Positions 1 to 64,000 of a stretch of 64,000 nucleotides of DNA are shown here, piece by piece. Each line of letters opens with the position of its first letter. Positions within the stretch are counted from its first letter, which is position 1. Source of the DNA: Dokdonella sp. GTDB taxonomy: Bacteria > Pseudomonadota > Gammaproteobacteria > Xanthomonadales > Rhodanobacteraceae. The position numbers and the translations under genes were made by a program. The DNA lies in assembly GCF_019634775.1 (NCBI RefSeq), contig NZ_JAHCAS010000001.1, positions 806,001-870,000 of the forward strand, in the 5' to 3' direction. Under the pieces are notes generated by a model. The model was not told the DNA's origin, did no database searches, and was given only the letters and a program-made list of their open reading frames with translations.

Positions 1-240
1 CTGGGTGCCGCCAGCCACTTCCGCCAGCGTGCTGCCGGCCGGCAACGCATACGGGCCGCCGTCCCCGGCACAGGGACCGGGCTGGGTCAGACACGCAGCC
101 TGGGGGTGGTAGGTCGGCTCCGGCAGCCCGCCGCTGCGGGACTGGACGTCATACTGGGGTGGCGGAGGCGGTGGCGGCGACGGTGCCTGCTGCGGGGGAG
201 AAAGCGTGCTGTTGTCGATCCCGGAAACGTTGAAGGTCAT
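1..240 (-). CDS. N-terminal fragment of an unrecognised Pro-rich protein (cut by left edge)
   Basis: A reading frame starts at an ATG at 240, runs leftwards and is still open at base 1, so only the first 80 residues are visible. It begins MTFNVSGID, with no signal peptide or membrane segment. Residues 15-28 are Pro/Gln-rich, with seven prolines in a row at 22-28. A Gly/Pro-rich stretch follows, with cysteines at 50 and 57. Codon use matches the coding regions around it. It is divergent from the kinase at 456. I do not recognise the family, and the function cannot be called from this fragment. Confidence 0.5.
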   Translation of the reverse strand, partial: MTFNVSGIDNSTLSPPQQAPSPPPPPPPQYDVQSRSGGLPEPTYHPQAACLTQPGPCAGDGGPYALPAGSTLAEVAGGTQ

Positions 241-419
241 GACACCCGGCTCCGATTGCCACCCACGGCATCGACCATAGCGCGGCGCGAGTGGAGAAAC
301 AGCCTGGGGAATACCCTGCCTTGGCGCGGAGTTTTCACAGCGGTTGTTGAGGCGGAACGTCATCCGGTCAGTTCCTCGCCTTCCCCGATCGCCGAATCCG
401 AATTCCAGCACCGAACGCC

Positions 420-425
420 TACAAT
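420..425 (+). promoter_or_regulatory. possible -10 element (TACAAT) for the hybrid histidine kinase
   Basis: TACAAT lies 31 bp before the TTG start at 456, a usual distance for a short leader. No good -35 hexamer is found 16-18 bp upstream (only TCCGAA-like sequence), so the call is weak. The ribosome site CGGAG at 442-446 follows. The remainder of 241-455 shows no gene. Confidence 0.3.
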
Positions 426-455
426 CGGGGCGGAGCCGTCCCGGAGCATCGCCGC

Positions 456-3400
456 TTGATTTCGCCGTGGGTCCTGCTGCTGGTCTCGGTCGTCTATGTC
501 GGCGGACTGTTCGCGCTCGCCTACTACGGTGACCGCAAGCCGCTGTATCCGTCGCGCGAATGGCTGCGGCCGATCGTCTACAGCCTTGCCCTGGCCGTGT
601 ATTGTTCGTCGTGGACGTTCTACGGCGCGGTCGGTAGTGCGGCGCGTTCGAGTCTTTCGTACCTGCCGATCTACCTCGGCCCGATCCTGCTGTTCGTGCT
701 CGGCTTCGGCCTGTTCCGCCGTCTCGTGCTGATCGCCAAGGAGCAGAAAGTCACCTCGATTGCCGACTTCGTCGGCTCGCGCTTCGGCAAGTCGCATGCG
801 CTCGGCGCGCTGGTCACGATCATCGCGATCACCGCGATCATCCCGTACGTGGCGCTGCAGCTGAAGGCCGTCGCCATGGGCATCGACGTGCTGACCGCGG
901 CCAGTCCGCTCGAGGATCCCCCGCCGCTGCTCGCCGACAGCGCGCTGTACGTGGCCATGCTGCTCGCCGTGTTCGCGATCCTGTTCGGCACGCGCGGCAT
1001 CGATGCCACCGAGCACCACCACGGCATGATGCTCGCTGTCGCCGCCGAGTCGCTGGTCAAGCTGCTCGCCTTCATCGCTGTCGGCGCCTATGCACTGGTG
1101 CATGCCGACGGGTTCGAGGCGTTCGCCGAACCGTTCCGCGGGCAGACGCCGCTGGAACTTCCGACCGGCTTCGTCGCCCAGACCGTGCTCGCCTTCGCCG
1201 CGATCTTCTGTCTGCCGCGCCAGTTCCAGGTCGGCGTGGTCGAGTGCGAGAACCCGACCGATCTCGGTCGCGCGCGCTGGATGTTTCCGCTCTATCTGCT
1301 GATCATCTGCGCATTGGTGCTGCCGATCGTGCACGCCGGCGCGCAGGCCGCTGCTGGCACCAGCATCGCACCGGATGCCTACGTGTTGTGGTTGCCGATG
1401 GCCAATGGTGACCACCTGCTCGCCGTGTTTGCCTACATCGGCGGCTTCTCCGCAGCCACCGGCATGGTCATCGTCGCTTCGGTCGCGCTGGCGACGATGG
1501 TCAGCAACGACCTCGTCATGCCGACCCTGCTGCGCATCCGGGCCCTGCACCTGGAGAAGCGCGACGATCTCTCCGGCATCGTGCTCGCGGTGCGCCGCAT
1601 CGCCATCGTCCTGCTCGCCCTGCTCGCCTTCGCCTACTACCGCTTCACCACGCAGAACCAGAACCTTGCCGCCATCGGCCTGCTCTCGTTCGCCGCGGTC
1701 GCGCAGTTCGCGCCGGCGATCATCGGCGGCCTGTACTGGCGCGGGGCGAGCCGGGTCGGCGTCTTCGCCGGTCTGATTGCCGGCTTCGCGGTCTGGGCAT
1801 ACACCTTGTTGTTGCCCTCGTTGGCCCAGGCCGGCTGGATGTCCGGGCAATGGCTCAGCCGCGGTCCTTTCGACATCGGCTGGCTGCAACCACAGGCGTT
1901 GTTCCACCTGCACGGCTGGGATGCACTGACGCATGGCACGTTCTGGTCGTTGCTGGCCAATGTCGGCGCTCTGGTGTTCGTGTCGCTGCGCTTCCGCCCG
2001 AGCGTCGAGGAACGCCTGCGCGCCGCTGCGTTCCTCAATCCGGGGGCGATGCGCCCGACCCAGGTCAGCGAATGGCGCGGCCGGGTGAGCGTGGGCGACC
2101 TGCGCGCGGTGGCGGACCGCATCGTCGGCGAGCGCAACGCCGCGCGCGCCTTCGAGGACTACGAGCAGTCCAGCGGCAAGAAACTGACCGCCGATGCCTC
2201 CGCCGACCGCTCCCTGTTGCAGCACACCGAGCGCCTGCTCGCCTCGGCGGTCGGTGCGGCCTCGGCGCGGCGCATGCTGACCACGGCGTTGCGCGGCACA
2301 GGCCTCGACCTCTCCGAGGCGGTCGCGTTGCTCGACGAGACCTCGCAGGAGCTGCGCTTCAACCGCGAGCTGCTCGCGGTCACGTTCGAGAACATGATGC
2401 AAGGCATCAGCGTGGTCGATGCCGACCTGTGCATCGTCGCTTGGAACCGTCGCTACCTCGACCTGTTCGACTACCCGGAAGGTTTCGTCTACGTCGGTCG
2501 TCCCGTCGCCGACCTGATCCTGCACAACGCCGCCAAGGGCCTGCTCGGCGACGAGGATCCGGATGTCTTGCTGCGCAAGCGCCTCGCCCACCTGCGCCTC
2601 GGCCGACCGCACGTGTTCGTGCGCTGGCGTCCGGACGGCCGCGTCATCGAGACGCGTGGCGATCCGCTGCCGGGCGGCGGCTATCTGACCACCTTCACCG
2701 ACATCACCGCCTACAAGCGCGCCGAGCAGGCCCTGATCGAGGCCAACGAGACGCTCGAGCAGCGCGTCGAGCAGCGCACGCATGAACTGAGCGTGGCGCT
2801 CGCCGCGCAGGAACAGGCCAAGCGCCAGGCCGAAGCCGCGAACCTGTCGAAGACGCGCTTCCTCGCCGCGGCCAGCCACGACCTGCTGCAACCGCTCAAC
2901 GCCGCACGCCTGTTCACTTCGGCCCTGCACCACCAGCCCGGGCTCGATGCCGAGGCGGAAACCCTGGTCGAGCGCATCGACACGTCGTTCAAGGCAGCCG
3001 AGGATCTGCTCGATGCCCTGCTCGATGCCTCGCGCCTGGATGCTGGCAAGTACCACGCCGAGGTGGCCGACGTGTCCCTGGCCGAGGTCATCGAGCCGTT
3101 GAAGAACGCTTTCGCCGTGCAGGCCGCTGCGCGCGGTCTGCGCCTGCGCTTCGTCGACAGCGACGCCTGGGTGCGCACCGATGCGCAGCTGTTGCGCCGC
3201 ATCCTGCAGAACTTCCTGTCCAATGCGCTGCGCTACACGCGTCACGGCAGTGTCCTGCTCGGGATTCGCTGGCTGTCTCCCGAACGGCTGCGCATCGAGG
3301 TGCGCGATTCCGGCCCCGGCATCGCGCCGGACCAGCAGGCTTCGATCTTCGACGAGTTCCGCCGCGGCAGTCAGACATCACCGTGGGGCGAGAAGGGGTT

Positions 3401-3965
3401 GGGACTTGGCCTGGCGATCTGCGAACGCATGGCGCGGCTGCTCGGACATCGCCTGAGCCTGCGCTCGCAACTCGGTCGCGGCTGCGTGTTCGCCATCGAC
3501 CTGCCGCGCGTCGCGCCACCGCGCCTGCCCGCACCCAGCCACAGCGAACGCAGCCGCACGGCAGGCATCACCGGTGGCCTGCACGCGCTCTGCCTCGACA
3601 ACGAACCGGCGATCCTCGAAGGCATGGCCGCCCTGCTCAAGCGCTGGGGCGTCACCTGCGACCTTGCAGAGAACACCCAGGCCGCCCTGGAGGCCGTGCG
3701 TCGCCGTCGCCCCGACCTGATCCTTGCCGACTACCATCTCGACGGCAGCGAGGACGGCCTCTCCGCACTCGCCACGTTGCGGGCGGCCTGCCAACCGGCG
3801 CCGCCCGGCGCCCTCGTCACCGCCGACAACAGCCCCGAACTGACCACCCAGGTCCGCGAACTCGGCCACGTGCTGCTGCGCAAGCCCGTCAAGCCGGCGG
3901 CGCTGCGCGCGGTCATCGCGCAACTGGGCCGCAAAGGGCAGGGCGGGGAGCAAGGGATGCCCTGA
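456..3965 (+). CDS. hybrid sensor histidine kinase with N-terminal sodium:solute symporter domain (CrbS/MxtR-like)
   Basis: A 1169-residue inner-membrane sensor. Residues 1 to about 500 form a multi-pass sodium:solute symporter (SSF/PutP-like) module. A PAS-like domain follows from about 643, then a coiled coil at roughly 762-800, then the kinase: H-box ASHDLLQPLN with phospho-His808, N-box QNFLSNALRYT and G-box GLGLGLAIC. The C-terminal receiver has acceptor Asp1092 in ILADYHLD. This architecture is typical of CrbS/MxtR kinases, which in Vibrio and Pseudomonas control acetate use through a LuxR-type regulator. That role is inferred here, and no partner regulator is adjacent. The start is TTG at 456, with GGAG at 443-446. 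The last codons (Gly-Met-Pro-stop) lie inside a repeat end at 3954. Confidence 0.9.
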   Translation: MISPWVLLLVSVVYVGGLFALAYYGDRKPLYPSREWLRPIVYSLALAVYCSSWTFYGAVGSAARSSLSYLPIYLGPILLFVLGFGLFRRLVLIAKEQKVTSIADFVGSRFGKSHALGALVTIIAITAIIPYVALQLKAVAMGIDVLTAASPLEDPPPLLADSALYVAMLLAVFAILFGTRGIDATEHHHGMMLAVAAESLVKLLAFIAVGAYALVHADGFEAFAEPFRGQTPLELPTGFVAQTVLAFAAIFCLPRQFQVGVVECENPTDLGRARWMFPLYLLIICALVLPIVHAGAQAAAGTSIAPDAYVLWLPMANGDHLLAVFAYIGGFSAATGMVIVASVALATMVSNDLVMPTLLRIRALHLEKRDDLSGIVLAVRRIAIVLLALLAFAYYRFTTQNQNLAAIGLLSFAAVAQFAPAIIGGLYWRGASRVGVFAGLIAGFAVWAYTLLLPSLAQAGWMSGQWLSRGPFDIGWLQPQALFHLHGWDALTHGTFWSLLANVGALVFVSLRFRPSVEERLRAAAFLNPGAMRPTQVSEWRGRVSVGDLRAVADRIVGERNAARAFEDYEQSSGKKLTADASADRSLLQHTERLLASAVGAASARRMLTTALRGTGLDLSEAVALLDETSQELRFNRELLAVTFENMMQGISVVDADLCIVAWNRRYLDLFDYPEGFVYVGRPVADLILHNAAKGLLGDEDPDVLLRKRLAHLRLGRPHVFVRWRPDGRVIETRGDPLPGGGYLTTFTDITAYKRAEQALIEANETLEQRVEQRTHELSVALAAQEQAKRQAEAANLSKTRFLAAASHDLLQPLNAARLFTSALHHQPGLDAEAETLVERIDTSFKAAEDLLDALLDASRLDAGKYHAEVADVSLAEVIEPLKNAFAVQAAARGLRLRFVDSDAWVRTDAQLLRRILQNFLSNALRYTRHGSVLLGIRWLSPERLRIEVRDSGPGIAPDQQASIFDEFRRGSQTSPWGEKGLGLGLAICERMARLLGHRLSLRSQLGRGCVFAIDLPRVAPPRLPAPSHSERSRTAGITGGLHALCLDNEPAILEGMAALLKRWGVTCDLAENTQAALEAVRRRRPDLILADYHLDGSEDGLSALATLRAACQPAPPGALVTADNSPELTTQVRELGHVLLRKPVKPAALRAVIAQLGRKGQGGEQGMP

Positions 3966-3990
3966 TCAATCCCGCAATGGCGTCATGACA
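3954..3990 (+). repeat. solo end of the MITE-like repeat family
   Basis: GGGATGCCCTGATCAATCCC followed by GCAATGGCGTCATGAC. The same left-end sequence heads the full element at 21432, the truncated copy at 50449 and the solo ends at 14927 and 60127. It supplies the stop codon of the histidine kinase gene. A nearby CTATTCCCCATTCCCTGC (from 4044) belongs to a different repeat family, best seen at 7684. Confidence 0.7.
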
Positions 3991-4102
3991 TCCCAAGGGA
4001 TGCACGGCACGAGACGCGCATCCGGCCGGCGGCAGACCCCTGCCTATTCCCCATTCCCTGCTTCACCGGTACCCTCAGCCGCGCAAACCCGCGGAGGCCG
4101 AC

Positions 4103-4735
4103 ATGCTCAAGGTGCTGGTGGCGAGTTCCAAGGGAGGATGCGGCAAGAGCACCATCGCCACGCATCTGGCCGCCTACTACGCCCTGAAGGGCAAGGCGAC
4201 CGTGCTCGCCGATGCCGACCGTCAGGGTTCGAGCAGCCGTTGGTGCGCGAAGCGCGCGCTGCTCGCCAGCGCCGTGCTGCCGGTCGACGCCACGCGCAGC
4301 GGCTGGCTGCAACGGATTCCAGCCGACGCCGAACACGTCATCATCGACACCGGTGCCGGCGTGCGTGCCAGCGAGATCTCCGAGTACATCGACGATGTCG
4401 ATGCCATCGTCGTGCCGGTGCTGCCCTCGACGATCGATCTCGAAGCAACCGGCCCCTTCCTCGCCGACCTTGCCCGCGTGCCGCGGGTCAAGCGCGGCAA
4501 GGTGCCGGTCGGCCTCGTCGCCAACCGCACCAAGCCCTGGACCAACGCGACCCAGTCGGCGCTCGAAGCGATGCGCGACCTGCCCTTCCCGCTGGTTGCC
4601 ACCCTGCGTGACTCGCAGGCCTACGTGCTCATGACCGGTCTCGGCAAGAGCCTGTTCGACTACCACTCCGAGAACGTGCGCGCGCACCAGGATGACTGGC
4701 AGAAGTTGTTGCGCTGGCTGAAGAAGGCTGGCTGA
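4103..4735 (+). CDS. orphan ParA/MinD-family ATPase
   Basis: A 210-residue cytosolic P-loop ATPase. The deviant Walker A motif KGGCGKST occupies residues 10-17, including the signature lysine at position 10 that marks ParA/MinD dimerising ATPases. A DADRQGSSS element (Walker A', usually DxDPQGS) follows near residue 38, then IIDTGAG as the Walker B region. It is short for a chromosomal ParA, has no N-terminal DNA-binding extension and no parB beside it, so it is more likely an orphan positioning ATPase than the chromosome partitioner. A strong ribosome site (GGAGG, 4093-4097) precedes the ATG. The cargo is unknown. Confidence 0.85.
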   Translation: MLKVLVASSKGGCGKSTIATHLAAYYALKGKATVLADADRQGSSSRWCAKRALLASAVLPVDATRSGWLQRIPADAEHVIIDTGAGVRASEISEYIDDVDAIVVPVLPSTIDLEATGPFLADLARVPRVKRGKVPVGLVANRTKPWTNATQSALEAMRDLPFPLVATLRDSQAYVLMTGLGKSLFDYHSENVRAHQDDWQKLLRWLKKAG

Positions 4736-4786
4736 CGCGTCGCCGCGGCTTGCGGCATGATGGTGGCCCCGCATGCCGGAGTTCCC

Positions 4787-5272
4787 ATGTCGATCCGCCA
4801 GCTCATCCTCCTGCGGCATGCGCATGCCGAACCGCCGGCACCGGACCAGTCCGATGCCGAGCGTCCGCTCACCGAGGGTGGCCAGCGCGAGGCGACCGCC
4901 GCGGCCGCTTGGCTCGCCGCACATGACGTGCAGCCCGATGTCGTGCTGTGCTCGCCGGCCCGACGCACGCGCGAGACCGCCATTTCGATCGTCGACGTGC
5001 TCGGCGCCGCTGATGCCCTGCGCTTCGAGCCGCGCATCTACGAAGCCACGCCGGCGACCCTGATCGACCTGCTCGACGAACACGCGAACGCCGACTGCGT
5101 GCTGCTGGTCGGCCACAATCCCGGGCTGGAAACCCTGGTCGCCCTGCTCACCGACGGCACTTCCGACAGTGGCCGTGGCATGCCGCCCGGTTCGATCGCG
5201 TGGCTGCATGTGGATGCCGACAGCGCGCTCGAGCCTGGTGCGGCGAACCTGCGGCATTTCTGGTGGCCTTGA
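4787..5272 (+). CDS. sixA: SixA-type phosphohistidine phosphatase
   Basis: A small (161-residue) histidine-phosphatase-superfamily protein with the RHA catalytic motif at residues 10-12 (LILLRHAHAE), a second catalytic-region motif LCSPARRTRET and the C-terminal GHNPG block. Its size and motifs match SixA, which removes phosphate from histidine residues of phosphotransfer proteins. The start is ATG 4787 with GGAG at 4778-4781; an upstream in-frame ATG at 4757 lacks a ribosome site. The stop overlaps the probable start of the YceI gene. The hybrid histidine kinase upstream is a conceivable but unproven functional neighbour. Confidence 0.8.
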   Translation: MSIRQLILLRHAHAEPPAPDQSDAERPLTEGGQREATAAAAWLAAHDVQPDVVLCSPARRTRETAISIVDVLGAADALRFEPRIYEATPATLIDLLDEHANADCVLLVGHNPGLETLVALLTDGTSDSGRGMPPGSIAWLHVDADSALEPGAANLRHFWWP

Positions 5273-5859
5273 AGGCGTACGCGAGACTGGCTGTCGCCTG
5301 CCTGCTGGCGGCATCGCCGCTCGCGGCGATGGCGGGATCACTGGATGAGGTGATCCTGTTCGACAGCGCGCGCTCGCACGCCGAATTCAAGGTCAGGGTA
5401 CTGTGGATGTTCGATGTCGAAGGCCGCTTCGGCCATGTGTACGGCCATGTGCGGCTCGACCGTGGCGCCGGCAGCGGCGTCGTCGATGCGCGCATCGATG
5501 CCAACGCGGTGAAGATGCGCCGCAGCGGCATGGAGGACTGGGTCAAGTCGGCGGAGTTCTTCGATGTCGCCCGCCATCCGGAGATCCGCTTCCTGTCCGA
5601 TCCCTTCCCGCTGGAGCGCCTTACCGAAGGTGGCAGTCTGCCCGGTTCACTCGCCCTGCGCGGCATCCGTGGTCGGGTCGTGTTCGACGTGCGGCCCGCG
5701 ACCTGCGCCCGGCCCGGCGTCGAATGCGCGGTCGAGGCAACCGGAATCCTGCGGCGCGGCGTGTTCGGCATGCGTTCGCGCAAGGGCACCCTGGCCGACA
5801 AGGTCGAATTGCAGCTGGCGGTGTGGACCGACCCGGCGACCCCAGGCATCGCACCGTGA
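5269..5859 (+). CDS. YceI-like periplasmic lipid-binding-fold protein
   Basis: About 196 residues. An N-terminal signal peptide (KAYARLAVACLLAASPLAAMA) leads into a YceI-type beta-barrel domain, with the family pattern of 'F..DSARSHAEFKV', 'F.V..G.F..V.G' and 'V....FFDV.RHPEIRF'. YceI proteins are periplasmic and bind isoprenoid-type lipids; the ligand here is unknown. The start is uncertain: TTG 5269, overlapping the sixA stop, gives the cleanest signal peptide, while GTG 5263 is an alternative. The stop overlaps the GTG of the next gene, so translation is probably coupled. Confidence 0.75.
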   Translation: MKAYARLAVACLLAASPLAAMAGSLDEVILFDSARSHAEFKVRVLWMFDVEGRFGHVYGHVRLDRGAGSGVVDARIDANAVKMRRSGMEDWVKSAEFFDVARHPEIRFLSDPFPLERLTEGGSLPGSLALRGIRGRVVFDVRPATCARPGVECAVEATGILRRGVFGMRSRKGTLADKVELQLAVWTDPATPGIAP

Positions 5860-7673
5860 CCGGAAGCCTCGCACGACTCCTGGCCATCGCCTGCGTCGCC
5901 CTGGCCTTCACTGGTTGCTCGGTCAACCGCCAGCTTGCGCGCCAGGCCGACGCGATCGTCGCCAACTCGCGGCTGGCGAGCGTCGATTGCGACCGAGCCG
6001 ACCGCTGCGCGATCGGAACCCCGCTGCGCGCACTGGCCGAGCAGGCGCGTATGGACAGCACGGCCGAGCGGCCAACTCATTACGTCAACCTGCTCGAGCT
6101 CGGCGAGGACGCCCTGCTGCTGCGCGTGCACCTGATCCGCGCCGCGCGGGAGAGCATCGACATCCAGACCTTCATCTGGGCCGACGACGATGCCGGTCGC
6201 CTGCTGCTCGACGAGCTGCTCGCCGCCGCGCGTCGCGGCGTGCGCGTGCGCATCATCGCCGACCAGCTGTTCTCGCTGGAGGATGCCGAGCTGCTGTCGC
6301 GGCTCGCGCGCATCCATGCGAACTTCGAGGTGCGCATCTACAACCCGACCTTCCACAAGGCGGTTACGCATCCGATCGAGTTCGCCGCAAGCATCCTGTG
6401 CTGCTTCCGTCGCTTCAACCAGCGCATGCACAACAAGCTGTTCCTGGTCGACGACATGTTCGGCATCGCCGGCGGGCGCAACCACCAGAACCGCTATTTC
6501 GACTGGGACCACGAGTTCGATTACCGCGATCGCGACGTGCTCGTCACCGGGCCGGTGGCCGGACGCGCGATGGCGCAATCGTTCGAGAAGTTCTGGGCGT
6601 ACCGGCGCGCAGTGCCGCTGACCCGCCTCAACGATGTCAACAGCCGCATCGTCGCCGAGGCCGATGCCTCCCTCGATCTGCCAGCGCCCACGCGCTCGGC
6701 CGATCCGGAACGCGTACGCCAGCTCGAGGCGGATGCCGACGATGCCGATGTGATCACCCGACGCTTCGTTGACGAAGCACTGCGCGTCGGCCGAGCCGAC
6801 TACTTCTCGGACGATCCCGAGAAACAGGACGACGCCGCCGATGCCAATCGCCAGCTCGGCGAGCAGATCTCCCGCCTGATCGTCGGCACGCGCGAACGCC
6901 TGGTCGTGCAGACCCCTTACCTCGTCATCAGCAAGCGTGCGCGCAAGGTGTTCCGCGAACTTCGCGAACGTACCGAGCCACCGCGCGTGATCGTCTCGAC
7001 CAACTCGCTGGCGGCAACCGACGCGTTCTACGTCTACGCGCTGTCGCACAAGTACAAGAAGCGCTACCTCAAGCTCGGCTTCCGCATTCACGAGTTCAAG
7101 CCGTTTCCCGGAGACGCCGCCAAACTCGTCGCCGGTTACGACCAGCTCGTCGGCGGCCCTGGCAGCGATGGCTACCAGCGCTACGGGCGCGCGCCGGTCA
7201 GCGCTCATGGCGTGCGCCTCGGCATGCACGCAAAATCGATCGTCATCGATCGTCACATCACCCTGATCGGCTCGCACAACTTCGACCCACGCTCGGACGA
7301 CTACAACACCGAGTCGGGCTTCATCTTTGACGACCGCGCGCTGGCCGCGCGCATCGAAGCTGCGATCCTGCGCGACACCGAACCGCAGAACGCCTGGACG
7401 ATCGCCAAGCGTCCGCGCACGAATCTCATCCACCGCATCAACAACGCGATCGCCGACTTCTCGACCGCGTTGCCGCTGTTCGACTTCTGGCCGTTCCGCT
7501 ATGCCACCAGCTACGAATTGAACGACGGCTGCCGTCCGCTGCCGCCCAACGATCCCGGCTTCTACGACTGCTACACGGCGGTCGGCGACTTTCCGCAGGT
7601 CGACCTGCCGATGAAGACGATCTACACGCGCATCGCCACCGCCTTCGGCGCTGCGGCGGTGGGGATTTTGTAG
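5856..7673 (+). CDS. phospholipase D-family lipoprotein (ClsC/YmdC-like cardiolipin synthase)
   Basis: A 605-residue protein with a lipoprotein signal (lipid-accepting Cys21 in FTGCS) and two PLD catalytic motifs: HNKLFLVDD with His192, followed by GGRN, and HAKSIVIDR with His458, followed by GSHNFDPRS. The two HKD motifs spaced across one chain, the lipoprotein anchor and the length resemble ClsC/YmdC, which makes cardiolipin by transferring a phosphatidyl group. The exact substrate is inferred. The start is the GTG at 5856, overlapping the YceI stop (GTGA). An in-frame open region upstream is only antecedent read-through and is not used. Confidence 0.85.
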   Translation: MTGSLARLLAIACVALAFTGCSVNRQLARQADAIVANSRLASVDCDRADRCAIGTPLRALAEQARMDSTAERPTHYVNLLELGEDALLLRVHLIRAARESIDIQTFIWADDDAGRLLLDELLAAARRGVRVRIIADQLFSLEDAELLSRLARIHANFEVRIYNPTFHKAVTHPIEFAASILCCFRRFNQRMHNKLFLVDDMFGIAGGRNHQNRYFDWDHEFDYRDRDVLVTGPVAGRAMAQSFEKFWAYRRAVPLTRLNDVNSRIVAEADASLDLPAPTRSADPERVRQLEADADDADVITRRFVDEALRVGRADYFSDDPEKQDDAADANRQLGEQISRLIVGTRERLVVQTPYLVISKRARKVFRELRERTEPPRVIVSTNSLAATDAFYVYALSHKYKKRYLKLGFRIHEFKPFPGDAAKLVAGYDQLVGGPGSDGYQRYGRAPVSAHGVRLGMHAKSIVIDRHITLIGSHNFDPRSDDYNTESGFIFDDRALAARIEAAILRDTEPQNAWTIAKRPRTNLIHRINNAIADFSTALPLFDFWPFRYATSYELNDGCRPLPPNDPGFYDCYTAVGDFPQVDLPMKTIYTRIATAFGAAAVGIL

Positions 7674-7683
7674 CCCTGAGGCC

Positions 7684-7771
7684 GGGAATGGGGGATGAGG
7701 AATGGGAGAGCTGGGCGCAAAGCGCGGCTGAGGCCTGTTTCAAACCATCCCCCATTCCCAGCTTCACCCAG
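7684..7771. repeat. 'GGGAATGGGG' repeat, inverted pair
   Basis: The left arm runs from 7684 to 7715 (GGGAATGGGGGATGAGGAAT, then GGGAGAGCTGGG). The right arm is at about 7747-7771 (CATCCCCCATTCCCAGCTTC, then ACCC). The two form an imperfect inverted repeat directly after the phospholipase gene. Similar blocks occur near 4044 and 44026. There is no T-tract, so this is not a typical intrinsic terminator. Confidence 0.55.
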
Positions 7772-7782
7772 CTTCTTCCAGA

Positions 7783-7811
7783 TTGACGCGTCCCATGGCG
7801 GCGTCTAGTCT
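7783..7811 (+). promoter_or_regulatory. sigma-70-type promoter for the DUF1232 gene
   Basis: TTGACG (7783-7788), a 17-bp spacer and TAGTCT (7806-7811), located 39 bp before the ATG at 7850. Both hexamers are close to consensus and the spacing is ideal. Confidence 0.6.
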
Positions 7812-7849
7812 CGGCAGCCGGTTTTCCCCCATCTAGCGGAGCGGCACCC

Positions 7850-8422
7850 ATGTCCCTGGACATCACGATCCAACTTGGCGACGAGGATCTCGAGCACTTC
7901 ATCGAGGCGATGCGGAAAGCACAGGCCAAGGCCGCCGGCATGGCAGCCGATGCGATCACCTCCGCCGCTTCGCGCCTGCTCGTCGATGTGCCGAAGGTCA
8001 AGGTGCCAGCCTTCATCCGCGACCGGCTCGAGAAGCTCGACACCATGATCCAGCTGGTCAAGGACGAGGGCTATGGCCTGCCCGACGAAGACCGCCAGCG
8101 CGTCCTCTCGTGCCTGGCTTACTTCTCCGATCCGCACGACATCATCCCGGACAGCGTGCCCGTGATCGGCTTCCTCGACGACGCGATCATGATCGAACTC
8201 TGCGTGCGCGAACTGCGTCCGGAGATCGAGGCCTATTCCGACTTCGTCCTCTACCGCAACCAGGAAGCGACGCGTCGCGGTGTCGACCCGGCCAGCCTGC
8301 GCACCCAGCGCGTCGACTGGCTCGAAACGCGGCGCCAGGAAGCACACGAGAACATGCGCCGCCGCCGCCGTGACGGCTATGGCGGCGGCGGCTGGCAGCC
8401 GACTCTGTTCCGCATGCGCTGA
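7850..8422 (+). CDS. DUF1232 (YkvA-like) protein
   Basis: A 190-residue protein whose central segment YFSDPHDIIPDSVPVIGFLD (near residues 87-106) is the hallmark of the DUF1232/YkvA family. That segment probably contacts or crosses the membrane. The N-terminus is charged and helical. The C-terminus ends in an Arg-rich stretch (RRRRRD) and a short Gly run. No biochemical role is established for the family. It is a single gene with its own promoter. Confidence 0.8.
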   Translation: MSLDITIQLGDEDLEHFIEAMRKAQAKAAGMAADAITSAASRLLVDVPKVKVPAFIRDRLEKLDTMIQLVKDEGYGLPDEDRQRVLSCLAYFSDPHDIIPDSVPVIGFLDDAIMIELCVRELRPEIEAYSDFVLYRNQEATRRGVDPASLRTQRVDWLETRRQEAHENMRRRRRDGYGGGGWQPTLFRMR

Positions 8423-8563
8423 GTATCGAGGACAAGGGATGGGGGCTCGTCCTCCGTCCCGACCGGCGTGAGGCGCCCTGGGCATCCCGTACGCGACGAT
8501 CTGCTGGGTCGGTGATGGTTGCGCGGGATTCCGCCCGTCTCGCCTGGGCCAGATCATGGTCGC

Positions 8564-8591
8564 TTGACTCGCAAACGCGAATCATTATCAT
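8564..8591 (+). promoter_or_regulatory. promoter with overlapping Fur box upstream of hemP
   Basis: TTGACT (8564-8569), a 16-bp spacer and TATCAT (8586-8591) make a good promoter 33 bp before hemP. A Fur-box-like 19-mer at 8571-8589 fills the spacer: its right half, AATCATTATC, is identical to the consensus and its left half is weaker (about 14 of 19 positions overall). Iron-loaded Fur bound there would block RNA polymerase, so the heme genes should be expressed under iron limitation. Confidence 0.75.
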
Positions 8592-8624
8592 TTCCGACGG
8601 TTCGACCCCTTCGGAGCCACGACC

Positions 8625-8828
8625 ATGCTGAACCCGTCTGCCAGTGCCGCGCCGGTTGGCCAGGATTCCCCCGCACCATTCACCGCCACGCCCGTGCGCA
8701 CCAGCGCATCGAAACGCATCGACAGCCTGCGCCTGCTCGGCGGTGGGCGTGAGCTCGTCATCGAGCACGCCGGCCAGGAATACCGCCTGCGCCTGACGCG
8801 CAACGACAAGCTCATACTGACCAAGTGA
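8625..8828 (+). CDS. hemP: hemin uptake protein HemP
   Basis: A 67-residue protein. The variable N-terminal half is followed by the conserved HemP core: 'RIDSLRLLGGGRELVIEHAG' then 'YRLRLTRNDKLILTK', ending at the typical C-terminus. HemP is a small cytosolic protein encoded next to heme receptors and reported in some proteobacteria to activate heme-uptake gene expression. It is preceded by a Fur-controlled promoter and is the first gene of the heme operon. Confidence 0.9.
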   Translation: MLNPSASAAPVGQDSPAPFTATPVRTSASKRIDSLRLLGGGRELVIEHAGQEYRLRLTRNDKLILTK

Positions 8829-8952
8829 CATCCCGGCAGCGATGCTGCCGTAGCCCTCTCCAACGTCGCAGCCAGCCCCGGCTCCCGTCCCGCCATCCAC
8901 GGGGGTCTTCTGCCAGCCAGCGTCGCGCCCCTCTCCTGCGCCCTGGACTGCC

Positions 8953-11193
8953 ATGCCTCCTTGCCACCGATCCGCCCTTGCCTGCGCCATCGCGCTGGCC
9001 ATTCCGCATGTTGCCCTTGCCGCCGACGACCGCGGCTACCCGCTCGACATCATCAACGAGCTCGACCGCATCGTCGTCAGCGCCACGCTCAACGAACGTG
9101 CGGTGCGTGACGTCGCCAGCGACGTCAGCGTGATCGACGCGGTGGAGATCGACCGCCGCCAGGTGCAGGACATCGCCGAACTCGTGCGCTACGAACCCGG
9201 CGTGTCGGTGACCGGCAGCGCGACGCGCTTCGGCCTCGGCGGTTTCCGCATCCGCGGTCTCGGCGGCGATCGCGTGCGCATCGAGGTTGACGGCATTCCG
9301 GTGTCCGAGGAGTTTTCCATCGGCAGCTTCGCCAACGCCGGCCGCGATTTCGTCGACGTCGATGCGCTCAAGCGTGTCGAGATCATCCGCGGCGCGGCCT
9401 CTTCGCTGTACGGCTCGGACGCGCTCGGCGGGGTGGTCAGTTTCGTCACCAAGGATCCTGCCGACTATCTTGCGCAAGGCGATTCCACCTACATCGCCGG
9501 CAAGGCGCAGTACGCGAGCGTCAATCGCCAGGCCAGCCTGACCGGCACCTTCGCCGGCGGCGACGCGGCGCATGGCGTGGTCGTCATCGCCACGCATCGC
9601 GACGGCCACGCCACGGCGAACAAGGGCACGGTCGACAGCGACAACAACACGCGCACGCGGCCGAACCCGCAGGAAACCGATGCCAATGCGTTGCTTGCCA
9701 AGTACGTGCACACGGCGTCGAGCGGTCGCATCGACCGCATCACGCTCGACGGCGAAAAGGCCTCGATCGACACCAATGCGCTCAGTTCGCGCACGCAGAC
9801 CGCCAATGGCACACGCACCACGTCGCTGGTCGGCAGCGACGGGCGTGAGCGCCAGCGGCTTTCGTTCGGCCAGGAGATTCCGTTTGCCTCGGCTTGGCTC
9901 GACGCGCTCGAATGGAAGGCCTGGGTACAGCAGAGCGAAACCCGCCAGGACACCCTCGAGGACCGCGCGACCGCGACCGCCGGCGTGCTGTCCAATCCGG
10001 TGCAGCGCTTCCGTCGCTTCGACTACGAGCAGCGCGTGGTCGGCACCGAACTGACCGCACGCAAGGAATGGACGGGGTCATCGGCCAAGCACGCGCTGAC
10101 CTGGGGCCTCGACCTTTCGCGCACGCGCACCGAGGAACAGCGTGACGGCTTCCAGCTCAACCTGACCACCGGCGCGAGCAGCCCGAACGTGCCGCCGGAT
10201 GTGTTCCCGGTGCGCGATTTCCCGATCACCGAGACCACGAACGCCGCACTGTTCGTGCAGGACGAGATGACGCTTGCCGACGGCCGTCTGACCCTGATTC
10301 CCGCGGTGCGCGTCGATTCGTACCGGCTCAACCCGAAGAACGACGCGATTTTTGCCGGCGACAATCCGGGCATCGAGCCGGAGAGTCTGGATGACCTCGG
10401 CTGGTCGCCGAAACTCGGCGCGATCTGGCGCTTCAGCCCGCACCTCAGTGTCTTCGCGCAATATGCCCAGGGTTTCCGCGCACCGCCATTCGACGACGTC
10501 AACATCGGCTTCACCAACATCGCCTTCGGCTACACCGCGATCCCCAATCCCGACCTGAAGCCCGAGACCAGCCGCGGCCTCGAACTCGGCCTGCGCGGCA
10601 GCAGCGACATCGGCTGGTTCAGCGTGTCGGCCTATGCGAATCGTTACCGTGATTTCATCGAATCGCTGGTCTTCGTCGGCATGAACGACGATGGCCTGAT
10701 GGTGTTCCAGTCGCGCAATCTGAGCCGGGTGAAGATCCGCGGTGCCGAGGCACGCTATGGCATCCATCTCGGCGCCCTCACCGAAGCCCTCGACGGCTTC
10801 ACCCTCAAGGGCAGCTTCGCCAGCGCACGCGGCGACGACGAAACCGCCGACGAACCGCTGGCCAGCATCGACCCGAAGAAGGCCGTGCTCGGCATCGCCT
10901 ACGACCACGAACGCTGGGGCGCCGAACTTGTCGGCAGCTTCGTCGCCGCGCAGGATCGCCTGCCGAGCGGCAGCAGCGCACCGTTCGAGCCGCACGGCTA
11001 TTCGACCTTCGACCTCTACACCTGGTGGAAGCCGTTCGAGCGCCTCGAACTGTTCGCCGCTGCGACCAACCTCGGCGACCGCAAGTACTGGAACTGGAGC
11101 ACGGCCACCGGCCTGAGCGCGACGTCGGCCGTCCTCGACCGCTACACCGCACCGGGTCGTGCCGGCAGCATCGGCCTGCGCGTGTCGTTCTGA
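8953..11193 (+). CDS. TonB-dependent heme/hemoglobin receptor
   Basis: A 746-residue outer-membrane receptor with a signal peptide (about residues 1-23), a TonB-box-like IVVSAT segment, a plug domain (RIRGLGGDRVRIEVDGIPVS; RGAASSLYGSDALGGVV) and a 22-strand-type barrel ending in phenylalanine (GLRVSF). The barrel has the FRAP motif (residues 508-511, YAQGFRAPPFDDV) and a nearby NPDLKPE segment, corresponding to the FRAP/NPNL boxes of heme and hemoglobin receptors (HmuR/PhuR/HutA group). Together with hemP and the Fur box this supports heme import. The exact ligand (free heme or hemoprotein) is not decided by sequence. Confidence 0.88.
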   Translation: MPPCHRSALACAIALAIPHVALAADDRGYPLDIINELDRIVVSATLNERAVRDVASDVSVIDAVEIDRRQVQDIAELVRYEPGVSVTGSATRFGLGGFRIRGLGGDRVRIEVDGIPVSEEFSIGSFANAGRDFVDVDALKRVEIIRGAASSLYGSDALGGVVSFVTKDPADYLAQGDSTYIAGKAQYASVNRQASLTGTFAGGDAAHGVVVIATHRDGHATANKGTVDSDNNTRTRPNPQETDANALLAKYVHTASSGRIDRITLDGEKASIDTNALSSRTQTANGTRTTSLVGSDGRERQRLSFGQEIPFASAWLDALEWKAWVQQSETRQDTLEDRATATAGVLSNPVQRFRRFDYEQRVVGTELTARKEWTGSSAKHALTWGLDLSRTRTEEQRDGFQLNLTTGASSPNVPPDVFPVRDFPITETTNAALFVQDEMTLADGRLTLIPAVRVDSYRLNPKNDAIFAGDNPGIEPESLDDLGWSPKLGAIWRFSPHLSVFAQYAQGFRAPPFDDVNIGFTNIAFGYTAIPNPDLKPETSRGLELGLRGSSDIGWFSVSAYANRYRDFIESLVFVGMNDDGLMVFQSRNLSRVKIRGAEARYGIHLGALTEALDGFTLKGSFASARGDDETADEPLASIDPKKAVLGIAYDHERWGAELVGSFVAAQDRLPSGSSAPFEPHGYSTFDLYTWWKPFERLELFAAATNLGDRKYWNWSTATGLSATSAVLDRYTAPGRAGSIGLRVSF

Positions 11194-11226
11194 TTTCATG
11201 GCTGGTGCGAACCACGAGGCACGACG

Positions 11227-11898
11227 ATGAGCGACGGATACTTCGACCCGACGCTACCTGGTGGCCACGAACCGTTCGACGGCGCGCTGCCACGCCTCGA
11301 CAACGAGGCATTCGCGCAAGCCAGCGCGCGTGCGGAGCGGGTCGCGCTCGACCTCGCCAACCTCGCCGAATGGCTGCCACGGCTCGGCACCGTGCTCTGG
11401 CTCGAACGCCGCGACGGTGCGCCCGGCGCACCCCAGCGCATGAGCGCCGGACCGCGCCTGATGTTGCTCGAGCACGCCGCCGCCGGCCTGCTCGCGTGCT
11501 GCGCGAGCCTGAGCGCATGGAGCAGCGTCACGCCGCAAGGCCCTCGCGAGTGGCTGTGCTTCCACGCCGATTCCGGCGCGATCCAGGCGAAGCTGTTCCT
11601 CCTGCCCGACTCCGATGTGCTCGCCTGGGATCAGATGAACGCCGCGCAGGGTCTCATCGCCGCCGAATCGTCCATGCCGGAAGGCTCGGTGCATGCCTCA
11701 TTCCTGCGCCGCGCGCTGGCACGCTTCGGCAACCGCTGGCAGGCCCGCCTGCTCGCCTTCGACTTGCGCCCGCTACCATGGCTGCACACACTCGGCGCCA
11801 AGGCGCCGCTGCGCATTTCCCTGCTCGGCCTGGACCTCGCCCGCACGATCGTCCGCGACGAGAACGCCGAATGGATCTCCCCCCTCCACATTGCCTGA
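11227..11898 (+). CDS. unknown protein in the heme operon
   Basis: A 223-residue protein with no signal peptide or clear transmembrane span. It is rich in Leu/Ala helices, with conserved-looking Trp and Cys residues (LLACCASLSAW, REWLCFHADSGAIQAKLFLL). Its C-terminus contains the segment LGLDLARTIVRDENAEWISP. The ribosome-site spacing is acceptable and it sits 33 bp after the receptor and 4 bp before the DUF6607-like gene, so co-transcription is very likely. It does not show HutX, HugZ or HmuS motifs that I recognise. A cytosolic role in handling incoming heme is a guess from context only. Confidence 0.6.
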   Translation: MSDGYFDPTLPGGHEPFDGALPRLDNEAFAQASARAERVALDLANLAEWLPRLGTVLWLERRDGAPGAPQRMSAGPRLMLLEHAAAGLLACCASLSAWSSVTPQGPREWLCFHADSGAIQAKLFLLPDSDVLAWDQMNAAQGLIAAESSMPEGSVHASFLRRALARFGNRWQARLLAFDLRPLPWLHTLGAKAPLRISLLGLDLARTIVRDENAEWISPLHIA

Positions 11899-11902
11899 CA
11901 CC

Positions 11903-12964
11903 ATGACCTCACGTCCGCTGATCACGCCTTTCGTCCTCGTTTCGCTGTTCATGCTGGCCGGCTGTGCCAGCGCACCGCGCAGCAAGTCCACTGCCGCGGC
12001 GCCGAAACCGCTCGCCGAAGCAGCCCCCGCGCAGTACACCTCGCCCTGCCCGAAGCCGCCGACGAACGCCGAGGAACGCTTCGAGTGCGATCGCCGTAGC
12101 ATCCTCGCCATGGCCGGCGAGTTCCGCGTGCGCTTCATCTTCGACGAAACCGCCGCGCTCGCACCAGGCTACACGCCGCATCCGGCACAGCGCAGCGGCG
12201 CCACCGAACTCGTCGAAGTCGTCGAGGACACGGGCCGCAAGATCGTCCTGCAGCACATCCTGGTCATGAAGATGGGCGAGGACGTGCACGTCATCAAGCA
12301 CTGGCGCCAGGACTGGCACTACGAACCGGCCGATCTGCTGCGCTATCGTGGCCGCAGCCGCTTCGAACACGAAGCGGTCGACGCGAATGCAGCGCGCGGG
12401 GCGTGGGCGCAGGTCGTCTACGAAGTCGATGACGCGCCGCGCTACAGCGGCATCGGCCACTGGACGCACAGCGACGGCGTCGATGCCTGGATGTCCGACC
12501 TCAGCCTGCGTCCGCTGCCGCGCCGCGAACATTCCAAGCGCCGCGACTACCAGGCGATCGAGGCGTACAACCGCCACACGCTGACGCCGGGCGGCTGGGT
12601 GCATGAACAGGACAACACCAAGCTCGTCATCGACGTCGACGGCAAGCGCCACGCCATCGCCCGCGAACGCGGCATCAACAGCTACACGCGCATCACCGAT
12701 TTCGATTTCAACCCGGGCCGCGAATACTGGGAAAAGACAAAGGCCTACTGGGCCAGCGTGCGCGACGCCTGGGCACGCGGCGCGGCGGCGAAGGCCTCGT
12801 TCGAGCTCGAACCCGACCCCGACGACGAGCCGCGCATCAATGAGCTGTTCGGCCAGGCCGAACGTGCGCGCAAGGGTGAAACCGTGCCTGTCGCCGAGAT
12901 CGAGGACGTGCTGATCCACTACGGCCTGCCGCTGACGCCGCCGGAGGGTGGGTCGGTTTATTGA
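11903..12964 (+). CDS. DUF6607-like lipoprotein of the heme operon
   Basis: A 353-residue protein with a lipoprotein signal (LFMLAGCAS). The body matches what I recall of DUF6607: an 'RRSILAMAGEFRVRFIFDET' opening, an 'IVLQHILVM...HVIKHWRQDW.YEP' core and 'YSGIGHWTH', an aromatic- and His-rich beta domain. This family often lies next to TonB-dependent receptors. It ends the operon at 12964, immediately before a REP cluster. The start is ATG 11903, with the preceding gene's stop only 5 bp upstream. A periplasm- or outer-membrane-facing accessory role in heme uptake is inferred from position. Confidence 0.65.
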   Translation: MTSRPLITPFVLVSLFMLAGCASAPRSKSTAAAPKPLAEAAPAQYTSPCPKPPTNAEERFECDRRSILAMAGEFRVRFIFDETAALAPGYTPHPAQRSGATELVEVVEDTGRKIVLQHILVMKMGEDVHVIKHWRQDWHYEPADLLRYRGRSRFEHEAVDANAARGAWAQVVYEVDDAPRYSGIGHWTHSDGVDAWMSDLSLRPLPRREHSKRRDYQAIEAYNRHTLTPGGWVHEQDNTKLVIDVDGKRHAIARERGINSYTRITDFDFNPGREYWEKTKAYWASVRDAWARGAAAKASFELEPDPDDEPRINELFGQAERARKGETVPVAEIEDVLIHYGLPLTPPEGGSVY

Positions 12965-12980
12965 GCAGCGTCGTCGGGCC

Positions 12981-13082
12981 GCCCCTGAAGGGGCTCCTGC
13001 GAATCACATTCGTCACAGGAGCCCGTTCACCGGCGATGCTTTTCCCACCACCCCAACGGCATCGCCCGGGAACGGGCTCCTG
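12981..13082. repeat. REP cluster between heme operon and trpD
   Basis: Three palindromic units: GCCCCTGAAGGGGCTCCTG (12981-12999), one with core GGAGCCCGTTCACCGGCGAT (13016-13037), and its inverse ATCGCCCGGGAACGGGCTCC (13061-13080). Units two and three face each other as a REP doublet. The operons on either side converge here, so the cluster may also limit read-through. Confidence 0.7.
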
Positions 13083-13102
13083 CCGGGAAAGAAGGGAATG
13101 CA

Positions 13103-14137
13103 TCACCCCTTCGACAACGCGCGCGTCTGCGCGACGTAGGCGTCGAGCTTTGCACGCGCAGCACCACTGGCGATCGTCGCGCGCGCCAGCGCGATGCCGT
13201 CGGCGATGGAGCTCGCCTTGCCGGCAACGTACAAGGCCGCGCCTGCATTCAACGTGACGATGTCGCGGGCGACGCCGGGACGATCGTCCAGCGCCTCGCG
13301 CACGCGCACGCATGATTCGGCCGGGTTCTCGACGCGCAACTGCCTGCCCGAGGCCATGGCGAAACCGAACTCCTCGGGATGGATCTCGTACTCGTGCACG
13401 ACGCCGTCCCTCAGTTCGCCGATCATCGTCGCGCCGCCGAGCGAGATTTCGTCCATGCCGTCCTTGCCCCAGACCACCAGCGCGCGCTCGGCGCCGAGCT
13501 CGGCGAGCACGCGCACCTGGATACCGACCAGGTCGGGATGGAACACGCCCATCAGGATATTCGGCGCGCCCGCCGGATTGGTCAGCGGCCCGAGGATGTT
13601 GAAGATCGTGCGCACGCCCATCTCGCGGCGCACGGCAGCGACTGCTTTCATCGCCGGATGATGGATCGGCGCGTACATGAAGCCGACACCGACCGCCTCG
13701 ATGCAGCGCGCGACGTCGGCCGGCTGCAGTTCGATCACCGCACCAAGCGCCTCCAGTACATCGGCACTGCCGGACTTGGACGACACGCTGCGATTGCCAT
13801 GCTTGGCCACGCACGCGCCGGCCGCGGCGACCACGAACATCGCCGTCGTCGACACGTTGAAGCTGTGCCCACCATCGCCGCCAGTGCCGACGATGTCGAC
13901 CAGATGCTCGCGCGCGGCCACCTCGACCGGTGCGGCCAGCTCGCGCATGACGCGCGCCGCCGCCGAGATTTCCCCCACCGTCTCCTTCTTCACGCGCAAA
14001 CCGGTCAGGATCGCGGCGGTCATCACCGGCGACACCTCGCCACGCATGATCTGGCGCATCAGCCCGACCATCTCGTCGTGGAAGATTTCGCGATGCTCGA
14101 TCGCGCGTTGCAGGGCTTGTTGGGGCGTCATGGACAT
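13103..14137 (-). CDS. trpD: anthranilate phosphoribosyltransferase
   Basis: The 344-residue enzyme transfers phosphoribose from PRPP to anthranilate, the second step of tryptophan synthesis. Diagnostic motifs are [17 protein letters not shown] (PRPP loop), [21 protein letters not shown], and the metal- and anthranilate-region segments [21 protein letters not shown] and [10 protein letters not shown]. Its length is typical. It follows trpG after a 137-bp gap that holds a REP doublet. No trpC follows. The start could also be the ATG at 14131. Confidence 0.97.
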
Positions 14138-14193
14138 GGGCGGTCATCGAAGGATGCGAAACAAGGTGCCCCGCATTTTCCCATCTTTCCCTG

Positions 14194-14260
14194 TAGGTGC
14201 CCCTTCAGGGGCGATTGGCGATCTGCACGAAAAGCATCGCCCCTGGAGGGGCTCCCACGG
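14194..14260. repeat. REP doublet between trpG and trpD
   Basis: TAGGTGCCCCTTCAGGGGCG (from 14194) and its inverse ATCGCCCCTGGAGGGGCTCC (14236-14255) face each other across about 20 bp. It sits within the presumed trpGD transcript and could fold into a long hairpin in the mRNA. Confidence 0.7.
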
Positions 14261-14273
14261 ATCATTGCAAGCC

Positions 14274-14852
14274 TCACCGCGCCAGGAAATTGCGCAACAG
14301 GTCGTGCCCATGCTGGGTGAGGATCGACTCCGGATGGAACTGCACGCCCTCGACGTCGAGCTCGCGATGGCGCAGGCCCATGATCTCATCGACGCCGCCG
14401 TCCTCGTCCACGGTCCACGCGGTGACCTCGAGTTCATCCGGCAACGAATCCTTCTCGACCACCAGCGAGTGGTAGCGTGTCGCCTCGAACGGATCCGGCA
14501 GGCCGCGAAACACGCCGCGACCTGCGTGATGGATCATCGAGGTCTTGCCGTGCATGATCCTTTGCGCGCGCACGACCTGGCCACCGAAGGCCTGGCCGAT
14601 CGACTGGTGGCCCAGGCAAACACCGAAGATGGGCACCGTTCCGGCCAGTTCGCGCAGCACCGCGAGCGACACGCCGGCCTCGTTCGGCGTGCAAGGCCCC
14701 GGCGAGATGACGATGCGCGCCGGCGCCAGCGCGCGGATCTCCGCCACGCCCAGCTCGTCGTTGCGCACGACCTTCACCTCCTCCCCCAACTCGCCGAAGT
14801 ACTGCACGAGGTTGAAGGTGAAGCTGTCGTAGTTGTCGATCATCAGCAACAT
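14274..14852 (-). CDS. trpG: anthranilate synthase glutamine amidotransferase subunit
   Basis: A 192-residue class I glutamine amidotransferase that supplies ammonia to TrpE. It opens with [19 protein letters not shown], has the nucleophile elbow FGVCLGHQS (catalytic Cys) and the oxyanion-region [10 protein letters not shown], and ends with the catalytic dyad block [11 protein letters not shown]. Its length is typical for a free-standing TrpG/PabA. The start is ATG at 14852, since the long in-frame extension upstream is not conserved-looking. trpE is about 45 kb away in this window. Confidence 0.95.
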
Positions 14853-15210
14853 GCAAAATCTCACCGCTGCGGTCAGGGCCTGCCGCACAGGGCCGCGAAT
14901 TGTGCCTGAACCCGTGACCCGGGCGTTAAGGATGCTCTGATCAATCCCGCAATGGGGATACCCCGGAAGCGATCCGATGTCGCGCGCCGAGGCGAAGACG
15001 ATATCGGCCACATCGCACCCCCGCACCGAAGCTGTTCGCGCTCGCCGGCCCAGTCGAGCTTGCACCGTTCCGCGTACACGTTCGGCGTGCTCGCAATCGC
15101 CGCGTTCCGCTGCGCCCGACAGTGACTGCTTGCCGTGGGGGTATGGCCGGTCTTTCGTTGCCTGGTTGGACGCTCGCCTGCTGCAACCTTTCCGCGCAGG
15201 GCAGCGGTGC
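14853..15210. other. gene-free stretch upstream of trpG with a solo repeat end
   Basis: This 358-bp interval contains AAGGATGCTCTGATCAATCC at 14929-14948, a solo end of the MITE-like family shared with 60127. I looked for a leader peptide with tandem Trp codons and an attenuator before trpG and found none. No convincing coding frame is present; open frames here have no family features. Confidence 0.5.
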
Positions 15211-16296
15211 TCAGTCGAGGAACTCCCTGCGCAGGTCGATCGTGCTGCGCACGCCGAGGTCGGCGTGGTGATCGGCCAGCCATTGCGCGGCGCAGGCCCG
15301 GCCGCGATCACGCAAGCCGGTGAGGAAACGCAGGTCGGCGCGGATCTTGGTCGCCGCGGCGAGCGTGCCCATGAAGCCGTCGGCGCGGACCAGGTGCACC
15401 AGCACGTGGCGCATGCGCTGCGTGTACTCGGGCCTCAGCCAGCCTTCGCTCAGTTGCCGGGTGACGAACTCGACGGCGCGCATCTCGCGCATCAGCGAGG
15501 AATTGAAGCTGATCTCGCTGACCCGGTCGGCGATCGCGGCCGGCGTCGTCGGTACTTCGTCGCGCCGGATCGGGTTGACCATGACGATGACCACATCGCG
15601 CGTGGCGGTGGCGTAGAACAGCGGGAACAGCGCAGGATTGCCCATGTAGCCGCCATCCCAGTAGTGCTCGCCATCGATCTCGACCGCATGGAAGAGGTGC
15701 GGCAGGCAGGCCGAGGCCATCACCGCGTCGAGCGACATCGCCGCATTGTCGAAGATGCGCACCTTGCCGCTGCGCACGTTGGTCGCGCACAGGAACAGCT
15801 TGATCACCGAGTGCTTGCGCAGGCGTTCGAAATCCACGCAGTCGCCAAGCAGGTCGCGCAACGGATTGATCGCGAGCGGATTGAGCTGGTACGGCGACAG
15901 CGTGCGCGCCAGCGACTCCAGCATCCATTGCTGCACGGCGAGCAGTGCCTGCGCGGCAGCGCCGTCCGCATGTGCGCCGAGCAGGTCGACCACCGGATTG
16001 GCCGCCGCGCCGAGCGCCGCCACGCGCTGCCAGAACCCGGCCAGCGCGGCGCGCGCGCCATCACGTCCGTCGAGCGAGTACCCATGAGCCAATAGCACGG
16101 CGTTCATCGCACCGGCGCTGGTTCCACAGATGCCGTCGAAGTCGATGCGCCCGTCTTCCAGCAAGCGATCGAGCACGCCCCAGGTAAACGCCCCGTGCGA
16201 ACCACCGCCCTGCAGGGCGAGATTGATCGTGCGAGGTGCGCCGGAAACCGGTGGTGCGGAACTGGAACGGGACGTCGGCGGACGTGGTTTCGGCAT
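15211..16296 (-). CDS. patatin-like phospholipase
   Basis: A 361-residue alpha/beta hydrolase of the patatin/RssA group. It has the oxyanion-hole motif [17 protein letters not shown], the nucleophile motif [10 protein letters not shown] (catalytic Ser) and the acid residue in [12 protein letters not shown], forming the Ser-Asp dyad. Substrates of such proteins are membrane phospholipids or acyl esters. There is no signal peptide; the N-terminus is a basic, Ser/Pro-rich tail. The start is ATG 16296, preceded by AGGGA; longer in-frame extensions lack support. It appears monocistronic. Confidence 0.9.
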
Positions 16297-16535
16297 CGAG
16301 GTTCCCTGATTTGACGACGTGCGCCGGCGCGGGCCCGATCGCCGGAGCGCAACGATACGCCAAGGCGGGAGGACGAGGCGAACGCTCGCCGAAGCCACGG
16401 ATACCGCACGGAACACCGACGTGCCGGGGTCGATGGCGCGGTTGCGCCCTTGTTCGAGTGCAGCGGCCACGCACGCGTCGATGCCCTCTTCGACCACGTG
16501 GCCAGCGGCACCAGGAACGGCGCCGCCGCCCGTGC

Positions 16536-17918
16536 TCACGGCACGGTCGCGTCGCCGCCGAGCGCCTGGTACAGCACGACCTGGGCATTGAGTCGGGCGA
16601 GCTGCACTTCGGCGAAGGCAATCTCGGCCGAACGACGGCGTTCCTGTGCGTCGAGCCAGCCACGCAGGGCCACCGCGCCAGCCTTGTAGCGCACCTCGTT
16701 GAGGCGCTCGGAAGTGCGCGCGGCGTCGAGGGATTCGGCCAGCAGGGCCGCGCGCGCACCCAGCGCCTCGCGCGCGGCAAGCGCATTGGCGGTGTCGGCG
16801 AGCGCTTGATACAAGGTCTGGCGGAAGCCAACCACCGCTTCCTCGTACTGCGCCTCTGCCACGGCGATGTCGAGGCGACGCTGCTTGATGTCGAGGAAAG
16901 GCAGCGAAAGGCCGGCGCCGAGCGTGCCGATCGGGTTCTTCAGCACGTCGGCGAGCGAGGTGCTCGACGAACCGACACCGGCAGTGAGGCTGAGCGACGG
17001 ATACCAGCTCGCACGCGTGGCATCGACACCGGCCAGGGTCGCGCGCAGGCGCAGTTCGGCCGCGCGCAGGTCCGGACGACCGCCAAGCAGGTCGGCCGGC
17101 AAGCCGGCGGCGATCGCCGGTGGCTCGCGTGTATCAAGGCGCTGCGGATCGGCGATGGTCGTGCCAGGCGGTGCATCGAACAGGATCGCGAAGGCATTGC
17201 CTGTTTCGCTGCGCTGCTGCACGAGCTGCACATGGGCGGCACGCTGGCTGACCAGGCTCTGCTCGGCATCGCTGAGTTCGAGGCGCGAGACCGCGCCGGC
17301 GGCGAACTGCGTGCGCACCAGCGCGAGCGTGCGTTCTGCATAGGCGATGCTCGCTTCGCTGGCGGCGATGCGCTGGTTGAGATAGGCGAGCTGCCAGTAC
17401 AGGCCGGTGCTGGTGCCGATCAAGGCAAGGCGTGCGCTGGCGAGATCCTGTTCGCTGGCGAGCGCTTCCCAGCGGGCAGCGTCGCGCTGGCTGCCGAGCC
17501 GGCCCCACAGGTCGACCACGTAGCTCGCGCCGATCGAAGCCGAGTTCGAGCGCGCTGTCGGGCCGCCATCGTCGAGATCGCGGCTGGCATTGGCGTTGAG
17601 TCCGGCATTAAACGACGGAATCAGTGCGGTCGCGGCGAGCCCGGCCTGCAACTGCGCGCGACGCGCACGGATCGCTGCCGCGGCGAGATTGTTGTTGGCG
17701 GCAAGCGCGGCCTCGACCACGCGGTCGAGTTCGGCGTCGTCGAAACGCGTCCACCAGCGGTCGCCGGCGCGCTCCTCGGCGACCGGCGCCACCACATCCC
17801 ATTGCACCGGCATGACGATGGCGGGGCGCTCGTATGGTGTGCGCACGATCGCCGAACAACCGGCGAGACCGACGAGCACGGCAGTGGAAAGGACGGCCTT
17901 GATCTTCATCACATTCAT
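16536..17918 (-). CDS. outer-membrane efflux lipoprotein (NodT/TolC family) of the MacAB-type operon
   Basis: 460 residues. A lipoprotein signal with Cys at [11 protein letters not shown] precedes two repeated outer-membrane efflux protein domains rich in long Ala/Gln/Arg helices; the pattern '[10 protein letters not shown]' marks the second repeat. It forms the outer-membrane channel of a tripartite exporter. The start at 17918 overlaps the macB stop (ATGA), and the gene is the last of the macA-macB-nodT set, so the channel is probably dedicated to this ABC pump. Confidence 0.9.
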
Positions 17919-19861
17919 TCGCGCGCCAGTGCCTCGACAGGATCGAGCCGGGCCGCACTGCGCGCCGGCAGGAAGCCGAACACCACGCCGATCAGCGTCG
18001 AACAGGCGAACGCAACGACCATCGAGGTGACGGAATAAACCATCTGGAAGTTGCCGCCGACGCGCGCGAACACGCTGCCGATGGCGACTGCGAGCAGCAC
18101 GCCGAGCAGGCCGCCGAAGAGGCAGACCAGCACGGCTTCGATCAGGAACTGCTGCAGGATGTCGCTCTGGCGTGCGCCGACGGCCATGCGCACGCCAATC
18201 TCGCGCGTGCGCTCCGTGACCGAGACCAGCATGATGTTCATCACACCGATGCCGCCAACCACCAGCGAGATCAGCGCGATCGAAGACACCAGCAGGGTCA
18301 TCGTCTGCGTGGTCTGCTCGACGGTCTGGCGCACGCTGTCGATGTTGGAGACGAAGAAGTCCTGGCGGCCGTGGCGCTGCGTCAGCAGTTGCGTGATCGC
18401 CTGCTCGGCCGCAGCCATCGACACCTCGTCGCTGACGCGCACGGTGATGTTGCGCAGGTACGACTGCCCGAGCAGGCGACTCATCGCCGTCGTGTACGGC
18501 ACGAATACATTGAGGTTTTCGCTGCTGCCGAAGGCGGAGTCCTTCTTTCTGGTCACGCCGATGATGCGGCAGGGCACGTTGCCGAGCAGGATGACCTGGC
18601 CGATGGCCTCGGCGCCGTTCGGGAACAGCTTGGCGCGCGTGTTCGGATCGATCACGACATCCTGCGACTGGCGGCGCACGGCATCGGCATCGAAGGCCAC
18701 GCCCTCGTCGATCTCGACACCGCGCACGCGGAAGTACTGCTCGCCGACACCGGCGACCTGCGCGTTGACCGAGACGTTGCCGTAGCGCAAGGCCACGCCC
18801 GAGGACACGCCGGGGGTGACGCTGTCGACATAGTCCTGCTGAGCCAGCACGTCGGCATCGGCCGGCACCAGTGTGCGCACGCGTGCCGAACGCATGTCGC
18901 CGAAGCCTGCACCCGGATAGATGTCGATGATGTTGGTGCCGATCGAACTGATGTCGGTGAGGATGCGCTGGCGTGAACCTTCGCCGAGGGCGACCACGGA
19001 CACCACCGAGGCGATACCGATGATGATGCCGAGCATGGTCAGGAACGTGCGCAGACGGTGCGCGGCCATCGCCAGAACGGCCATGCGGAAGGCCTCGGCG
19101 AAGCGATCCCAGGCAGCGCGCCAGCCCTGCGCGCCGGCCTTCGCCGCTGCGCGTGGCACTGGCGCGGCCTCGCTCTCCGTGCGCCGGTCGGCGACGATCA
19201 CGCCATCGCTGATCTCGATCACGCGCCGCGCATGTGCGGCGACGTTCGCATCGTGAGTGACCAGGATGATCGTGTGGCCCTCGCCGTGCAGTTCCTTCAG
19301 CAAGGCGAGCATCTCGGCACCGCTGGCGCTGTCGAGCGCGCCGGTCGGTTCGTCGGCGAGGATGACCTCGCCGCCGTTCATCAGCGCCCGCGCGATCGAG
19401 ACGCGCTGCTGCTGACCGCCGGAGAGCTGACCCGGCTTGTGGCCGAGGCGCTCGGCGAGACCGAGGCGGGTGAGTAGGGAACGCGCGCGTTCACGTCGCG
19501 CGCCTGCATCCTTGCCGGCGTAGATCGCCGGTGTCTCGACGTTGCCGAGCGCGCTCAGGTCGGGGAGCAGATGGTAGCGCTGGAAGACGAAGCCGAAATG
19601 CTCGCGACGCAGCTCGGCGAGCTCGTCGGGATCGAGGCTGCCGGTCTCGCGGCCGGCCACGCGATAGCTGCCGGCGGTCGGACGATCGAGGCAGCCGAGG
19701 ATGTTCATCAGGGTCGACTTGCCGGAACCGGAAGCGCCGACGATGGCGACGAACTCGCCGGCGGCGATGTCGAGGTCGACATCGCGCAGGACGACGAGAG
19801 TCTGGTCGCCGGCCGGGTACTCCCGGCGCAGGCCACGGACCTGGAGCAGCGGCGTGGTCAC
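17915..19861 (-). CDS. macB: MacB-type ABC transporter (ATPase fused to permease)
   Basis: 648 residues. The N-terminal ATPase domain (residues 1 to about 235) has Walker [10 protein letters not shown], the signature LSGGQQQR, Walker [13 protein letters not shown] and the H-loop VTHD. A first transmembrane segment follows near 270-300, then a large periplasmic MacB core domain and three C-terminal FtsX-like helices. MacB works with MacA and an outer-membrane channel to expel macrolides, toxins, lipopeptides or siderophores. The cargo here is not known. It lies 2 bp from macA. Confidence 0.93.
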
Positions 19862-19863
19862 GT

Positions 19864-21204
19864 TCAGAAGCCCATCGGTGGACGCATGCGCACGCCCGGC
19901 TGACGCGCTGCCGCCGACGCCGCCGCGCTTGCCGTGCCGGTGACCACGCGCTCGCCTTCCTGGACGCCTTCGAGGATCTGTGCGTTGACGTTGTTGTTGA
20001 TGCCGACGCGCACATTGCGCGTCTCGACACTGCCATCGGGTTTGAGCACGCGCACGCTGCGCAGGCCGCCGTTGGCGGCGTCGCCGCGCGGCCGTCGCGG
20101 CATCGCGTCACTGCCGCCACGTGCGCGTTGCGGGCCGCCGGCGGTTTGCGGAGCGACGCCTTCACCACCGGCACGCGGCGTGTGCTGCGCCTGGCTCTCA
20201 TCTCGCTGCGGCGCGCCAAGCGCCGAGGACGGCACCACCAGTGCATCCTTCGCCTCGGCCAACACGATGTTGACCTGTGCGGTCATGGCGATGCGCAGGC
20301 GCCCTTCCGGGTTCGGCACATCGAACAGGCCGTTGTAGTAGATCGCCGTCGACGAACTGCTCGACGCGGACGAGGCGGACGATTCGCTGGCGATCGATTC
20401 CGGTGCCGGCTCGACCGCACGCAACTCGGCGTAGTAGCGCCGGTCCGGCTCGCCGAGGATGGTGAACCAGACCTTCTGTCCGGCCTTGACCTTGGGTACG
20501 TCGGCCTCGGAAATCTGTGCCTTCACGGTCAACGTGTCGAGCTGGGCAAGCTTGACGATGGTCGGTGCAGACTGGTTGGCATTGACCGTCTGCCCCTCCT
20601 TGGTGACGACGGCGACGATGGTGCCGTCGATCGGCGCGGTGATCTTGGTGTAGCCGAGGTTGAGGCGCGCGGTGTCGACCTGGATCCGCGCCTGCGCCAA
20701 CTGGGCATCGAGTGCAGCGACGTCCGCGCGCGTGGTCGCCAGCGCGGCCTCGGCGGCCTCGTACTCGGCGCGCGAGGTGGCCTCCTCGACCATCATGTCC
20801 TGCTGGCGCTTGAAGGCCAGTTCGGCCTGACGCAACGCCGCAGCGCGCGCCACGCGCTGCGCCTGCGTGGTCTGCATCGCCGCCTCGGCGTTGCGCAGCG
20901 TGTTCTGCTGCGGCAGCGAATCGATCTCGGCGATGAGCTGGCCGGCGCTGACGACGTCGCCGACATCGACCTTGAGCGAGACCACGCGCCCGGACACCTG
21001 CGCGCCGACGCTGACGAGGTTGCGCGCCTCGAGCTCGCCGGTGGCGATCACGGTGTCCTCGATGTCGGCCAGCGTCACTGGCGCGCTGACATGGCTCGCC
21101 TCGGCCTTGGCCGGGAACAGCCATGCCTTGGCCAACAGGGCGAGGGCAATTGCGACGACGACGAGGATCGCGCTGCGGACGAGGCGTTGTGTACGTATGT
21201 GCAT
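19864..21204 (-). CDS. macA: MacA-type periplasmic adaptor protein
   Basis: 446 residues. An N-terminal membrane anchor (residues about 9-27) precedes a lipoyl/barrel-sandwich half ([20 protein letters not shown]), a coiled-coil hairpin with alternating Gln/Ala/Arg heptads, the second lipoyl half and a beta-barrel domain. Two low-complexity inserts are unusual: a Ser-rich run ([12 protein letters not shown]) and a Gln/Gly/Arg-rich linker near residues 335-375. The start is ATG 21204 with AGGA upstream. It heads the macA-macB-nodT operon. Confidence 0.9.
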
Positions 21205-21311
21205 GGTCGATCCTGGCTGGCCATGGATGGAACACGGTGTGCACCCGGCGGATGCATTCACTCCGTTCGAACCCGATCGCGTCTGACCACGCTCCTGCGC
21301 AATCAATGCTC

Positions 21312-21347
21312 GTAGGGGCACCCTCAGGTGCGATCGGATGCGATCGG
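21312..21347. repeat. REP-like palindrome upstream of macA
   Basis: GTAGGGGCACCCTCAGGTGC then GATCGGATGCGATCGG, a degenerate member of the 'TAGGTGCCCC..GGGGCGAT' REP type seen at 14194. Confidence 0.5.
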
Positions 21348-21431
21348 CGGTGGCCTAGTGTGCCGTCCTGGCGTATCAAGACGTTCCGTCAGGATGCAAG
21401 GAAAACGCAAAGGCGCCTGCACAATCGGCCG

Positions 21432-21603
21432 GGGATGTCCTGATCAATCCCACGACGGCGTCACCGTCCTGTGCGGGCGCAGATCAAGGCGCGACGGCGA
21501 AGGCAGGCTGGTCGTCCGTCGAGCCGGCGCAACGCCGAGCTGCGCCCGCACAGGACGGCCCCAACCTTTTGATTCCCTATGCCGGGGTTGATCAGGGCAT
21601 CCC
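21432..21603. mobile_element. complete MITE-like element, about 172 bp
   Basis: The terminal inverted repeats are GGGATGTCCTGATCAATCC (21432-21450) and GGGTTGATCAGGGCATCCC (21585-21603), 17 of 19 positions matching when one is inverted. Inside is a perfect 19-bp inverted repeat, CCGTCCTGTGCGGGCGCAG (21464-21482) against 21540-21558, around a 57-bp loop. It has no coding capacity. A second, right-truncated copy lies at 50449, and solo ends at 3954, 14927 and 60127. No target-site duplication is evident and no matching transposase gene is in the window. It sits between divergent macA and msrA. Confidence 0.8.
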
Positions 21604-21660
21604 TTGAAATGCGCTGGCTACGGGTGCATCAATGCACCATCCTTCCGACCGGATCGGTGC

Positions 21661-22317
21661 ATGAGCCTCGTCTGTGACCTTCCCGGCGCCAACCTCGCGA
21701 TCGCGCGCGGCGCCTTTCCGAATCCCGAGCGCGACATCGATCCGGCCTCTGCCGGCGGTGCCCAACTCGCCGTGCTCGCCGGCGGCTGCTTCTGGTGCGT
21801 CGAGGCGGTATTCAGGGAACTCGACGGTGTCGTCGAGGTACTGCCGGGCTACAGCGGCGATGGCGCGCACAATGCCGACTACAAGACCGTGTGCAGCGGC
21901 ACGACGAATCATGCCGAGGTGGTCTCGATCCGCTTCGACCCTCGGCGCATCAGTTATGGCCAGTTGCTCAAGGTGTTCTTCTCGGTGGCCCATGATCCGA
22001 CCCAGAAGGACCGCCAGGGCGAGGACCGCGGTCGCCAGTACCGCTCGGCGATCTTCCACGTCGACGCCGCGCAGAAGGACGTCGCCGAAGCCTACATCCG
22101 CCAGCTCGACAGCGCCGGCGTGTTCCACGCACCGATCGTCACCGAGGTGGTGCCGCTGGACACCTTCCACGTCGCCGAGGCCTATCATCACAACTACGCC
22201 GAGCTGCACCCCGAACAGGGCTACATCGCAGCGGTCGCCCTGCCCAAGGTCGCCAAGCTGCGCGAGAAGTACGCCGACAAGCTCAAGGGCGCTTCAATCA
22301 AGGCCGATCGCGACTGA
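21661..22317 (+). CDS. msrA: peptide methionine-S-sulfoxide reductase MsrA
   Basis: 218 residues. It reduces the S epimer of methionine sulfoxide in proteins. The active-site motif GGCFWCVEA carries the nucleophile Cys43. The blocks VLPGYSGD and [11 protein letters not shown] and the region [24 protein letters not shown] are typical MsrA substrate-pocket segments. The start is ATG 21661; the frame is open back to the repeat element, but that region is not conserved-looking. The stop codon lies within a perfect REP hairpin at 22306. msrB follows 83 bp downstream. Confidence 0.95.
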
Positions 22318-22367
22318 AGTCGCTCCCGCAGGGCTTTGATTTTGCGGGAGCGACTTCAGTCGCGATC
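22306..22367. repeat. perfect inverted repeat (REP-type hairpin) overlapping the msrA stop
   Basis: Two exact 25-bp arms, 22306-22330 and 22343-22367 (core CGACTGAAGTCGCTCCCGCA), are separated by 12 bp. The arms encode the last msrA codons, Asp-Arg-Asp-stop. No T-run follows, so intrinsic termination is doubtful, but the RNA hairpin would be very stable and lies between msrA and msrB. Confidence 0.85.
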
Positions 22368-22400
22368 CGACGAACCAGAGCACAGCCACGGAAACGCCAA

Positions 22401-22826
22401 GTGACCACATCCGCCAGCGGCCACGACATCACCCCACTCGATGCCGGCGAGGTCGAACGCCTTGCCGCCGCACTGAGCCCCGAGGAACGCCGCGTCATCC
22501 TCGACCACGGCACCGAGCGACCGTTCTGCGGCGGTCTCCTCGACAACCATCGCGACGGCACCTACACCTGCCGCCTGTGTGCACTGCCGTTGTTCCGCTC
22601 CGATGCCAAGTTCGACTCCGGCAGCGGCTGGCCGAGTTTCTTCCGACCGTTCGACCTGCAGCACATCCGCGAGATCCGCGACACCAGCCACGGCATGATC
22701 CGCACCGAGATCCGCTGTGCACGCTGCGACGGCCACCTCGGCCATGTTTTCCCGGACGGACCGTTGCCGACCGGGCTGCGCTATTGCTTGAATTCGCTGG
22801 CGATGCGGTTCGAGGAAGAACCGTAG
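22401..22826 (+). CDS. msrB: peptide methionine-R-sulfoxide reductase MsrB
   Basis: 141 residues. It reduces the R epimer of methionine sulfoxide. The structural zinc is bound by two CxxC pairs (TCRLC at residues 57-60 and [10 protein letters not shown]). The family block [10 protein letters not shown] is present, and the catalytic Cys is in [11 protein letters not shown]. The start is GTG 22401. It pairs with msrA upstream so that both sulfoxide epimers can be repaired. Confidence 0.95.
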
Positions 22827-22900
22827 TTCCGGCATTCGTGGCACATGCATGCGAGTCGCGCACCGGGTGCGCCTCTGTTCGCACGGGAATGGCGCCGATT

Positions 22901-23857
22901 TCAATCCAGCGCCAGCGCCTCGGCGAGGTCGTTGCAATGCTGCTCCCACCAGCGCGCCTCGCCGACCTGCGGGAAGGCCTGCGGGAACGCGGGATCGGGC
23001 CAGCGCGCGGCGACCCAGCCGGCCCAGTGCACCTGGCGCATCAGGCGCAGCGGTTCGATCAGAGCAAGTTCAGTCGCGTCGAAATCACGGAATTCGGCAT
23101 AGCCCTCGAGCAGGGCGTCGAGTGCCTCGCGGGTCGGCGCGAGCATCCACAGGTCCTGCACGGCCGGGCCCATGCGTGCGTCGTCGAGATCGACGAAATG
23201 CGGCCCGGCATCGGTCCACAGCACGTTGCCGAGATGGCAGTCGCCGTGCAGGCGCAGGCGCGCGACCGGACCGACCGCAGCGAAGCGTGCATCGAGCATG
23301 TCGGCGAGATCGGCGACAAGACGCTGGTAGCGGCCTTCCAGCATCGGCGGCACGAGGTTGGAGGCGAACACCTTGCGTGCGGCATCCCGCACGAAGCCGT
23401 CGACGTCGATCGCCGGCCGTGCCGTGAACGCGCGGCGTGCGCCAACCGCGTGCAGGCGCGCGAGCAGTCGGCCCATCCAGGCCAAGTGATCAGCCGACTC
23501 CAGTTCGGGTGCACGACCGCCCTGGCGCGGATACAGCGCGTAGCGGAATCCCTCGTGCACGAACAGGCTGCAACCATCGACGAGCAGCGGTGCGACCATC
23601 GGCAGCTCCGCCTCGGCGAGTTCGTGAGCGAACCCATGCTCCTCGTCGATCGCCGCATCGCTCCAACGGCCGGGCCGGTAGAACTTGGCGACCAGCGGGC
23701 GCGCATCCTCGATGCCGACCTGGTAGACGCGGTTCTCGTAGCTGCCGAGTGCGAGCAGACGACCGTCCGGTTCGAAGCCGACCGCGGCGACCGCGTCGAG
23801 AACGGTGTCGGGATCGAGTCGCGCGTAGGGTGCGGCGCTGCAGGCCTGCTTCTTCAT
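22901..23857 (-). CDS. srkA: stress-response protein kinase, SrkA/YihE-like
   Basis: 318 residues of the phosphotransferase/aminoglycoside-kinase fold. The catalytic-loop motif LRLHGDCHLGNVLW and the metal-binding FVDLDDARMGP match SrkA (YihE/RdoA), a Ser/Thr kinase that protects against stress-induced death. The N-terminus (LGSYENRVYQVG) is the glycine-loop region and VAKFYRPGRW holds the ATP lysine. The length is slightly under the E. coli protein's. It convergently faces msrB, and proximity to the Msr genes may reflect a shared oxidative-stress theme, which is inference. Confidence 0.88.
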   Translation of the reverse strand: MKKQACSAAPYARLDPDTVLDAVAAVGFEPDGRLLALGSYENRVYQVGIEDARPLVAKFYRPGRWSDAAIDEEHGFAHELAEAELPMVAPLLVDGCSLFVHEGFRYALYPRQGGRAPELESADHLAWMGRLLARLHAVGARRAFTARPAIDVDGFVRDAARKVFASNLVPPMLEGRYQRLVADLADMLDARFAAVGPVARLRLHGDCHLGNVLWTDAGPHFVDLDDARMGPAVQDLWMLAPTREALDALLEGYAEFRDFDATELALIEPLRLMRQVHWAGWVAARWPDPAFPQAFPQVGEARWWEQHCNDLAEALALD

Positions 23858-23870
23858 CGTCGCGCGGCGC

Positions 23871-24299
23871 TCAGGCCTTGCGCGGCACCACGGCCATGGT
23901 CAGGCGCGAGATGCAGACGAGCCGTTGCTGTTCGTCCTCGATGCGGATTTCCCAGACCTGGGTCGAGCGTCCGAGATGCAGCGCGCGGGCGGTGCCGGTG
24001 ACGAGACCTTCGGTCACCGCGCGCACGTGGTTGGCGTTGATGTCGAGACCGACCGCCATCTCGCGCGAGATGTCAAGGGTAAGGTTGGCGGCCATGCTAC
24101 CCAGTGTTTCGGCAAGCGCCACCGAGGCACCGCCATGCAGCAGGCCGAACGGCTGGTGCGTGCGCGCATCGACCGGCATGGTGCCGCGCAGCCAGTCGTC
24201 GCCGACTTCGGTGACGCGGATGTCGAGATGCTCGACCAGCGTGCCGCTACGGCTCGCATTGATGCGATCGAGATCGATCGCCTGGCTCCATAGGGACAT
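23871..24299 (-). CDS. hotdog-fold acyl-CoA thioesterase (YdiI/MenI-like)
   Basis: 142 residues. A single hotdog domain with the signature QPFGLLHGGASVALAETLGS, whose Glu is the expected catalytic acid, and the C-terminal ARALHLGRSTQVWEI strand. YdiI/MenI-type enzymes hydrolyse aromatic or medium-chain acyl-CoAs; in menaquinone or side pathways the substrate varies, so a specific activity is not assigned. The start is ATG 24299 with GAGG upstream. It is transcribed just ahead of srkA (13-bp gap), so probably in one transcript. Confidence 0.85.
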   Translation of the reverse strand: MSLWSQAIDLDRINASRSGTLVEHLDIRVTEVGDDWLRGTMPVDARTHQPFGLLHGGASVALAETLGSMAANLTLDISREMAVGLDINANHVRAVTEGLVTGTARALHLGRSTQVWEIRIEDEQQRLVCISRLTMAVVPRKA

Positions 24300-24387
24300 C
24301 GTCACCTCGACTGCAGTGGGGCGCGCAATATAGCGCGGACTGCACGCGCCGCCGCGCTTTCGGCACAATCACCTCTTTCCCGCGGAT

Positions 24388-25446
24388 GTGCCTGTGATCC
24401 ATACCGTCACCCTTGCCGCGAGCGGCCGCAGCTTCACCGTGCGTGCCGACGAATCGATCCTCGCCGCCGCCCAACGCGCCGGGATCGCGCTGCCGTACTC
24501 GTGCCAGTCCGGCGTCTGTGGCAGTTGCAAGGCGACACTCGTCGAGGGCGAGTGCGCCTATCCGTTCAACCCGCCGGTCGCGCTCGACGCCAGTGAAAAG
24601 GCGAAGCACCAGATCCTGCTCTGCCAGGCCGTGCCCCGCGGCGACCTCGTCATCGCCGCGCGCGAAGTCGCCTCGGTCGCCGACATCCCGAAGCGCGTGA
24701 TGACCCTGCGCCTCGTCGACAAGGTGCTGCTCGGCGCAGACGTTGCACGCCTGCGCCTGCTTGGCGTGCGCGGTGAACGCATGCGCCGCCTGCCCGGCCA
24801 GTACCTCGACGTGCTGCTCGACGACGGCCGGCGGCGTGCGTTCTCGATCGCCAATGCGCCGCATGACGACGATGCGATCGAGCTGCACGTGCGCCGCGTT
24901 GCCGGCGGTGGATTCACCAGCCACGTGTTCGGATCAATGGCGGTCGGCGACAGTCTGCGCGTCGAAGGTCCGCTGGGTACCTTCGTGCCGCGCGAGGACC
25001 GCGAACGGCCGATCCTGATGGTCGCTGGTGGTACCGGCTTCGCTCCGGTCAAGGCCTTGGTCGAACACTTCCTGCATCTCGGCTCACGCCGGCCGATCAC
25101 GCTGTACTGGGGCGCGCGTGCGGCCGACGAGCTCTACCTGCGTGCCCTGCCCGAACGCTGGCAGCGGGAGACTGCCACGTTCCGTTTCGAACCAGTCATC
25201 AGCGACGCTGCTTGCGCCAACGGCCTGCGCAGCGGCTTCGTCCACGAGGCCGTGCTCGAGGATCATCCCGACCTGTCCGTCTTCGACGTCTACATGAGCG
25301 GTCCGCCCGCGCTGATCGACGCGGGACGCCGCCTGTTCGTGCAGGCGAACCTCCCCGACGACCGGCTCTACTACGATTCGTTCGACTACGCACCGGACGT
25401 GCTCGCCGAACTGCTGCGCAGCCGCGCCGGCATCCACGGCCTCTGA
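24388..25446 (+). CDS. 2Fe-2S ferredoxin/flavin oxidoreductase (CDP-6-deoxy-glucoseen reductase-like)
   Basis: 352 residues. The N-terminal plant-type ferredoxin domain binds 2Fe-2S through Cys39, Cys44, Cys47 (CQSGVCGSC) and Cys79. The FAD domain carries RRAFSIANAP and the NAD-binding domain ILMVAGGTGFAPVKAL, ending in YYDSFDYAP. The layout resembles AscD-type reductases and phenol-hydroxylase-type reductase components. It passes electrons from NAD(P)H through FAD to the cluster. No sugar-dehydratase partner is nearby, so the acceptor is unknown. The start is GTG 24388, with GTG 24394 as an alternative. Confidence 0.82.
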   Translation: MPVIHTVTLAASGRSFTVRADESILAAAQRAGIALPYSCQSGVCGSCKATLVEGECAYPFNPPVALDASEKAKHQILLCQAVPRGDLVIAAREVASVADIPKRVMTLRLVDKVLLGADVARLRLLGVRGERMRRLPGQYLDVLLDDGRRRAFSIANAPHDDDAIELHVRRVAGGGFTSHVFGSMAVGDSLRVEGPLGTFVPREDRERPILMVAGGTGFAPVKALVEHFLHLGSRRPITLYWGARAADELYLRALPERWQRETATFRFEPVISDAACANGLRSGFVHEAVLEDHPDLSVFDVYMSGPPALIDAGRRLFVQANLPDDRLYYDSFDYAPDVLAELLRSRAGIHGL

Positions 25447-25456
25447 GGCCGCCGTT

Positions 25457-26245
25457 TCACCCGCCCGTCGGCACGATCAACAGCAACACCACCCCGAACA
25501 CGATGCGATAGATCGCAAACGGCGTGTAGCTGTGGCGCTTGATGTAGCCGAGCAGCCAGCGCACGGCGACGAAGCCGGTCACGGTCGCGCTGGTGAAGCC
25601 GAGCACGAGTGCGCCCCAGTCCTCGTGTGCGCCGACGGACAACTGCTTGAGGATTTCGTAGCCGCTGGCGGCGAACATCGTCGGGATGCCGACGAGGAAG
25701 GCGAACTCGGTGGCGGCCGGACGGTCGTTGGCACCGGCGAGCAAGGCGGTGAAGATCGTTGCCGCCGAGCGCGAGGTGCCGGGGAAGATCGCCGCGACGA
25801 TCTGGGCAAGGCCGACCAGGATCGCCACCTTCCAGGTGATCGCCGTGCCGGGCGGGCGCGACTTCGCGATGCGCTCGGCGGCCAGGATCCAGAAACCCCC
25901 GATGATCAGGGCCAGGGCAACCGGCGTGACCGCATCGGGCAGGGTGAAACCGAGTTTCTTGACCGTGTAGCCGAGCACGGCGGTGATGGCGAAGGCGAGT
26001 CCGATCTTGGCGAGATAATCGCGGTTGGCGGGCTCGCGCCAACGCGTGAGCAGTGCCCACAAGCGCTGCCGGTAGACCAGGGTGACGGCAAGAATTGCGC
26101 CGGCCTGGATGACGATGGTGAAGGTTTCCGAGCGCTGGCCGAGCCAGTGTTGGGCGACCAGCAGGTGGCCGGTGCTCGAGATCGGCAGGAACTCGGTCAG
26201 GCCTTCGACCAGGCCGAGCAGGATGACGACGAGGAAATCGGGCAC
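25457..26245 (-). CDS. uppP: undecaprenyl-diphosphatase UppP/BacA
   Basis: 262 residues, with about eight transmembrane helices. It dephosphorylates undecaprenyl pyrophosphate to recycle the peptidoglycan lipid carrier. The two family motifs are present: EGLTEFLPISSTGHL near the N-terminus and FPGTSRSAATI in the second repeat. The start is probably GTG 26245 (VPDFLVVILLGLVEG), since the open frame upstream is not membrane-like. It is divergent from glnA. Confidence 0.92.
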   Translation of the reverse strand: MPDFLVVILLGLVEGLTEFLPISSTGHLLVAQHWLGQRSETFTIVIQAGAILAVTLVYRQRLWALLTRWREPANRDYLAKIGLAFAITAVLGYTVKKLGFTLPDAVTPVALALIIGGFWILAAERIAKSRPPGTAITWKVAILVGLAQIVAAIFPGTSRSAATIFTALLAGANDRPAATEFAFLVGIPTMFAASGYEILKQLSVGAHEDWGALVLGFTSATVTGFVAVRWLLGYIKRHSYTPFAIYRIVFGVVLLLIVPTGG

Positions 26246-26310
26246 GGGGTGCTTCCGCGAAAAGCCGGCGCGAAGCATAGGCGAGAACGCCTGCGCCTGC
26301 GCGGCGCGCA

Positions 26311-26339
26311 TTGGAACGGTCATGCGTCGATGCCACAAT
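26311..26339 (+). promoter_or_regulatory. sigma-70-type promoter for glnA
   Basis: TTGGAA (26311-26316), a 17-bp spacer and CACAAT (26334-26339), 55 bp before the ATG. I searched the 150-bp divergent region for a sigma-54 (TGGCAC-N5-TTGC) site, often found before glnA, and did not see one. Confidence 0.45.
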
Positions 26340-26394
26340 CGCGCCCCCGTCGGGGCATCCGCGCCCCGTCCGTCCATTCCGCGAGGCTTCCCCC

Positions 26395-27804
26395 ATGTCC
26401 GTTTCCGCTGTCCTCCAGTTGGTCAAGGACGAAAACGTCCGTTTCGTCGACTTGCGTTTCACCGACATGCTTGGCAAGCAGCACCACGTGACGTTCCCGG
26501 CGCACACCCTCGACGAGGCATTCTTCGAGGACGGCAAGATGTTCGATGGCTCGTCGATCGCCGGCTGGAAAGGCATCGCCGAGTCCGACATGGTGCTGAT
26601 GCCGGATCCGTCGACCGCGCTGATCGACCCGTTCATGGCCGACCCCACCCTGGTGCTGTCCTGCGACGTACTCGAACCGCACACGATGCAGGCCTATTCG
26701 CGTGATCCGCGCTCGTTGGCCAAGCGCGCCGAGGCCTATCTCAAGTCCACCGGCATCGCCGACACGGCGTTCTTCGGCCCGGAGCCCGAGTTCTTCATCT
26801 TCGATTCGGTGCGCTGGCAGAACGACATGGGCCGCGTGTTCTTCGAGGTCGAGTCCGAGGAGGCCGCATGGTCCTCGCGCGACCGTGTCGAGGGCGGCAA
26901 CAGCGGCCATCGCCCCGGCGTGAAGGGCGGCTATTTCCCGGTGCCGCCGGTGGATTCGTTCCAGGACCTGCGCGGCGAGATGTGCAAGGTGCTCGAACAG
27001 CTCGGCCAGGTCGTCGAAGTACATCATCACGAGGTCGCCACTGCCGGCCAGTGCGAGATCGGTACGCGCTTCAACACGCTGGTGAAGAAGGCCGACGAGC
27101 TGATCACGATGAAGTACGTGATCCGCAACGTCGCCCACCAGTACGGCAAGACCGTCAACTTCATGCCGAAGCCGCTGGTCGGCGACAACGGCTCTGGCAT
27201 GCACGTGCACCAGTCGCTGGCCAAGGGCGGGGTCAACCTGTTCGCCGGCGATCTTTACGGCGGCCTCTCGCAGACCGCGCTCTGGTACATCGGCGGCATC
27301 TTCAAGCATGCCCGCGCGATCAACGCCTTCACCAACTCGACGACCAACAGCTACAAGCGCCTCGTGCCGGGCTTCGAGGCGCCGGTCATGCTGGCTTATT
27401 CGGCGCGCAACCGTTCGGCGAGCTGCCGCATTCCGTTCGTGCACAGTCCAAAGGCACGCCGCATCGAGATCCGCTTCCCTGATCCGGTCAACAGCGGCTA
27501 TCTGACCTTTGCCGCACTGCTGATGGCCGGCCTCGATGGCATCCTCAACAAGATTGACCCGGGTGCGCCGTCGGACAAGGATCTCTACGACCTGCCGCCC
27601 GAGGAGGAGAAGCAGATCCCGACCGTCTGCCACTCACTCGACCAGGCTCTCGAGGCGCTCGACCGTGACCGTGACTTCCTCAAGGCCGGCGGCGTGTTTT
27701 CCGACGACTTCATCGACGGCTACATTGAACTGAAGATGCAGGAGGTCACTCGCTTCCGCGCCTCGACCCACCCGCTCGAATACCAGATGTACTACGCGAT
27801 CTGA
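26395..27804 (+). CDS. glnA: glutamine synthetase, type I
   Basis: 469 residues, the usual length of dodecameric GSI-beta. It makes glutamine from glutamate, ammonia and ATP. Visible blocks: [23 protein letters not shown] (metal ligands), [28 protein letters not shown] and [10 protein letters not shown]. The adenylylation site is Tyr398 in [10 protein letters not shown], so activity is probably controlled by GlnE as in enterobacteria. No glnK, ntrB or ntrC adjoins it. The start is ATG 26395. Confidence 0.97.
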
Positions 27805-28072
27805 CCACCGCGTGGTGTGCGCATGAGGGACGGAACGCGGCGATCCGGCAACGATGCGGCGCCCGTCCGGGCGCATGGCCGTCGCCGTGATGTGCTGCAC
27901 CGCCACGCTCGACGCGGCAGACCGCGCGGCCCTGTCCGCCACCCGATCATCCACGTCGGAAGCGCCGTTACCGGCGCGCCGACCTGCCTGTGCAGCAGGA
28001 CCACCCTCGCATCGCCAACGGCGGACGCCTCGCTCCTGACCATGCCCGGTCTCGCGCCGCCCACGCGCCGCC

Positions 28073-31000
28073 TCATGCCGGCACGGCGTCGCTGCCAGCG
28101 TCTTCGAGGCGCTTCTTCGCCTCGCCGTGATGATCCTCGGCAAGCAGCATGTAGAAGGCCGGCACGACGAACAGGGTGAACAACGTGCCGATGGTCAGAC
28201 CGGTGGCGATGACGAGGCCCATGTTGAAGCGACCAGCCGCGCCGGCACCGCTGGCGATGACCAGCGGAACGACGCCGAGCACCATCGCCGCGGTGGTCAT
28301 CAGGATCGGTCGCAGGCGCGTCGCGGCGGCCTGCACGATCGCTTCGAGCTTGGTCTTGCCGGCCCGCTGCAGCTCGTTGGCGAACTCGACGATCAGGATG
28401 CCGTGCTTGGAGATCAGGCCCATCAGGGTGACCAGGCCAACCTGGGTGTAGATGTTGATCGAGGTCGACCAGCGCGTGGAGATCCACTGGTTGCTGACGA
28501 TCGTGGGCAACACGTTGATGAACACCAGCGCGCCGAACAACGCCATCGGCACCGAGACGAGGATCACGATCGGGTCACGCAGGCTGTTGAACTGCGCGGC
28601 CAGGGCGAGATAGACGATGATCACGGCGAACAGCAGGGTCAGGGCAAAGCCGCCGCTTTCGGTCATGAACTGGCGTGCCTGACCGGAATAGTCGACGTTG
28701 TACCCGGTCGGGGCGAGTTCCTGGATGGTGTCGCGCACGAAGCCGATCGCCTCGCCCTGCGAACTGGCCACACCACTGAAGGTGACCGAATTGAGCTGCT
28801 GGAATCGGGTCAGCGACTGCGGCACCACCTGGTTGCGGATCGTCGCCACGGTCGAGGCCGGGATCACCGCGCCGGACGGCGTGCGGATGTAGTTGTCGAG
28901 CACCTGATCCGGATTGAGGCGATCCTGCTGCAGCACCTGCGGGATCACCTTGTACGAACGCCCGGCGATGGAGAAATAGTTGACGTAGCCGCCACCGAGC
29001 GCCGAACCGAGCGCGGAGCCGACATCCTGCTGGGTCATGCCGAGTGCCGCGATCATGTCGCGATCGACCTCGACCGTGCTCTGCGGCTTGTCGAGCTTGA
29101 GGTTCATGTCGACGAACCAGAACTTGCCACTGGACTGCAGGCGCTCGAGTACGGCCTGGGCGACTTCGTAGAGGTTCTCGAACGGCTCGGTGGTCGACAT
29201 GACGACCTCGACCGGCAGGCCGGACGCGCCGGGCAGCGGCGGGAACTGGAAGGCCGCCGTGTTGACGCCGGCGATGCCAGCCCACTTCTGCTGCAGTTCC
29301 TGTTGGATCGCGTTGGCGTTGCGCGAACGCTCCGACCACGGCTTGAGCTTGGCGCCGGTGAACACGGAGTTCGGTCCGGAGAAACCGGTGAACTGGAAGG
29401 TCTGCTGGACCTCGGGCACGGTCTTGGCGATGGTGTGCATGTCACCGAGGTACTCGTGCACCTGCGCCGGCGAGGCGTTCGGTGCGGCGGTGGCCATGCC
29501 CAGCACGATGCCCTGATCCTCCTCGGGTGCCAGCTCGGCCTTCGAAGTCATGAACAGCAGTGGCGTTACCGCAAGCAGGATCAGGCCCATGACCACCGGC
29601 ACGACCCAGGTGCGCAACGAGTTCTTCAGGCGCCGCTCATAGCCCGCATGCAGGCGGTCGAAGCGGCGGTCGATGAAGTCGACGAAGCGGTTGCCGCCGT
29701 GTTCGCTCCTGAGGAAACGTGAGCCGAGCATCGGTGACAGCGCAAGTGCAATGATCGCCGACACGGTCACCGCACCGGCCAGGGTGAAGGCAAACTCGGT
29801 GAACAGCGCACCGGTCAGGCCGCCCTGGAAACCGATCGGCACGTACACGGCAACCAGCACGATGGTCATTGCGATGATCGGGCCGGTCAGTTCCCGCGCG
29901 GCGACGATCGCGGCCTGGAATGGCGTCTTGCCTTCTTCCTTGATGTGGCGATCGATGTTCTCGACCACGATGATCGCGTCGTCGACGACCAGGCCGATGG
30001 CGAGCACGAGGGCGAGCAGGGTGATCAGGTTGATCGTGTAGCCGAGCAGCAGCATCACGAAAAACGCGCCGATCAGCGACAGCGGCATCGCGATCACCGG
30101 AATGATGACCGCGCGGAAGCTGCCCATGAACAGGAAGATCACCAGGGTGACGATGACCAGCGCCTCGATCAGCGTCTTGACGACCTCCTCGATCGAAGTG
30201 TTGATGAAGTCGGTGGCATCGTAGGCGATCTGGCCGGTGATGCCGGCCGGCAGTTGCGCCCGGATCTCGGGGAAGGCGTTGCGCACGCGTTCGGCGACAT
30301 CGAGGATGTTGGCATCCGGCGAGGTCTTGATGCCGAGGAATACCGACTGATTGCCGTCGAAGGCGACGGCCGAGTCGTAGTCCTCGGCGCCGAGCACGAC
30401 GTTGGCGACGTCCTCGAGGCGTACCAGCGCGCCGTCCTTCTGCTTGACCACGAGCTTGCGGAACTCGCCGACCGAGTGGAGATCGGTTGCGGCGGTGAGC
30501 GCCACGGTGACGGTCTGGCCCTTGGTCGCGCCGACCGCAGTGAGGTAGTTGTTCGCCGACATCGCCGCGTACACATCGGCGGCGGTGACCCCGTGTGCTG
30601 CAAGGCGCACCGGATCGAGCCAGGCGCGCAGGGCGAACTGGCGGCCACCGAGCAGTTCGGCGGTCTGCACGCCATCGATCGCGTCGAGCCTGGGCTTGAC
30701 CACGCGCACCACGTAGTCGGTGATGTTGTTCGATGGCAGCGTGTCGCTGTAGAAGCCGATGTACATCGACGCCGTGCTCTGACCGACCTGCACGGTGATG
30801 ACCGGTTGCTGCGCCTGCGGCGGCAACTGGTTGCTGACCGAACTGATCTGGGTCTGGATTTCGGTCAGTGCGCGATTGGAGTCGTAGTTGAGCTGCAGGG
30901 TGGCGGTGATCACCGAGGCGCCGGTGGTGCTCGACGAGGACAGGTAGTCGATGCCCTGCGCCTGCGCGATCGCCGCTTCCAGTGGTTGGGTAATGAAGCC

Positions 31001-31180
31001 GGCGACGGTCTGCGCATCGGCGCCGTAGTAGGTCGTGGTCACAGTGACCACGGCGTTCTCGGTCTTCGGGTACTGGCGCACGGTGAGGTCGGTCACCGAG
31101 CGCAGGCCGAGCACGAGGATCAGCAGCGCGACGACGATCGCCAGCACGGGCTTCTTGATGAACAGGTCGGAGAATTTCAT
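28073..31180 (-). CDS. RND multidrug efflux transporter (AcrB/MexB family)
   Basis: 1035 residues, the inner-membrane pump of a tripartite exporter. Two homologous halves each have six transmembrane helices and a large periplasmic loop. The proton-relay region LAIGLVVDDAIIVVENIDRH, with its paired Asp in TM4, is intact. The second half has FAVIIVYLALAAQFNSLRDP, and a C-terminal tail follows TM12. The family (HAE1) exports lipophilic drugs, dyes and detergents; actual substrates are not predictable. The ribosome site AAGGAA precedes ATG 31180. It is the last gene of the operon that starts at 33993. Confidence 0.93.
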   Translation of the reverse strand: MKFSDLFIKKPVLAIVVALLILVLGLRSVTDLTVRQYPKTENAVVTVTTTYYGADAQTVAGFITQPLEAAIAQAQGIDYLSSSSTTGASVITATLQLNYDSNRALTEIQTQISSVSNQLPPQAQQPVITVQVGQSTASMYIGFYSDTLPSNNITDYVVRVVKPRLDAIDGVQTAELLGGRQFALRAWLDPVRLAAHGVTAADVYAAMSANNYLTAVGATKGQTVTVALTAATDLHSVGEFRKLVVKQKDGALVRLEDVANVVLGAEDYDSAVAFDGNQSVFLGIKTSPDANILDVAERVRNAFPEIRAQLPAGITGQIAYDATDFINTSIEEVVKTLIEALVIVTLVIFLFMGSFRAVIIPVIAMPLSLIGAFFVMLLLGYTINLITLLALVLAIGLVVDDAIIVVENIDRHIKEEGKTPFQAAIVAARELTGPIIAMTIVLVAVYVPIGFQGGLTGALFTEFAFTLAGAVTVSAIIALALSPMLGSRFLRSEHGGNRFVDFIDRRFDRLHAGYERRLKNSLRTWVVPVVMGLILLAVTPLLFMTSKAELAPEEDQGIVLGMATAAPNASPAQVHEYLGDMHTIAKTVPEVQQTFQFTGFSGPNSVFTGAKLKPWSERSRNANAIQQELQQKWAGIAGVNTAAFQFPPLPGASGLPVEVVMSTTEPFENLYEVAQAVLERLQSSGKFWFVDMNLKLDKPQSTVEVDRDMIAALGMTQQDVGSALGSALGGGYVNYFSIAGRSYKVIPQVLQQDRLNPDQVLDNYIRTPSGAVIPASTVATIRNQVVPQSLTRFQQLNSVTFSGVASSQGEAIGFVRDTIQELAPTGYNVDYSGQARQFMTESGGFALTLLFAVIIVYLALAAQFNSLRDPIVILVSVPMALFGALVFINVLPTIVSNQWISTRWSTSINIYTQVGLVTLMGLISKHGILIVEFANELQRAGKTKLEAIVQAAATRLRPILMTTAAMVLGVVPLVIASGAGAAGRFNMGLVIATGLTIGTLFTLFVVPAFYMLLAEDHHGEAKKRLEDAGSDAVPA

Positions 31181-31271
31181 CGTGGATTCCTTGATTGCCC
31201 AGGCAGGCCGCGCACAGCGCGCGTGCTTGCCTTGCGGCGCGGCAGCCGCGACCTTCGTCGCGGCGCTGCCC

Positions 31272-32438
31272 TCATTGTTCCTGCACGTCCGGTGCCGCGT
31301 CGTTCTTCGGCGGCTTGCTGTTGTCGATCGTCAGCAAGGTGCCGTTCTTGAGCTTGAGCTGGCCGCTGGTCACGACCTCGGTGCCTTCGTCGAGGCCGCT
31401 CAGCACGGCGATCTGATCGCCGCGCGTGGCGCCGGTGGTGACGAACACCTGCTGGGCGACCGGTTTGGCCGGCTGCCCGTCCGCACCATTGGCTTGCGCC
31501 GGTGGCTTGACCACGAACACCGTCTCGCCATACGGATTGAAGGTGATCGCGCTCTGCGGCAGGGTGAGCTGGCGGTCCTGCTCGCCGACTTCGACGCTGA
31601 CATTGGCGAACATGCCAGGCACCAGCGCGCCGTCGGCGTTGTCCACCGAAGCCTCGATGCGTGCATTGCGGGTGTCACCGTCCACCTTCGGATCGATCGC
31701 GCTGAGCACGCCTTCGAACACGCGGTCGCCGTAGGCATCCAGGCGCAGGGTGACACGCTGACCCTTGCGCAGCTTGCCAAGATCGCGTTGCGGTACCGCG
31801 AAATCGACGAAGACCGGATCGAGCTGCTGTACGGTGACGATGGACATGCCGGCATTGACGTAGGTGCCCGGACTCAGGGTGACGATGCCGGCCCGGCCGT
31901 CGAACGGCGCGCGCAGCTGCTTCTTGGCAACCAGGGCCAGATGCTGCTGCACGGTCGCCTGGCGTGCCTTGAGGTCGGCAGCGGCATTGTCGTGGTCAGC
32001 CTGGCTGATCGCCTTGACTTCGAGCTGGCGCTTGGCACGGTCGTAGGTGACCTTGGCCAGCGCCGCGGCGGCTTCCGCCTGACGCAGTGCGGCGACATCG
32101 TCGTCGTCGCGCAGTTGCACGAGCACCTGGCCTTGCTTCACCTCGTCTCCGGAGACGAGGTTGACCTTGCTGACCACGCCGGCGACATCGAAGGCGAGGT
32201 CGGCGCCGCGCACGGCTCGCAGCGTGCCGACGCTGGATTGCGCCGGCTGCCAGGCCTCGTAGACGACCTTGGTCGTGGTCACGGTCGGTGCCGGCGGCGG
32301 CGGCATGTTGGCCATCATCCGCGAGATGGAAAACCACTGGAATCCGGCGATTGCGCCGATCAGCAACAGGACCGCCAGGAGCATGATGATCATGCGTTTG
32401 GCCGTGCTCGGCTTGTTGTCGTAAGCGCGCGTTTGCAT
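31272..32438 (-). CDS. RND efflux periplasmic adaptor (MexA/AcrA family)
   Basis: 388 residues. An N-terminal membrane anchor (residues about 12-32, MIIMLLAVLLLIGAIAGF) is followed by the lipoyl halves and alpha-hairpin (GVVSKVNLVSGDEVKQGQVL ... KKQLRAPFDGRAGIV), a beta-barrel and a membrane-proximal domain. It joins the RND pump to the outer-membrane channel. The start is ATG 32438, 13 bp after the upstream gene. It has a membrane anchor rather than a lipobox, unlike AcrA. Confidence 0.92.
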   Translation of the reverse strand: MQTRAYDNKPSTAKRMIIMLLAVLLLIGAIAGFQWFSISRMMANMPPPPAPTVTTTKVVYEAWQPAQSSVGTLRAVRGADLAFDVAGVVSKVNLVSGDEVKQGQVLVQLRDDDDVAALRQAEAAAALAKVTYDRAKRQLEVKAISQADHDNAAADLKARQATVQQHLALVAKKQLRAPFDGRAGIVTLSPGTYVNAGMSIVTVQQLDPVFVDFAVPQRDLGKLRKGQRVTLRLDAYGDRVFEGVLSAIDPKVDGDTRNARIEASVDNADGALVPGMFANVSVEVGEQDRQLTLPQSAITFNPYGETVFVVKPPAQANGADGQPAKPVAQQVFVTTGATRGDQIAVLSGLDEGTEVVTSGQLKLKNGTLLTIDNSKPPKNDAAPDVQEQ

Positions 32439-32451
32439 GCGCCGTTCTCCT

Positions 32452-33993
32452 TCAGTTCGATGCGGTATCGACGACCGTCGCCGTCGTGGAATTCGGGTCA
32501 CCGCGCCAGCCGCCGCCGAGAGCGGCGTACAGCGCGGCGGTGTCGGTGAGGCGCGCCGCGCGCGCCTGGATCAGGGCGATGCGGGCCTGCTGGTACTGGC
32601 GGGTCGCGTCGAGCACCTGCAACTGGCTCGCCGCACCCTCACGGAACTGCACGTCGACCAGCGCCAGGCTGGCCGCGGTCGCCTCGACGGCTGCGGCCTG
32701 GGCGCGCAAACCTTCGGCATCGAGTTCGAGCGCGCGCAGGCTGTCGGCGACATTCTGGAATGCGGTCAACACGGTCGTGCGGTAGTCGGCCGCGGCGCGC
32801 TCGAGGCCTGCTTCGGCGGCACGTTTCTGTGCACGCAGCGACCCACCGCGGAAAACCGGCTGCAACAGATTGAGGCCGAGGCTCCAGGCTTCGCTGCCAC
32901 TGCCGAACAGGTCGCCGCTGCGCGCCGCCTGTGAGCCGTAGCTCCCCGACAGCGTGATCGTCGGGAACAGGTTCGCCGTGGCGATGCCAACCTGGGCACT
33001 GGCCTGATGCAGCTGTGCCTCGGCGATGCGGATGTCCGGACGCTCGCGCACCAGGGTCGAAGGCAGGCTCAGCGGGATGTCCTGCGGCAGGCTGATCTCA
33101 TCCAGATCGAGCGCGGCGAATTCGGCCTCGCTCGGCAATGCGCCGACGTAGACGGCGAGCTGGGTCTGCGTCTGCGCGAGCGCCTTGCGCAGCGCCGGCA
33201 GCTGTGCGCTGGCCGTGGCGACCTGGCTTTGCGCCAGCAGCACGTCGGCCTGCGACTTGGCGCCGATCTCGTTCTGTCTGGCGACGAGATCGTACTGGCG
33301 GCGGTAGACCTCCACGATCTCCGCGGTCGCGGCGATCTGCTCGCGCAGCGAGGCTTCGAGGAAACTCGTCGTCGCCACGTTGGCGGCAAGGCTGAGATAC
33401 GTGCCTTCGAGCTGATACGCGGCGAGATCGGCCAGCGCCGACTGCGCTTCGATGCCACGACGCACGCCACCGAACAGGTCCAGGGTATAGCCGACACTGG
33501 CCGAGGCATGGTGGACGGTGAACGGGGAAGCCCCGGGCTGGCCGGCAGCGAGACCGTTCTGGCGCGTCGCGCCGATGCCGGCGTCGAGCGATGGCAACAG
33601 CGGACCGCGTGCGGCGTTGACGCCTTCCTGCGCCTGACGCAGCGCGGCCTGCGCCGAGGCGACCGTCGGGCTGTGTGCAAGCGCGCGCTCGACCCGACGG
33701 TCGAGTTCGGCATTGGCGAAGAACCGCCACCATTGCGCCGGAACCGGCCGGCCGGCGAGGAAGCGCTGTGCGTCGCCGGTCGGCACGTCGGCGGCGACGG
33801 TTTCTGCCGGCAGGGCAATGATCGTGTCGGTCGCCGGTGCGGCAGGCGCGCGGAAATCCGGGCCGACCGCGCAACCCGCCAGCAGCAAGGCAAGTGCCAG
33901 GGCCACGAAATGCGGATCAGGATGAAAGGACTTTCGGGTCGAGGTCGGACTTGCGCCGAGGTTGGGCTTGCGCGCGGGTTCCATGCGATTCAT
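32452..33993 (-). CDS. RND efflux outer-membrane factor (NodT/OprM family lipoprotein)
   Basis: 513 residues. A charged N-terminal tail precedes a lipoprotein signal (ALALALLLAGCAVG), then two repeated efflux-channel domains: NAELDRRVERALAHSPTV, and the second repeat with RERPDIRIAEAQLHQASAQVGIA and the FPTITLSGSYG strand. It is the first gene of the operon, an order (channel, adaptor, pump) that differs from mexAB-oprM. The start is 33993, or the ATG at 33984, which would shorten the tail. Confidence 0.92.
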   Translation of the reverse strand: MNRMEPARKPNLGASPTSTRKSFHPDPHFVALALALLLAGCAVGPDFRAPAAPATDTIIALPAETVAADVPTGDAQRFLAGRPVPAQWWRFFANAELDRRVERALAHSPTVASAQAALRQAQEGVNAARGPLLPSLDAGIGATRQNGLAAGQPGASPFTVHHASASVGYTLDLFGGVRRGIEAQSALADLAAYQLEGTYLSLAANVATTSFLEASLREQIAATAEIVEVYRRQYDLVARQNEIGAKSQADVLLAQSQVATASAQLPALRKALAQTQTQLAVYVGALPSEAEFAALDLDEISLPQDIPLSLPSTLVRERPDIRIAEAQLHQASAQVGIATANLFPTITLSGSYGSQAARSGDLFGSGSEAWSLGLNLLQPVFRGGSLRAQKRAAEAGLERAAADYRTTVLTAFQNVADSLRALELDAEGLRAQAAAVEATAASLALVDVQFREGAASQLQVLDATRQYQQARIALIQARAARLTDTAALYAALGGGWRGDPNSTTATVVDTASN

Positions 33994-34003
33994 TCATCTA
34001 TTT

Positions 34004-34049
34004 CAGTACCGAACAGTACAATAATAGCGGGCCCGGTTGCCCGCCGCAA
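34004..34049 (-). promoter_or_regulatory. promoter and operator of the RND operon
   Basis: Reading leftwards: -35 TTGCGG (34049-34044), a 17-bp spacer, -10 TATTAT (34026-34021), then GTACTGTTCGGTACTG (34019-34004) over the start-site region. That last element contains both the inverted repeat GTAC-N6-GTAC and the direct repeat GTACTG-N4-GTACTG. Its position just after the -10 is that of a TetR/AcrR-type operator. No regulator gene is adjacent. Confidence 0.65.
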
Positions 34050-34190
34050 CCGACCAGCGCTGCATCGACGCACCGCATCATCCCAGTATGCCCATCGCCG
34101 AATCCTGCCGATATGGCCAGAGGTCATTGCCGCCGGATGCCGCTGACCGGGGTCTTCGCCACGACGTCGGTCATCATCGGAGCCCCCGGC

Positions 34191-34212
34191 AGGAGCCCCT
34201 TCAGGGGCTCCT
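34191..34212. repeat. REP palindrome overlapping the phosphatase stop codon
   Basis: AGGAGCCCCT-TC-AGGGGCTCCT is a perfect 10-bp inverted repeat with a 2-nt loop. The TAG stop of the next gene (leftward, 34213-34211) uses its edge. It lies between the divergently controlled RND operon and the phosphatase gene. Confidence 0.75.
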
Positions 34213-34912
34213 ACCGCAGCGGCAGCTCCGGCACGGCCAGACTGCGGTCGCCATCGCCGGTGGCGCCAGTGGCAAGGTTCGGCGGCAGATGGCCGACATC
34301 ACCGATCGAGAGCACCTTGAAGCGACCGTCGGCCTCGACGCGGATACGCGTGATGCTGGCATGACCGACCGACATTTCCAGCCAGGCCTTGCTGTCGACA
34401 CCGAGCGCGCGCGTGATGAGGTAACGGATCACGTTGCCGTGGCAGACGAAGAGGTCGCTGCGCGGGGCGCCGCGTGCCGGCACGAAATGCTTCGCGAACA
34501 CACGCTCGAGCGCGGCCTCGCAGCTCGCGCGTTCCTCCGGCGTGGTCTTGTTCATGACCTCCTTGCGTCGCGTCGCCGGCGTGCATTCGGCGAGATCGTC
34601 GACGACTTCCCAGGCCGGCAGCGGTGCGGCGACGCCGATGCTCGCGGCGGTATCGCGGGCACGCTGCATCGGACTGACGTAGCGCGCATCGAACGGCGCA
34701 AGCCAGCCAGCCAGGCGACCGCCAGCGAGGCGCGCCTGGGCAACCCCGATCGGCGACAACCCCGGCCCGATCTTCTCATCGATCGACGGGTCGGCCGCGT
34801 AGTGGCCGTGGCGCACGAGCACGATCGTGCGCGCGGCGGCGGTTTCGGGTTCCGCGGCCTGCGCGGATGCGCTGCCGAGGGCGAGGAAGGCGAGGACGAG
34901 GAAGGTTTTCAT
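34211..34912 (-). CDS. secreted histidine-phosphatase-family protein
   Basis: 233 residues, with a cleavable signal peptide (MKTFLVLAFLALGSASAQA) and a phosphoglycerate-mutase-like domain. The catalytic motif is VLVRHGHYA (His nucleophile), followed by SPMQRARDTA, and the second catalytic His lies in LFVCHGNVIRYL. It is a probable periplasmic phosphomonoesterase; its substrate is unknown. It differs from the cytosolic SixA at 4787 in size and export. The stop lies in a REP palindrome. Confidence 0.85.
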   Translation of the reverse strand: MKTFLVLAFLALGSASAQAAEPETAAARTIVLVRHGHYAADPSIDEKIGPGLSPIGVAQARLAGGRLAGWLAPFDARYVSPMQRARDTAASIGVAAPLPAWEVVDDLAECTPATRRKEVMNKTTPEERASCEAALERVFAKHFVPARGAPRSDLFVCHGNVIRYLITRALGVDSKAWLEMSVGHASITRIRVEADGRFKVLSIGDVGHLPPNLATGATGDGDRSLAVPELPLR

Positions 34913-35084
34913 CTGCACAGTATCCGCCTGCGCAACCGCGATCGCCATCGGTTCGGCAGCAGGGTGCCCGCCTCCTCGTCGATCGTCGACGGGTCGTCGA
35001 ACCGGACATGCGACGACTTTCGTCGCCACGATTGCATGTCTCCAGGGGTCCGCAACCGCCCGTATCGAAGCCAAGGAGTGGGTC

Positions 35085-35491
35085 ATGCCCATCCGTTGCG
35101 CATTGGCTGTTTCCGCGTTGCTTGCCGCGGCACCCCTGCATCGGTGATCGATTTCGGTACCCAGTGGCCGAGCACCGGCTTCTGGACTCTCCAGCCCTCC
35201 GGCACGCAGCAAGCCGATGGCGGCAATCCCGGGGGACAAATTCCGCACCATGCCTGGCGGAACGGAGAGCTTCGCTTCGTGGGGCAGGAGGACGAAGACT
35301 TTGTCCGAGACCTTACCGTGGACATGCGCGTCCGCACCGGCGTAGACGACGTTGCCCCGCTGCTCGGGGGCAACCCGAATTCGCAGGTCGGTCGCTTCGT
35401 CGTGTTCGTCAGTCGCGCACTGGCCCAGGGCGGGTATCCCCATACCGCGGTCCACTTCCCGATCGAACCCTTGCCCCGGGGTGACACCTGA
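35085..35491 (+). pseudogene. small exported protein gene broken by a 1-nt frameshift
   Basis: A well-formed start (AAGGAG at 35073-35078, ATG 35085) encodes a signal peptide, MPIRCALAVSALLAAAPL, but the frame stops at 35147. From about 35138 another frame continues without a stop to 35491 (ASVIDFGTQWPSTGFW ... NPGGQIPHHAWRNGELRF ... VDMRVRTGVDD) and looks like a genuine exported, laminin-B-like or carbohydrate-binding-like domain. One extra C in the CCCC run at 35133-35136 would join the two. This is either a true mutation or a sequencing error. The family is not firmly recognised. Confidence 0.6.
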
Positions 35492-35704
35492 TGACCTTCG
35501 GGCCTGCCCGCATGCAGACACTCGCGGGCACGGCTGGACGTCGGGTCCCTGCGGCATGGCGTTTGATCGTTCCGGCCGTCGTTGCATCGAGGCCATCATG
35601 TCGCCGCGGGAGTGCACCGCGGGTGCAATCGCCGCTGCGCACGAGCGTCGTGCCCGGAATGCGCGCCCGCAGCGGCTTTCAGCAAATGCGCAACCCGACC
35701 CGCA

Positions 35705-37573
35705 TCACCCGCCGACGGCGACCAGCGGGTCGCGCAACGGGCGCGAGGCCAACGGCGTGATCAGGCCGAGCGAGCGCGCCAGGGTGGGCTCGGCGGCGAG
35801 GCGTTCACCGGGCCATTCCGGGACCTCTTTGTCGATCCAGTAGCACACGCGTGCATCACGGCCCGAACGTTTGGCCAGGTAGAGCGCGTTGTCGGCGAGT
35901 TGCAGCGATGCATGCCAGGCATCCATGCCGTGCATGCCGGGCAACGGCAGGTTGGCGATGCCGATCGAGGCGCGTGCGACGATCGAGCCACGCTCGGTAT
36001 CGACAGGGCGAGCCAATGCGTCGCGCAGGCGGTCGGCCACGGCGCAGGCCGTATCGACATCCGTGTCCGGCAGCACGACGAGGAACTCCTCGCCGCCCCA
36101 GCGCGCGACCAGCGAACCGGGCCCGGCACGTCCGCGCAGGCGTTCGCCGAAGATGACCAGTATCTCGTCGCCGATGTCGTGGCCATACTCGTCGTTGATG
36201 CGCTTGAAGTGGTCGATGTCGACCAGCAGCAGTGCCGTCGCGGTTGCTTCCTGGCTCAGCCTGCGCAGGTGCTCGGCCATCGCGCGGCGATTGGCCAAGC
36301 TGGTCAGTGGATCGGTGCGGCTGGCCTGGTACAGGCGGCGGTTCATGCGCCGCTGCCCGAGCAGCACGGCCAAGCCGGTGATGAACAGCATCACGGTCAA
36401 ACCGGCCAACGCGATCGTCATGCGCTGGCTGGCATGCATATCGCGCTCGCGTTCACGTGTCTCCACCTGCAAACGCTGCAGCTCCATGCGCTGCTCGCGA
36501 TCACGCAGATGCGATTCGAGTGCGGCCAGGCGCTCGTGATTCTGATTGCGCAGCTGTGCCTCCCGCATTGTCGCGGCCCGGCGCAACATGGCGATCGCCT
36601 CGGGATACCGGCCCAGCTGCTCCAGCAGGTTGGCCTTTTCGAGCATGACATTCCATTGGCTCAACTCGTTGAGCACTCCCGTGTCGATGCTCTCCCACAG
36701 GTCGAGTGCGCCCCGGATGTCACCGGCGAGTTCGCGGCGTTCGGCTTCGAGCATGCGGATCTGCTGACGCATCCCGGCATCGACCTCACCCGGATCGAGC
36801 GCCAGGATCTCGTCGGCCAGGCGCTGGGCACCTGCGACATCGCCGGTCATCTGCAAGGCACGGACCAACCCGATCTTGGCCTTGATGGCCTGACGCGCAG
36901 CACTGCTGCCGCTCGTTTCACTGGCCAGCTGAAGCGCGCGACGCAGGTGCGGAATGGCCTCGGCATGCTGGCGCTGCTCGTTGAGCATGAGACCGAGGTT
37001 GAAACGCGTGGCGGCCTCGTGCTGGTACTCGCCCAACCGCGCCATCAAGACCAACGCCTGCTGGTAGCTGGCGCGCGCACGCTCGCTCTCCTCGGCCTCG
37101 GAATACATCACGCCGAGGTTGACCAGGATCGGGATGCGTTCGGCTTCCAGCCCATGCGCCTCGGCGTCGCCGAGTGCACTGGCGTAGCAGTCGACCGCAC
37201 CCAGGCGGTCGCCGCTGCGGTGCAGGACCACGCCGGCACGACGCAGCAGGCGCACGCGATCGGCGGCCACCTCCAGGGCCGGCACGAGCGCGCGCAGTTC
37301 ATGCGCATCGCGTTGCGCATCATCGCGCTGGTTCAGGGCAGCGTGTGCCCAGCCACGACAGGACAGTGCCTCGGCACGGAGCGCACCCTCCGGTGCAGGC
37401 GTTTCGCCGAGTACGCGATCGGCCAGCGCGATCGCGCGCGACGGATCAGTCTCCTCGATTGCCGTGCAGGCAGCCACGCGCGCATCCACAGGCGTGCCCA
37501 CGACGGCATCGATGGCGTCATCGGCTAGCGCACTCGAAAGCGCGAACAACAGGAAGAACACCATGCTTCGCAT
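35705..37573 (-). CDS. periplasmic-TPR sensor diguanylate cyclase
   Basis: 622 residues. A signal peptide/first membrane segment (MVFFLLFALSSALA) precedes about 350 residues of tetratricopeptide-like helical repeats (for example RIPILVNLGVMYSEAEESER), a short coiled coil, one transmembrane helix (TIALAGLTVMLFITGLAVLL) and a GGDEF domain. The active site is intact (RWGGEEFLV, residues 493-497), so it should make cyclic di-GMP. No clear RxxD inhibitory site precedes it. The TPR part probably senses a periplasmic protein or peptide. The start is ATG 37573; the frame stays open upstream through a broken gene (37574-38050). Confidence 0.85.
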   Translation of the reverse strand: MRSMVFFLLFALSSALADDAIDAVVGTPVDARVAACTAIEETDPSRAIALADRVLGETPAPEGALRAEALSCRGWAHAALNQRDDAQRDAHELRALVPALEVAADRVRLLRRAGVVLHRSGDRLGAVDCYASALGDAEAHGLEAERIPILVNLGVMYSEAEESERARASYQQALVLMARLGEYQHEAATRFNLGLMLNEQRQHAEAIPHLRRALQLASETSGSSAARQAIKAKIGLVRALQMTGDVAGAQRLADEILALDPGEVDAGMRQQIRMLEAERRELAGDIRGALDLWESIDTGVLNELSQWNVMLEKANLLEQLGRYPEAIAMLRRAATMREAQLRNQNHERLAALESHLRDREQRMELQRLQVETRERERDMHASQRMTIALAGLTVMLFITGLAVLLGQRRMNRRLYQASRTDPLTSLANRRAMAEHLRRLSQEATATALLLVDIDHFKRINDEYGHDIGDEILVIFGERLRGRAGPGSLVARWGGEEFLVVLPDTDVDTACAVADRLRDALARPVDTERGSIVARASIGIANLPLPGMHGMDAWHASLQLADNALYLAKRSGRDARVCYWIDKEVPEWPGERLAAEPTLARSLGLITPLASRPLRDPLVAVGG

Positions 37574-38050
37574 GTCGCCAGCCCCCAACCGGCCCCCGCG
37601 GCCGCGGCCGCGCCGGCCAATGTGCCAGAAGCCGCCAGCGGTGCCAACGGCGGCGCCGTCGTCGGCATGGTAGCCCTGCCGCAACGCCTGATGCTTCGTG
37701 CGATCGAGCGAGAGGACGATGCCCGTGGCTCCGGCAGGCAGGCCACCCGGCACTTCGAATCCACTGCGCGAGAAATACACGCCGTCGCGCGAACGTACCG
37801 TCAAGCACACCGACGAGTTCTCGCCGGGCACGACGAACCCGCGCATGAGCACCGCACCGGCCAGCACGCCGGTCGATGCAACACCGACGATGGCGGTACC
37901 GCTGACCTTGACTTCTTCCTGCACGCTTACCTGGAACGGGGCGACCAGGGTCGCATTGATTGGCTGCGCGTCGACGCATGTGACCGCGCCGATCAGTCAC
38001 GTGCCGGCAAACACCAACCATCCCCGCATGAATGGACGTCGTCTGCCCAT
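37574..38050 (-). pseudogene. small exported protein gene with in-frame stop, running into the cyclase gene
   Basis: From ATG 38050 the frame reads a basic start (MGRRRPFMRG), a hydrophobic stretch (WLVFAGT), then TGA at 37999-37997, then the rest of a signal-like segment (LIGAVTCVDAQ) and a soluble domain (VSVQEEVKVSGTAIVG ... SSVCLTVRSRDGVYFS ... PAGATGIVLSLDR). It has no stop before the cyclase start at 37573. Both ends look damaged: a premature stop in the signal peptide and loss of the natural C-terminus. A GTG at 37924 with AGGTAA upstream could allow internal initiation. The family is not recognised. Confidence 0.5.
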
Positions 38051-38148
38051 TGCGCTGCCCCGTTGCCCCTGGTGTCCGACATTCTGTCAGAACTGCGCGG
38101 GTGGCTGAACCGCGGCAAGGGATGGTCTGGGTCGGTCACGCCGGTGCT

Positions 38149-39177
38149 TCAGAAGCTTTCATCGAAGGCGACTTCACCTTGCACACCGACCTGGTAGGCC
38201 GAAACGCGACGCTCGAAGAAGTTGGTCACTTCCTGCACGTCCTGCAGGTCCATGAAGGCGAACGGGTTCTTCGCACCATAGTGTTTTGGCATGCCGAGCT
38301 GGCCGAAGCGCTGGTCGGCGCAGTATTCGAGGTACTGACGCATCTCGCGCGCGGAGATGCCCGCGACGCCACCGGACAGCACGTCCTCGGCAAACTGCAT
38401 CTCGCATGCAATCGCCTCGTCGAGCATCTCGACCACCTCGCGCTGCATGGCCGCGTCGAACAGCTCGGGTTCCTCGGCGCGCACCGTGCGGATCACCTCG
38501 AAGGCGAAGGCCATGTGGCAGCTTTCGTCGCGGAACACCCAGTTCGTGCCCGAGGCCAGCCCGTGCAGCAGACCGCGCGAACGCAGGAAGTAGACGTAGG
38601 CGAACGCGGCGAAGAAGAACAGGCCCTCGATGCAGGCGGCGAAGCAGATCAGGTTCAACAGGAACTGGCGGCGCTGCTCGCGCGTCTCGATGCGATCGAG
38701 GCCCTGGATCGAATCGATCCACTTGAAGCAGAACGCGGCCTTGCGCTGGATCGACGGAATGTTCTCGACTGCGGCGAAGGCACGGTTGCGCTCTTCGGGA
38801 TCGGGCAGGTAGGTATCGAGCAGGGTCAGATAGAACTGCACATGCAGCGCCTCTTCGTACAACTGGCGCGACAGGTACATGCGCGCTTCGGGCGCATTGA
38901 TGTGCTTGTACAGGTTCAGCACGAGGTTGTTTGCCACGATCGAATCGCCGGTGGCGAAGAACGCAACCAGACGATGGATGAGATGGCGGTCGGCCGGCGA
39001 CATCTTCGCCTTGAGATCGTTGATGTCCGGCGCGAAGTCGACTTCGTCGACCGTCCAGGTATTGCGGATCGCGCTGCGGTACATCTCGTAGAACGCCGGG
39101 TAGCGCATCGGCCGCAGGGTCAGCTCGAAACCGGGATCGAGCAGGTGGTGGCGGGTGGTCGGGGGCTGGGCTGACAT
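38149..39177 (-). CDS. nrdB: class Ia ribonucleotide reductase beta subunit
   Basis: 342 residues. It houses the di-iron/tyrosyl-radical cofactor of the aerobic reductase that makes dNDPs. Ligand motifs are intact: YEEALHVQFY has Glu, His and the radical Tyr in the E. coli spacing, IEGLFFFAAFAY supplies a Glu, and RDESCHMAF supplies Glu and His. The C-terminal tail that docks NrdA is present (QGEVAFDESF). The start is ATG 39177; a GTG at 39207 is possible but lacks a ribosome site. It lies 278 bp after nrdA, and no gene is seen in the gap. Confidence 0.95.
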   Translation of the reverse strand: MSAQPPTTRHHLLDPGFELTLRPMRYPAFYEMYRSAIRNTWTVDEVDFAPDINDLKAKMSPADRHLIHRLVAFFATGDSIVANNLVLNLYKHINAPEARMYLSRQLYEEALHVQFYLTLLDTYLPDPEERNRAFAAVENIPSIQRKAAFCFKWIDSIQGLDRIETREQRRQFLLNLICFAACIEGLFFFAAFAYVYFLRSRGLLHGLASGTNWVFRDESCHMAFAFEVIRTVRAEEPELFDAAMQREVVEMLDEAIACEMQFAEDVLSGGVAGISAREMRQYLEYCADQRFGQLGMPKHYGAKNPFAFMDLQDVQEVTNFFERRVSAYQVGVQGEVAFDESF

Positions 39178-39455
39178 GGATTGCTCGCTGGGGTTCGTGG
39201 CGGTCACGGCGCCGTGCGCCGTGTTGCGGAATCAGGGCGTATGCTGGAAGTCGCGATGGAACGTGATCGGGGAGCAGGCGCATGCGGGACCGGCAGCCTT
39301 GCGTGTACATCCTGGCGAGTCGGCGCCATGCAGCGTTGTATCTCGGTCAAGAACCTGCCCGCCCGTGTCCGGCAGCACCGCAACGATCAGGTTGAGGGCT
39401 TCACGCCGACGTGCGCAACATGGCATGGGCGAAGCGACATCGAAACGCACGCCGC

Positions 39456-41987
39456 CTACTGGCACGCCTCGCAGTACTCCGGGTTCTCGAGCGAGCAGAA
39501 CACCGCCTTGGTCGCGTCCTCCGCGCTCGGGGCACCCGGCGCGGGCGGCAGCGTGGCGGTGGCGCCGGCGCCGACGGTAGCCTTGGCGATCTTCGTGGCC
39601 GGGCGCGAGCGCAGGTAGTAGGTCGTCTTCAGGCCGGCCTTCCAGGCATACATGTACATCGACGATAGCCGGCCGATCGCCGGGTTTTCCTGGAACAGGT
39701 TGAGCGACTGGCTCTGGTCGATCCAGGCACCGCGTGCGGCGGCGTGATCGATCAGCACCTTCTGCGGCAGTTCCCACACCGTGCGGTAGATCGCGCGCAG
39801 GCGTTCGGGGATCGCGGCGATGCCCTGGATCGAGCCTTCGGCGAGCTTGATCTGGTCGCGGACCGCCTCGGTCCACAGGCCGAGTGTCTTCAGTTCCTCG
39901 ACGAGGTAGCGGTTGACGACGAGGAAGTCGCCCGACAGCGTCTCGCGCTTGAACAGGTTCGACACCTGCGGCTCGATGCATTCGTAGCAGCCGGCGATCG
40001 AGGCGATCGTCGCGGTCGGAGCGATCGCGATCAGCAGCGAATTGCGCAGGCCGCCGCTGCGGATGCGTTCGCGCAGCTGGTCCCAGCGTTCCTTGGCGAT
40101 GGTTGGCCGCGCGTTCGGCCAGTAGTCGAACTGCAGTTCGCCGTTGGCCGCACGCGACTCGTGGAAACCCGGGTGCGCGCCGAACTGGTCGGCGAGGTCG
40201 CAGCTCTGGGTCAGCGCATGGAAGTAGATCTCCTCGGCGATGCGCGCGGACAGTGCCTGCGCCTCGGGAGCGTCGAACGGCAGGCGCAGCTGGAAGAACA
40301 CGTCCTGCAGGCCCATCACGCCAAGACCGACCGGGCGCCACTTGCGGTTTGCCGTGGCGGCGGTGTCGATCGGGTAGAAGTTGAGGTCGATCACGCGGTC
40401 GAGCTGGCGCACCGCTGTGGCGACCGTGGCGGCGAGCTTGTCGAAGTCGAACGCGCCATCGACGACGTGGCGGGCGAGGTTGATCGAGCCGAGGTTGCAC
40501 ACCGCGGTCTCGCTGTCCGAGGTCACCTCGAGGATCTCGGTGCACAGGTTCGACAAGTGAATGACGTTGCCGGGGCGAGCGGTCTGGTTGGAGGTCGCGT
40601 TGCTGCGGTCCTTGAACGTCATCCAGCCGTTGCCGGTCTGGGCGAGCGTGCGCAGCATGCGCGAATAGAGTTCGCGCGCCTTGATCGTCTTCACCGCGAG
40701 GCCGTCGGCCTCGGCCTGCCGGTAGGCGGCGTCGAAGGCGGCGCCGAAGGTGTCGACGAAGTGCGGCACGGCCTTCGGGTCGAACAGCGACCAGTCGGCG
40801 TCGGCCTCGACGCGGCGCATGAACTCGTCGGGGATCCAGTTGGCGAGGTTGAGGTTGTGCGTGCGCCGCGCCTCGTCTCCGGTGTTGTCGCGCAGTTCGA
40901 GGAACTCCTCGATGTCGGCATGCCAGGTCTCGACGTAGACGCAGGCCGCGCCCTTGCGCTTGCCGCCCTGGTTGACCGCGGCGACCGAGGCGTCGAGCGT
41001 CTTCAGCCAAGGCACCAGGCCGTTGGAGTGGCCGTTGGTGCCACGGATCAGCGAGCCGCGCGAACGCACGCGCGAATAGGACAGGCCGATGCCGCCGGCG
41101 AACTTGCTCAGCTTGGCCACGTCGGCGTACTTGTCGTAGATGCTTTCCAGCGAATCCTGCGGCGAGTCGAGCAGGAAACAGGACGAAAGCTGCTCGTGCG
41201 CGGTGCCGGCGTTGAACAGGGTCGGCGAGCTGGCGATGTATTCGAGCGAGGACAACAGGCGATACAGTTCCAGCGTCTCGGCGAGCGAGCCGCCGCCGAG
41301 CGCACAGGCGATGCGCATGAAGAAATACTGTGGTGTCTCGACGACCTTGCGCAGTTCGGGGTGGCGCAGCAGGTAGCGGTCGTAGACCGTACGCAGGCCG
41401 AAGTACTCGAAACGGCGCGTGGCAAGCGGGTCGATCGCGTCGTTGAGCTTGCGTGCGTTGAGGGCGACGAAGTCGCGCAGGCGCGCGTTGACCAGGCCAA
41501 CCTCGGCACCGCGCGCGATCGCCTGCGAGAACGACTGGATTTCCTGGCCCTGCACTTCCTTGTCGATGTACGAGGACAGCAGGCGGGCGGCGAGGAAACC
41601 GTATTCCGGCTCCTCGGCAGTCAGCGCGGCGGCGGTGCGGATCGACAGTTCATCCAGCTCGCGCGTGGTCGCGCCATCGTAGATGCCACCGATGGTTTTC
41701 AGGGCCACGCGCATGGGATCGACATCGTGCAGTCCTTCGGCACTGCGCGTGACGGCGCGCACGATCTTGTTGAGGTCGACCGCTTCGCTGGAACCGTTGC
41801 GTTTGGTCACGCGCATCTGTGCCGGGCTGTGCGGCGCGGTCAGGCTGAAATCAGCCGTACCGGGCGCGCAGACGACGGAGGGCGTGTCGGTGGCGGCACG
41901 CGCGGCTGGAGGTCTGTTCATCGATTCAGGAACGTTGCGCGGATCGAGGTCGGGCGCGCCAGCGGCGCGGGTGTCGAGTGGTTGCAT
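39456..41987 (-). CDS. nrdA: class Ia ribonucleotide reductase alpha subunit
   Basis: 843 residues. An N-terminal extension of about 55 residues precedes an ATP-cone (from RVTKRNGSSEAVDLNKIV), the allosteric activity domain. The ten-stranded barrel carries the catalytic cysteines and glutamate in SSCFLLDS, SNLCTEI and AVCNLGSINLA, and the C-terminal redox pair is in NPEYCEACQ. It reduces ribonucleotides with NrdB. The start is ATG 41987 with GGAG at 42000-41997 (leftward). A long leader with a cobalamin riboswitch and NrdR boxes precedes it, so expression should fall when B12 or dATP is plentiful. Confidence 0.96.
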   Translation of the reverse strand: MQPLDTRAAGAPDLDPRNVPESMNRPPAARAATDTPSVVCAPGTADFSLTAPHSPAQMRVTKRNGSSEAVDLNKIVRAVTRSAEGLHDVDPMRVALKTIGGIYDGATTRELDELSIRTAAALTAEEPEYGFLAARLLSSYIDKEVQGQEIQSFSQAIARGAEVGLVNARLRDFVALNARKLNDAIDPLATRRFEYFGLRTVYDRYLLRHPELRKVVETPQYFFMRIACALGGGSLAETLELYRLLSSLEYIASSPTLFNAGTAHEQLSSCFLLDSPQDSLESIYDKYADVAKLSKFAGGIGLSYSRVRSRGSLIRGTNGHSNGLVPWLKTLDASVAAVNQGGKRKGAACVYVETWHADIEEFLELRDNTGDEARRTHNLNLANWIPDEFMRRVEADADWSLFDPKAVPHFVDTFGAAFDAAYRQAEADGLAVKTIKARELYSRMLRTLAQTGNGWMTFKDRSNATSNQTARPGNVIHLSNLCTEILEVTSDSETAVCNLGSINLARHVVDGAFDFDKLAATVATAVRQLDRVIDLNFYPIDTAATANRKWRPVGLGVMGLQDVFFQLRLPFDAPEAQALSARIAEEIYFHALTQSCDLADQFGAHPGFHESRAANGELQFDYWPNARPTIAKERWDQLRERIRSGGLRNSLLIAIAPTATIASIAGCYECIEPQVSNLFKRETLSGDFLVVNRYLVEELKTLGLWTEAVRDQIKLAEGSIQGIAAIPERLRAIYRTVWELPQKVLIDHAAARGAWIDQSQSLNLFQENPAIGRLSSMYMYAWKAGLKTTYYLRSRPATKIAKATVGAGATATLPPAPGAPSAEDATKAVFCSLENPEYCEACQ

Positions 41988-41996
41988 GTGGCGGTT

Positions 41997-42022
41997 CTCC
42001 CATGACCGGACCGAAGACCTGC
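41997..42022 (-). promoter_or_regulatory. expression platform of the nrdA riboswitch (anti-sequester element and ribosome site)
   Basis: The leader RNA carries GCAGGUCUUCGG (42022-42011), an exact 12-nt complement of CCGAAGACCUGC (42210-42199) in the conserved 3' strand of the riboswitch. The ribosome site GGGAG follows 10 nt later. The GGUCUUC part could instead pair with GAGAACC over the ribosome site (6 of 7 pairs). These two pairings exclude each other, the expected logic of a translational switch. No terminator with a U-tract is seen. Confidence 0.6.
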
Positions 42023-42189
42023 TCCCGCGCGCAGGGCTGTTCGGTACCGCTGTGCGAAAACGACGACGCCACGGGACGGGCGCCTGCGCTCCGTCCAGCG
42101 ACGCGCCTCCCCGCGGAAGCGGCCACCTGCGCCCGGTTGCGACCGTCGATGGCAGGCGTCTCACGCGCTGCGAACGATGGCCGTGGCCG

Positions 42190-42362
42190 GGCGTGTCGGC
42201 AGGTCTTCGGGCTCGCGGATACGGGTCGTTCGACCCACCTCCCCCCGACGCTTCCCAAGGCTCGCGCCTCAGTGCCTGGAACGGGGTTCGTTTCCGCCTA
42301 CCGCTGCGGGGCAGCTCCGGAATCACACCGGATTCCCTTTTCAACCAGCCGCGGAAGGAGTC
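42190..42362 (-). promoter_or_regulatory. cobalamin (B12) riboswitch upstream of nrdAB
   Basis: On the leftward strand the conserved aptamer blocks occur in order: GGTTGAAAAGGGAATCCGGTG, which begins near 42347, then GAGCTGCCCCGCAGCGGTAG, CACTG, TTGGGAAG, and GCGAGCCCGAAGACCTGCC ending near 42196. The P1 stem can form between GTCGGTA (about 42376-42370) and TGCCGAC (42200-42194). The order, spacing and invariant bases match the B12-element consensus closely. Placed before a B12-independent reductase, it should switch nrdAB off when adenosylcobalamin is abundant. Confidence 0.95.
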
Positions 42363-42379
42363 CGGGCCGGTACCGACCA

Positions 42380-42427
42380 CCACAACCTATTGTGTCGGCA
42401 GGCCGCAGTCAACCGAACATTTTGTGT
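42380..42427 (-). promoter_or_regulatory. nrdAB promoter with tandem NrdR boxes
   Basis: The promoter read leftwards is TTGACT (42412-42407), a 17-bp spacer and TAGGTT (42389-42384). Box 1 at 42380-42395 (CCACAACCTATTGTGT) covers the -10. Box 2 at 42412-42427 (ACCGAACATTTTGTGT) touches the -35. Both resemble the ACAC-A/T-ATATA-A/T-GTGT NrdR consensus and their centres are 32 bp apart, about three helical turns, as in known NrdR operators. NrdR represses reductase genes when bound to dATP/ATP. nrdR itself is not in the window. Confidence 0.75.
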
Positions 42428-42528
42428 CCGGGCACTTGCAATTCCCGATCGAGCGGGACGTCCAGGCAAAACCGGGCGATGGCCGGGACATCACACGCCG
42501 CACGCCGCGACGCGGATGCGGACCGCCA

Positions 42529-43932
42529 CTATGGCGTCTCGAATCCGTGCATGAAGATGCGATCGGGACGGTATTCGTGGGCGCCGAGGTCGAAGCCGGC
42601 ACCCTGCGGACGCGGCACGCCATCGACGTCGTATGGCGGGGCCAGGGTCGCGCTGCCGCTGTCGATCGCGCTCGAGCCGGCACGCAGGTGCAGGTCGAAC
42701 GGCGGAGCGACGAAGTGGGCGGCGGCGTTGCTGAACTCGAGGTTGTGGTCGACCACGAGGTTGATGCCGGTGGTGTCGATGTCGGCGGCGAGATTGTTGC
42801 GCACGACCACGTTCTCGCTCGGCCGACCATCCTTGTGCGCGCGCACGAGGATCCACGGCGGCCCCGGCGTGCCGCCGGCGAGATCGATGACCGTGTTGTT
42901 GATGACGCGCGAGTTGCGCATGCCGTAGAAGCTGATGCCGTGCCAGTGGTCGGTGACGACGATGTTGTTCTCCACGATCCAGTCGGTGAAGAAGCCGTCG
43001 AAGCAGCCGATGCCCTGCATCGCGCTGCGCAGCGGGTTGGCCGGGTTGGTCGCGTTGATGAACACATTGCCGCGCAGGACCACGCCGACCACCTCGCCGT
43101 GCCCGGGGCCTCCCGGGCCGATCGACCAGCTCTGGAAGCCGTCGTCGTGGTTGTCGTCGAAGTCGTCGTCGATCAGGTTGTTCTGCACGCGGTTGTATTC
43201 ATAGAGGCCATGGTCGCCGATGCCGCGGATGCCGTCGGCGGAGAAACCATCGATGAGGTTGCGCCGCACGACCGCATGCCGGCCGGTGACGGCGATGCCG
43301 AAGCGCACGTTGCGGATGCGGCTGTCCGTGAGGCTGACGCGATCACCGCCGATCTCGACACCGCTCGAGGCCAGGTCGACCCATTGCGCAGGGCCCCAGG
43401 CCGAGGCGTCGGCGATCGAATGGATGTCGAGATTGGCCAGCTCGACATCCCAGGTCGGGCCGAACCAATTGTGGTTGAGCGCCTCGACGATCGTCGTCTG
43501 TTCGTTGTTGCCGCCGAACGACGGGCTGATCGTGAGGTCGCGGATGATCCAGTGCTGCGCCGAGCGCACCAGCAGGGTGCGCACCTGCGGCGCATGGCCG
43601 GGCTGCGCGGCAATCGTGACCGGCGCCGTGTTGTAGGCGTGTTGGATGCTGAGATCGCCATGGAAGCCGTTGCGCAACCAGATCGTGTCGCCGGCTCGCA
43701 CCGGCGCACCCGGATTGATCGTGACCGGGGTCATGCCGGGCGTGTATGGATAGCTCGGCCAGTTGCGTGTCTGGATCAGGCCGGCGTCGAAGACGTGGGC
43801 AAGCGAACGCCATGGATTCGCCGCGCTGCCGTCGCCGGTGACGTCGCTGCCGGCAATCGGGTCGATGTAGAACGAGGCCGCCTGTGCGCTGGCACCGGCG
43901 AACAACAGCAAACCCAGCATTGCGTGCCGCAT
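42529..43932 (-). CDS. secreted right-handed beta-helix protein with GFE-type C-terminal tail
   Basis: 467 residues. A signal peptide (MRHAMLGLLLFAGASAQA) is followed by a parallel beta-helix body with many short Asn/Val/Ile rungs (RNVRFGIAVTGRHAVVRRN, IVENNIVVTDHWHGISF, VVVRNNLAADIDTTGIN), as in pectate-lyase-like and carbohydrate-active proteins. The choice-of-anchor style ending (FDLGAHEYRPDRIFMHGFETP) is a short tail I associate with exported proteins of this bacterial group. Its enzymatic activity, if any, cannot be assigned. It lies upstream of the nrdAB promoter on the same strand, without sharing it. Confidence 0.75.
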   Translation of the reverse strand: MRHAMLGLLLFAGASAQAASFYIDPIAGSDVTGDGSAANPWRSLAHVFDAGLIQTRNWPSYPYTPGMTPVTINPGAPVRAGDTIWLRNGFHGDLSIQHAYNTAPVTIAAQPGHAPQVRTLLVRSAQHWIIRDLTISPSFGGNNEQTTIVEALNHNWFGPTWDVELANLDIHSIADASAWGPAQWVDLASSGVEIGGDRVSLTDSRIRNVRFGIAVTGRHAVVRRNLIDGFSADGIRGIGDHGLYEYNRVQNNLIDDDFDDNHDDGFQSWSIGPGGPGHGEVVGVVLRGNVFINATNPANPLRSAMQGIGCFDGFFTDWIVENNIVVTDHWHGISFYGMRNSRVINNTVIDLAGGTPGPPWILVRAHKDGRPSENVVVRNNLAADIDTTGINLVVDHNLEFSNAAAHFVAPPFDLHLRAGSSAIDSGSATLAPPYDVDGVPRPQGAGFDLGAHEYRPDRIFMHGFETP

Positions 43933-44025
43933 GTCGCCCTCCGTGCTCCGGCAGGAACAGGGCCCATTCGATCACGCGCCACGCCCGGAAGACGTGACGG
44001 AAGGCTTGAAACGGCCGGAATTGGC

Positions 44026-44091
44026 GAATTGGAAATGGAGAATGGTCAGAAGCAGGGGGTTTCGAGCTTCGCCACTCCCTATTCCTGTCCC
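44026..44091. repeat. 'GGAATGGGG'-type repeat pair at a gene end
   Basis: GAATTGGAAATGGAGAATGG (44026-44045) and, inverted, CCACTCCCTATTCCTGTCCC (44072-44091) resemble the family at 7684. The TAG stop of the EcsC-like gene (leftward, 44081-44079) lies inside the second block. Confidence 0.45.
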
Positions 44092-44741
44092 TCCGCCTCC
44101 ATCGCCGCAAGCACCGCATCGACCGAGGTCGAGCGGCTGCCGGCGAACAGGCGGATCGCGGTACGCGCGACCTGGCGCGTGTCATACCAGGCATAGGCAC
44201 CGACTCCGACCGCACCGACCACCGGCAGCCAGCGCGCCACGCCACCACCGATCAGGCGCCGGGTCACACGCAGGCCGACCGCATGCGCGATGCGCTCGAA
44301 TGCGCGCAGCGGCACGTCCTGGGCGATCAGGCGACCGCCGACGCGCACGACCAGATCACGCACGGCCTGCGCGGCAGCGTGGCGGAACAGGCAATACATC
44401 ATCTGTTCACGCGAAAGTTTCGCGTTGACTCCATACACGCCGGAAATGTCGGCGACCATTTGCGCCTGGATGCGCCAGATCGCCACCAGTTCCGGAACGA
44501 TGGTCAGCCAGCCGAGCGGCCCCGGTGGCAAGGCGAGGGTACCGGCGGTCAGCGCAGCCTTGTTGCCGGCCGCCTTGGCGATCGCGCGCGCGCGCGCGCC
44601 AGCGTCGCCGGCCGGACCTTCGTCGGTGGTCGGCACGCGGCCGATCAGGTCGATGATGTTGCGCGCGATGCGCGCCGACAGTTCCTCGGTGCTGCTCGGT
44701 TCGCCGCGCCGTGCCGGGATGTATTCGGGTTTCTTCGACAT
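44079..44741 (-). CDS. EcsC-family-like membrane-associated protein
   Basis: 220 residues. A charged N-terminus (SKKPEYIPARRGEPSSTEEL) is followed by a helix-rich domain with an amphipathic/hydrophobic segment (GTLALPPGPLGWLTIVPELVAIWRIQAQMVADI) and a later hydrophobic pair (WLPVVGAVGVGAYAWYDT). The pattern resembles EcsC-like proteins, which are often found in peripheral membrane contexts. No catalytic residues are evident. The start is ATG 44741. It runs downstream of the two oxidoreductase genes, after an 82-bp gap. Confidence 0.6.
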   Translation of the reverse strand: MSKKPEYIPARRGEPSSTEELSARIARNIIDLIGRVPTTDEGPAGDAGARARAIAKAAGNKAALTAGTLALPPGPLGWLTIVPELVAIWRIQAQMVADISGVYGVNAKLSREQMMYCLFRHAAAQAVRDLVVRVGGRLIAQDVPLRAFERIAHAVGLRVTRRLIGGGVARWLPVVGAVGVGAYAWYDTRQVARTAIRLFAGSRSTSVDAVLAAMEAEGQE

Positions 44742-44823
44742 CACTCGTTCCATCCTGTCGGGCGCGCGCGGAGTGGTGGCAACAGATGGGGACCGGCGCC
44801 CGGATGTGCAAGCCACGCCAACA

Positions 44824-45870
44824 TCAGTTGATCCGGCGCACGCCGGGAAGACCGAGCACGTATTCGGCCCCCATGAACAGCGATGGCGTGGCGAAACCGC
44901 CGGCCGGCTTGGCCCTGAGCACGCGCTCGACGATGCCGAGGCTCGCGCTGACCGTGAGGTCGTAACCGTTCGGCGTGACGATGGCCAGTTTCTCCTCGGC
45001 GCCGCGCGCATTGCGCACCTCACCCCATACCGTGCAGCCGCTGCGCGCACGCCGCGCCGCATCCGGGCCCGGCGTTGCGCCAGCCCGTGCCTTCAGCCAG
45101 CGCTGCACGGGGCCGAGGCCGAACAGCGGCTTGAGGGGGCGCAACCAGCGCATGCGCGCGATCGTCTTTGCCGGCAAGGCCATGTAGGTTTCGATGTCGC
45201 CGATGCCGGTCGAGACATGCGCGGTGTAGACATCACCCCACGGTATCGTCATCGCCGTGCGCACGCTGCCGTCCTCGCGCGTGAAGGTGCGCGACTTCCA
45301 CGCCAGCGGCACTTCGACCAGTTCGCCGCCGATGCGCGCGCGGCCACCACGAGCGAGACCTTCGACGCTGGTTCTGGCGGTACCGGGACTCGGACCACCG
45401 GCGGCCTCGAAGCCGAGCACGAGGTGGTCGGCATCGGGCAAGCGCTGCTTGAGCAGGGCCGCCACGCAATCGGTCGGCACGACGTCGAAGCCGGTGCCGG
45501 GGAATATCAGTACGCCTTCGTGCACGCCGCGGTTGTGCGCGCGATGACAGTGCGCGAATACGTCGATCTCGCCGGTGATGTCGAGGTAGTGCACCTTGTG
45601 TTCGAGACAGGCGTCGAGCAGTGGTGCGCAAGTGCGCGAGAACGGACCGGCGCAATTGAGCAATACCTCGACGCCATCGAACTGGCGCGCGATCGTCGCC
45701 GCGTCATCGAGCGCGAACACGCGCCGGGTCAGACCAAGCGGGCCGGCCAGCGCGTCGAGGGCATCGCGGTCGCGGCCGGCGAGAATCGGCCTGAGACCGC
45801 GCGCGGCCGCGGCCGCGGTGATCAGGCGCCCGGTATAGCCGTTGGCGCCGTAGATCATCAGGCGGCTCAC
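44824..45870 (-). CDS. saccharopine dehydrogenase-like NAD(P)-binding oxidoreductase
   Basis: 348 residues. The N-terminal Rossmann domain (LMIYGANGYTGRLITAAAA) and the block NCAGPFSRTCAPLLDACLE, with HYLDITGE, define the saccharopine-dehydrogenase-like/trans-acting enoyl-reductase group. Members act on diverse substrates, including lipids, so no reaction is assigned. The start is GTG 45870, overlapping the stop of the upstream SDR gene by the GTGA arrangement, so the pair is translationally coupled. Confidence 0.85.
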   Translation of the reverse strand: MSRLMIYGANGYTGRLITAAAAARGLRPILAGRDRDALDALAGPLGLTRRVFALDDAATIARQFDGVEVLLNCAGPFSRTCAPLLDACLEHKVHYLDITGEIDVFAHCHRAHNRGVHEGVLIFPGTGFDVVPTDCVAALLKQRLPDADHLVLGFEAAGGPSPGTARTSVEGLARGGRARIGGELVEVPLAWKSRTFTREDGSVRTAMTIPWGDVYTAHVSTGIGDIETYMALPAKTIARMRWLRPLKPLFGLGPVQRWLKARAGATPGPDAARRARSGCTVWGEVRNARGAEEKLAIVTPNGYDLTVSASLGIVERVLRAKPAGGFATPSLFMGAEYVLGLPGVRRIN

Positions 45871-46676
45871 GTCGATTTCCCGCGCGCGCGCACCTTGCGC
45901 ATCAATTCACGGAAGTAGCGTTGCGGAAACCAGCGCTTGAGCCGCCAGGCGTTGCGCACGCTCGCAGTCGGCAGGATCAGGAACTCTCCGCGCTCGACAC
46001 CGCGGTAGATCGCCTCGGCGATCATCGCCGCGCTTTCCTTTGCGTCGCGCATCAGCTGGGTGGCAGCTTTCAGCGAAGTCGGATCAGCCGAGCGGAAACT
46101 CTCCAGCAGGTTGGTCTGGAAGAACGAAGGGCAGGCCACCGACACGCCGACGCCGCTGCCGTCGAGGTCGGCACGCAGACCCTCGGACAAGGCGATCACC
46201 CCGGCCTTGGCGGTCGCGTAGGCGGCCATTCCCGGTGGCCCGGCAAGGCCGGCGAACGAGGCGATGTTGAGGATGTGGCCCTCGGCCTGTTCGGCGAGGA
46301 TCGGCCCGAACAGGCGGCAGCCGCGCACCACGCCGAGCAGGTTGATGTTCAGCATCCAGCGCCATTCGTCCATCGACGCCGTGAGCAAGGGGCCGCCCGA
46401 GGCAACGCCGGCATTGTTGATGACGAGGTCGACACCGTCCCAGGCCGCGAGCACCTCATCGCGCAGTGCCTCGAACGAGGCATCGTCGCCGACATCGACC
46501 CGCATCGCCATCGCGCCGATGCCGAAGCCGGTGATGAGTTCCACCGTCTCGCGCGCGCGCTCCAGGCGGATGTCGGCACAGGCCACGCGCCAGCCTGCTT
46601 CGGCGTACCGGAAGGCCAGCGCGCGCCCGAGCCCGCTGCCGGCGCCGGTGACGAGGACACGTCGGGATCTGGCCAT
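45867..46676 (-). CDS. short-chain dehydrogenase/reductase
   Basis: 269 residues of the classical SDR family. The nucleotide-binding motif is LVTGAGSGLGRALA, the structural NNAG motif is VINNAGVASG, the catalytic Ser is in NIASFAGLAGPPG, and the catalytic pair is in YATAKAG. The C-terminal tail is basic (RRYFRELMRKVRARGKS-like), as in membrane-associated SDRs acting on lipids. The substrate is unknown. It is coupled to the saccharopine-dehydrogenase-like gene, suggesting a two-step reduction or oxidation of a common, perhaps fatty, substrate. The start is ATG 46676. Confidence 0.88.
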   Translation of the reverse strand: MARSRRVLVTGAGSGLGRALAFRYAEAGWRVACADIRLERARETVELITGFGIGAMAMRVDVGDDASFEALRDEVLAAWDGVDLVINNAGVASGGPLLTASMDEWRWMLNINLLGVVRGCRLFGPILAEQAEGHILNIASFAGLAGPPGMAAYATAKAGVIALSEGLRADLDGSGVGVSVACPSFFQTNLLESFRSADPTSLKAATQLMRDAKESAAMIAEAIYRGVERGEFLILPTASVRNAWRLKRWFPQRYFRELMRKVRARGKST

Positions 46677-46794
46677 CGGGATACTCCCTGCGGGAGGGGA
46701 AACGAAAATGGTGGGAAGCATCGCGCCAGTTCGGGCGAATCTTCAATCCCGACTTTCGTGGGAGAACCCGCGCAGGCCCCGGGAGAAGCCCTGC

Positions 46795-47520
46795 TCAGCC
46801 CTGCGTCGGCTGGCCGAACAGCACTTCCGGACGCTGGAACAGCACCCACGAGGTGGCGATGTACTTGTCGCCGCCCTTCGGCATGTTGCCGCGATGCGTG
46901 TGCGTATAGCCGGCCGGGGCGATCAGCAGCGATCCGGTCCGCGGCACGATCTTGCGCTGCTGGTGGAAGAACTCGGTCTCGCCCTCGGCGAAGCCATCGT
47001 TGAGATAAAGCGACCACAGCACCACCCGGTGCAGGGTCTCGCCGTAGGTATCGCCGATCTTCGGATACAGCTCGCAATGCCAGTAGGGATAGCCACCCTG
47101 GTTGGCGATGTACTTCTGCAGGTTGATCGTGCCGGGACGGAACACCTTCACCATCAGCGCCTGCAACAGCGGGTCGGGCAGGGCGCGGATGCCGTCGTGG
47201 TCGAGCATGACCAGCTCGCCGGTCTGCGCATCCGGCATGCGCAGCGACAACGGCGCCAGTGCGGTGTACGGGTAGCGCCGCACGTAGCGCATGAGCGCAG
47301 CCATCATCACGGTGTTGAGGCGATTCACCGCATCGCGCCATTCCGGGTAATCATCGATGCAGATGTCCCAGCTGTCCTTGAGGCGCGTATCGACGCCTCC
47401 ACCGGTGCGTCCGCGCACGGCCTTGCCGCTCCGCTCGAAACGCTCGATCAGGGCGCGGCAGGTGTGCGCGTCGAGAGCGCCCTCGCAGACCTCGATGAAG
47501 TCGTCGCTGGTCGTGCTCAC
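46795..47520 (-). CDS. 2-oxoglutarate/Fe(II)-dependent oxygenase-like protein
   Basis: 241 residues. A double-stranded beta-helix fold is suggested by the spacing of [22 protein letters not shown] (His-x-Glu in place of the usual His-x-Asp iron ligands), [26 protein letters not shown], and THTHRGNMP with the distal His. This resembles prolyl-4-hydroxylase-type or PKHD-type oxygenases. The target is unknown. The start is GTG 47520, overlapping the fbp stop (GTGA), so it is coupled to fructose-bisphosphatase, an unexpected partner. Confidence 0.75.
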
Positions 47521-48536
47521 TCGGCTGCCTCGCGGTGATAGCGGGTGGCGCGCTCGACCTCGTTGCGCGAGCCGAGGAACACGGCGACGCGCTCGTGCAG
47601 CTTCTCCGGCTGGATGTCGAGGATGCGCAGGCGCCCGTCGGTGGCCATGCCACCGGCCTGTTCGACGATCATCGCCATCGGATTGGCCTCGTAGAGCAGG
47701 CGCAGCTTGCCGGGCTTGGACGGATCCTTCCTGTCGCGCGGATAGATGAAGATGCCGCCGCGGGTGAGGATGCGGTGCACATCGGCGACCATCGAGGCGA
47801 CCCAGCGCATGTTGAAGTCGCGACCGCGCGGACCGTCCTTGCCGGCCAGCAGCTCGTCGATGTAACGACGCATCGGCGCTTCCCAGTGGCGGTGGTTGGA
47901 CATGTTGATGGCGAACTCGCCGGTGTCCTCGGGGATGCGCATGTCCGACCGGGTGAGCAGGAAGCTGCCCTGCTCGCGATCGAGCGTGAACGCATGCACG
48001 CCGTCACCTACCGTCAGCACGAACACCGTGCTCGATCCGTAAATCGCGTAGCCGGCGGCGACCTGGCGCGTGCCGGCCTGCAGGAATGCCTGCTCGTCTG
48101 GATCGACCGCATCGGTCGGGCAGCGCAGCACCGAGAAGATCGTGCCGACCGAGATGTTGACGTCGATGTTCGAGGAGCCGTCGAGCGGGTCGAACACGAG
48201 CAGGTATTCGCCCTTGGGATAACGGTGTGGAATCGGATGCGGATGATCCATCTCCTCGGAGGCGAGTGCGGCGAGATGACCACCCCATTCGTTCGCTTCC
48301 AACAGGATCTCGTTGGACAACACGTCGAGCTTCTTCTGTGCCTCGCCCTGCACGTTGCCGGTGCCGGCCTCGCCGAGCACTCCACCGAGCGCGCCCTTGG
48401 CGGTGGCGATCGAGATCTGCTTGCAGGCGCGTGCGACGACTTCGATGAGCAGACGCAGGTCGGCGTCGATGCGCCCCTTGTCGCGCTGCTGTTCGAGCAG
48501 GAAACGGGTCAGCGAAATCGGTCGGGTGCGCGGCAT
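47517..48536 (-). CDS. fbp: fructose-1,6-bisphosphatase, class I
   Basis: 339 residues. It converts fructose-1,6-bisphosphate to fructose-6-phosphate in gluconeogenesis. The metal-binding block [23 protein letters not shown] and the sugar-binding region GFGAGT-equivalent segments ([59 protein letters not shown]) are all present. The start was set at ATG 48536 ([16 protein letters not shown]) by family N-terminus; a GTG at 48566 is possible. It overlaps the downstream oxygenase gene. Confidence 0.94.
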
Positions 48537-48703
48537 CGGCGGGACATCCGGGAGGAGGGTGGACACGCATTGTCCCGGGTTGTGCGAAGGGGCGCCAGTT
48601 GAGCAGCGGAAGCCGGGCAGCCGGGCGATGCGCCACTCCCGACACTGCGCGCAAGGCAGGGTCGGTGCGATGATGGGCGCCTGACCTGTCCCGGGGAAAG
48701 CCG

Positions 48704-50449
48704 ATGAAAGCCTCTTTCGCCGTACTGCCTCTCGCCGTCGCCCTGCTCTCCGCCGCGCCGGTGCGTGCCGCAGACGCGCCGACCGCCGATGAACGATTCA
48801 GTGCGATCCATGAAAGCGAATGGGCTTGGCGGCGCACCCAGTTCCCTGGCCTGGACGACGAGGATGGCGTGGCCACGCGCGGCGACCGCTTGCCGAGCGT
48901 CGACGCGGCGACCCAGCGTGCGCGCCTGAAGAAATGGGATGAGGTGTTGCGCGAGCTCGATGCGCTGCCACGCGCCGAGCTGTCGGCGCCCGAACAGATC
49001 AATTTCGCGATCTACCGCGAGCAGATCCACAACCTTGCTGCCGACGTTCGCTTCGGCGGCTACGAGATGCCATTCAACGCGGACTCCTCATTCTGGTCGG
49101 GGCTCGGCTTCATGACGCGCCGACCGCTCAGGACGGTCGAGGATGCGGACGCCTACATCGCGCGCCTGAAGGACGTGCCGCGCTACTTCGACGAACAGAT
49201 CGCCAACATGCGCGCCGGCCTCAAGCGTGGCTTCAGCGTGCCGCGCGCCGTGCTCGCGGGTCGTGACGTGTCGATCGCCATGGTGGCCGACCTTGAGGAC
49301 CCGCGCGCGAGCGAGTTCTTCAAGCCACTGACGACCCTGCCGACAACCGTGGATGCCGAGGATCGTGAACGTTTGCAGGCCGACGCTGCTGCCGCGATCG
49401 GCGAGCAGGTGATTCCGGCCTATCGGACCCTGCTCACGTTCTTCCGCGACGAATACATGAAGAAGGCGCGCAAGACCCTCGCTGCCGAGGCGATGCCGAA
49501 CGGCAAGGCCTACTATCGGCAGCAGATCCGCGAGTTCACCACGCTCGACCTGAGCGCCGAGCAGATCCACGCAATCGGTCTGGAGCAGGTCGCGCGCATC
49601 CGCGCGGAAATGCTCGAAACGATGAAGAAAGCCGGGTTCGAAGGCAGCTTCGCCGAGTTCCTCGCCTTCCTGCGCAGCGATCCGCAGTTCTACGCCAAGA
49701 CCCCGGAGGAACTGTTGATGCGCGCGGCGTGGATCGCCAAGCGCGTCGACGGCAAGCTGGCGCGCTACTTCGGCCTGCTGCCGCGCGGACGCTTCTCGAT
49801 CGAACCCGTACCCGCCGACATCGCGCCGTTCTGGACCGCCGGTCGCGGCGGCGCAAGCACATACTGGCTGAACACCTACGACCTGCCCTCGCGCCCGCTC
49901 TACAACCTGCCCGCGCTGACCTTGCACGAATCGGCGCCCGGGCATTCGTTCCAGCTCTCACTGGCCGAGGAGCAAAGTGCCCAGCCGGCGTTCCGTCGCC
50001 ACGGCTACATCTCTGCCTACGGCGAGGGCTGGGGCCTCTATACCGAGAAGCTCGGCCTGGAAATGGGCATCTACCAGACGCCCTACGAGGAGTTCGGTCG
50101 TCTTACCTACGAGATGTGGCGAGCCTGTCGCCTCGTCATCGACACCGGCGTGCATCACAAGGGCTGGTCGCGCGAGATGGCGCTCGCCTACCTGCGTGAG
50201 CGCACCGCGCTCAGCGAACACGAGGTCACCACCGAAGTCGACCGTTACATCTCCTGGCCAGGCCAGGCGCTTTCGTACAAGCTCGGCGAAATCAAGATCG
50301 TCGAACTGCGTGCCGAGGCCGAACGCGAACTCGGCGCGAAGTTCGACATCCGCGCCTTCCACGACGCCGTGCTGGCCCAGGGTTCGGTGCCACTGCCGGT
50401 GCTCGAACAGCAGATCCGTGCGTTCATCGCAGAACGGAAACTGAACTAG
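48704..50449 (+). CDS. DUF885 family secreted zinc-peptidase-like protein
   Basis: 581 residues. It has a signal peptide ([22 protein letters not shown]) and the DUF885 body. The putative metal-binding motif [10 protein letters not shown] (HExxxH, first His 408) and the downstream [15 protein letters not shown] supply Glu ligands, and [12 protein letters not shown] and [18 protein letters not shown] are conserved family blocks. DUF885 proteins are thought to be metallopeptidases of dipeptidyl or Lys-specific type; the specificity is unknown. The start is ATG 48704. The stop codon's G is the first base of a repeat element at 50449. Confidence 0.85.
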
Positions 50450-50589
50450 GGATGTTCTGATCCATCCCACAACGGCGTCACCGTCCTGTGCGGGCGCAGA
50501 TCAAGGCGCGACGACGAAGGCAGCCTGGCCGTCGCTCGAGCCGGCGCAACGCCGGGCTGCCCCCGCACGGGACGGCCCCAACCTTTTGA
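50449..50589. mobile_element. truncated copy of the MITE-like element
   Basis: The left end GGGATGTTCTGATCCATCCC (from 50449) and the internal arms CCGTCCTGTGCGGGCGCAG (50481-50499) and CTGCCCCCGCACGGGACGG (50557-50575) match the full element at 21432. Homology ends around 50589, after CCCCAACCTTTTGA. The right terminal repeat is missing and is replaced by unrelated sequence that looks like the tail of a gene. Confidence 0.75.
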
Positions 50590-50591
50590 AT

Positions 50592-50717
50592 CCCGATGAC
50601 GGGCCGGTCGAGATCCGCGATTTCATCCGCGGCAACCGTGTTCTCGCGGTGACGCAAGCCGACCGCGTCGAAGACATCCACGTGCAGAACGAGATCGGTG
50701 CATCGATCGGGCGTTGA
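50592..50717 (+). pseudogene. possible C-terminal remnant of a lost gene
   Basis: Directly after the broken right end of the repeat, one frame reads DGPVEIRDFIRGNRVLAV and continues TQADRVEDIHVQNEIGASIGR to a TGA at 50715-50717. The codon use is GC3-rich like real genes here and the sequence is protein-like, but it has no start. It may be the 3' end of a gene cut off by the insertion or deletion that also removed the element's end. The family is not recognised. No other gene is seen in 50718-50833. Confidence 0.35.
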
Positions 50718-50833
50718 GCATCCTCGAACCTGTCAGGGCCGTAGCAATGCGGGACGTGGCCGACGGCGAACCCGAGTTCCGTCCCGCGATCCGCGTGAAC
50801 AACAGCGCCAACCTGCCGGAGTGCACGCGCCCC

Positions 50834-51376
50834 TCAGCCGTCCGTCGGCACGGTCGGCGTGTCGAGCACGAGCTGCCAGAAACCGAGGTCGAGCCAGCGG
50901 CCGAACTTGAAGGCTGCTTCGCGAATCGTTCCGGCGTGGACGAAGCCGAAGCGCTCGTGCAGGGCGATGCTGGCGGCATTGGCGACATCGATGCCGCCGA
51001 CCAGGACGTGCACGCCGCGCGCCCGAGCAGCCTCGATGAGCGCCTGCATCAACAGCGCGCCGACACCGCGCCCGCGGTGGTCGCGCTGCACGTACAGGGA
51101 ATGCTCGACCGAGTACTTGTAGGCCTCGCGCTCGCGGAAGCGGCCGTAGCTGGCGAATCCGAGCAGGCTGCCGTCGTCGTCGACCACACCGATCACCGGA
51201 TGCCCGGCCGTGCGTTTGGCCGCGAACCAGCCATCCATCGATTCCAGCTCGCGCGGCCGATAGTCGTACAGCGCGGTCGAATGGACGATCGCTTCGTTGA
51301 GGATGTCGAGGATCGCCGCGGCATGGTCGGCGTGGGTGCAATCGATGAGGTGAACCGGGGACATCGCGGCGCTCAT
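50834..51376 (-). CDS. GNAT N-acetyltransferase (phosphinothricin/methionine-sulfoximine acetyltransferase-like)
   Basis: 180 residues. A single GNAT fold with the acetyl-CoA loop VQRDHRGRGVGALLM and the motif HERFGFVHAGTIREAAFKFGRWLDLGFWQLVL, which is typical of the Pat/Bar/MnaT group that acetylates glutamate analogues and some amino acids. The natural substrate is probably an amino acid or sulfoximine, by inference. The start is ATG 51376 with GGGAGG upstream. Confidence 0.85.
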   Translation of the reverse strand: MSAAMSPVHLIDCTHADHAAAILDILNEAIVHSTALYDYRPRELESMDGWFAAKRTAGHPVIGVVDDDGSLLGFASYGRFREREAYKYSVEHSLYVQRDHRGRGVGALLMQALIEAARARGVHVLVGGIDVANAASIALHERFGFVHAGTIREAAFKFGRWLDLGFWQLVLDTPTVPTDG

Positions 51377-51451
51377 GTGCACCTCCCGTAGCCATGATTG
51401 CGGCGTCGCGCCGATGCGCCGGCAACATCCACCGCCGAGTTGGTGCTCAGG

Positions 51452-52003
51452 TCACCAGCTGCAATGCTGCTGCTCGCAGGGCACGCCATCGTGGTCCCCG
51501 TCCATCTTCGTTCCCGGACAGTTGGCGAGAAAGAATTTCGCTTCGGCACAGGAATGCATTTGCGAGCAGTGGATACGACCGTCGCATTGGAATCGCGGCG
51601 AATGGGTCGGGTCGGGCTCGTTGGAGAAATATGCACGTCCTGAAGTCATTTCGCGGCCAGAAACGATGCCGTCGAACCAGGGGCGGACATGCGGGTAGGC
51701 CGCCACGCCAATGGCAACAAGCACGACGGCTGCGACCAGCGGGACCCATCCCCCTTCCTTCCGCGGCTTGCGCACATGGCGTCGCGTCGACCGACCACGT
51801 CGTGCATCGGGAACCTGGACGGCGGCGGCTCGCCGCCGTCCGTCAGCATCGACCACGAGGTCGAAGGAGACGGCGTCGCCAACCACGGGCCGGATGCCAC
51901 GCGGAAACGCCGACACGTGCAGGAATACGTCATTGCCTCCGCCGGCCGGCTCGATGAAGCCGAATCCGCGCTCATCGTTCCACTTGCGGATCGTTCCGTG
52001 CAT
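51452..52003 (-). CDS. membrane protein fusing cold-shock and Excalibur domains
   Basis: About 183 residues in three parts. An N-terminal cold-shock domain (GTIRKWNDERGFGFIEP, DVFLHVSAF) should bind single-stranded nucleic acid. A basic linker (RRGRSTRRHVRKPRKEGG) and one transmembrane helix (WVPLVAAVVLVAIGVAAY) follow. The C-terminal Cys-rich segment ends in an Excalibur-type calcium-binding motif (DGDHDGVPCEQQHC). The topology implies a cytosolic cold-shock domain and a periplasmic Excalibur domain. The role is unknown. The start could be GTG 52009. Confidence 0.75.
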   Translation of the reverse strand: MHGTIRKWNDERGFGFIEPAGGGNDVFLHVSAFPRGIRPVVGDAVSFDLVVDADGRRRAAAVQVPDARRGRSTRRHVRKPRKEGGWVPLVAAVVLVAIGVAAYPHVRPWFDGIVSGREMTSGRAYFSNEPDPTHSPRFQCDGRIHCSQMHSCAEAKFFLANCPGTKMDGDHDGVPCEQQHCSW

Positions 52004-52034
52004 GCGCACCGCGCGGCCCCCAGCCTGCGAAGGC

Positions 52035-53801
52035 TCACTTCTTTTTCGGAATGTACAAATCCGTCGCCGTGCCTTCGTAGACTTCGGCGGCCATGCCGAC
52101 CGATTCGCTCAAGGTCGGGTGCGGGTGGATGGTGAGGCCGATGTCGCCGGCTTCGGCACCCATCTCGATGGCCAGCGCGACCTCGGCGATCAAGTCGCCG
52201 GCATTGGGTGCGACGATGCCGGCACCGATGACACGGTGGGTGGCTTCATCGAACAGCAGCTTGGTGAAGCCTTCGGTGCGGCCGATGCCGACCGCGCGGC
52301 CGGAGGCGGCATGCGGGAACTTGCCGACGCCGTAGGCGATGCCGGCCTTCTTCGCTTCGGTTTCGGTGAGGCCGACCCAGGCGATCTCGGGATCGGTGTA
52401 GGCGACCGACGGAATCACGCGGGCGACGAACTCGCTCTTCTCACCGGCGGCGACTTCGGCGGCGACCTTGCCTTCGTGGGTGGCCTTGTGCGCGAGCATC
52501 GGCTGGCCGACGAGGTCGCCGATGGCAAAGATGTGCGGCACGTTGGTGCGCATCTGCCGGTCGACCGCGATGAAGCCGCGCTCGTTGACGCTGACACCGG
52601 CCTTGTCGGCACCGATCTTCGCGCCGTTCGGGGCGCGGCCGATGGCGACGAGCACGCGGTCGTAGAGTTGCGGTTCGGGCGCACCCTCGCCTTCGAACGT
52701 CGCCTTGAGGCCTTTCTTCTCGGCTTCGATCCTGGCCACCTTCACCTTGAGGTGGATGCCGGCGTAGCGCTTGGCCAGACGCTGCTGCAGCGGCCGCACG
52801 AGGTCCGGATCGGCGCCGGGCATGAGTTGGTCCATCAGTTCGACGACGGTGACTTCGCTGCCGAGCGCGGCGTACACCGAGGCCATCTCCAGGCCGATGA
52901 TGCCGCCGCCGACCACGAGCAGTTTCCGCGGAATGTCGGTGAGCAGCAGCGCGTCGGTCGAGTCCATCATGCGCGGGTCGTCCCACGGGAAGCCCGGCAG
53001 CTTCACCGCCTGCGAGCCGGCGGCGATGATGGCCTTCTCGAAACGCACGAGCTTCGCGCCTTCGGCGGTGGCGACTTCGACTTCATGCGGCGAAACGAAC
53101 GTGCCGATGCCTTCGACCACGCGCACCTTGCGCTGCTTGGCCATGCCGGCGAGGCCCTTGACCATGGTGCCGACGACCTTGTCCTTGTAGGCGCGCAGCG
53201 CGTCGACGTCGATCTTCGGCGCGCCGAACGTGATGCCGATGTCCTTCACATGCGCGGCTTCGTCGAGCACGCGGGCGGCGTGCAGCAGCGCCTTCGACGG
53301 GATGCAGCCGACATTGAGGCAGACGCCACCGAGCGAGGGATAGCGTTCGACCAGCACGGTGTCCTGGCCGAGGTCGGCGGCGCGGAACGCCGCGGTGTAA
53401 CCCCCTGGTCCGGCACCGAGCACGAGCACCTGGCATTCGAGGTCCGGCGTGCGACCGCTCGTGGCGGCGGCTTTCGGTGCCGGCGTGGCCACGGGCGCAG
53501 GCGCGGGGGCTGCCTCGACTTTGCCCGGTACGGGAGCGGCTGCCACTGGCGCGGTACCCGCCGTCTCCGCCTCGACCACCGCGACAACGACGCCTTCGGA
53601 CACCGTATCGCCGAGCTTGACCTTGAGCTCCTTGACCACGCCGGCCACGGTCGATGGCACTTCCATCGTCGCCTTGTCCGATTCGAGGGTGACCAGGCCC
53701 TGGTCCTTCTTCACCGTATCGCCTGGCTTCACCAGCAGTTCGATGACCGGGATGTCGTGGTAGTTGCCGATGTCGGGAACCTTGATGTCGATGGCGGCCA
53801 C
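52035..53801 (-). CDS. lpdA: dihydrolipoamide dehydrogenase with N-terminal lipoyl domain
   Basis: 588 residues. The E3 of the pyruvate dehydrogenase complex re-oxidises dihydrolipoate with NAD+. Residues 1-80 are a lipoyl domain with lipoyl-Lys43 (ESDKATMEV), then an Ala/Pro linker, then the flavoprotein with FAD motif LVLGAGPGGYTAAFRA, redox-disulfide motif GGVCLNVGCIPSK, NAD motif LLVVGGGIIGLEMA and the C-terminal HPHPTLSE with the catalytic His. The fused lipoyl domain is seen in some proteobacteria. It is transcribed after aceF with a 44-bp gap. Confidence 0.95.
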   Translation of the reverse strand: MAAIDIKVPDIGNYHDIPVIELLVKPGDTVKKDQGLVTLESDKATMEVPSTVAGVVKELKVKLGDTVSEGVVVAVVEAETAGTAPVAAAPVPGKVEAAPAPAPVATPAPKAAATSGRTPDLECQVLVLGAGPGGYTAAFRAADLGQDTVLVERYPSLGGVCLNVGCIPSKALLHAARVLDEAAHVKDIGITFGAPKIDVDALRAYKDKVVGTMVKGLAGMAKQRKVRVVEGIGTFVSPHEVEVATAEGAKLVRFEKAIIAAGSQAVKLPGFPWDDPRMMDSTDALLLTDIPRKLLVVGGGIIGLEMASVYAALGSEVTVVELMDQLMPGADPDLVRPLQQRLAKRYAGIHLKVKVARIEAEKKGLKATFEGEGAPEPQLYDRVLVAIGRAPNGAKIGADKAGVSVNERGFIAVDRQMRTNVPHIFAIGDLVGQPMLAHKATHEGKVAAEVAAGEKSEFVARVIPSVAYTDPEIAWVGLTETEAKKAGIAYGVGKFPHAASGRAVGIGRTEGFTKLLFDEATHRVIGAGIVAPNAGDLIAEVALAIEMGAEAGDIGLTIHPHPTLSESVGMAAEVYEGTATDLYIPKKK

Positions 53802-53845
53802 GGTGCATGTTCCTCTGGATGTTCTCTGGAAGTGCTGGCGCGCGG

Positions 53846-55180
53846 TCAGAGCAGCACGCGCCGCATGTCGGCCAGCACCTGGCCGAGGTAGGCGGTGAAG
53901 CGCGCGGCCGAGGCGCCGTCGATGACGCGGTGGTCGTAGGACAGCGACAACGGCAGGATCAGGCGTGGCTTGAACTTCTCGCCATTCCAGACGGGTTTGG
54001 TCGCCGACTTCGACACGCCGAGGATGGCGACTTCGGGCGCGTTGACGATCGGCGTGAATGCGGTGCCGCCGATGCCGCCGAGCGAGGAGATGGAGAAACA
54101 GCCGCCGGACATGTCGGCCGGGCCGAGCTTGCCGTCACGCGCCTTCTTCGCCAGCTCGCCGGTCTCGACGGCGATCTCGAGCACACCCTTGCGGTCGGCA
54201 TCGCGCAGCACCGGCACGACGAGGCCGTTCGGCGTATCGGCGGCGAAACCGATGTGGAAATACTTCTTCAGCACGAGGTTCTCGCCCGAGGCATCGAGCG
54301 AGGCATTGAACTCCGGGTACTTCTTCAGCGCGGCGACCACCGCCTTGATGAGGAAGGCGAGCATGGTGACCTTGATGCCGGCCTTCTCGTTCTCCCGGTT
54401 GAGGGCGACGCGCAGCGCTTCGAGGTCGGTGATGTCGGCGTCATCATGCTGGGTGACATGCGGGATCATCACCCAGTTGCGCGCGAGGTTCGCGCCGGAC
54501 ATCTTCTTGATCTTCGACAGCGGCTTCGTTTCGACCTCGCCGAACTTGGCGAAATCGACCTGCGGCCACGGCAGCAGGTTGAGACCCGCGCCACCGCCAC
54601 CGGCCACGCGCGGTGCGGCTGCGCCGGCGAGCGCGGCCTTGACATAGTTCTGCACGTCCGCCCGGGTGATGCGACCCTTGCGCTCGCTGCCGGTGACCTG
54701 GCTCAGGTCGACGCCGAGTTCGCGCGCGAACAGGCGCACGGCCGGACTCGCATGCGGCAGCTTGCCGGGCATGACCGTATCGGCACCGAAGGCGACCGGT
54801 GGGGTGCGTGGCGCGCCCGCATCGACAGGTGTCGTGGGTTTCTCGGTTTCGGCCTTGGCCGGCGCGGCTGGCGTGGCTGCCACTGCTGCAGGCGCTTTTT
54901 CCGGCGCCGGTGCGGGTGCCGGAGTTGGTGCAGCGGATGCGCCTTCCGCATCGACGATCGCGACGACCACGCCTTCCGATACCGTGTCACCGAGCTTGAC
55001 CTTCAGTTCCTTGACCACACCGGCGACCGAGGATGGCACTTCCATGGTCGCCTTGTCCGACTCCAGGGTGACCAGACCCTGGTCCTTCTTCACCGTATCG
55101 CCCGGTTTCACCAGCAGTTCGATGACCGGAATGTCGCTGTAGTTGCCGATGTCGGGGACTTTGACTTCGTGGGTGGCCAT
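53846..55180 (-). CDS. aceF: dihydrolipoyllysine acetyltransferase (E2) of pyruvate dehydrogenase
   Basis: 444 residues. It has a single N-terminal lipoyl domain (Lys43, nearly identical to that of LpdA), an Ala/Pro-rich linker, a peripheral-subunit-binding domain (SPAVRLFARELGVDLSQVTG) and the catalytic domain with SLSYDHRVIDGASAARF. It transfers acetyl groups from E1 to CoA. A single lipoyl domain is fewer than the three of E. coli AceF. aceE is not adjacent: upstream lies a divergent ABC-F gene. The start is ATG 55180 with GGAGC upstream. Confidence 0.93.
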   Translation of the reverse strand: MATHEVKVPDIGNYSDIPVIELLVKPGDTVKKDQGLVTLESDKATMEVPSSVAGVVKELKVKLGDTVSEGVVVAIVDAEGASAAPTPAPAPAPEKAPAAVAATPAAPAKAETEKPTTPVDAGAPRTPPVAFGADTVMPGKLPHASPAVRLFARELGVDLSQVTGSERKGRITRADVQNYVKAALAGAAAPRVAGGGGAGLNLLPWPQVDFAKFGEVETKPLSKIKKMSGANLARNWVMIPHVTQHDDADITDLEALRVALNRENEKAGIKVTMLAFLIKAVVAALKKYPEFNASLDASGENLVLKKYFHIGFAADTPNGLVVPVLRDADRKGVLEIAVETGELAKKARDGKLGPADMSGGCFSISSLGGIGGTAFTPIVNAPEVAILGVSKSATKPVWNGEKFKPRLILPLSLSYDHRVIDGASAARFTAYLGQVLADMRRVLL

Positions 55181-55419
55181 CGAGCTGCTCCGGATGTGCC
55201 GTGTTGCGATTTCGGGGATGCCGAGTGTGTCACGCCGCAACGGCGGGGGCCAACCGCTCAGCGCCGCGTCGCCCCGATGATGCAGTGCATCGATTACACT
55301 GGGCGCCCTCGGCGTGACCGCGCCGCTGGCTCAATCAACCGGATACACATCGCTCACGGCAGCTTGCGCTGCAGGCCAAGGGCCGCGTCGCGACCGCCTG
55401 GAAGTGTCAACAGACCCCG

Positions 55420-56991
<1,572 letters not shown>

Positions 56992-57005
56992 CAACCTCTG
57001 TGTAA

Positions 57006-57083
57006 TCGGAACCCGTTCACGGACGATTGACGCAGACGCCGCGTCCGTGGCGGCAAGCATCGCCCGTGAACGGGCTCCCACGG
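57006..57083. repeat. REP doublet upstream of the CoA-transferase gene
   Basis: TCGGAACCCGTTCACGGACG (from 57006) and the inverse ATCGCCCGTGAACGGGCTCC (57059-57078) face each other across about 30 bp. Same family as 13016 and 61858. Confidence 0.7.
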
Positions 57084-57219
57084 ACAAGCAGGGTCCCTTT
57101 GACTCACCACGCCATTGGCCGAAAGGGCAGATTGAACCGCCCTTCGCGACCGTACTACCCTGCCCGGCCTCCACACCGTCCGCGCCCGCGCGCATCGACC
57201 CGAACGCAAGGAATCCGAC

Positions 57220-58578
57220 GTGAAAAAAGTCTATGCCACCGCCGCCGAGGCGCTGTCCGGCCTGCTGCATGACGACATGACGATCGCAGCCGGTGGCTTC
57301 GGCCTGTGCGGCATCCCCGAAAACCTGATCCAGGCCCTGCTCGAATCGGGCGTGAAAGGCCTGACCATCGTCGGCAACAACGCCGGCGTCGACGACTTCG
57401 GCATGGGTCCGCTGCTGAAGACGCGCCAGGTCCGGAAGGTCATCGCCTCTTATGTCGGCGAGAACAAGGAGTTCGAGCGCCAGGTGCTGGCCGGCGAACT
57501 CGAACTGGAACTGGTACCGCAGGGCACGCTCGCCGAGCGCCTGCGCGCCGGTGGCGCCGGCATCCCCGGCTTCTACACCCGCACCGCGTTCGGCACCAAG
57601 CTCGCCGAGGGCAAGGAGACGAAGACCTTCGACGGAGTCGACTACGTGCTCGAACCGGCGATCAAGGCCGAGGTGTCGATCGTCAAGGCGTGGAAGGGGG
57701 ACCGCTTCGGCAACCTCGTGTTCCGCAAGACCGCGCGCAACTTCAATCCGATGATCGCCACCTGCGGCAAGGTCTGCGTCGCCGAAGTCGAGGAACTGGT
57801 CGAAACCGGCTCGCTCGAACCCGACCAGATCCACACGCCGGGCATCTACGTCGACCGCATCATCCAAGGCCCGCGCTACGAGAAGCGCATCGAGTTCCGC
57901 ACGCTCTCCGGTGGCACGCCTTCAGCGAAGGAAAACCCGGTACGCGAGGGCATGGCACGCCGCGCCGCGCAGGAACTGCGCGACGGCTACTGCGTGAACC
58001 TCGGCATCGGCATTCCCACCCTGGTCGCCAACTTCATCCCCGATGGCGTCAGCGTGACCCTGCAATCGGAGAACGGCCTGCTCGGCATCGGCCCCTTCCC
58101 GACCGAAGCCACGGTCGATCCCGACCTCATCAACGCCGGCAAGCAGACCATCACCACGATTCCCGGTTCGAGCTTCTTCTCGAGTGCCGATTCGTTCGCG
58201 ATGATCCGCGGCGGCCACATCGACCTGTCCATCCTCGGTGGCCTGGAAGTTTCCCGGAACGGCGATCTGGCCAACTGGATGGTGCCCGGCAAGATGGTCA
58301 AAGGCCCCGGCGGCGCCATGGATCTCGTCGCCGGCGTGAAGCGCGTGGTCGTATTGATGGAGCACACCGCGAAGGACGGTTCGCCGAAGATCCTCGACGA
58401 ATGCGCCCTGCCGATCACCGGCAAGGCCTGCGTCGACATGATCATCACCGACCTGTGCGTGTTCGACGTCAAGCCAGGCGGCGGGCTCGTCCTCAAGGAA
58501 CTCAACCCAGGCGTCAGCGTCGATGACGTGCGCGCGAAGACCGGGTGTGCGTTCGAGGTGACGGAAAGCCTGCGCTGA
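57220..58578 (+). CDS. 3-oxoacid CoA-transferase, A and B subunits fused
   Basis: 452 residues. The N-terminal half is the A subunit ([33 protein letters not shown]), and the C-terminal half from about residue 240 is the B subunit, with the catalytic glutamate in [11 protein letters not shown]. It moves CoA between succinyl-CoA and acetoacetate or another 3-oxoacid. In most bacteria these are two genes (scoA/scoB, atoD/atoA); the single chain resembles the mitochondrial SCOT layout. It is monocistronic, in a gap full of REP sequence. Confidence 0.9.
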
Positions 58579-58760
58579 CCCCTTCGCCACGCGGAAACCC
58601 GTGCACGCGCGACACACGACATGCCGGTCAACGCCCATGCCAGCGTCCGTGGATTCCGGCAGCCGATGGCGCGTACGGGTGCCGCTTCGCTGCTGCACGG
58701 TCCGGCGCAGGGGCTCGTGCCGGCCCCGGCGAAAGACGCAGGCCGGCTCGGGCGCATCCG

Positions 58761-59294
58761 ATGACGACGGCCATGAGCCTGGTGATTCGCCGTGGCCTGC
58801 CCGCCGATGCCGCGGCGCTGGCGGCATTCGCCGAACGCACCTTCGTCGAAACCTTCGCCGCGTACAACACCGCCGAGAACATGCGCGTTTATTTGGCGCA
58901 GGCGTTCGGTGAGGATCACCAGGCACGCGATCTCGCCGATGCGGACACGACGATCCTGCTGGCCACGCGGGGCGAAACCCTCGTCGCCTATGCGCAGATG
59001 CAGCGCAGTGCGGTTCCGGATGGTGTCGATACGCGCTCGGCCATCGAGCTGAAACGCTTCTACGTCGACCGCAGCGCACACGGCCGTGGCGTGGCCGCGG
59101 AGCTGATGGCCGCCGTGTTTGCCACGGCGCGTTCGCATGACGCCGAACATGTCTGGCTCGGCGTCTGGGAGCACAACCCGCGCGCGATCGCGTTCTACCG
59201 CAGGACCGGGTTCATCGACGTCGGCACCAAATGTTTCCCGCTCGGTGACGACCTGCAGATCGACCGCATCATGTGCATGGCCGTGCCGCGATAG
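58761..59294 (+). CDS. GNAT family N-acetyltransferase
   Basis: 177 residues, one GNAT domain: acetyl-CoA-binding segment VDRSAHGRGVAAELM, followed by WLGVWEHNPRAIAFYRRTGF and the C-terminal 'DVGTKCFPLGDDLQIDRIM' strand typical of the small-molecule or ribosomal GNAT type. The substrate is unknown. The start is ATG 58761, or 58773 (MSLVIRRG). It follows the CoA-transferase after 182 bp in which no other gene is seen. Confidence 0.85.
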   Translation: MTTAMSLVIRRGLPADAAALAAFAERTFVETFAAYNTAENMRVYLAQAFGEDHQARDLADADTTILLATRGETLVAYAQMQRSAVPDGVDTRSAIELKRFYVDRSAHGRGVAAELMAAVFATARSHDAEHVWLGVWEHNPRAIAFYRRTGFIDVGTKCFPLGDDLQIDRIMCMAVPR

Positions 59295-59304
59295 CCCGAT
59301 GGAA

Positions 59305-60072
59305 TCAGCGGGCTGGGCGCACGAGATCGAGGGGCGAGCCGTCCGGCAAGCGCGCGGTGATGGCCGATTCGACGCCATCGAGAGCGTCCAGTCGTGAGCA
59401 TAGCTCTGCGGCACGGCGTTCGATCTCGGCACTGCGTTGCTCGACGGCGGCCTCGACTGTCTTCTCGATCGCATCGGCGCGCGCCTCGAGTTCGGCAATC
59501 GCTGCTTCGTCGCCACTGAAGGCAAGCTTGAGCGCCATCGTCGTGACGTTGCCGACCATTTCGCCGACGAGGCTACCGACCGCCTGCTCGACCGCACGTT
59601 CCAGTTCGGCGTCGGTGGTGGCATCCCAACTCTGCTTCGTCTCGATGCTGTGCTGCAACTCCGCGGCGACACGCGCAACGCGATCGGCGCTCCTGCGCGC
59701 CTCGGCCGGGCTCGACGCGAATGCGCTCGCGGCATGACCGACCGCCTCGAAGGCAATGCCGATGGCGTCGATCGCAACGCCCTTCACTTCCGGCACGAGT
59801 TCGCGCAAGCCACGTTCGAGCGCGTCGGCGCGTGCACGATCGGCCGGATCGAGCGCGAGGTTCCGGCCATCCACCTGGATGTCGCCACCGGGCAGCAGCA
59901 CGATCTCACGCTGGCTGCCGGCCTCGATGAAGACGAGGCGTGCCGGATCGATGCGGAACGAATGGCGGCTGCCCAGATCGCAATCGGAGCCGAGGCGGGC
60001 TTTCGCGTGTGCAGGAATCGCGGTGCAGGTCAGCGCCGCAAGCGCGAGGCAAAGCACGGTACGGTGGTTCAT
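59305..60072 (-). CDS. DUF2884 (YggN-like) exported protein
   Basis: 255 residues. A signal peptide (MNHRTVLCLALAALTCTAIPAHA) is followed by the DUF2884 pattern: an N-terminal beta segment (SDCDLGSRHSFRIDPARLVFIEAG) with an invariant CxL element and 'LPGGDIQVDGRNLALDPADRARA', then a long alpha-helical half rich in Ala/Glu. The function of this periplasmic family is not known. The ribosome site GGGAGA precedes ATG 60072. It faces convergently the acetyltransferase gene. Confidence 0.8.
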   Translation of the reverse strand: MNHRTVLCLALAALTCTAIPAHAKARLGSDCDLGSRHSFRIDPARLVFIEAGSQREIVLLPGGDIQVDGRNLALDPADRARADALERGLRELVPEVKGVAIDAIGIAFEAVGHAASAFASSPAEARRSADRVARVAAELQHSIETKQSWDATTDAELERAVEQAVGSLVGEMVGNVTTMALKLAFSGDEAAIAELEARADAIEKTVEAAVEQRSAEIERRAAELCSRLDALDGVESAITARLPDGSPLDLVRPAR

Positions 60073-60357
60073 GGATGTCTCCCAGTGGGTTCGCCTCGCT
60101 TCGATGCACGAACCCGCCCCCGCGTTTAAGGATGCTCTGATCAATCCCGCAATGGCGTCATGACATGCGCAAGGTTCGCGCCGGAGTGGGCGCGACGAAG
60201 TGCAGGCTGGCGGCCTGGATGGGCCGCGCAGGCCGCGCCGCGGGCTTTGGCGGTGTCATCAAGCCTGGTGTTTGCCGCGGCTGCATCCATCAGCCCGGCG
60301 ACACGGTTGAGTACTCGCCGAGCGATGCCGGCCCAGTCCCTTCCCGCCCGGAGGTGC
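60073..60357. other. gene-free stretch with a solo MITE-like end
   Basis: 285 bp between the DUF2884 gene and trpE. It contains AAGGATGCTCTGATCAATCC (60128-60147) followed by CGCAATGGCGTCATGACATG, a solo copy of the repeat end, nearly identical to the one upstream of trpG. No coding region, clear promoter or terminator was recognised in the remainder. Confidence 0.5.
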
Positions 60358-61830
60358 TCACAAGCCGGCGGCTGCGCGCGCCACCGCGCGGAACAGCGCG
60401 CGACCCTTGTTCATCGTTTCCTCCCACTCTTTAGCCGGGTCGGAATCGAAGACGATGCCGGCGCCGGCCTGGACATGCAGGCGGCCGTCCTGGATGACCG
60501 CGGTGCGGATCGCGATGGCGGTGTCGGCGTCACCGTTCCAGCCGATGTAGCCGATCGCGCCGGCGTAGATGTTGCGCTTGACCGGCTCGAGCTCGCGGAT
60601 GATTTCGAGCGCGCGGATCTTCGGCGCGCCACTGACCGTGCCGGCCGGGAATGCCGCGCGCAACACGTCGGTGTAGGCGAGGCCGGGTTTCAGTTCGCCT
60701 TCGACCTGGCTGACGATGTGCATGACATGCGAATAGCGCTCGACGACGAAGCGCTCGCTGAGCTTCACGCTGCCGGTGGTGGCAACACGACCGACGTCGT
60801 TGCGGCCGAGATCGATCAACATGAGGTGCTCGGCGCGTTCCTTCGGGTCGGCGAGCAGCTCGGCTTCAAGCGCGGCATCCTCTTCCGGCGTGGCGCCACG
60901 CGGACGCGTGCCGGCGATCGGGCGCAGGACGACGCGGCCCTGCTGCTGGCGTACCAGGATCTCCGGCGAGGAGCCGACGATCTGCGTGCGGCCGAGGTCG
61001 AGAAAATACATGTAGGGCGACGGATTCAGTGCCCGCAGGGCACGGTAGACATCGACCGGTCGGGCGCGGAACGGCACGCTCAGGCGTTGCGAAAGCACGA
61101 CCTGGAAAATGTCGCCGGCACGGATGTATTCCTGCGCACGGCGCACCGCATCCTCGAAACCTTCGCGGGTGAAGCCGGAAACGAAGTCGGCCTCGTCGAG
61201 TGGCTTCGGATCGAGCGTCTCCGGATAGCTCGAGCCGGCGTGGCGCAGGCGGAAGGCGAGTTCGTCGAGGCGCCGCTGCGCGCGCGCGTACGCCTGCGGC
61301 TGCGCCGGATCGGCATGCACGATCAGATACAGGCGGCCCTTGAGGTTGTCGAACACGGCGACTTCCTCGCTCAGCATCAGCACCGCGTCGGGCGTGCCGA
61401 GCTGGTCGGGCTTGTCGTCCATGGCGAAGCGCGGTTCGATCCAGCCGATCGTCTCGAAACCGAAGTAGCCGACCAGTCCACCCGAGAACGCCGGCATGCC
61501 CGGCAGCAACGGCACGCGGTATTGCGCGCGCAGCGTCTCGATGGCGGCCAGCGGATCGTCGAGTTCGCGTGTCTCGACGACTTCCCCGTGCTCCTCGACG
61601 CTCAGGGTATGTCCGCGCAGCGTGTACACGCGCCGACACGGCAGGCCGATGATCGAGTGCCGTCCCCAGCGCTCGCCGCCCTCGACCGATTCGAACAGGT
61701 AGGCATACGGTCCGTCGGCGAGCTTGAGATACACCGACAGCGGCGTATCGAGATCGGACAGCACTTCGCGCACTACCGGGATGCGGTTGCAGCCTTGGGC
61801 GGCGAGGGCGTGGAATTGTTCGGGTGTCAT
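60358..61830 (-). CDS. trpE: anthranilate synthase component I
   Basis: 490 residues. With TrpG it converts chorismate and glutamine to anthranilate, the first committed step to tryptophan. Signature blocks are all present: GRHSIIGLP, PSPYMYFLDLGRTQIVGSSPE, GTRPRGATPEEDAALEAELL, MLIDLGRNDVGRV, AAFPAGTVSGAPKIRA and YAGAIGYIGWNGD. The N-terminal LSVYLKLADGPYAYLFESVEGG carries the LLES-type feedback-inhibition region. The start is ATG 61830. It is separated from trpGD by about 45 kb. Confidence 0.96.
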   Translation of the reverse strand: MTPEQFHALAAQGCNRIPVVREVLSDLDTPLSVYLKLADGPYAYLFESVEGGERWGRHSIIGLPCRRVYTLRGHTLSVEEHGEVVETRELDDPLAAIETLRAQYRVPLLPGMPAFSGGLVGYFGFETIGWIEPRFAMDDKPDQLGTPDAVLMLSEEVAVFDNLKGRLYLIVHADPAQPQAYARAQRRLDELAFRLRHAGSSYPETLDPKPLDEADFVSGFTREGFEDAVRRAQEYIRAGDIFQVVLSQRLSVPFRARPVDVYRALRALNPSPYMYFLDLGRTQIVGSSPEILVRQQQGRVVLRPIAGTRPRGATPEEDAALEAELLADPKERAEHLMLIDLGRNDVGRVATTGSVKLSERFVVERYSHVMHIVSQVEGELKPGLAYTDVLRAAFPAGTVSGAPKIRALEIIRELEPVKRNIYAGAIGYIGWNGDADTAIAIRTAVIQDGRLHVQAGAGIVFDSDPAKEWEETMNKGRALFRAVARAAAGL

Positions 61831-61857
61831 GGGTGACAAAGGGGCTGGTTGCTTGCG

Positions 61858-61941
61858 GTAATGGGAGCCCGTTCACGGGCGATCGATGTTGGAATGGAGG
61901 GTGAAAGCAGAAAGTATCGCCCCCGAAGGGGCTCCTGCAGG
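61858..61941. repeat. REP doublet upstream of trpE
   Basis: GGGAGCCCGTTCACGGGCGA (from 61863, extended to 61858) and the inverse ATCGCCCCCGAAGGGGCTCC (61916-61935). This 84-bp doublet fills the gap between trpE and the response-regulator gene. Confidence 0.75.
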
Positions 61942-61965
61942 AATGTCTTCCCGCGGCGCGTCGAA

Positions 61966-64000
61966 TCAGGCGTCGACGACCAGCGCTGCAAAATCCACGC
62001 GCTTCAACAACCGCGCTTCGCCGAGATAGTCGCCCTGGACGAAATCGACGCCGGCCTCGGTGAGGGCTTCGAGGGTGGCCGCGTCGTCGACGGCGCCGGC
62101 GATCACGCGCATGTCGAGCGATTGCGCCAGATCGGTGATCGAGGCGACGCGACGGCGTTCGCGCGGATCGCTCGTGATGCGCTGCACGAGGCTGCGTTCG
62201 AGGCGCACGAAGTCGCCAGGCAGACGTTGCGCGCTGAGGAAGGGCAGCGAACCGTGGCCGGAACTCGAACCACGCAGCACGAAGCGGCAACCGATCGCCT
62301 GCAGGCGCGCGATGAAGCGGCGTGCGGCGGGCAGGTTGGCGAGTTCGCCGCTGTCGACCATTTCGAACACGAGCTGGCTGGCTGGCACCGCCGCCTCGAC
62401 GATGGCCTGCTCGATCGCGGCCAGCGTGTCGGGGTCGGCGACGGTGCCCGGCGACAGCCGCGTCATCAGGCCGACCGGCGTGACCCGACCCCGTTCGCTG
62501 GCCAGGGCGGCGAGCAGGCCACGCACGACCCACAGATCGATGCGCTGGATCATGCCGACGCGTTCGGCCAGCGGCACGAAGGCGCGCGGCAGGATCAGCT
62601 GGCCGTCCTTGCCGACCATGCGCAGGCGCACCGAATACAGCCGCGGCTCGGACGAGGCGAGTGGATGCCAGCCCGCCTGCGCTCCGGGCTCGCCGGCCAG
62701 CGGCACGACCGGCTGGGCGAGGATGACGAAGCGTGCCTGCTCGAGGGCGATGCGCAAGCGCTCGCTGGACGGCGAGGCCGATGCCGGCTCGGGCGCCGCC
62801 GCGGTTTCGCTGGGCCGTGCCAGTGCGGCCTGGGCCTGCTCGAGCGCCTCGTCGGCACTGACCGTGCGCGGGCTGAGCAATACCGCACCGACCTGCGCGT
62901 GGATCGGGTGCTCGGTTTCACCGACCGTATAGGTGCGGCCTCCGAGCAGGTCGCGGAAGCTGCGCGCGAGCACATCGATGTTGTCGACCTGCACGCCACT
63001 CAGCACCAGCCGGAACACGTCGCCATCGCCACGTGCCAGCACATCGCCCTCACGCAGACGCCGTGACAGCGTCTGCGCGACCGCGCGCAAGCGTTCGTCG
63101 CCGCGCGGCGACCCGGCGTCCCCGTCCGCTGCCACCTCGATATGCAGCAGGGCCGAGTAACCGCCGCGCTCACGCAAACGCGTGACTTCCTGGATCAGGC
63201 GCTGGCGCAGGTGGCGCGCGTTCGGCAAGCCGGTCAGTGGATCGTTGTTGAGCTCCCAGCGCAGCCGTTCGGCCGAACGGCGCTCGGCGATGTCGCGGAA
63301 GACGATGATCGCGCCATGCCGCCGGCGCTGTGCGGCCAACGGCAGCACCGTACATTCGACCGGCACGCCACTGCCATCGCGACGGCGGAACATCGTCTCG
63401 AAGTGGCGTGGGCCTTCGCCTTCGATGTGAGCGCGGGCCAGGCGCGACGCGCGCGTCGACTCGTTCGGGTAGATCGCGGCATGCGCGAGCAGGCCCACCA
63501 GGTCGTTCTCGTCGGTATGGCCGAGCAGGCGCAGGCCGGTCGGATTGACGAAGCTCACGCGACCGTCCACATCAATGCCGAACACGCCGTCGCCAACCGA
63601 ACCGAGAAGGCCGTCGAGCTGCTGGCGTTCGGCCTCGACCGAGCGGCGCATCTCGATCGTGCGGGCGAGCGTGGCGACGCGGGCGAGGAACAGTTCGCGC
63701 GCCTCGTTCTTGAACATGCACTCGCTGGCGCCCGCCTGTAGACAACGCTTGATGATGTCCTCGCGGTAGCTGCCGGTGATGACGGCGAGCACCGGCGGTT
63801 CGTCGAGCGCGGCCAGGCGGCGACACAGCTCGTCGCCGCTGCCGTCAGGCAGGAAATAGTCGACGACGACGAGGTCGGGGTGGTTCTCGGCCGCGCGCGC
63901 CTCACCCTCGGCGATCGTGCCGGCAACGTCGACCTGGTAACCGGCACGCTCCAGCGATTGCGCATAGGCCAGGCGCACACTTTGCGAATCGTCGACGAAC
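61966..64000 (-). CDS. response regulator with PAS and degenerate GGDEF-EAL domains (cut by right edge)
   Basis: At least 678 residues; the start lies beyond 64000. The receiver begins at the edge (VDDSQSVRLAYAQ) with acceptor Asp in LVVVDYFLPDGSG. A PAS domain follows (LLGSVGDGVFGIDVDGRVSFVNPT). The GGDEF-like domain opens normally (DPLTGLPNARHL) but has RGDGDVFRLV in place of GGDEF, so it is probably inactive as a cyclase. The EAL-like domain starts AQPVVPLAGE instead of EALLR and keeps only the C-terminal FVQGDYLG, so phosphodiesterase activity is unlikely. It may act as a c-di-GMP receptor or signalling scaffold. Confidence 0.85.
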   Translation of the reverse strand, partial: FVDDSQSVRLAYAQSLERAGYQVDVAGTIAEGEARAAENHPDLVVVDYFLPDGSGDELCRRLAALDEPPVLAVITGSYREDIIKRCLQAGASECMFKNEARELFLARVATLARTIEMRRSVEAERQQLDGLLGSVGDGVFGIDVDGRVSFVNPTGLRLLGHTDENDLVGLLAHAAIYPNESTRASRLARAHIEGEGPRHFETMFRRRDGSGVPVECTVLPLAAQRRRHGAIIVFRDIAERRSAERLRWELNNDPLTGLPNARHLRQRLIQEVTRLRERGGYSALLHIEVAADGDAGSPRGDERLRAVAQTLSRRLREGDVLARGDGDVFRLVLSGVQVDNIDVLARSFRDLLGGRTYTVGETEHPIHAQVGAVLLSPRTVSADEALEQAQAALARPSETAAAPEPASASPSSERLRIALEQARFVILAQPVVPLAGEPGAQAGWHPLASSEPRLYSVRLRMVGKDGQLILPRAFVPLAERVGMIQRIDLWVVRGLLAALASERGRVTPVGLMTRLSPGTVADPDTLAAIEQAIVEAAVPASQLVFEMVDSGELANLPAARRFIARLQAIGCRFVLRGSSSGHGSLPFLSAQRLPGDFVRLERSLVQRITSDPRERRRVASITDLAQSLDMRVIAGAVDDAATLEALTEAGVDFVQGDYLGEARLLKRVDFAALVVDA

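Follow-up and report, generated by a model that had tools for sequence, protein, structure and literature searches.

Why would the genes of a class I ribonucleotide reductase, an enzyme independent of B12, lie behind a cobalamin riboswitch in a gammaproteobacterium? The nrdAB locus of Dokdonella sp. raises this question, and we examined it in a 64,000 nt stretch of the genome (hereafter the window, whose positions are used throughout) and in related genomes.

A cobalamin riboswitch precedes nrdAB

An earlier note on this DNA had placed a cobalamin riboswitch at 42190-42362 in the nrdA leader, on the coding strand and about 200 nt before the start codon. The element is real: in an Rfam covariance search of the window, the cobalamin model RF00174 matched 42392..42181 (-), a span that includes the proposed one, over its full length (model positions 1-189) with 111 bits and an E-value of 5.9e-27, the gathering cut-off being 31.5 bits. 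The aptamer lies on the same strand as nrdA and ends 194 nt upstream of its ATG. RF00174 was the sole Rfam family above cut-off across the 64 kb window, and a lax RNA-family scan of 41900..42600 returned nothing credible besides it. The class I reductase genes nrdA and then nrdB follow directly downstream on the same strand. NrdA exceeded the cut-offs of the Pfam families PF02867 (650.6 bits), PF00317 (75.7 bits) and PF03477, the ATP cone (42.6 bits), as well as that of TIGR02506 (726.6 bits). The features of the locus are collected in Table 1.

Table 1. Features of the nrdAB locus and its leader, in window coordinates
Feature	Position	Strand	Evidence
NrdR-box-like site 1, ACACAAAATGTTCGGT, 12/16 to the assumed consensus	42412..42427	-	Box scan
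NrdR-box-like site 2, ACACAATAGGTTGTGG, 13/16 to the assumed consensus	42380..42395	-	Box scan
Possible sigma-70 promoter (weak), TTGACT - 17 nt - TAGGTT, inside the NrdR pair	42384..42412	-	Read from sequence
Cobalamin riboswitch aptamer (RF00174)	42181..42392	-	Rfam, 111 bits
Aptamer loop L5 core, CCCCGC, kissing-loop half	42306..42311	-	L5 naming after PMC10653944 and PMC11260477 (available text)
Post-aptamer hairpin H2, conserved, candidate P13/L13, GCGGGG, 6 Watson-Crick pairs to L5	42100..42126	-	Sequence comparison
Second L13-like hairpin H3, CCTGCGCGCGGGAGCAGG, GCGGG, 5 pairs to L5, 30 nt before the ATG	42018..42035	-	Sequence comparison
Perfect 12-nt complement to the 3′ strand of the aptamer at 42210..42199, might pair with it as an alternative	42011..42022	-	Complement search
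Short hairpin, CGGT...ACCG, whose loop contains the Shine-Dalgarno sequence GGGAG (42001..41997)	41992..42008	-	Read from sequence
nrdA, large subunit of a class I ribonucleotide reductase, including an ATP cone; 843 aa counted from ATG 41987	39456..41987	-	Pfam, TIGR02506
nrdB, class I small subunit, approximate 5′ end	38149..39207	-	PF00268, 275 bits

The element is common in the order

We compared nrdA loci in related genomes. Of at least 596 loci, the 80 best were kept, and the set is therefore dominated by close relatives. The element was found upstream of nrdA at 50 of these 80 best loci; 38 were confirmed with Rfam, and 12 were recognized by motif only. Another 24 loci were tested with Rfam and had no element, and the remaining six, with at most 347 bases of stored upstream sequence, gave no motif in the motif scan applied to them. 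The earlier note had regarded the arrangement as unusual for a gammaproteobacterium, a view that these counts overturn, as the element is common in Xanthomonadales. Records bearing it include Dyella, Rhodanobacter, Luteibacter, Lysobacter and Pseudoxanthomonas, and also Archangium, Minicystis and one Acidobacteriaceae MAG, in which the aptamer overlaps the first bases of the protein match. Rhodanobacteraceae and Lysobacteraceae both have the element, as do some other phyla. In the Dokdonella family, 115 of 117 genomes had one or more cobalamin riboswitches, counted at any position in the genome.

A predicted NrdR operator adjoins the aptamer

The region upstream of the aptamer was scored against what we take to be the NrdR-box consensus and its tandem spacing of about 31-32 bp. 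Two box-like sites lie 32 bp apart, start to start, and the second overlaps the 5′ end of the aptamer. The pair scored 25/32, a value equalled by none of 2000 dinucleotide shuffles. Across 45 Xanthomonadales-side leaders the best pair averaged 23.4/32 versus 15.0 in shuffles, and a pair of at least 22 occurred in 40 of the 45 versus 0 of 2700 shuffles. In the same scan, 11 riboswitch-less loci had pairs with raw scores of 21-25, the shuffle control being that of the 45 leaders. A weaker pair, scoring 22, is present upstream of nrdJ (0/1000 mononucleotide shuffles), and the genome encodes NrdR (TIGR00244, 202.2 bits). The promoter in Table 1 was read by eye; a promoter scan of the region gave none at its threshold.

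The conservation of the boxes, also at the riboswitch-less loci, would suit an arrangement in which NrdR is the real regulator of nrdAB and the aptamer a relic or a minor tuner. We consider this highly unlikely: the aptamer scores far above its cut-off with an intact core, its loop L5 is matched by L13-like hairpins in the leader (see below), and the element is found across two families and beyond.

L13-like hairpins often occur in pairs downstream of the aptamer

According to the available text of PMC10653944, the aptamer of the E. coli btuB and P. megaterium metE riboswitches is followed by a hairpin, P13, whose G-rich loop L13 pairs with L5 (CCG-CGG in metE). For the M. tuberculosis metE and ppe2 B12 switches, the accessible part of PMC11260477 describes pairing of L5 CCC with GG in a loop of the expression platform, by which access to the start site is controlled. 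The nrdA leaders retain hairpins with GCGGGG-like loops 3′ of the aptamer. In the window, where the leader extends 210 nt beyond the last conserved motif of the aptamer, there are two of them, H2 and H3, which look like two P13/L13 kissing hairpins. Folded alone, they reached -14.5 and -8.8 kcal/mol, respectively; in the unconstrained minimum free energy fold of the whole leader, H2 was not formed and its bases were in other pairs. H2 had 93% mean column identity across a 19-row alignment, in which the changes judged by eye were mostly one-sided and one was two-sided (L089). The short hairpin around the Shine-Dalgarno sequence was weak when folded alone (-3.3 kcal/mol).

By script, 73 L5-complementary hairpins were counted in 50 leaders (49 loci and the window), whereas shuffled leaders had a mean of 7.2 and a maximum of 15. 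After correction of the start codons of L014 and L021, two such hairpins were present in 29 of the 50 leaders, three in one, one in 13 and none in seven. In the 30 leaders with at least two, the typical layout is one hairpin immediately 3′ of the aptamer and another about 30 nt upstream of the start codon; the distance from the last hairpin to this codon is 26-35 nt in 23 of the 30. Contiguous Watson-Crick pairs to L5 number six for the first hairpin in 24 of the 30 and at most five for the last in 21. An extra L13-like hairpin in mid-leader is found in the Lysobacteraceae-side leaders L031, L033, L051, L055, L056, L058, L069 and L070.

These counts bear on whether H3 is a second kissing partner or an ordinary start-site hairpin, with P13 being H2 only (or H3 only). 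We give the latter a chance just short of even. The poorer match of the last hairpin to L5 speaks for it, as do the tendency of GC-rich leaders to form GGG loops and the single P13 described in the accessible text on published corrinoid riboswitches, but it leaves the excess of L5-complementary hairpins over shuffles and the additional mid-leader hairpins to be explained. As two candidate partners exist, this leader lends itself to testing what the L5-L13 kissing loop does.

L5 and L13 change in step between two types of switches. L5 reads TGCCCCGCAGCGG in nrdA-type and TGCCCCCGCAACGG in btuB-type switches. With the former, four-C L5, an exact GCGGGG hairpin was present in 52 of 73 switches (one also matches the other class) and missing in 21; with the latter, five-C L5, GCGG[ACT]GG was found in 10 of 14 by script (three also match GCGGGG) and in the other four by eye, these switches being related and partly redundant so that the counts are not independent. 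This joint change fits the L5-L13 kissing loop described in the available portions of PMC10653944 and PMC11260477.

Riboswitches of the four-C type also precede metE at L049:11450-11687 (-) and L069:4132-4373 (-), where TIGR01371 was above its cut-off; metE, like nrdAB, codes for a B12-independent isoenzyme. In the cases examined, switches of the other L5 type stand before TonB receptors. The two L5 sub-types may be sorted by target.

We also considered an antisequestor formed with the aptamer 3′ strand. The 12-nt complement in the window was matched in quality by none of 100 mononucleotide shuffles, but it is not kept in relatives, and a conserved element of this kind was rejected; among the other scored leaders only L079 (2/100) and L074 (4/100) fell below 5/100, with other sequences.

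Control of translation is more likely than intrinsic termination

An intrinsic terminator was rejected as the general mechanism: five consecutive T occur nowhere in the 50 leaders as extracted. Ten of these (L014, L019, L021, L034, L042, L046, L053, L054, L068 and L072) were scanned short because the script had seemingly set their start codon too early, and L014 has a T7 tract in the part of its leader outside the scan. In the window, a weak terminator-like stem with a T-rich tail lies between H2 and H3 at 42084..42065 (-); terminator-like sites in the region numbered two on both strands versus 0.7 expected, one of them in the leader.

This stem, the length of the leaders and the title of the Streptomyces nrdABS paper, which refers to transcription, would agree with a switch that acts on elongation, by Rho-dependent or intrinsic termination in the leader, and not on ribosome access. 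We regard such a mode as unlikely in view of the missing T runs and the tight placement of the last hairpin near the start codon. Control by translation is more likely than control by intrinsic termination.

The riboswitch and NrdJ tend to occur together

NrdJ exceeded the cut-off in 211 of 248 genomes of the order. Fifty of the 80 genomes, all with Rfam-tested leaders, were searched for NrdJ in relation to the switch: it was found in 25 of 26 with the switch versus 12 of 24 without. In an NrdA tree of 51 rows including the window, a Xanthomonadales-side clade of 37 rows, also including the window (support 99), had NrdJ in 24 of 25 element-bearing genomes and in 1 of the 12 that lack the element; at the riboswitch-less loci outside this clade, NrdJ was present in 11 of 12. 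The absences are concentrated in Stenotrophomonas and the pair L050/L059, and the association therefore represents one or two independent events. Since such events are too few, the association corrected for the tree was not significant in an independent-pairs test: of three pairs on well-supported branches, about one agrees and two do not differ. The tree is compatible with either gain or loss of the switch and NrdJ. Two exceptions are the nearest relative, a MAG (L007) with the switch in which NrdJ was not found, and L052, which has NrdJ and lacks the switch. The Stenotrophomonas loci, with NrdR boxes and no switch, offer a natural comparison.

Two further observations concern the NrdJ proteins. 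Nine genomes of one genus (g52) gave only weak matches to the NrdJ model, with a best E-value near 1e-42; as these are weaker than the match that the Dokdonella NrdA gives, the g52 reductase seems to be of another type. In the genomes of L028 (G149) and L052 (G127), the NrdJ matches are interrupted by inserts of about 1.1 kb that keep the frame open, a pattern expected from an intein. An nrdJ intein is potentially present in Rhodanobacter fulvus according to the available text of PMC4465626.

The genome encodes NrdJ and probably salvages B12

The earlier note had predicted a class II reductase and a source of B12, and genome searches (3.54 Mb in 4 contigs, 99.99% complete) yielded both. NrdJ, the B12-dependent class II enzyme, is encoded at C1:174607-176517 and scored 591.6 bits with TIGR02504 (cut-off 399.95). 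At this place (L006:6242-10604, C1 near 174-179 kb), an 815-aa ORF with the NrdJ catalytic core is followed by a lysine/alanine-rich ORF and then by a 394-aa ORF. The latter weakly matches the C-terminal end of NrdJ-type (class II) proteins (47.5 bits), and for this reason nrdJ looks split into two ORFs.

The genome contains two cobalamin riboswitches, one in the nrdA leader and one at C1:256185. The second directly precedes a gene for a 608-aa TonB-dependent receptor (PF00593 and PF07715 above cut-off). Among NCBIfam families this receptor matches TIGR01779, the vitamin B12 receptor, best, with 435.6 bits and thus below the cut-off of 599.7; we call it BtuB-like. A PduO-type adenosyltransferase is present (PF01923, 207.4 bits), and a search of the genome detected no CobA/BtuR-type adenosyltransferase. 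CbiC/CobH was likewise absent from the genome, and judged on this one corrin-ring gene, B12 is probably obtained by salvage or uptake.

MetH is present as two ORFs (C2:604134-607789). MetE was absent from the genome by two models, with no MetE catalytic domain found. As no methionine synthase other than MetH was found, the cell would need B12 to make methionine. Xanthomonas has metH1 and metH2, according to the accessible part of PMC4239095.

A model for vitamin control of nrdAB

The riboswitch in the nrdAB leader quite probably represses the B12-independent reductase when adenosylcobalamin is plentiful, which would leave dNTP synthesis to NrdJ. We infer the direction of control, in which B12 turns nrdAB off, from the riboswitch family. 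The features of the leader together with the known family point to lower NrdAB synthesis in the presence of adenosylcobalamin, most likely through blocked ribosome entry.

In the proposed sequence of events, NrdR would set initiation by the dNTP state at a promoter adjoining the aptamer. With adenosylcobalamin bound, L5 would be able to dock onto an L13 hairpin, H2 first and then H3 near the Shine-Dalgarno site, so that ribosome entry would be blocked. At low levels of imported B12, the cell would make NrdAB and leave the B12 to MetH. In a probable salvager without MetE, the switch may in this way keep B12 in reserve for methionine synthesis. More tentative, and in our judgement somewhat improbable, is the idea of two P13 hairpins in series, where L5 would dock with the aptamer-adjacent hairpin during transcription and then be passed to the hairpin about 30 nt before the start. 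If true, this would be a two-checkpoint B12 riboswitch coupled to an NrdR operator that adjoins the 5′ end of the same RNA, and both dNTP demand and vitamin supply would be read in one short leader.

Comparison with known systems

The nrdABS operon of Streptomyces, a class Ia reductase operon, reportedly has a cobalamin riboswitch upstream, a class II NrdJ encoded in the genome and NrdR involved, as Borovok et al. are said to have described in 2006. Dokdonella resembles it, as judged from the sequence, in the riboswitch before a class Ia operon, in the NrdJ of the same genome and in a probable part played by NrdR. It differs in being a gammaproteobacterium and a probable B12 salvager with likely translational control and twin L13-like hairpins, and the gene called next to nrdB on its downstream side is an ORF of 739 aa instead of a small nrdS. 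The principle itself was already established, with class I reductase genes under cobalamin control in Streptomyces; what marks the present case as a variant is its lineage, the junction of operator and aptamer, and the paired L13-like hairpins. A choice between two essential reductases according to vitamin level, known from actinomycetes, would thereby extend to a large order of gammaproteobacteria. The open-licence PMC literature contained no report of an nrdAB riboswitch in Xanthomonadales or of a tandem P13 ('nrd' has 0 occurrences in the main text of PMC3766115), and supplements or RegPrecise tables may list nrdAB of this order.

P. aeruginosa likewise combines class Ia and class II reductases in one gammaproteobacterium, but its nrd response to B12 is described, in the available text of PMC5962746, as independent of a B12 riboswitch, unlike that expected for Dokdonella nrdAB, which has one. 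The M. tuberculosis metE and ppe2 switches share a C-rich L5 matched to a G-rich platform loop, whereas they serve other genes through another platform with one L13 per switch, as far as the accessible part of PMC11260477 describes them. The complementarity of L5 to a G-rich L13 located 3′ of the aptamer is also common to E. coli btuB and P. megaterium metE; these have one P13 in the available portion of PMC10653944, while at least two L13-like hairpins face each L5 in 30 of the 50 leaders analyzed here.
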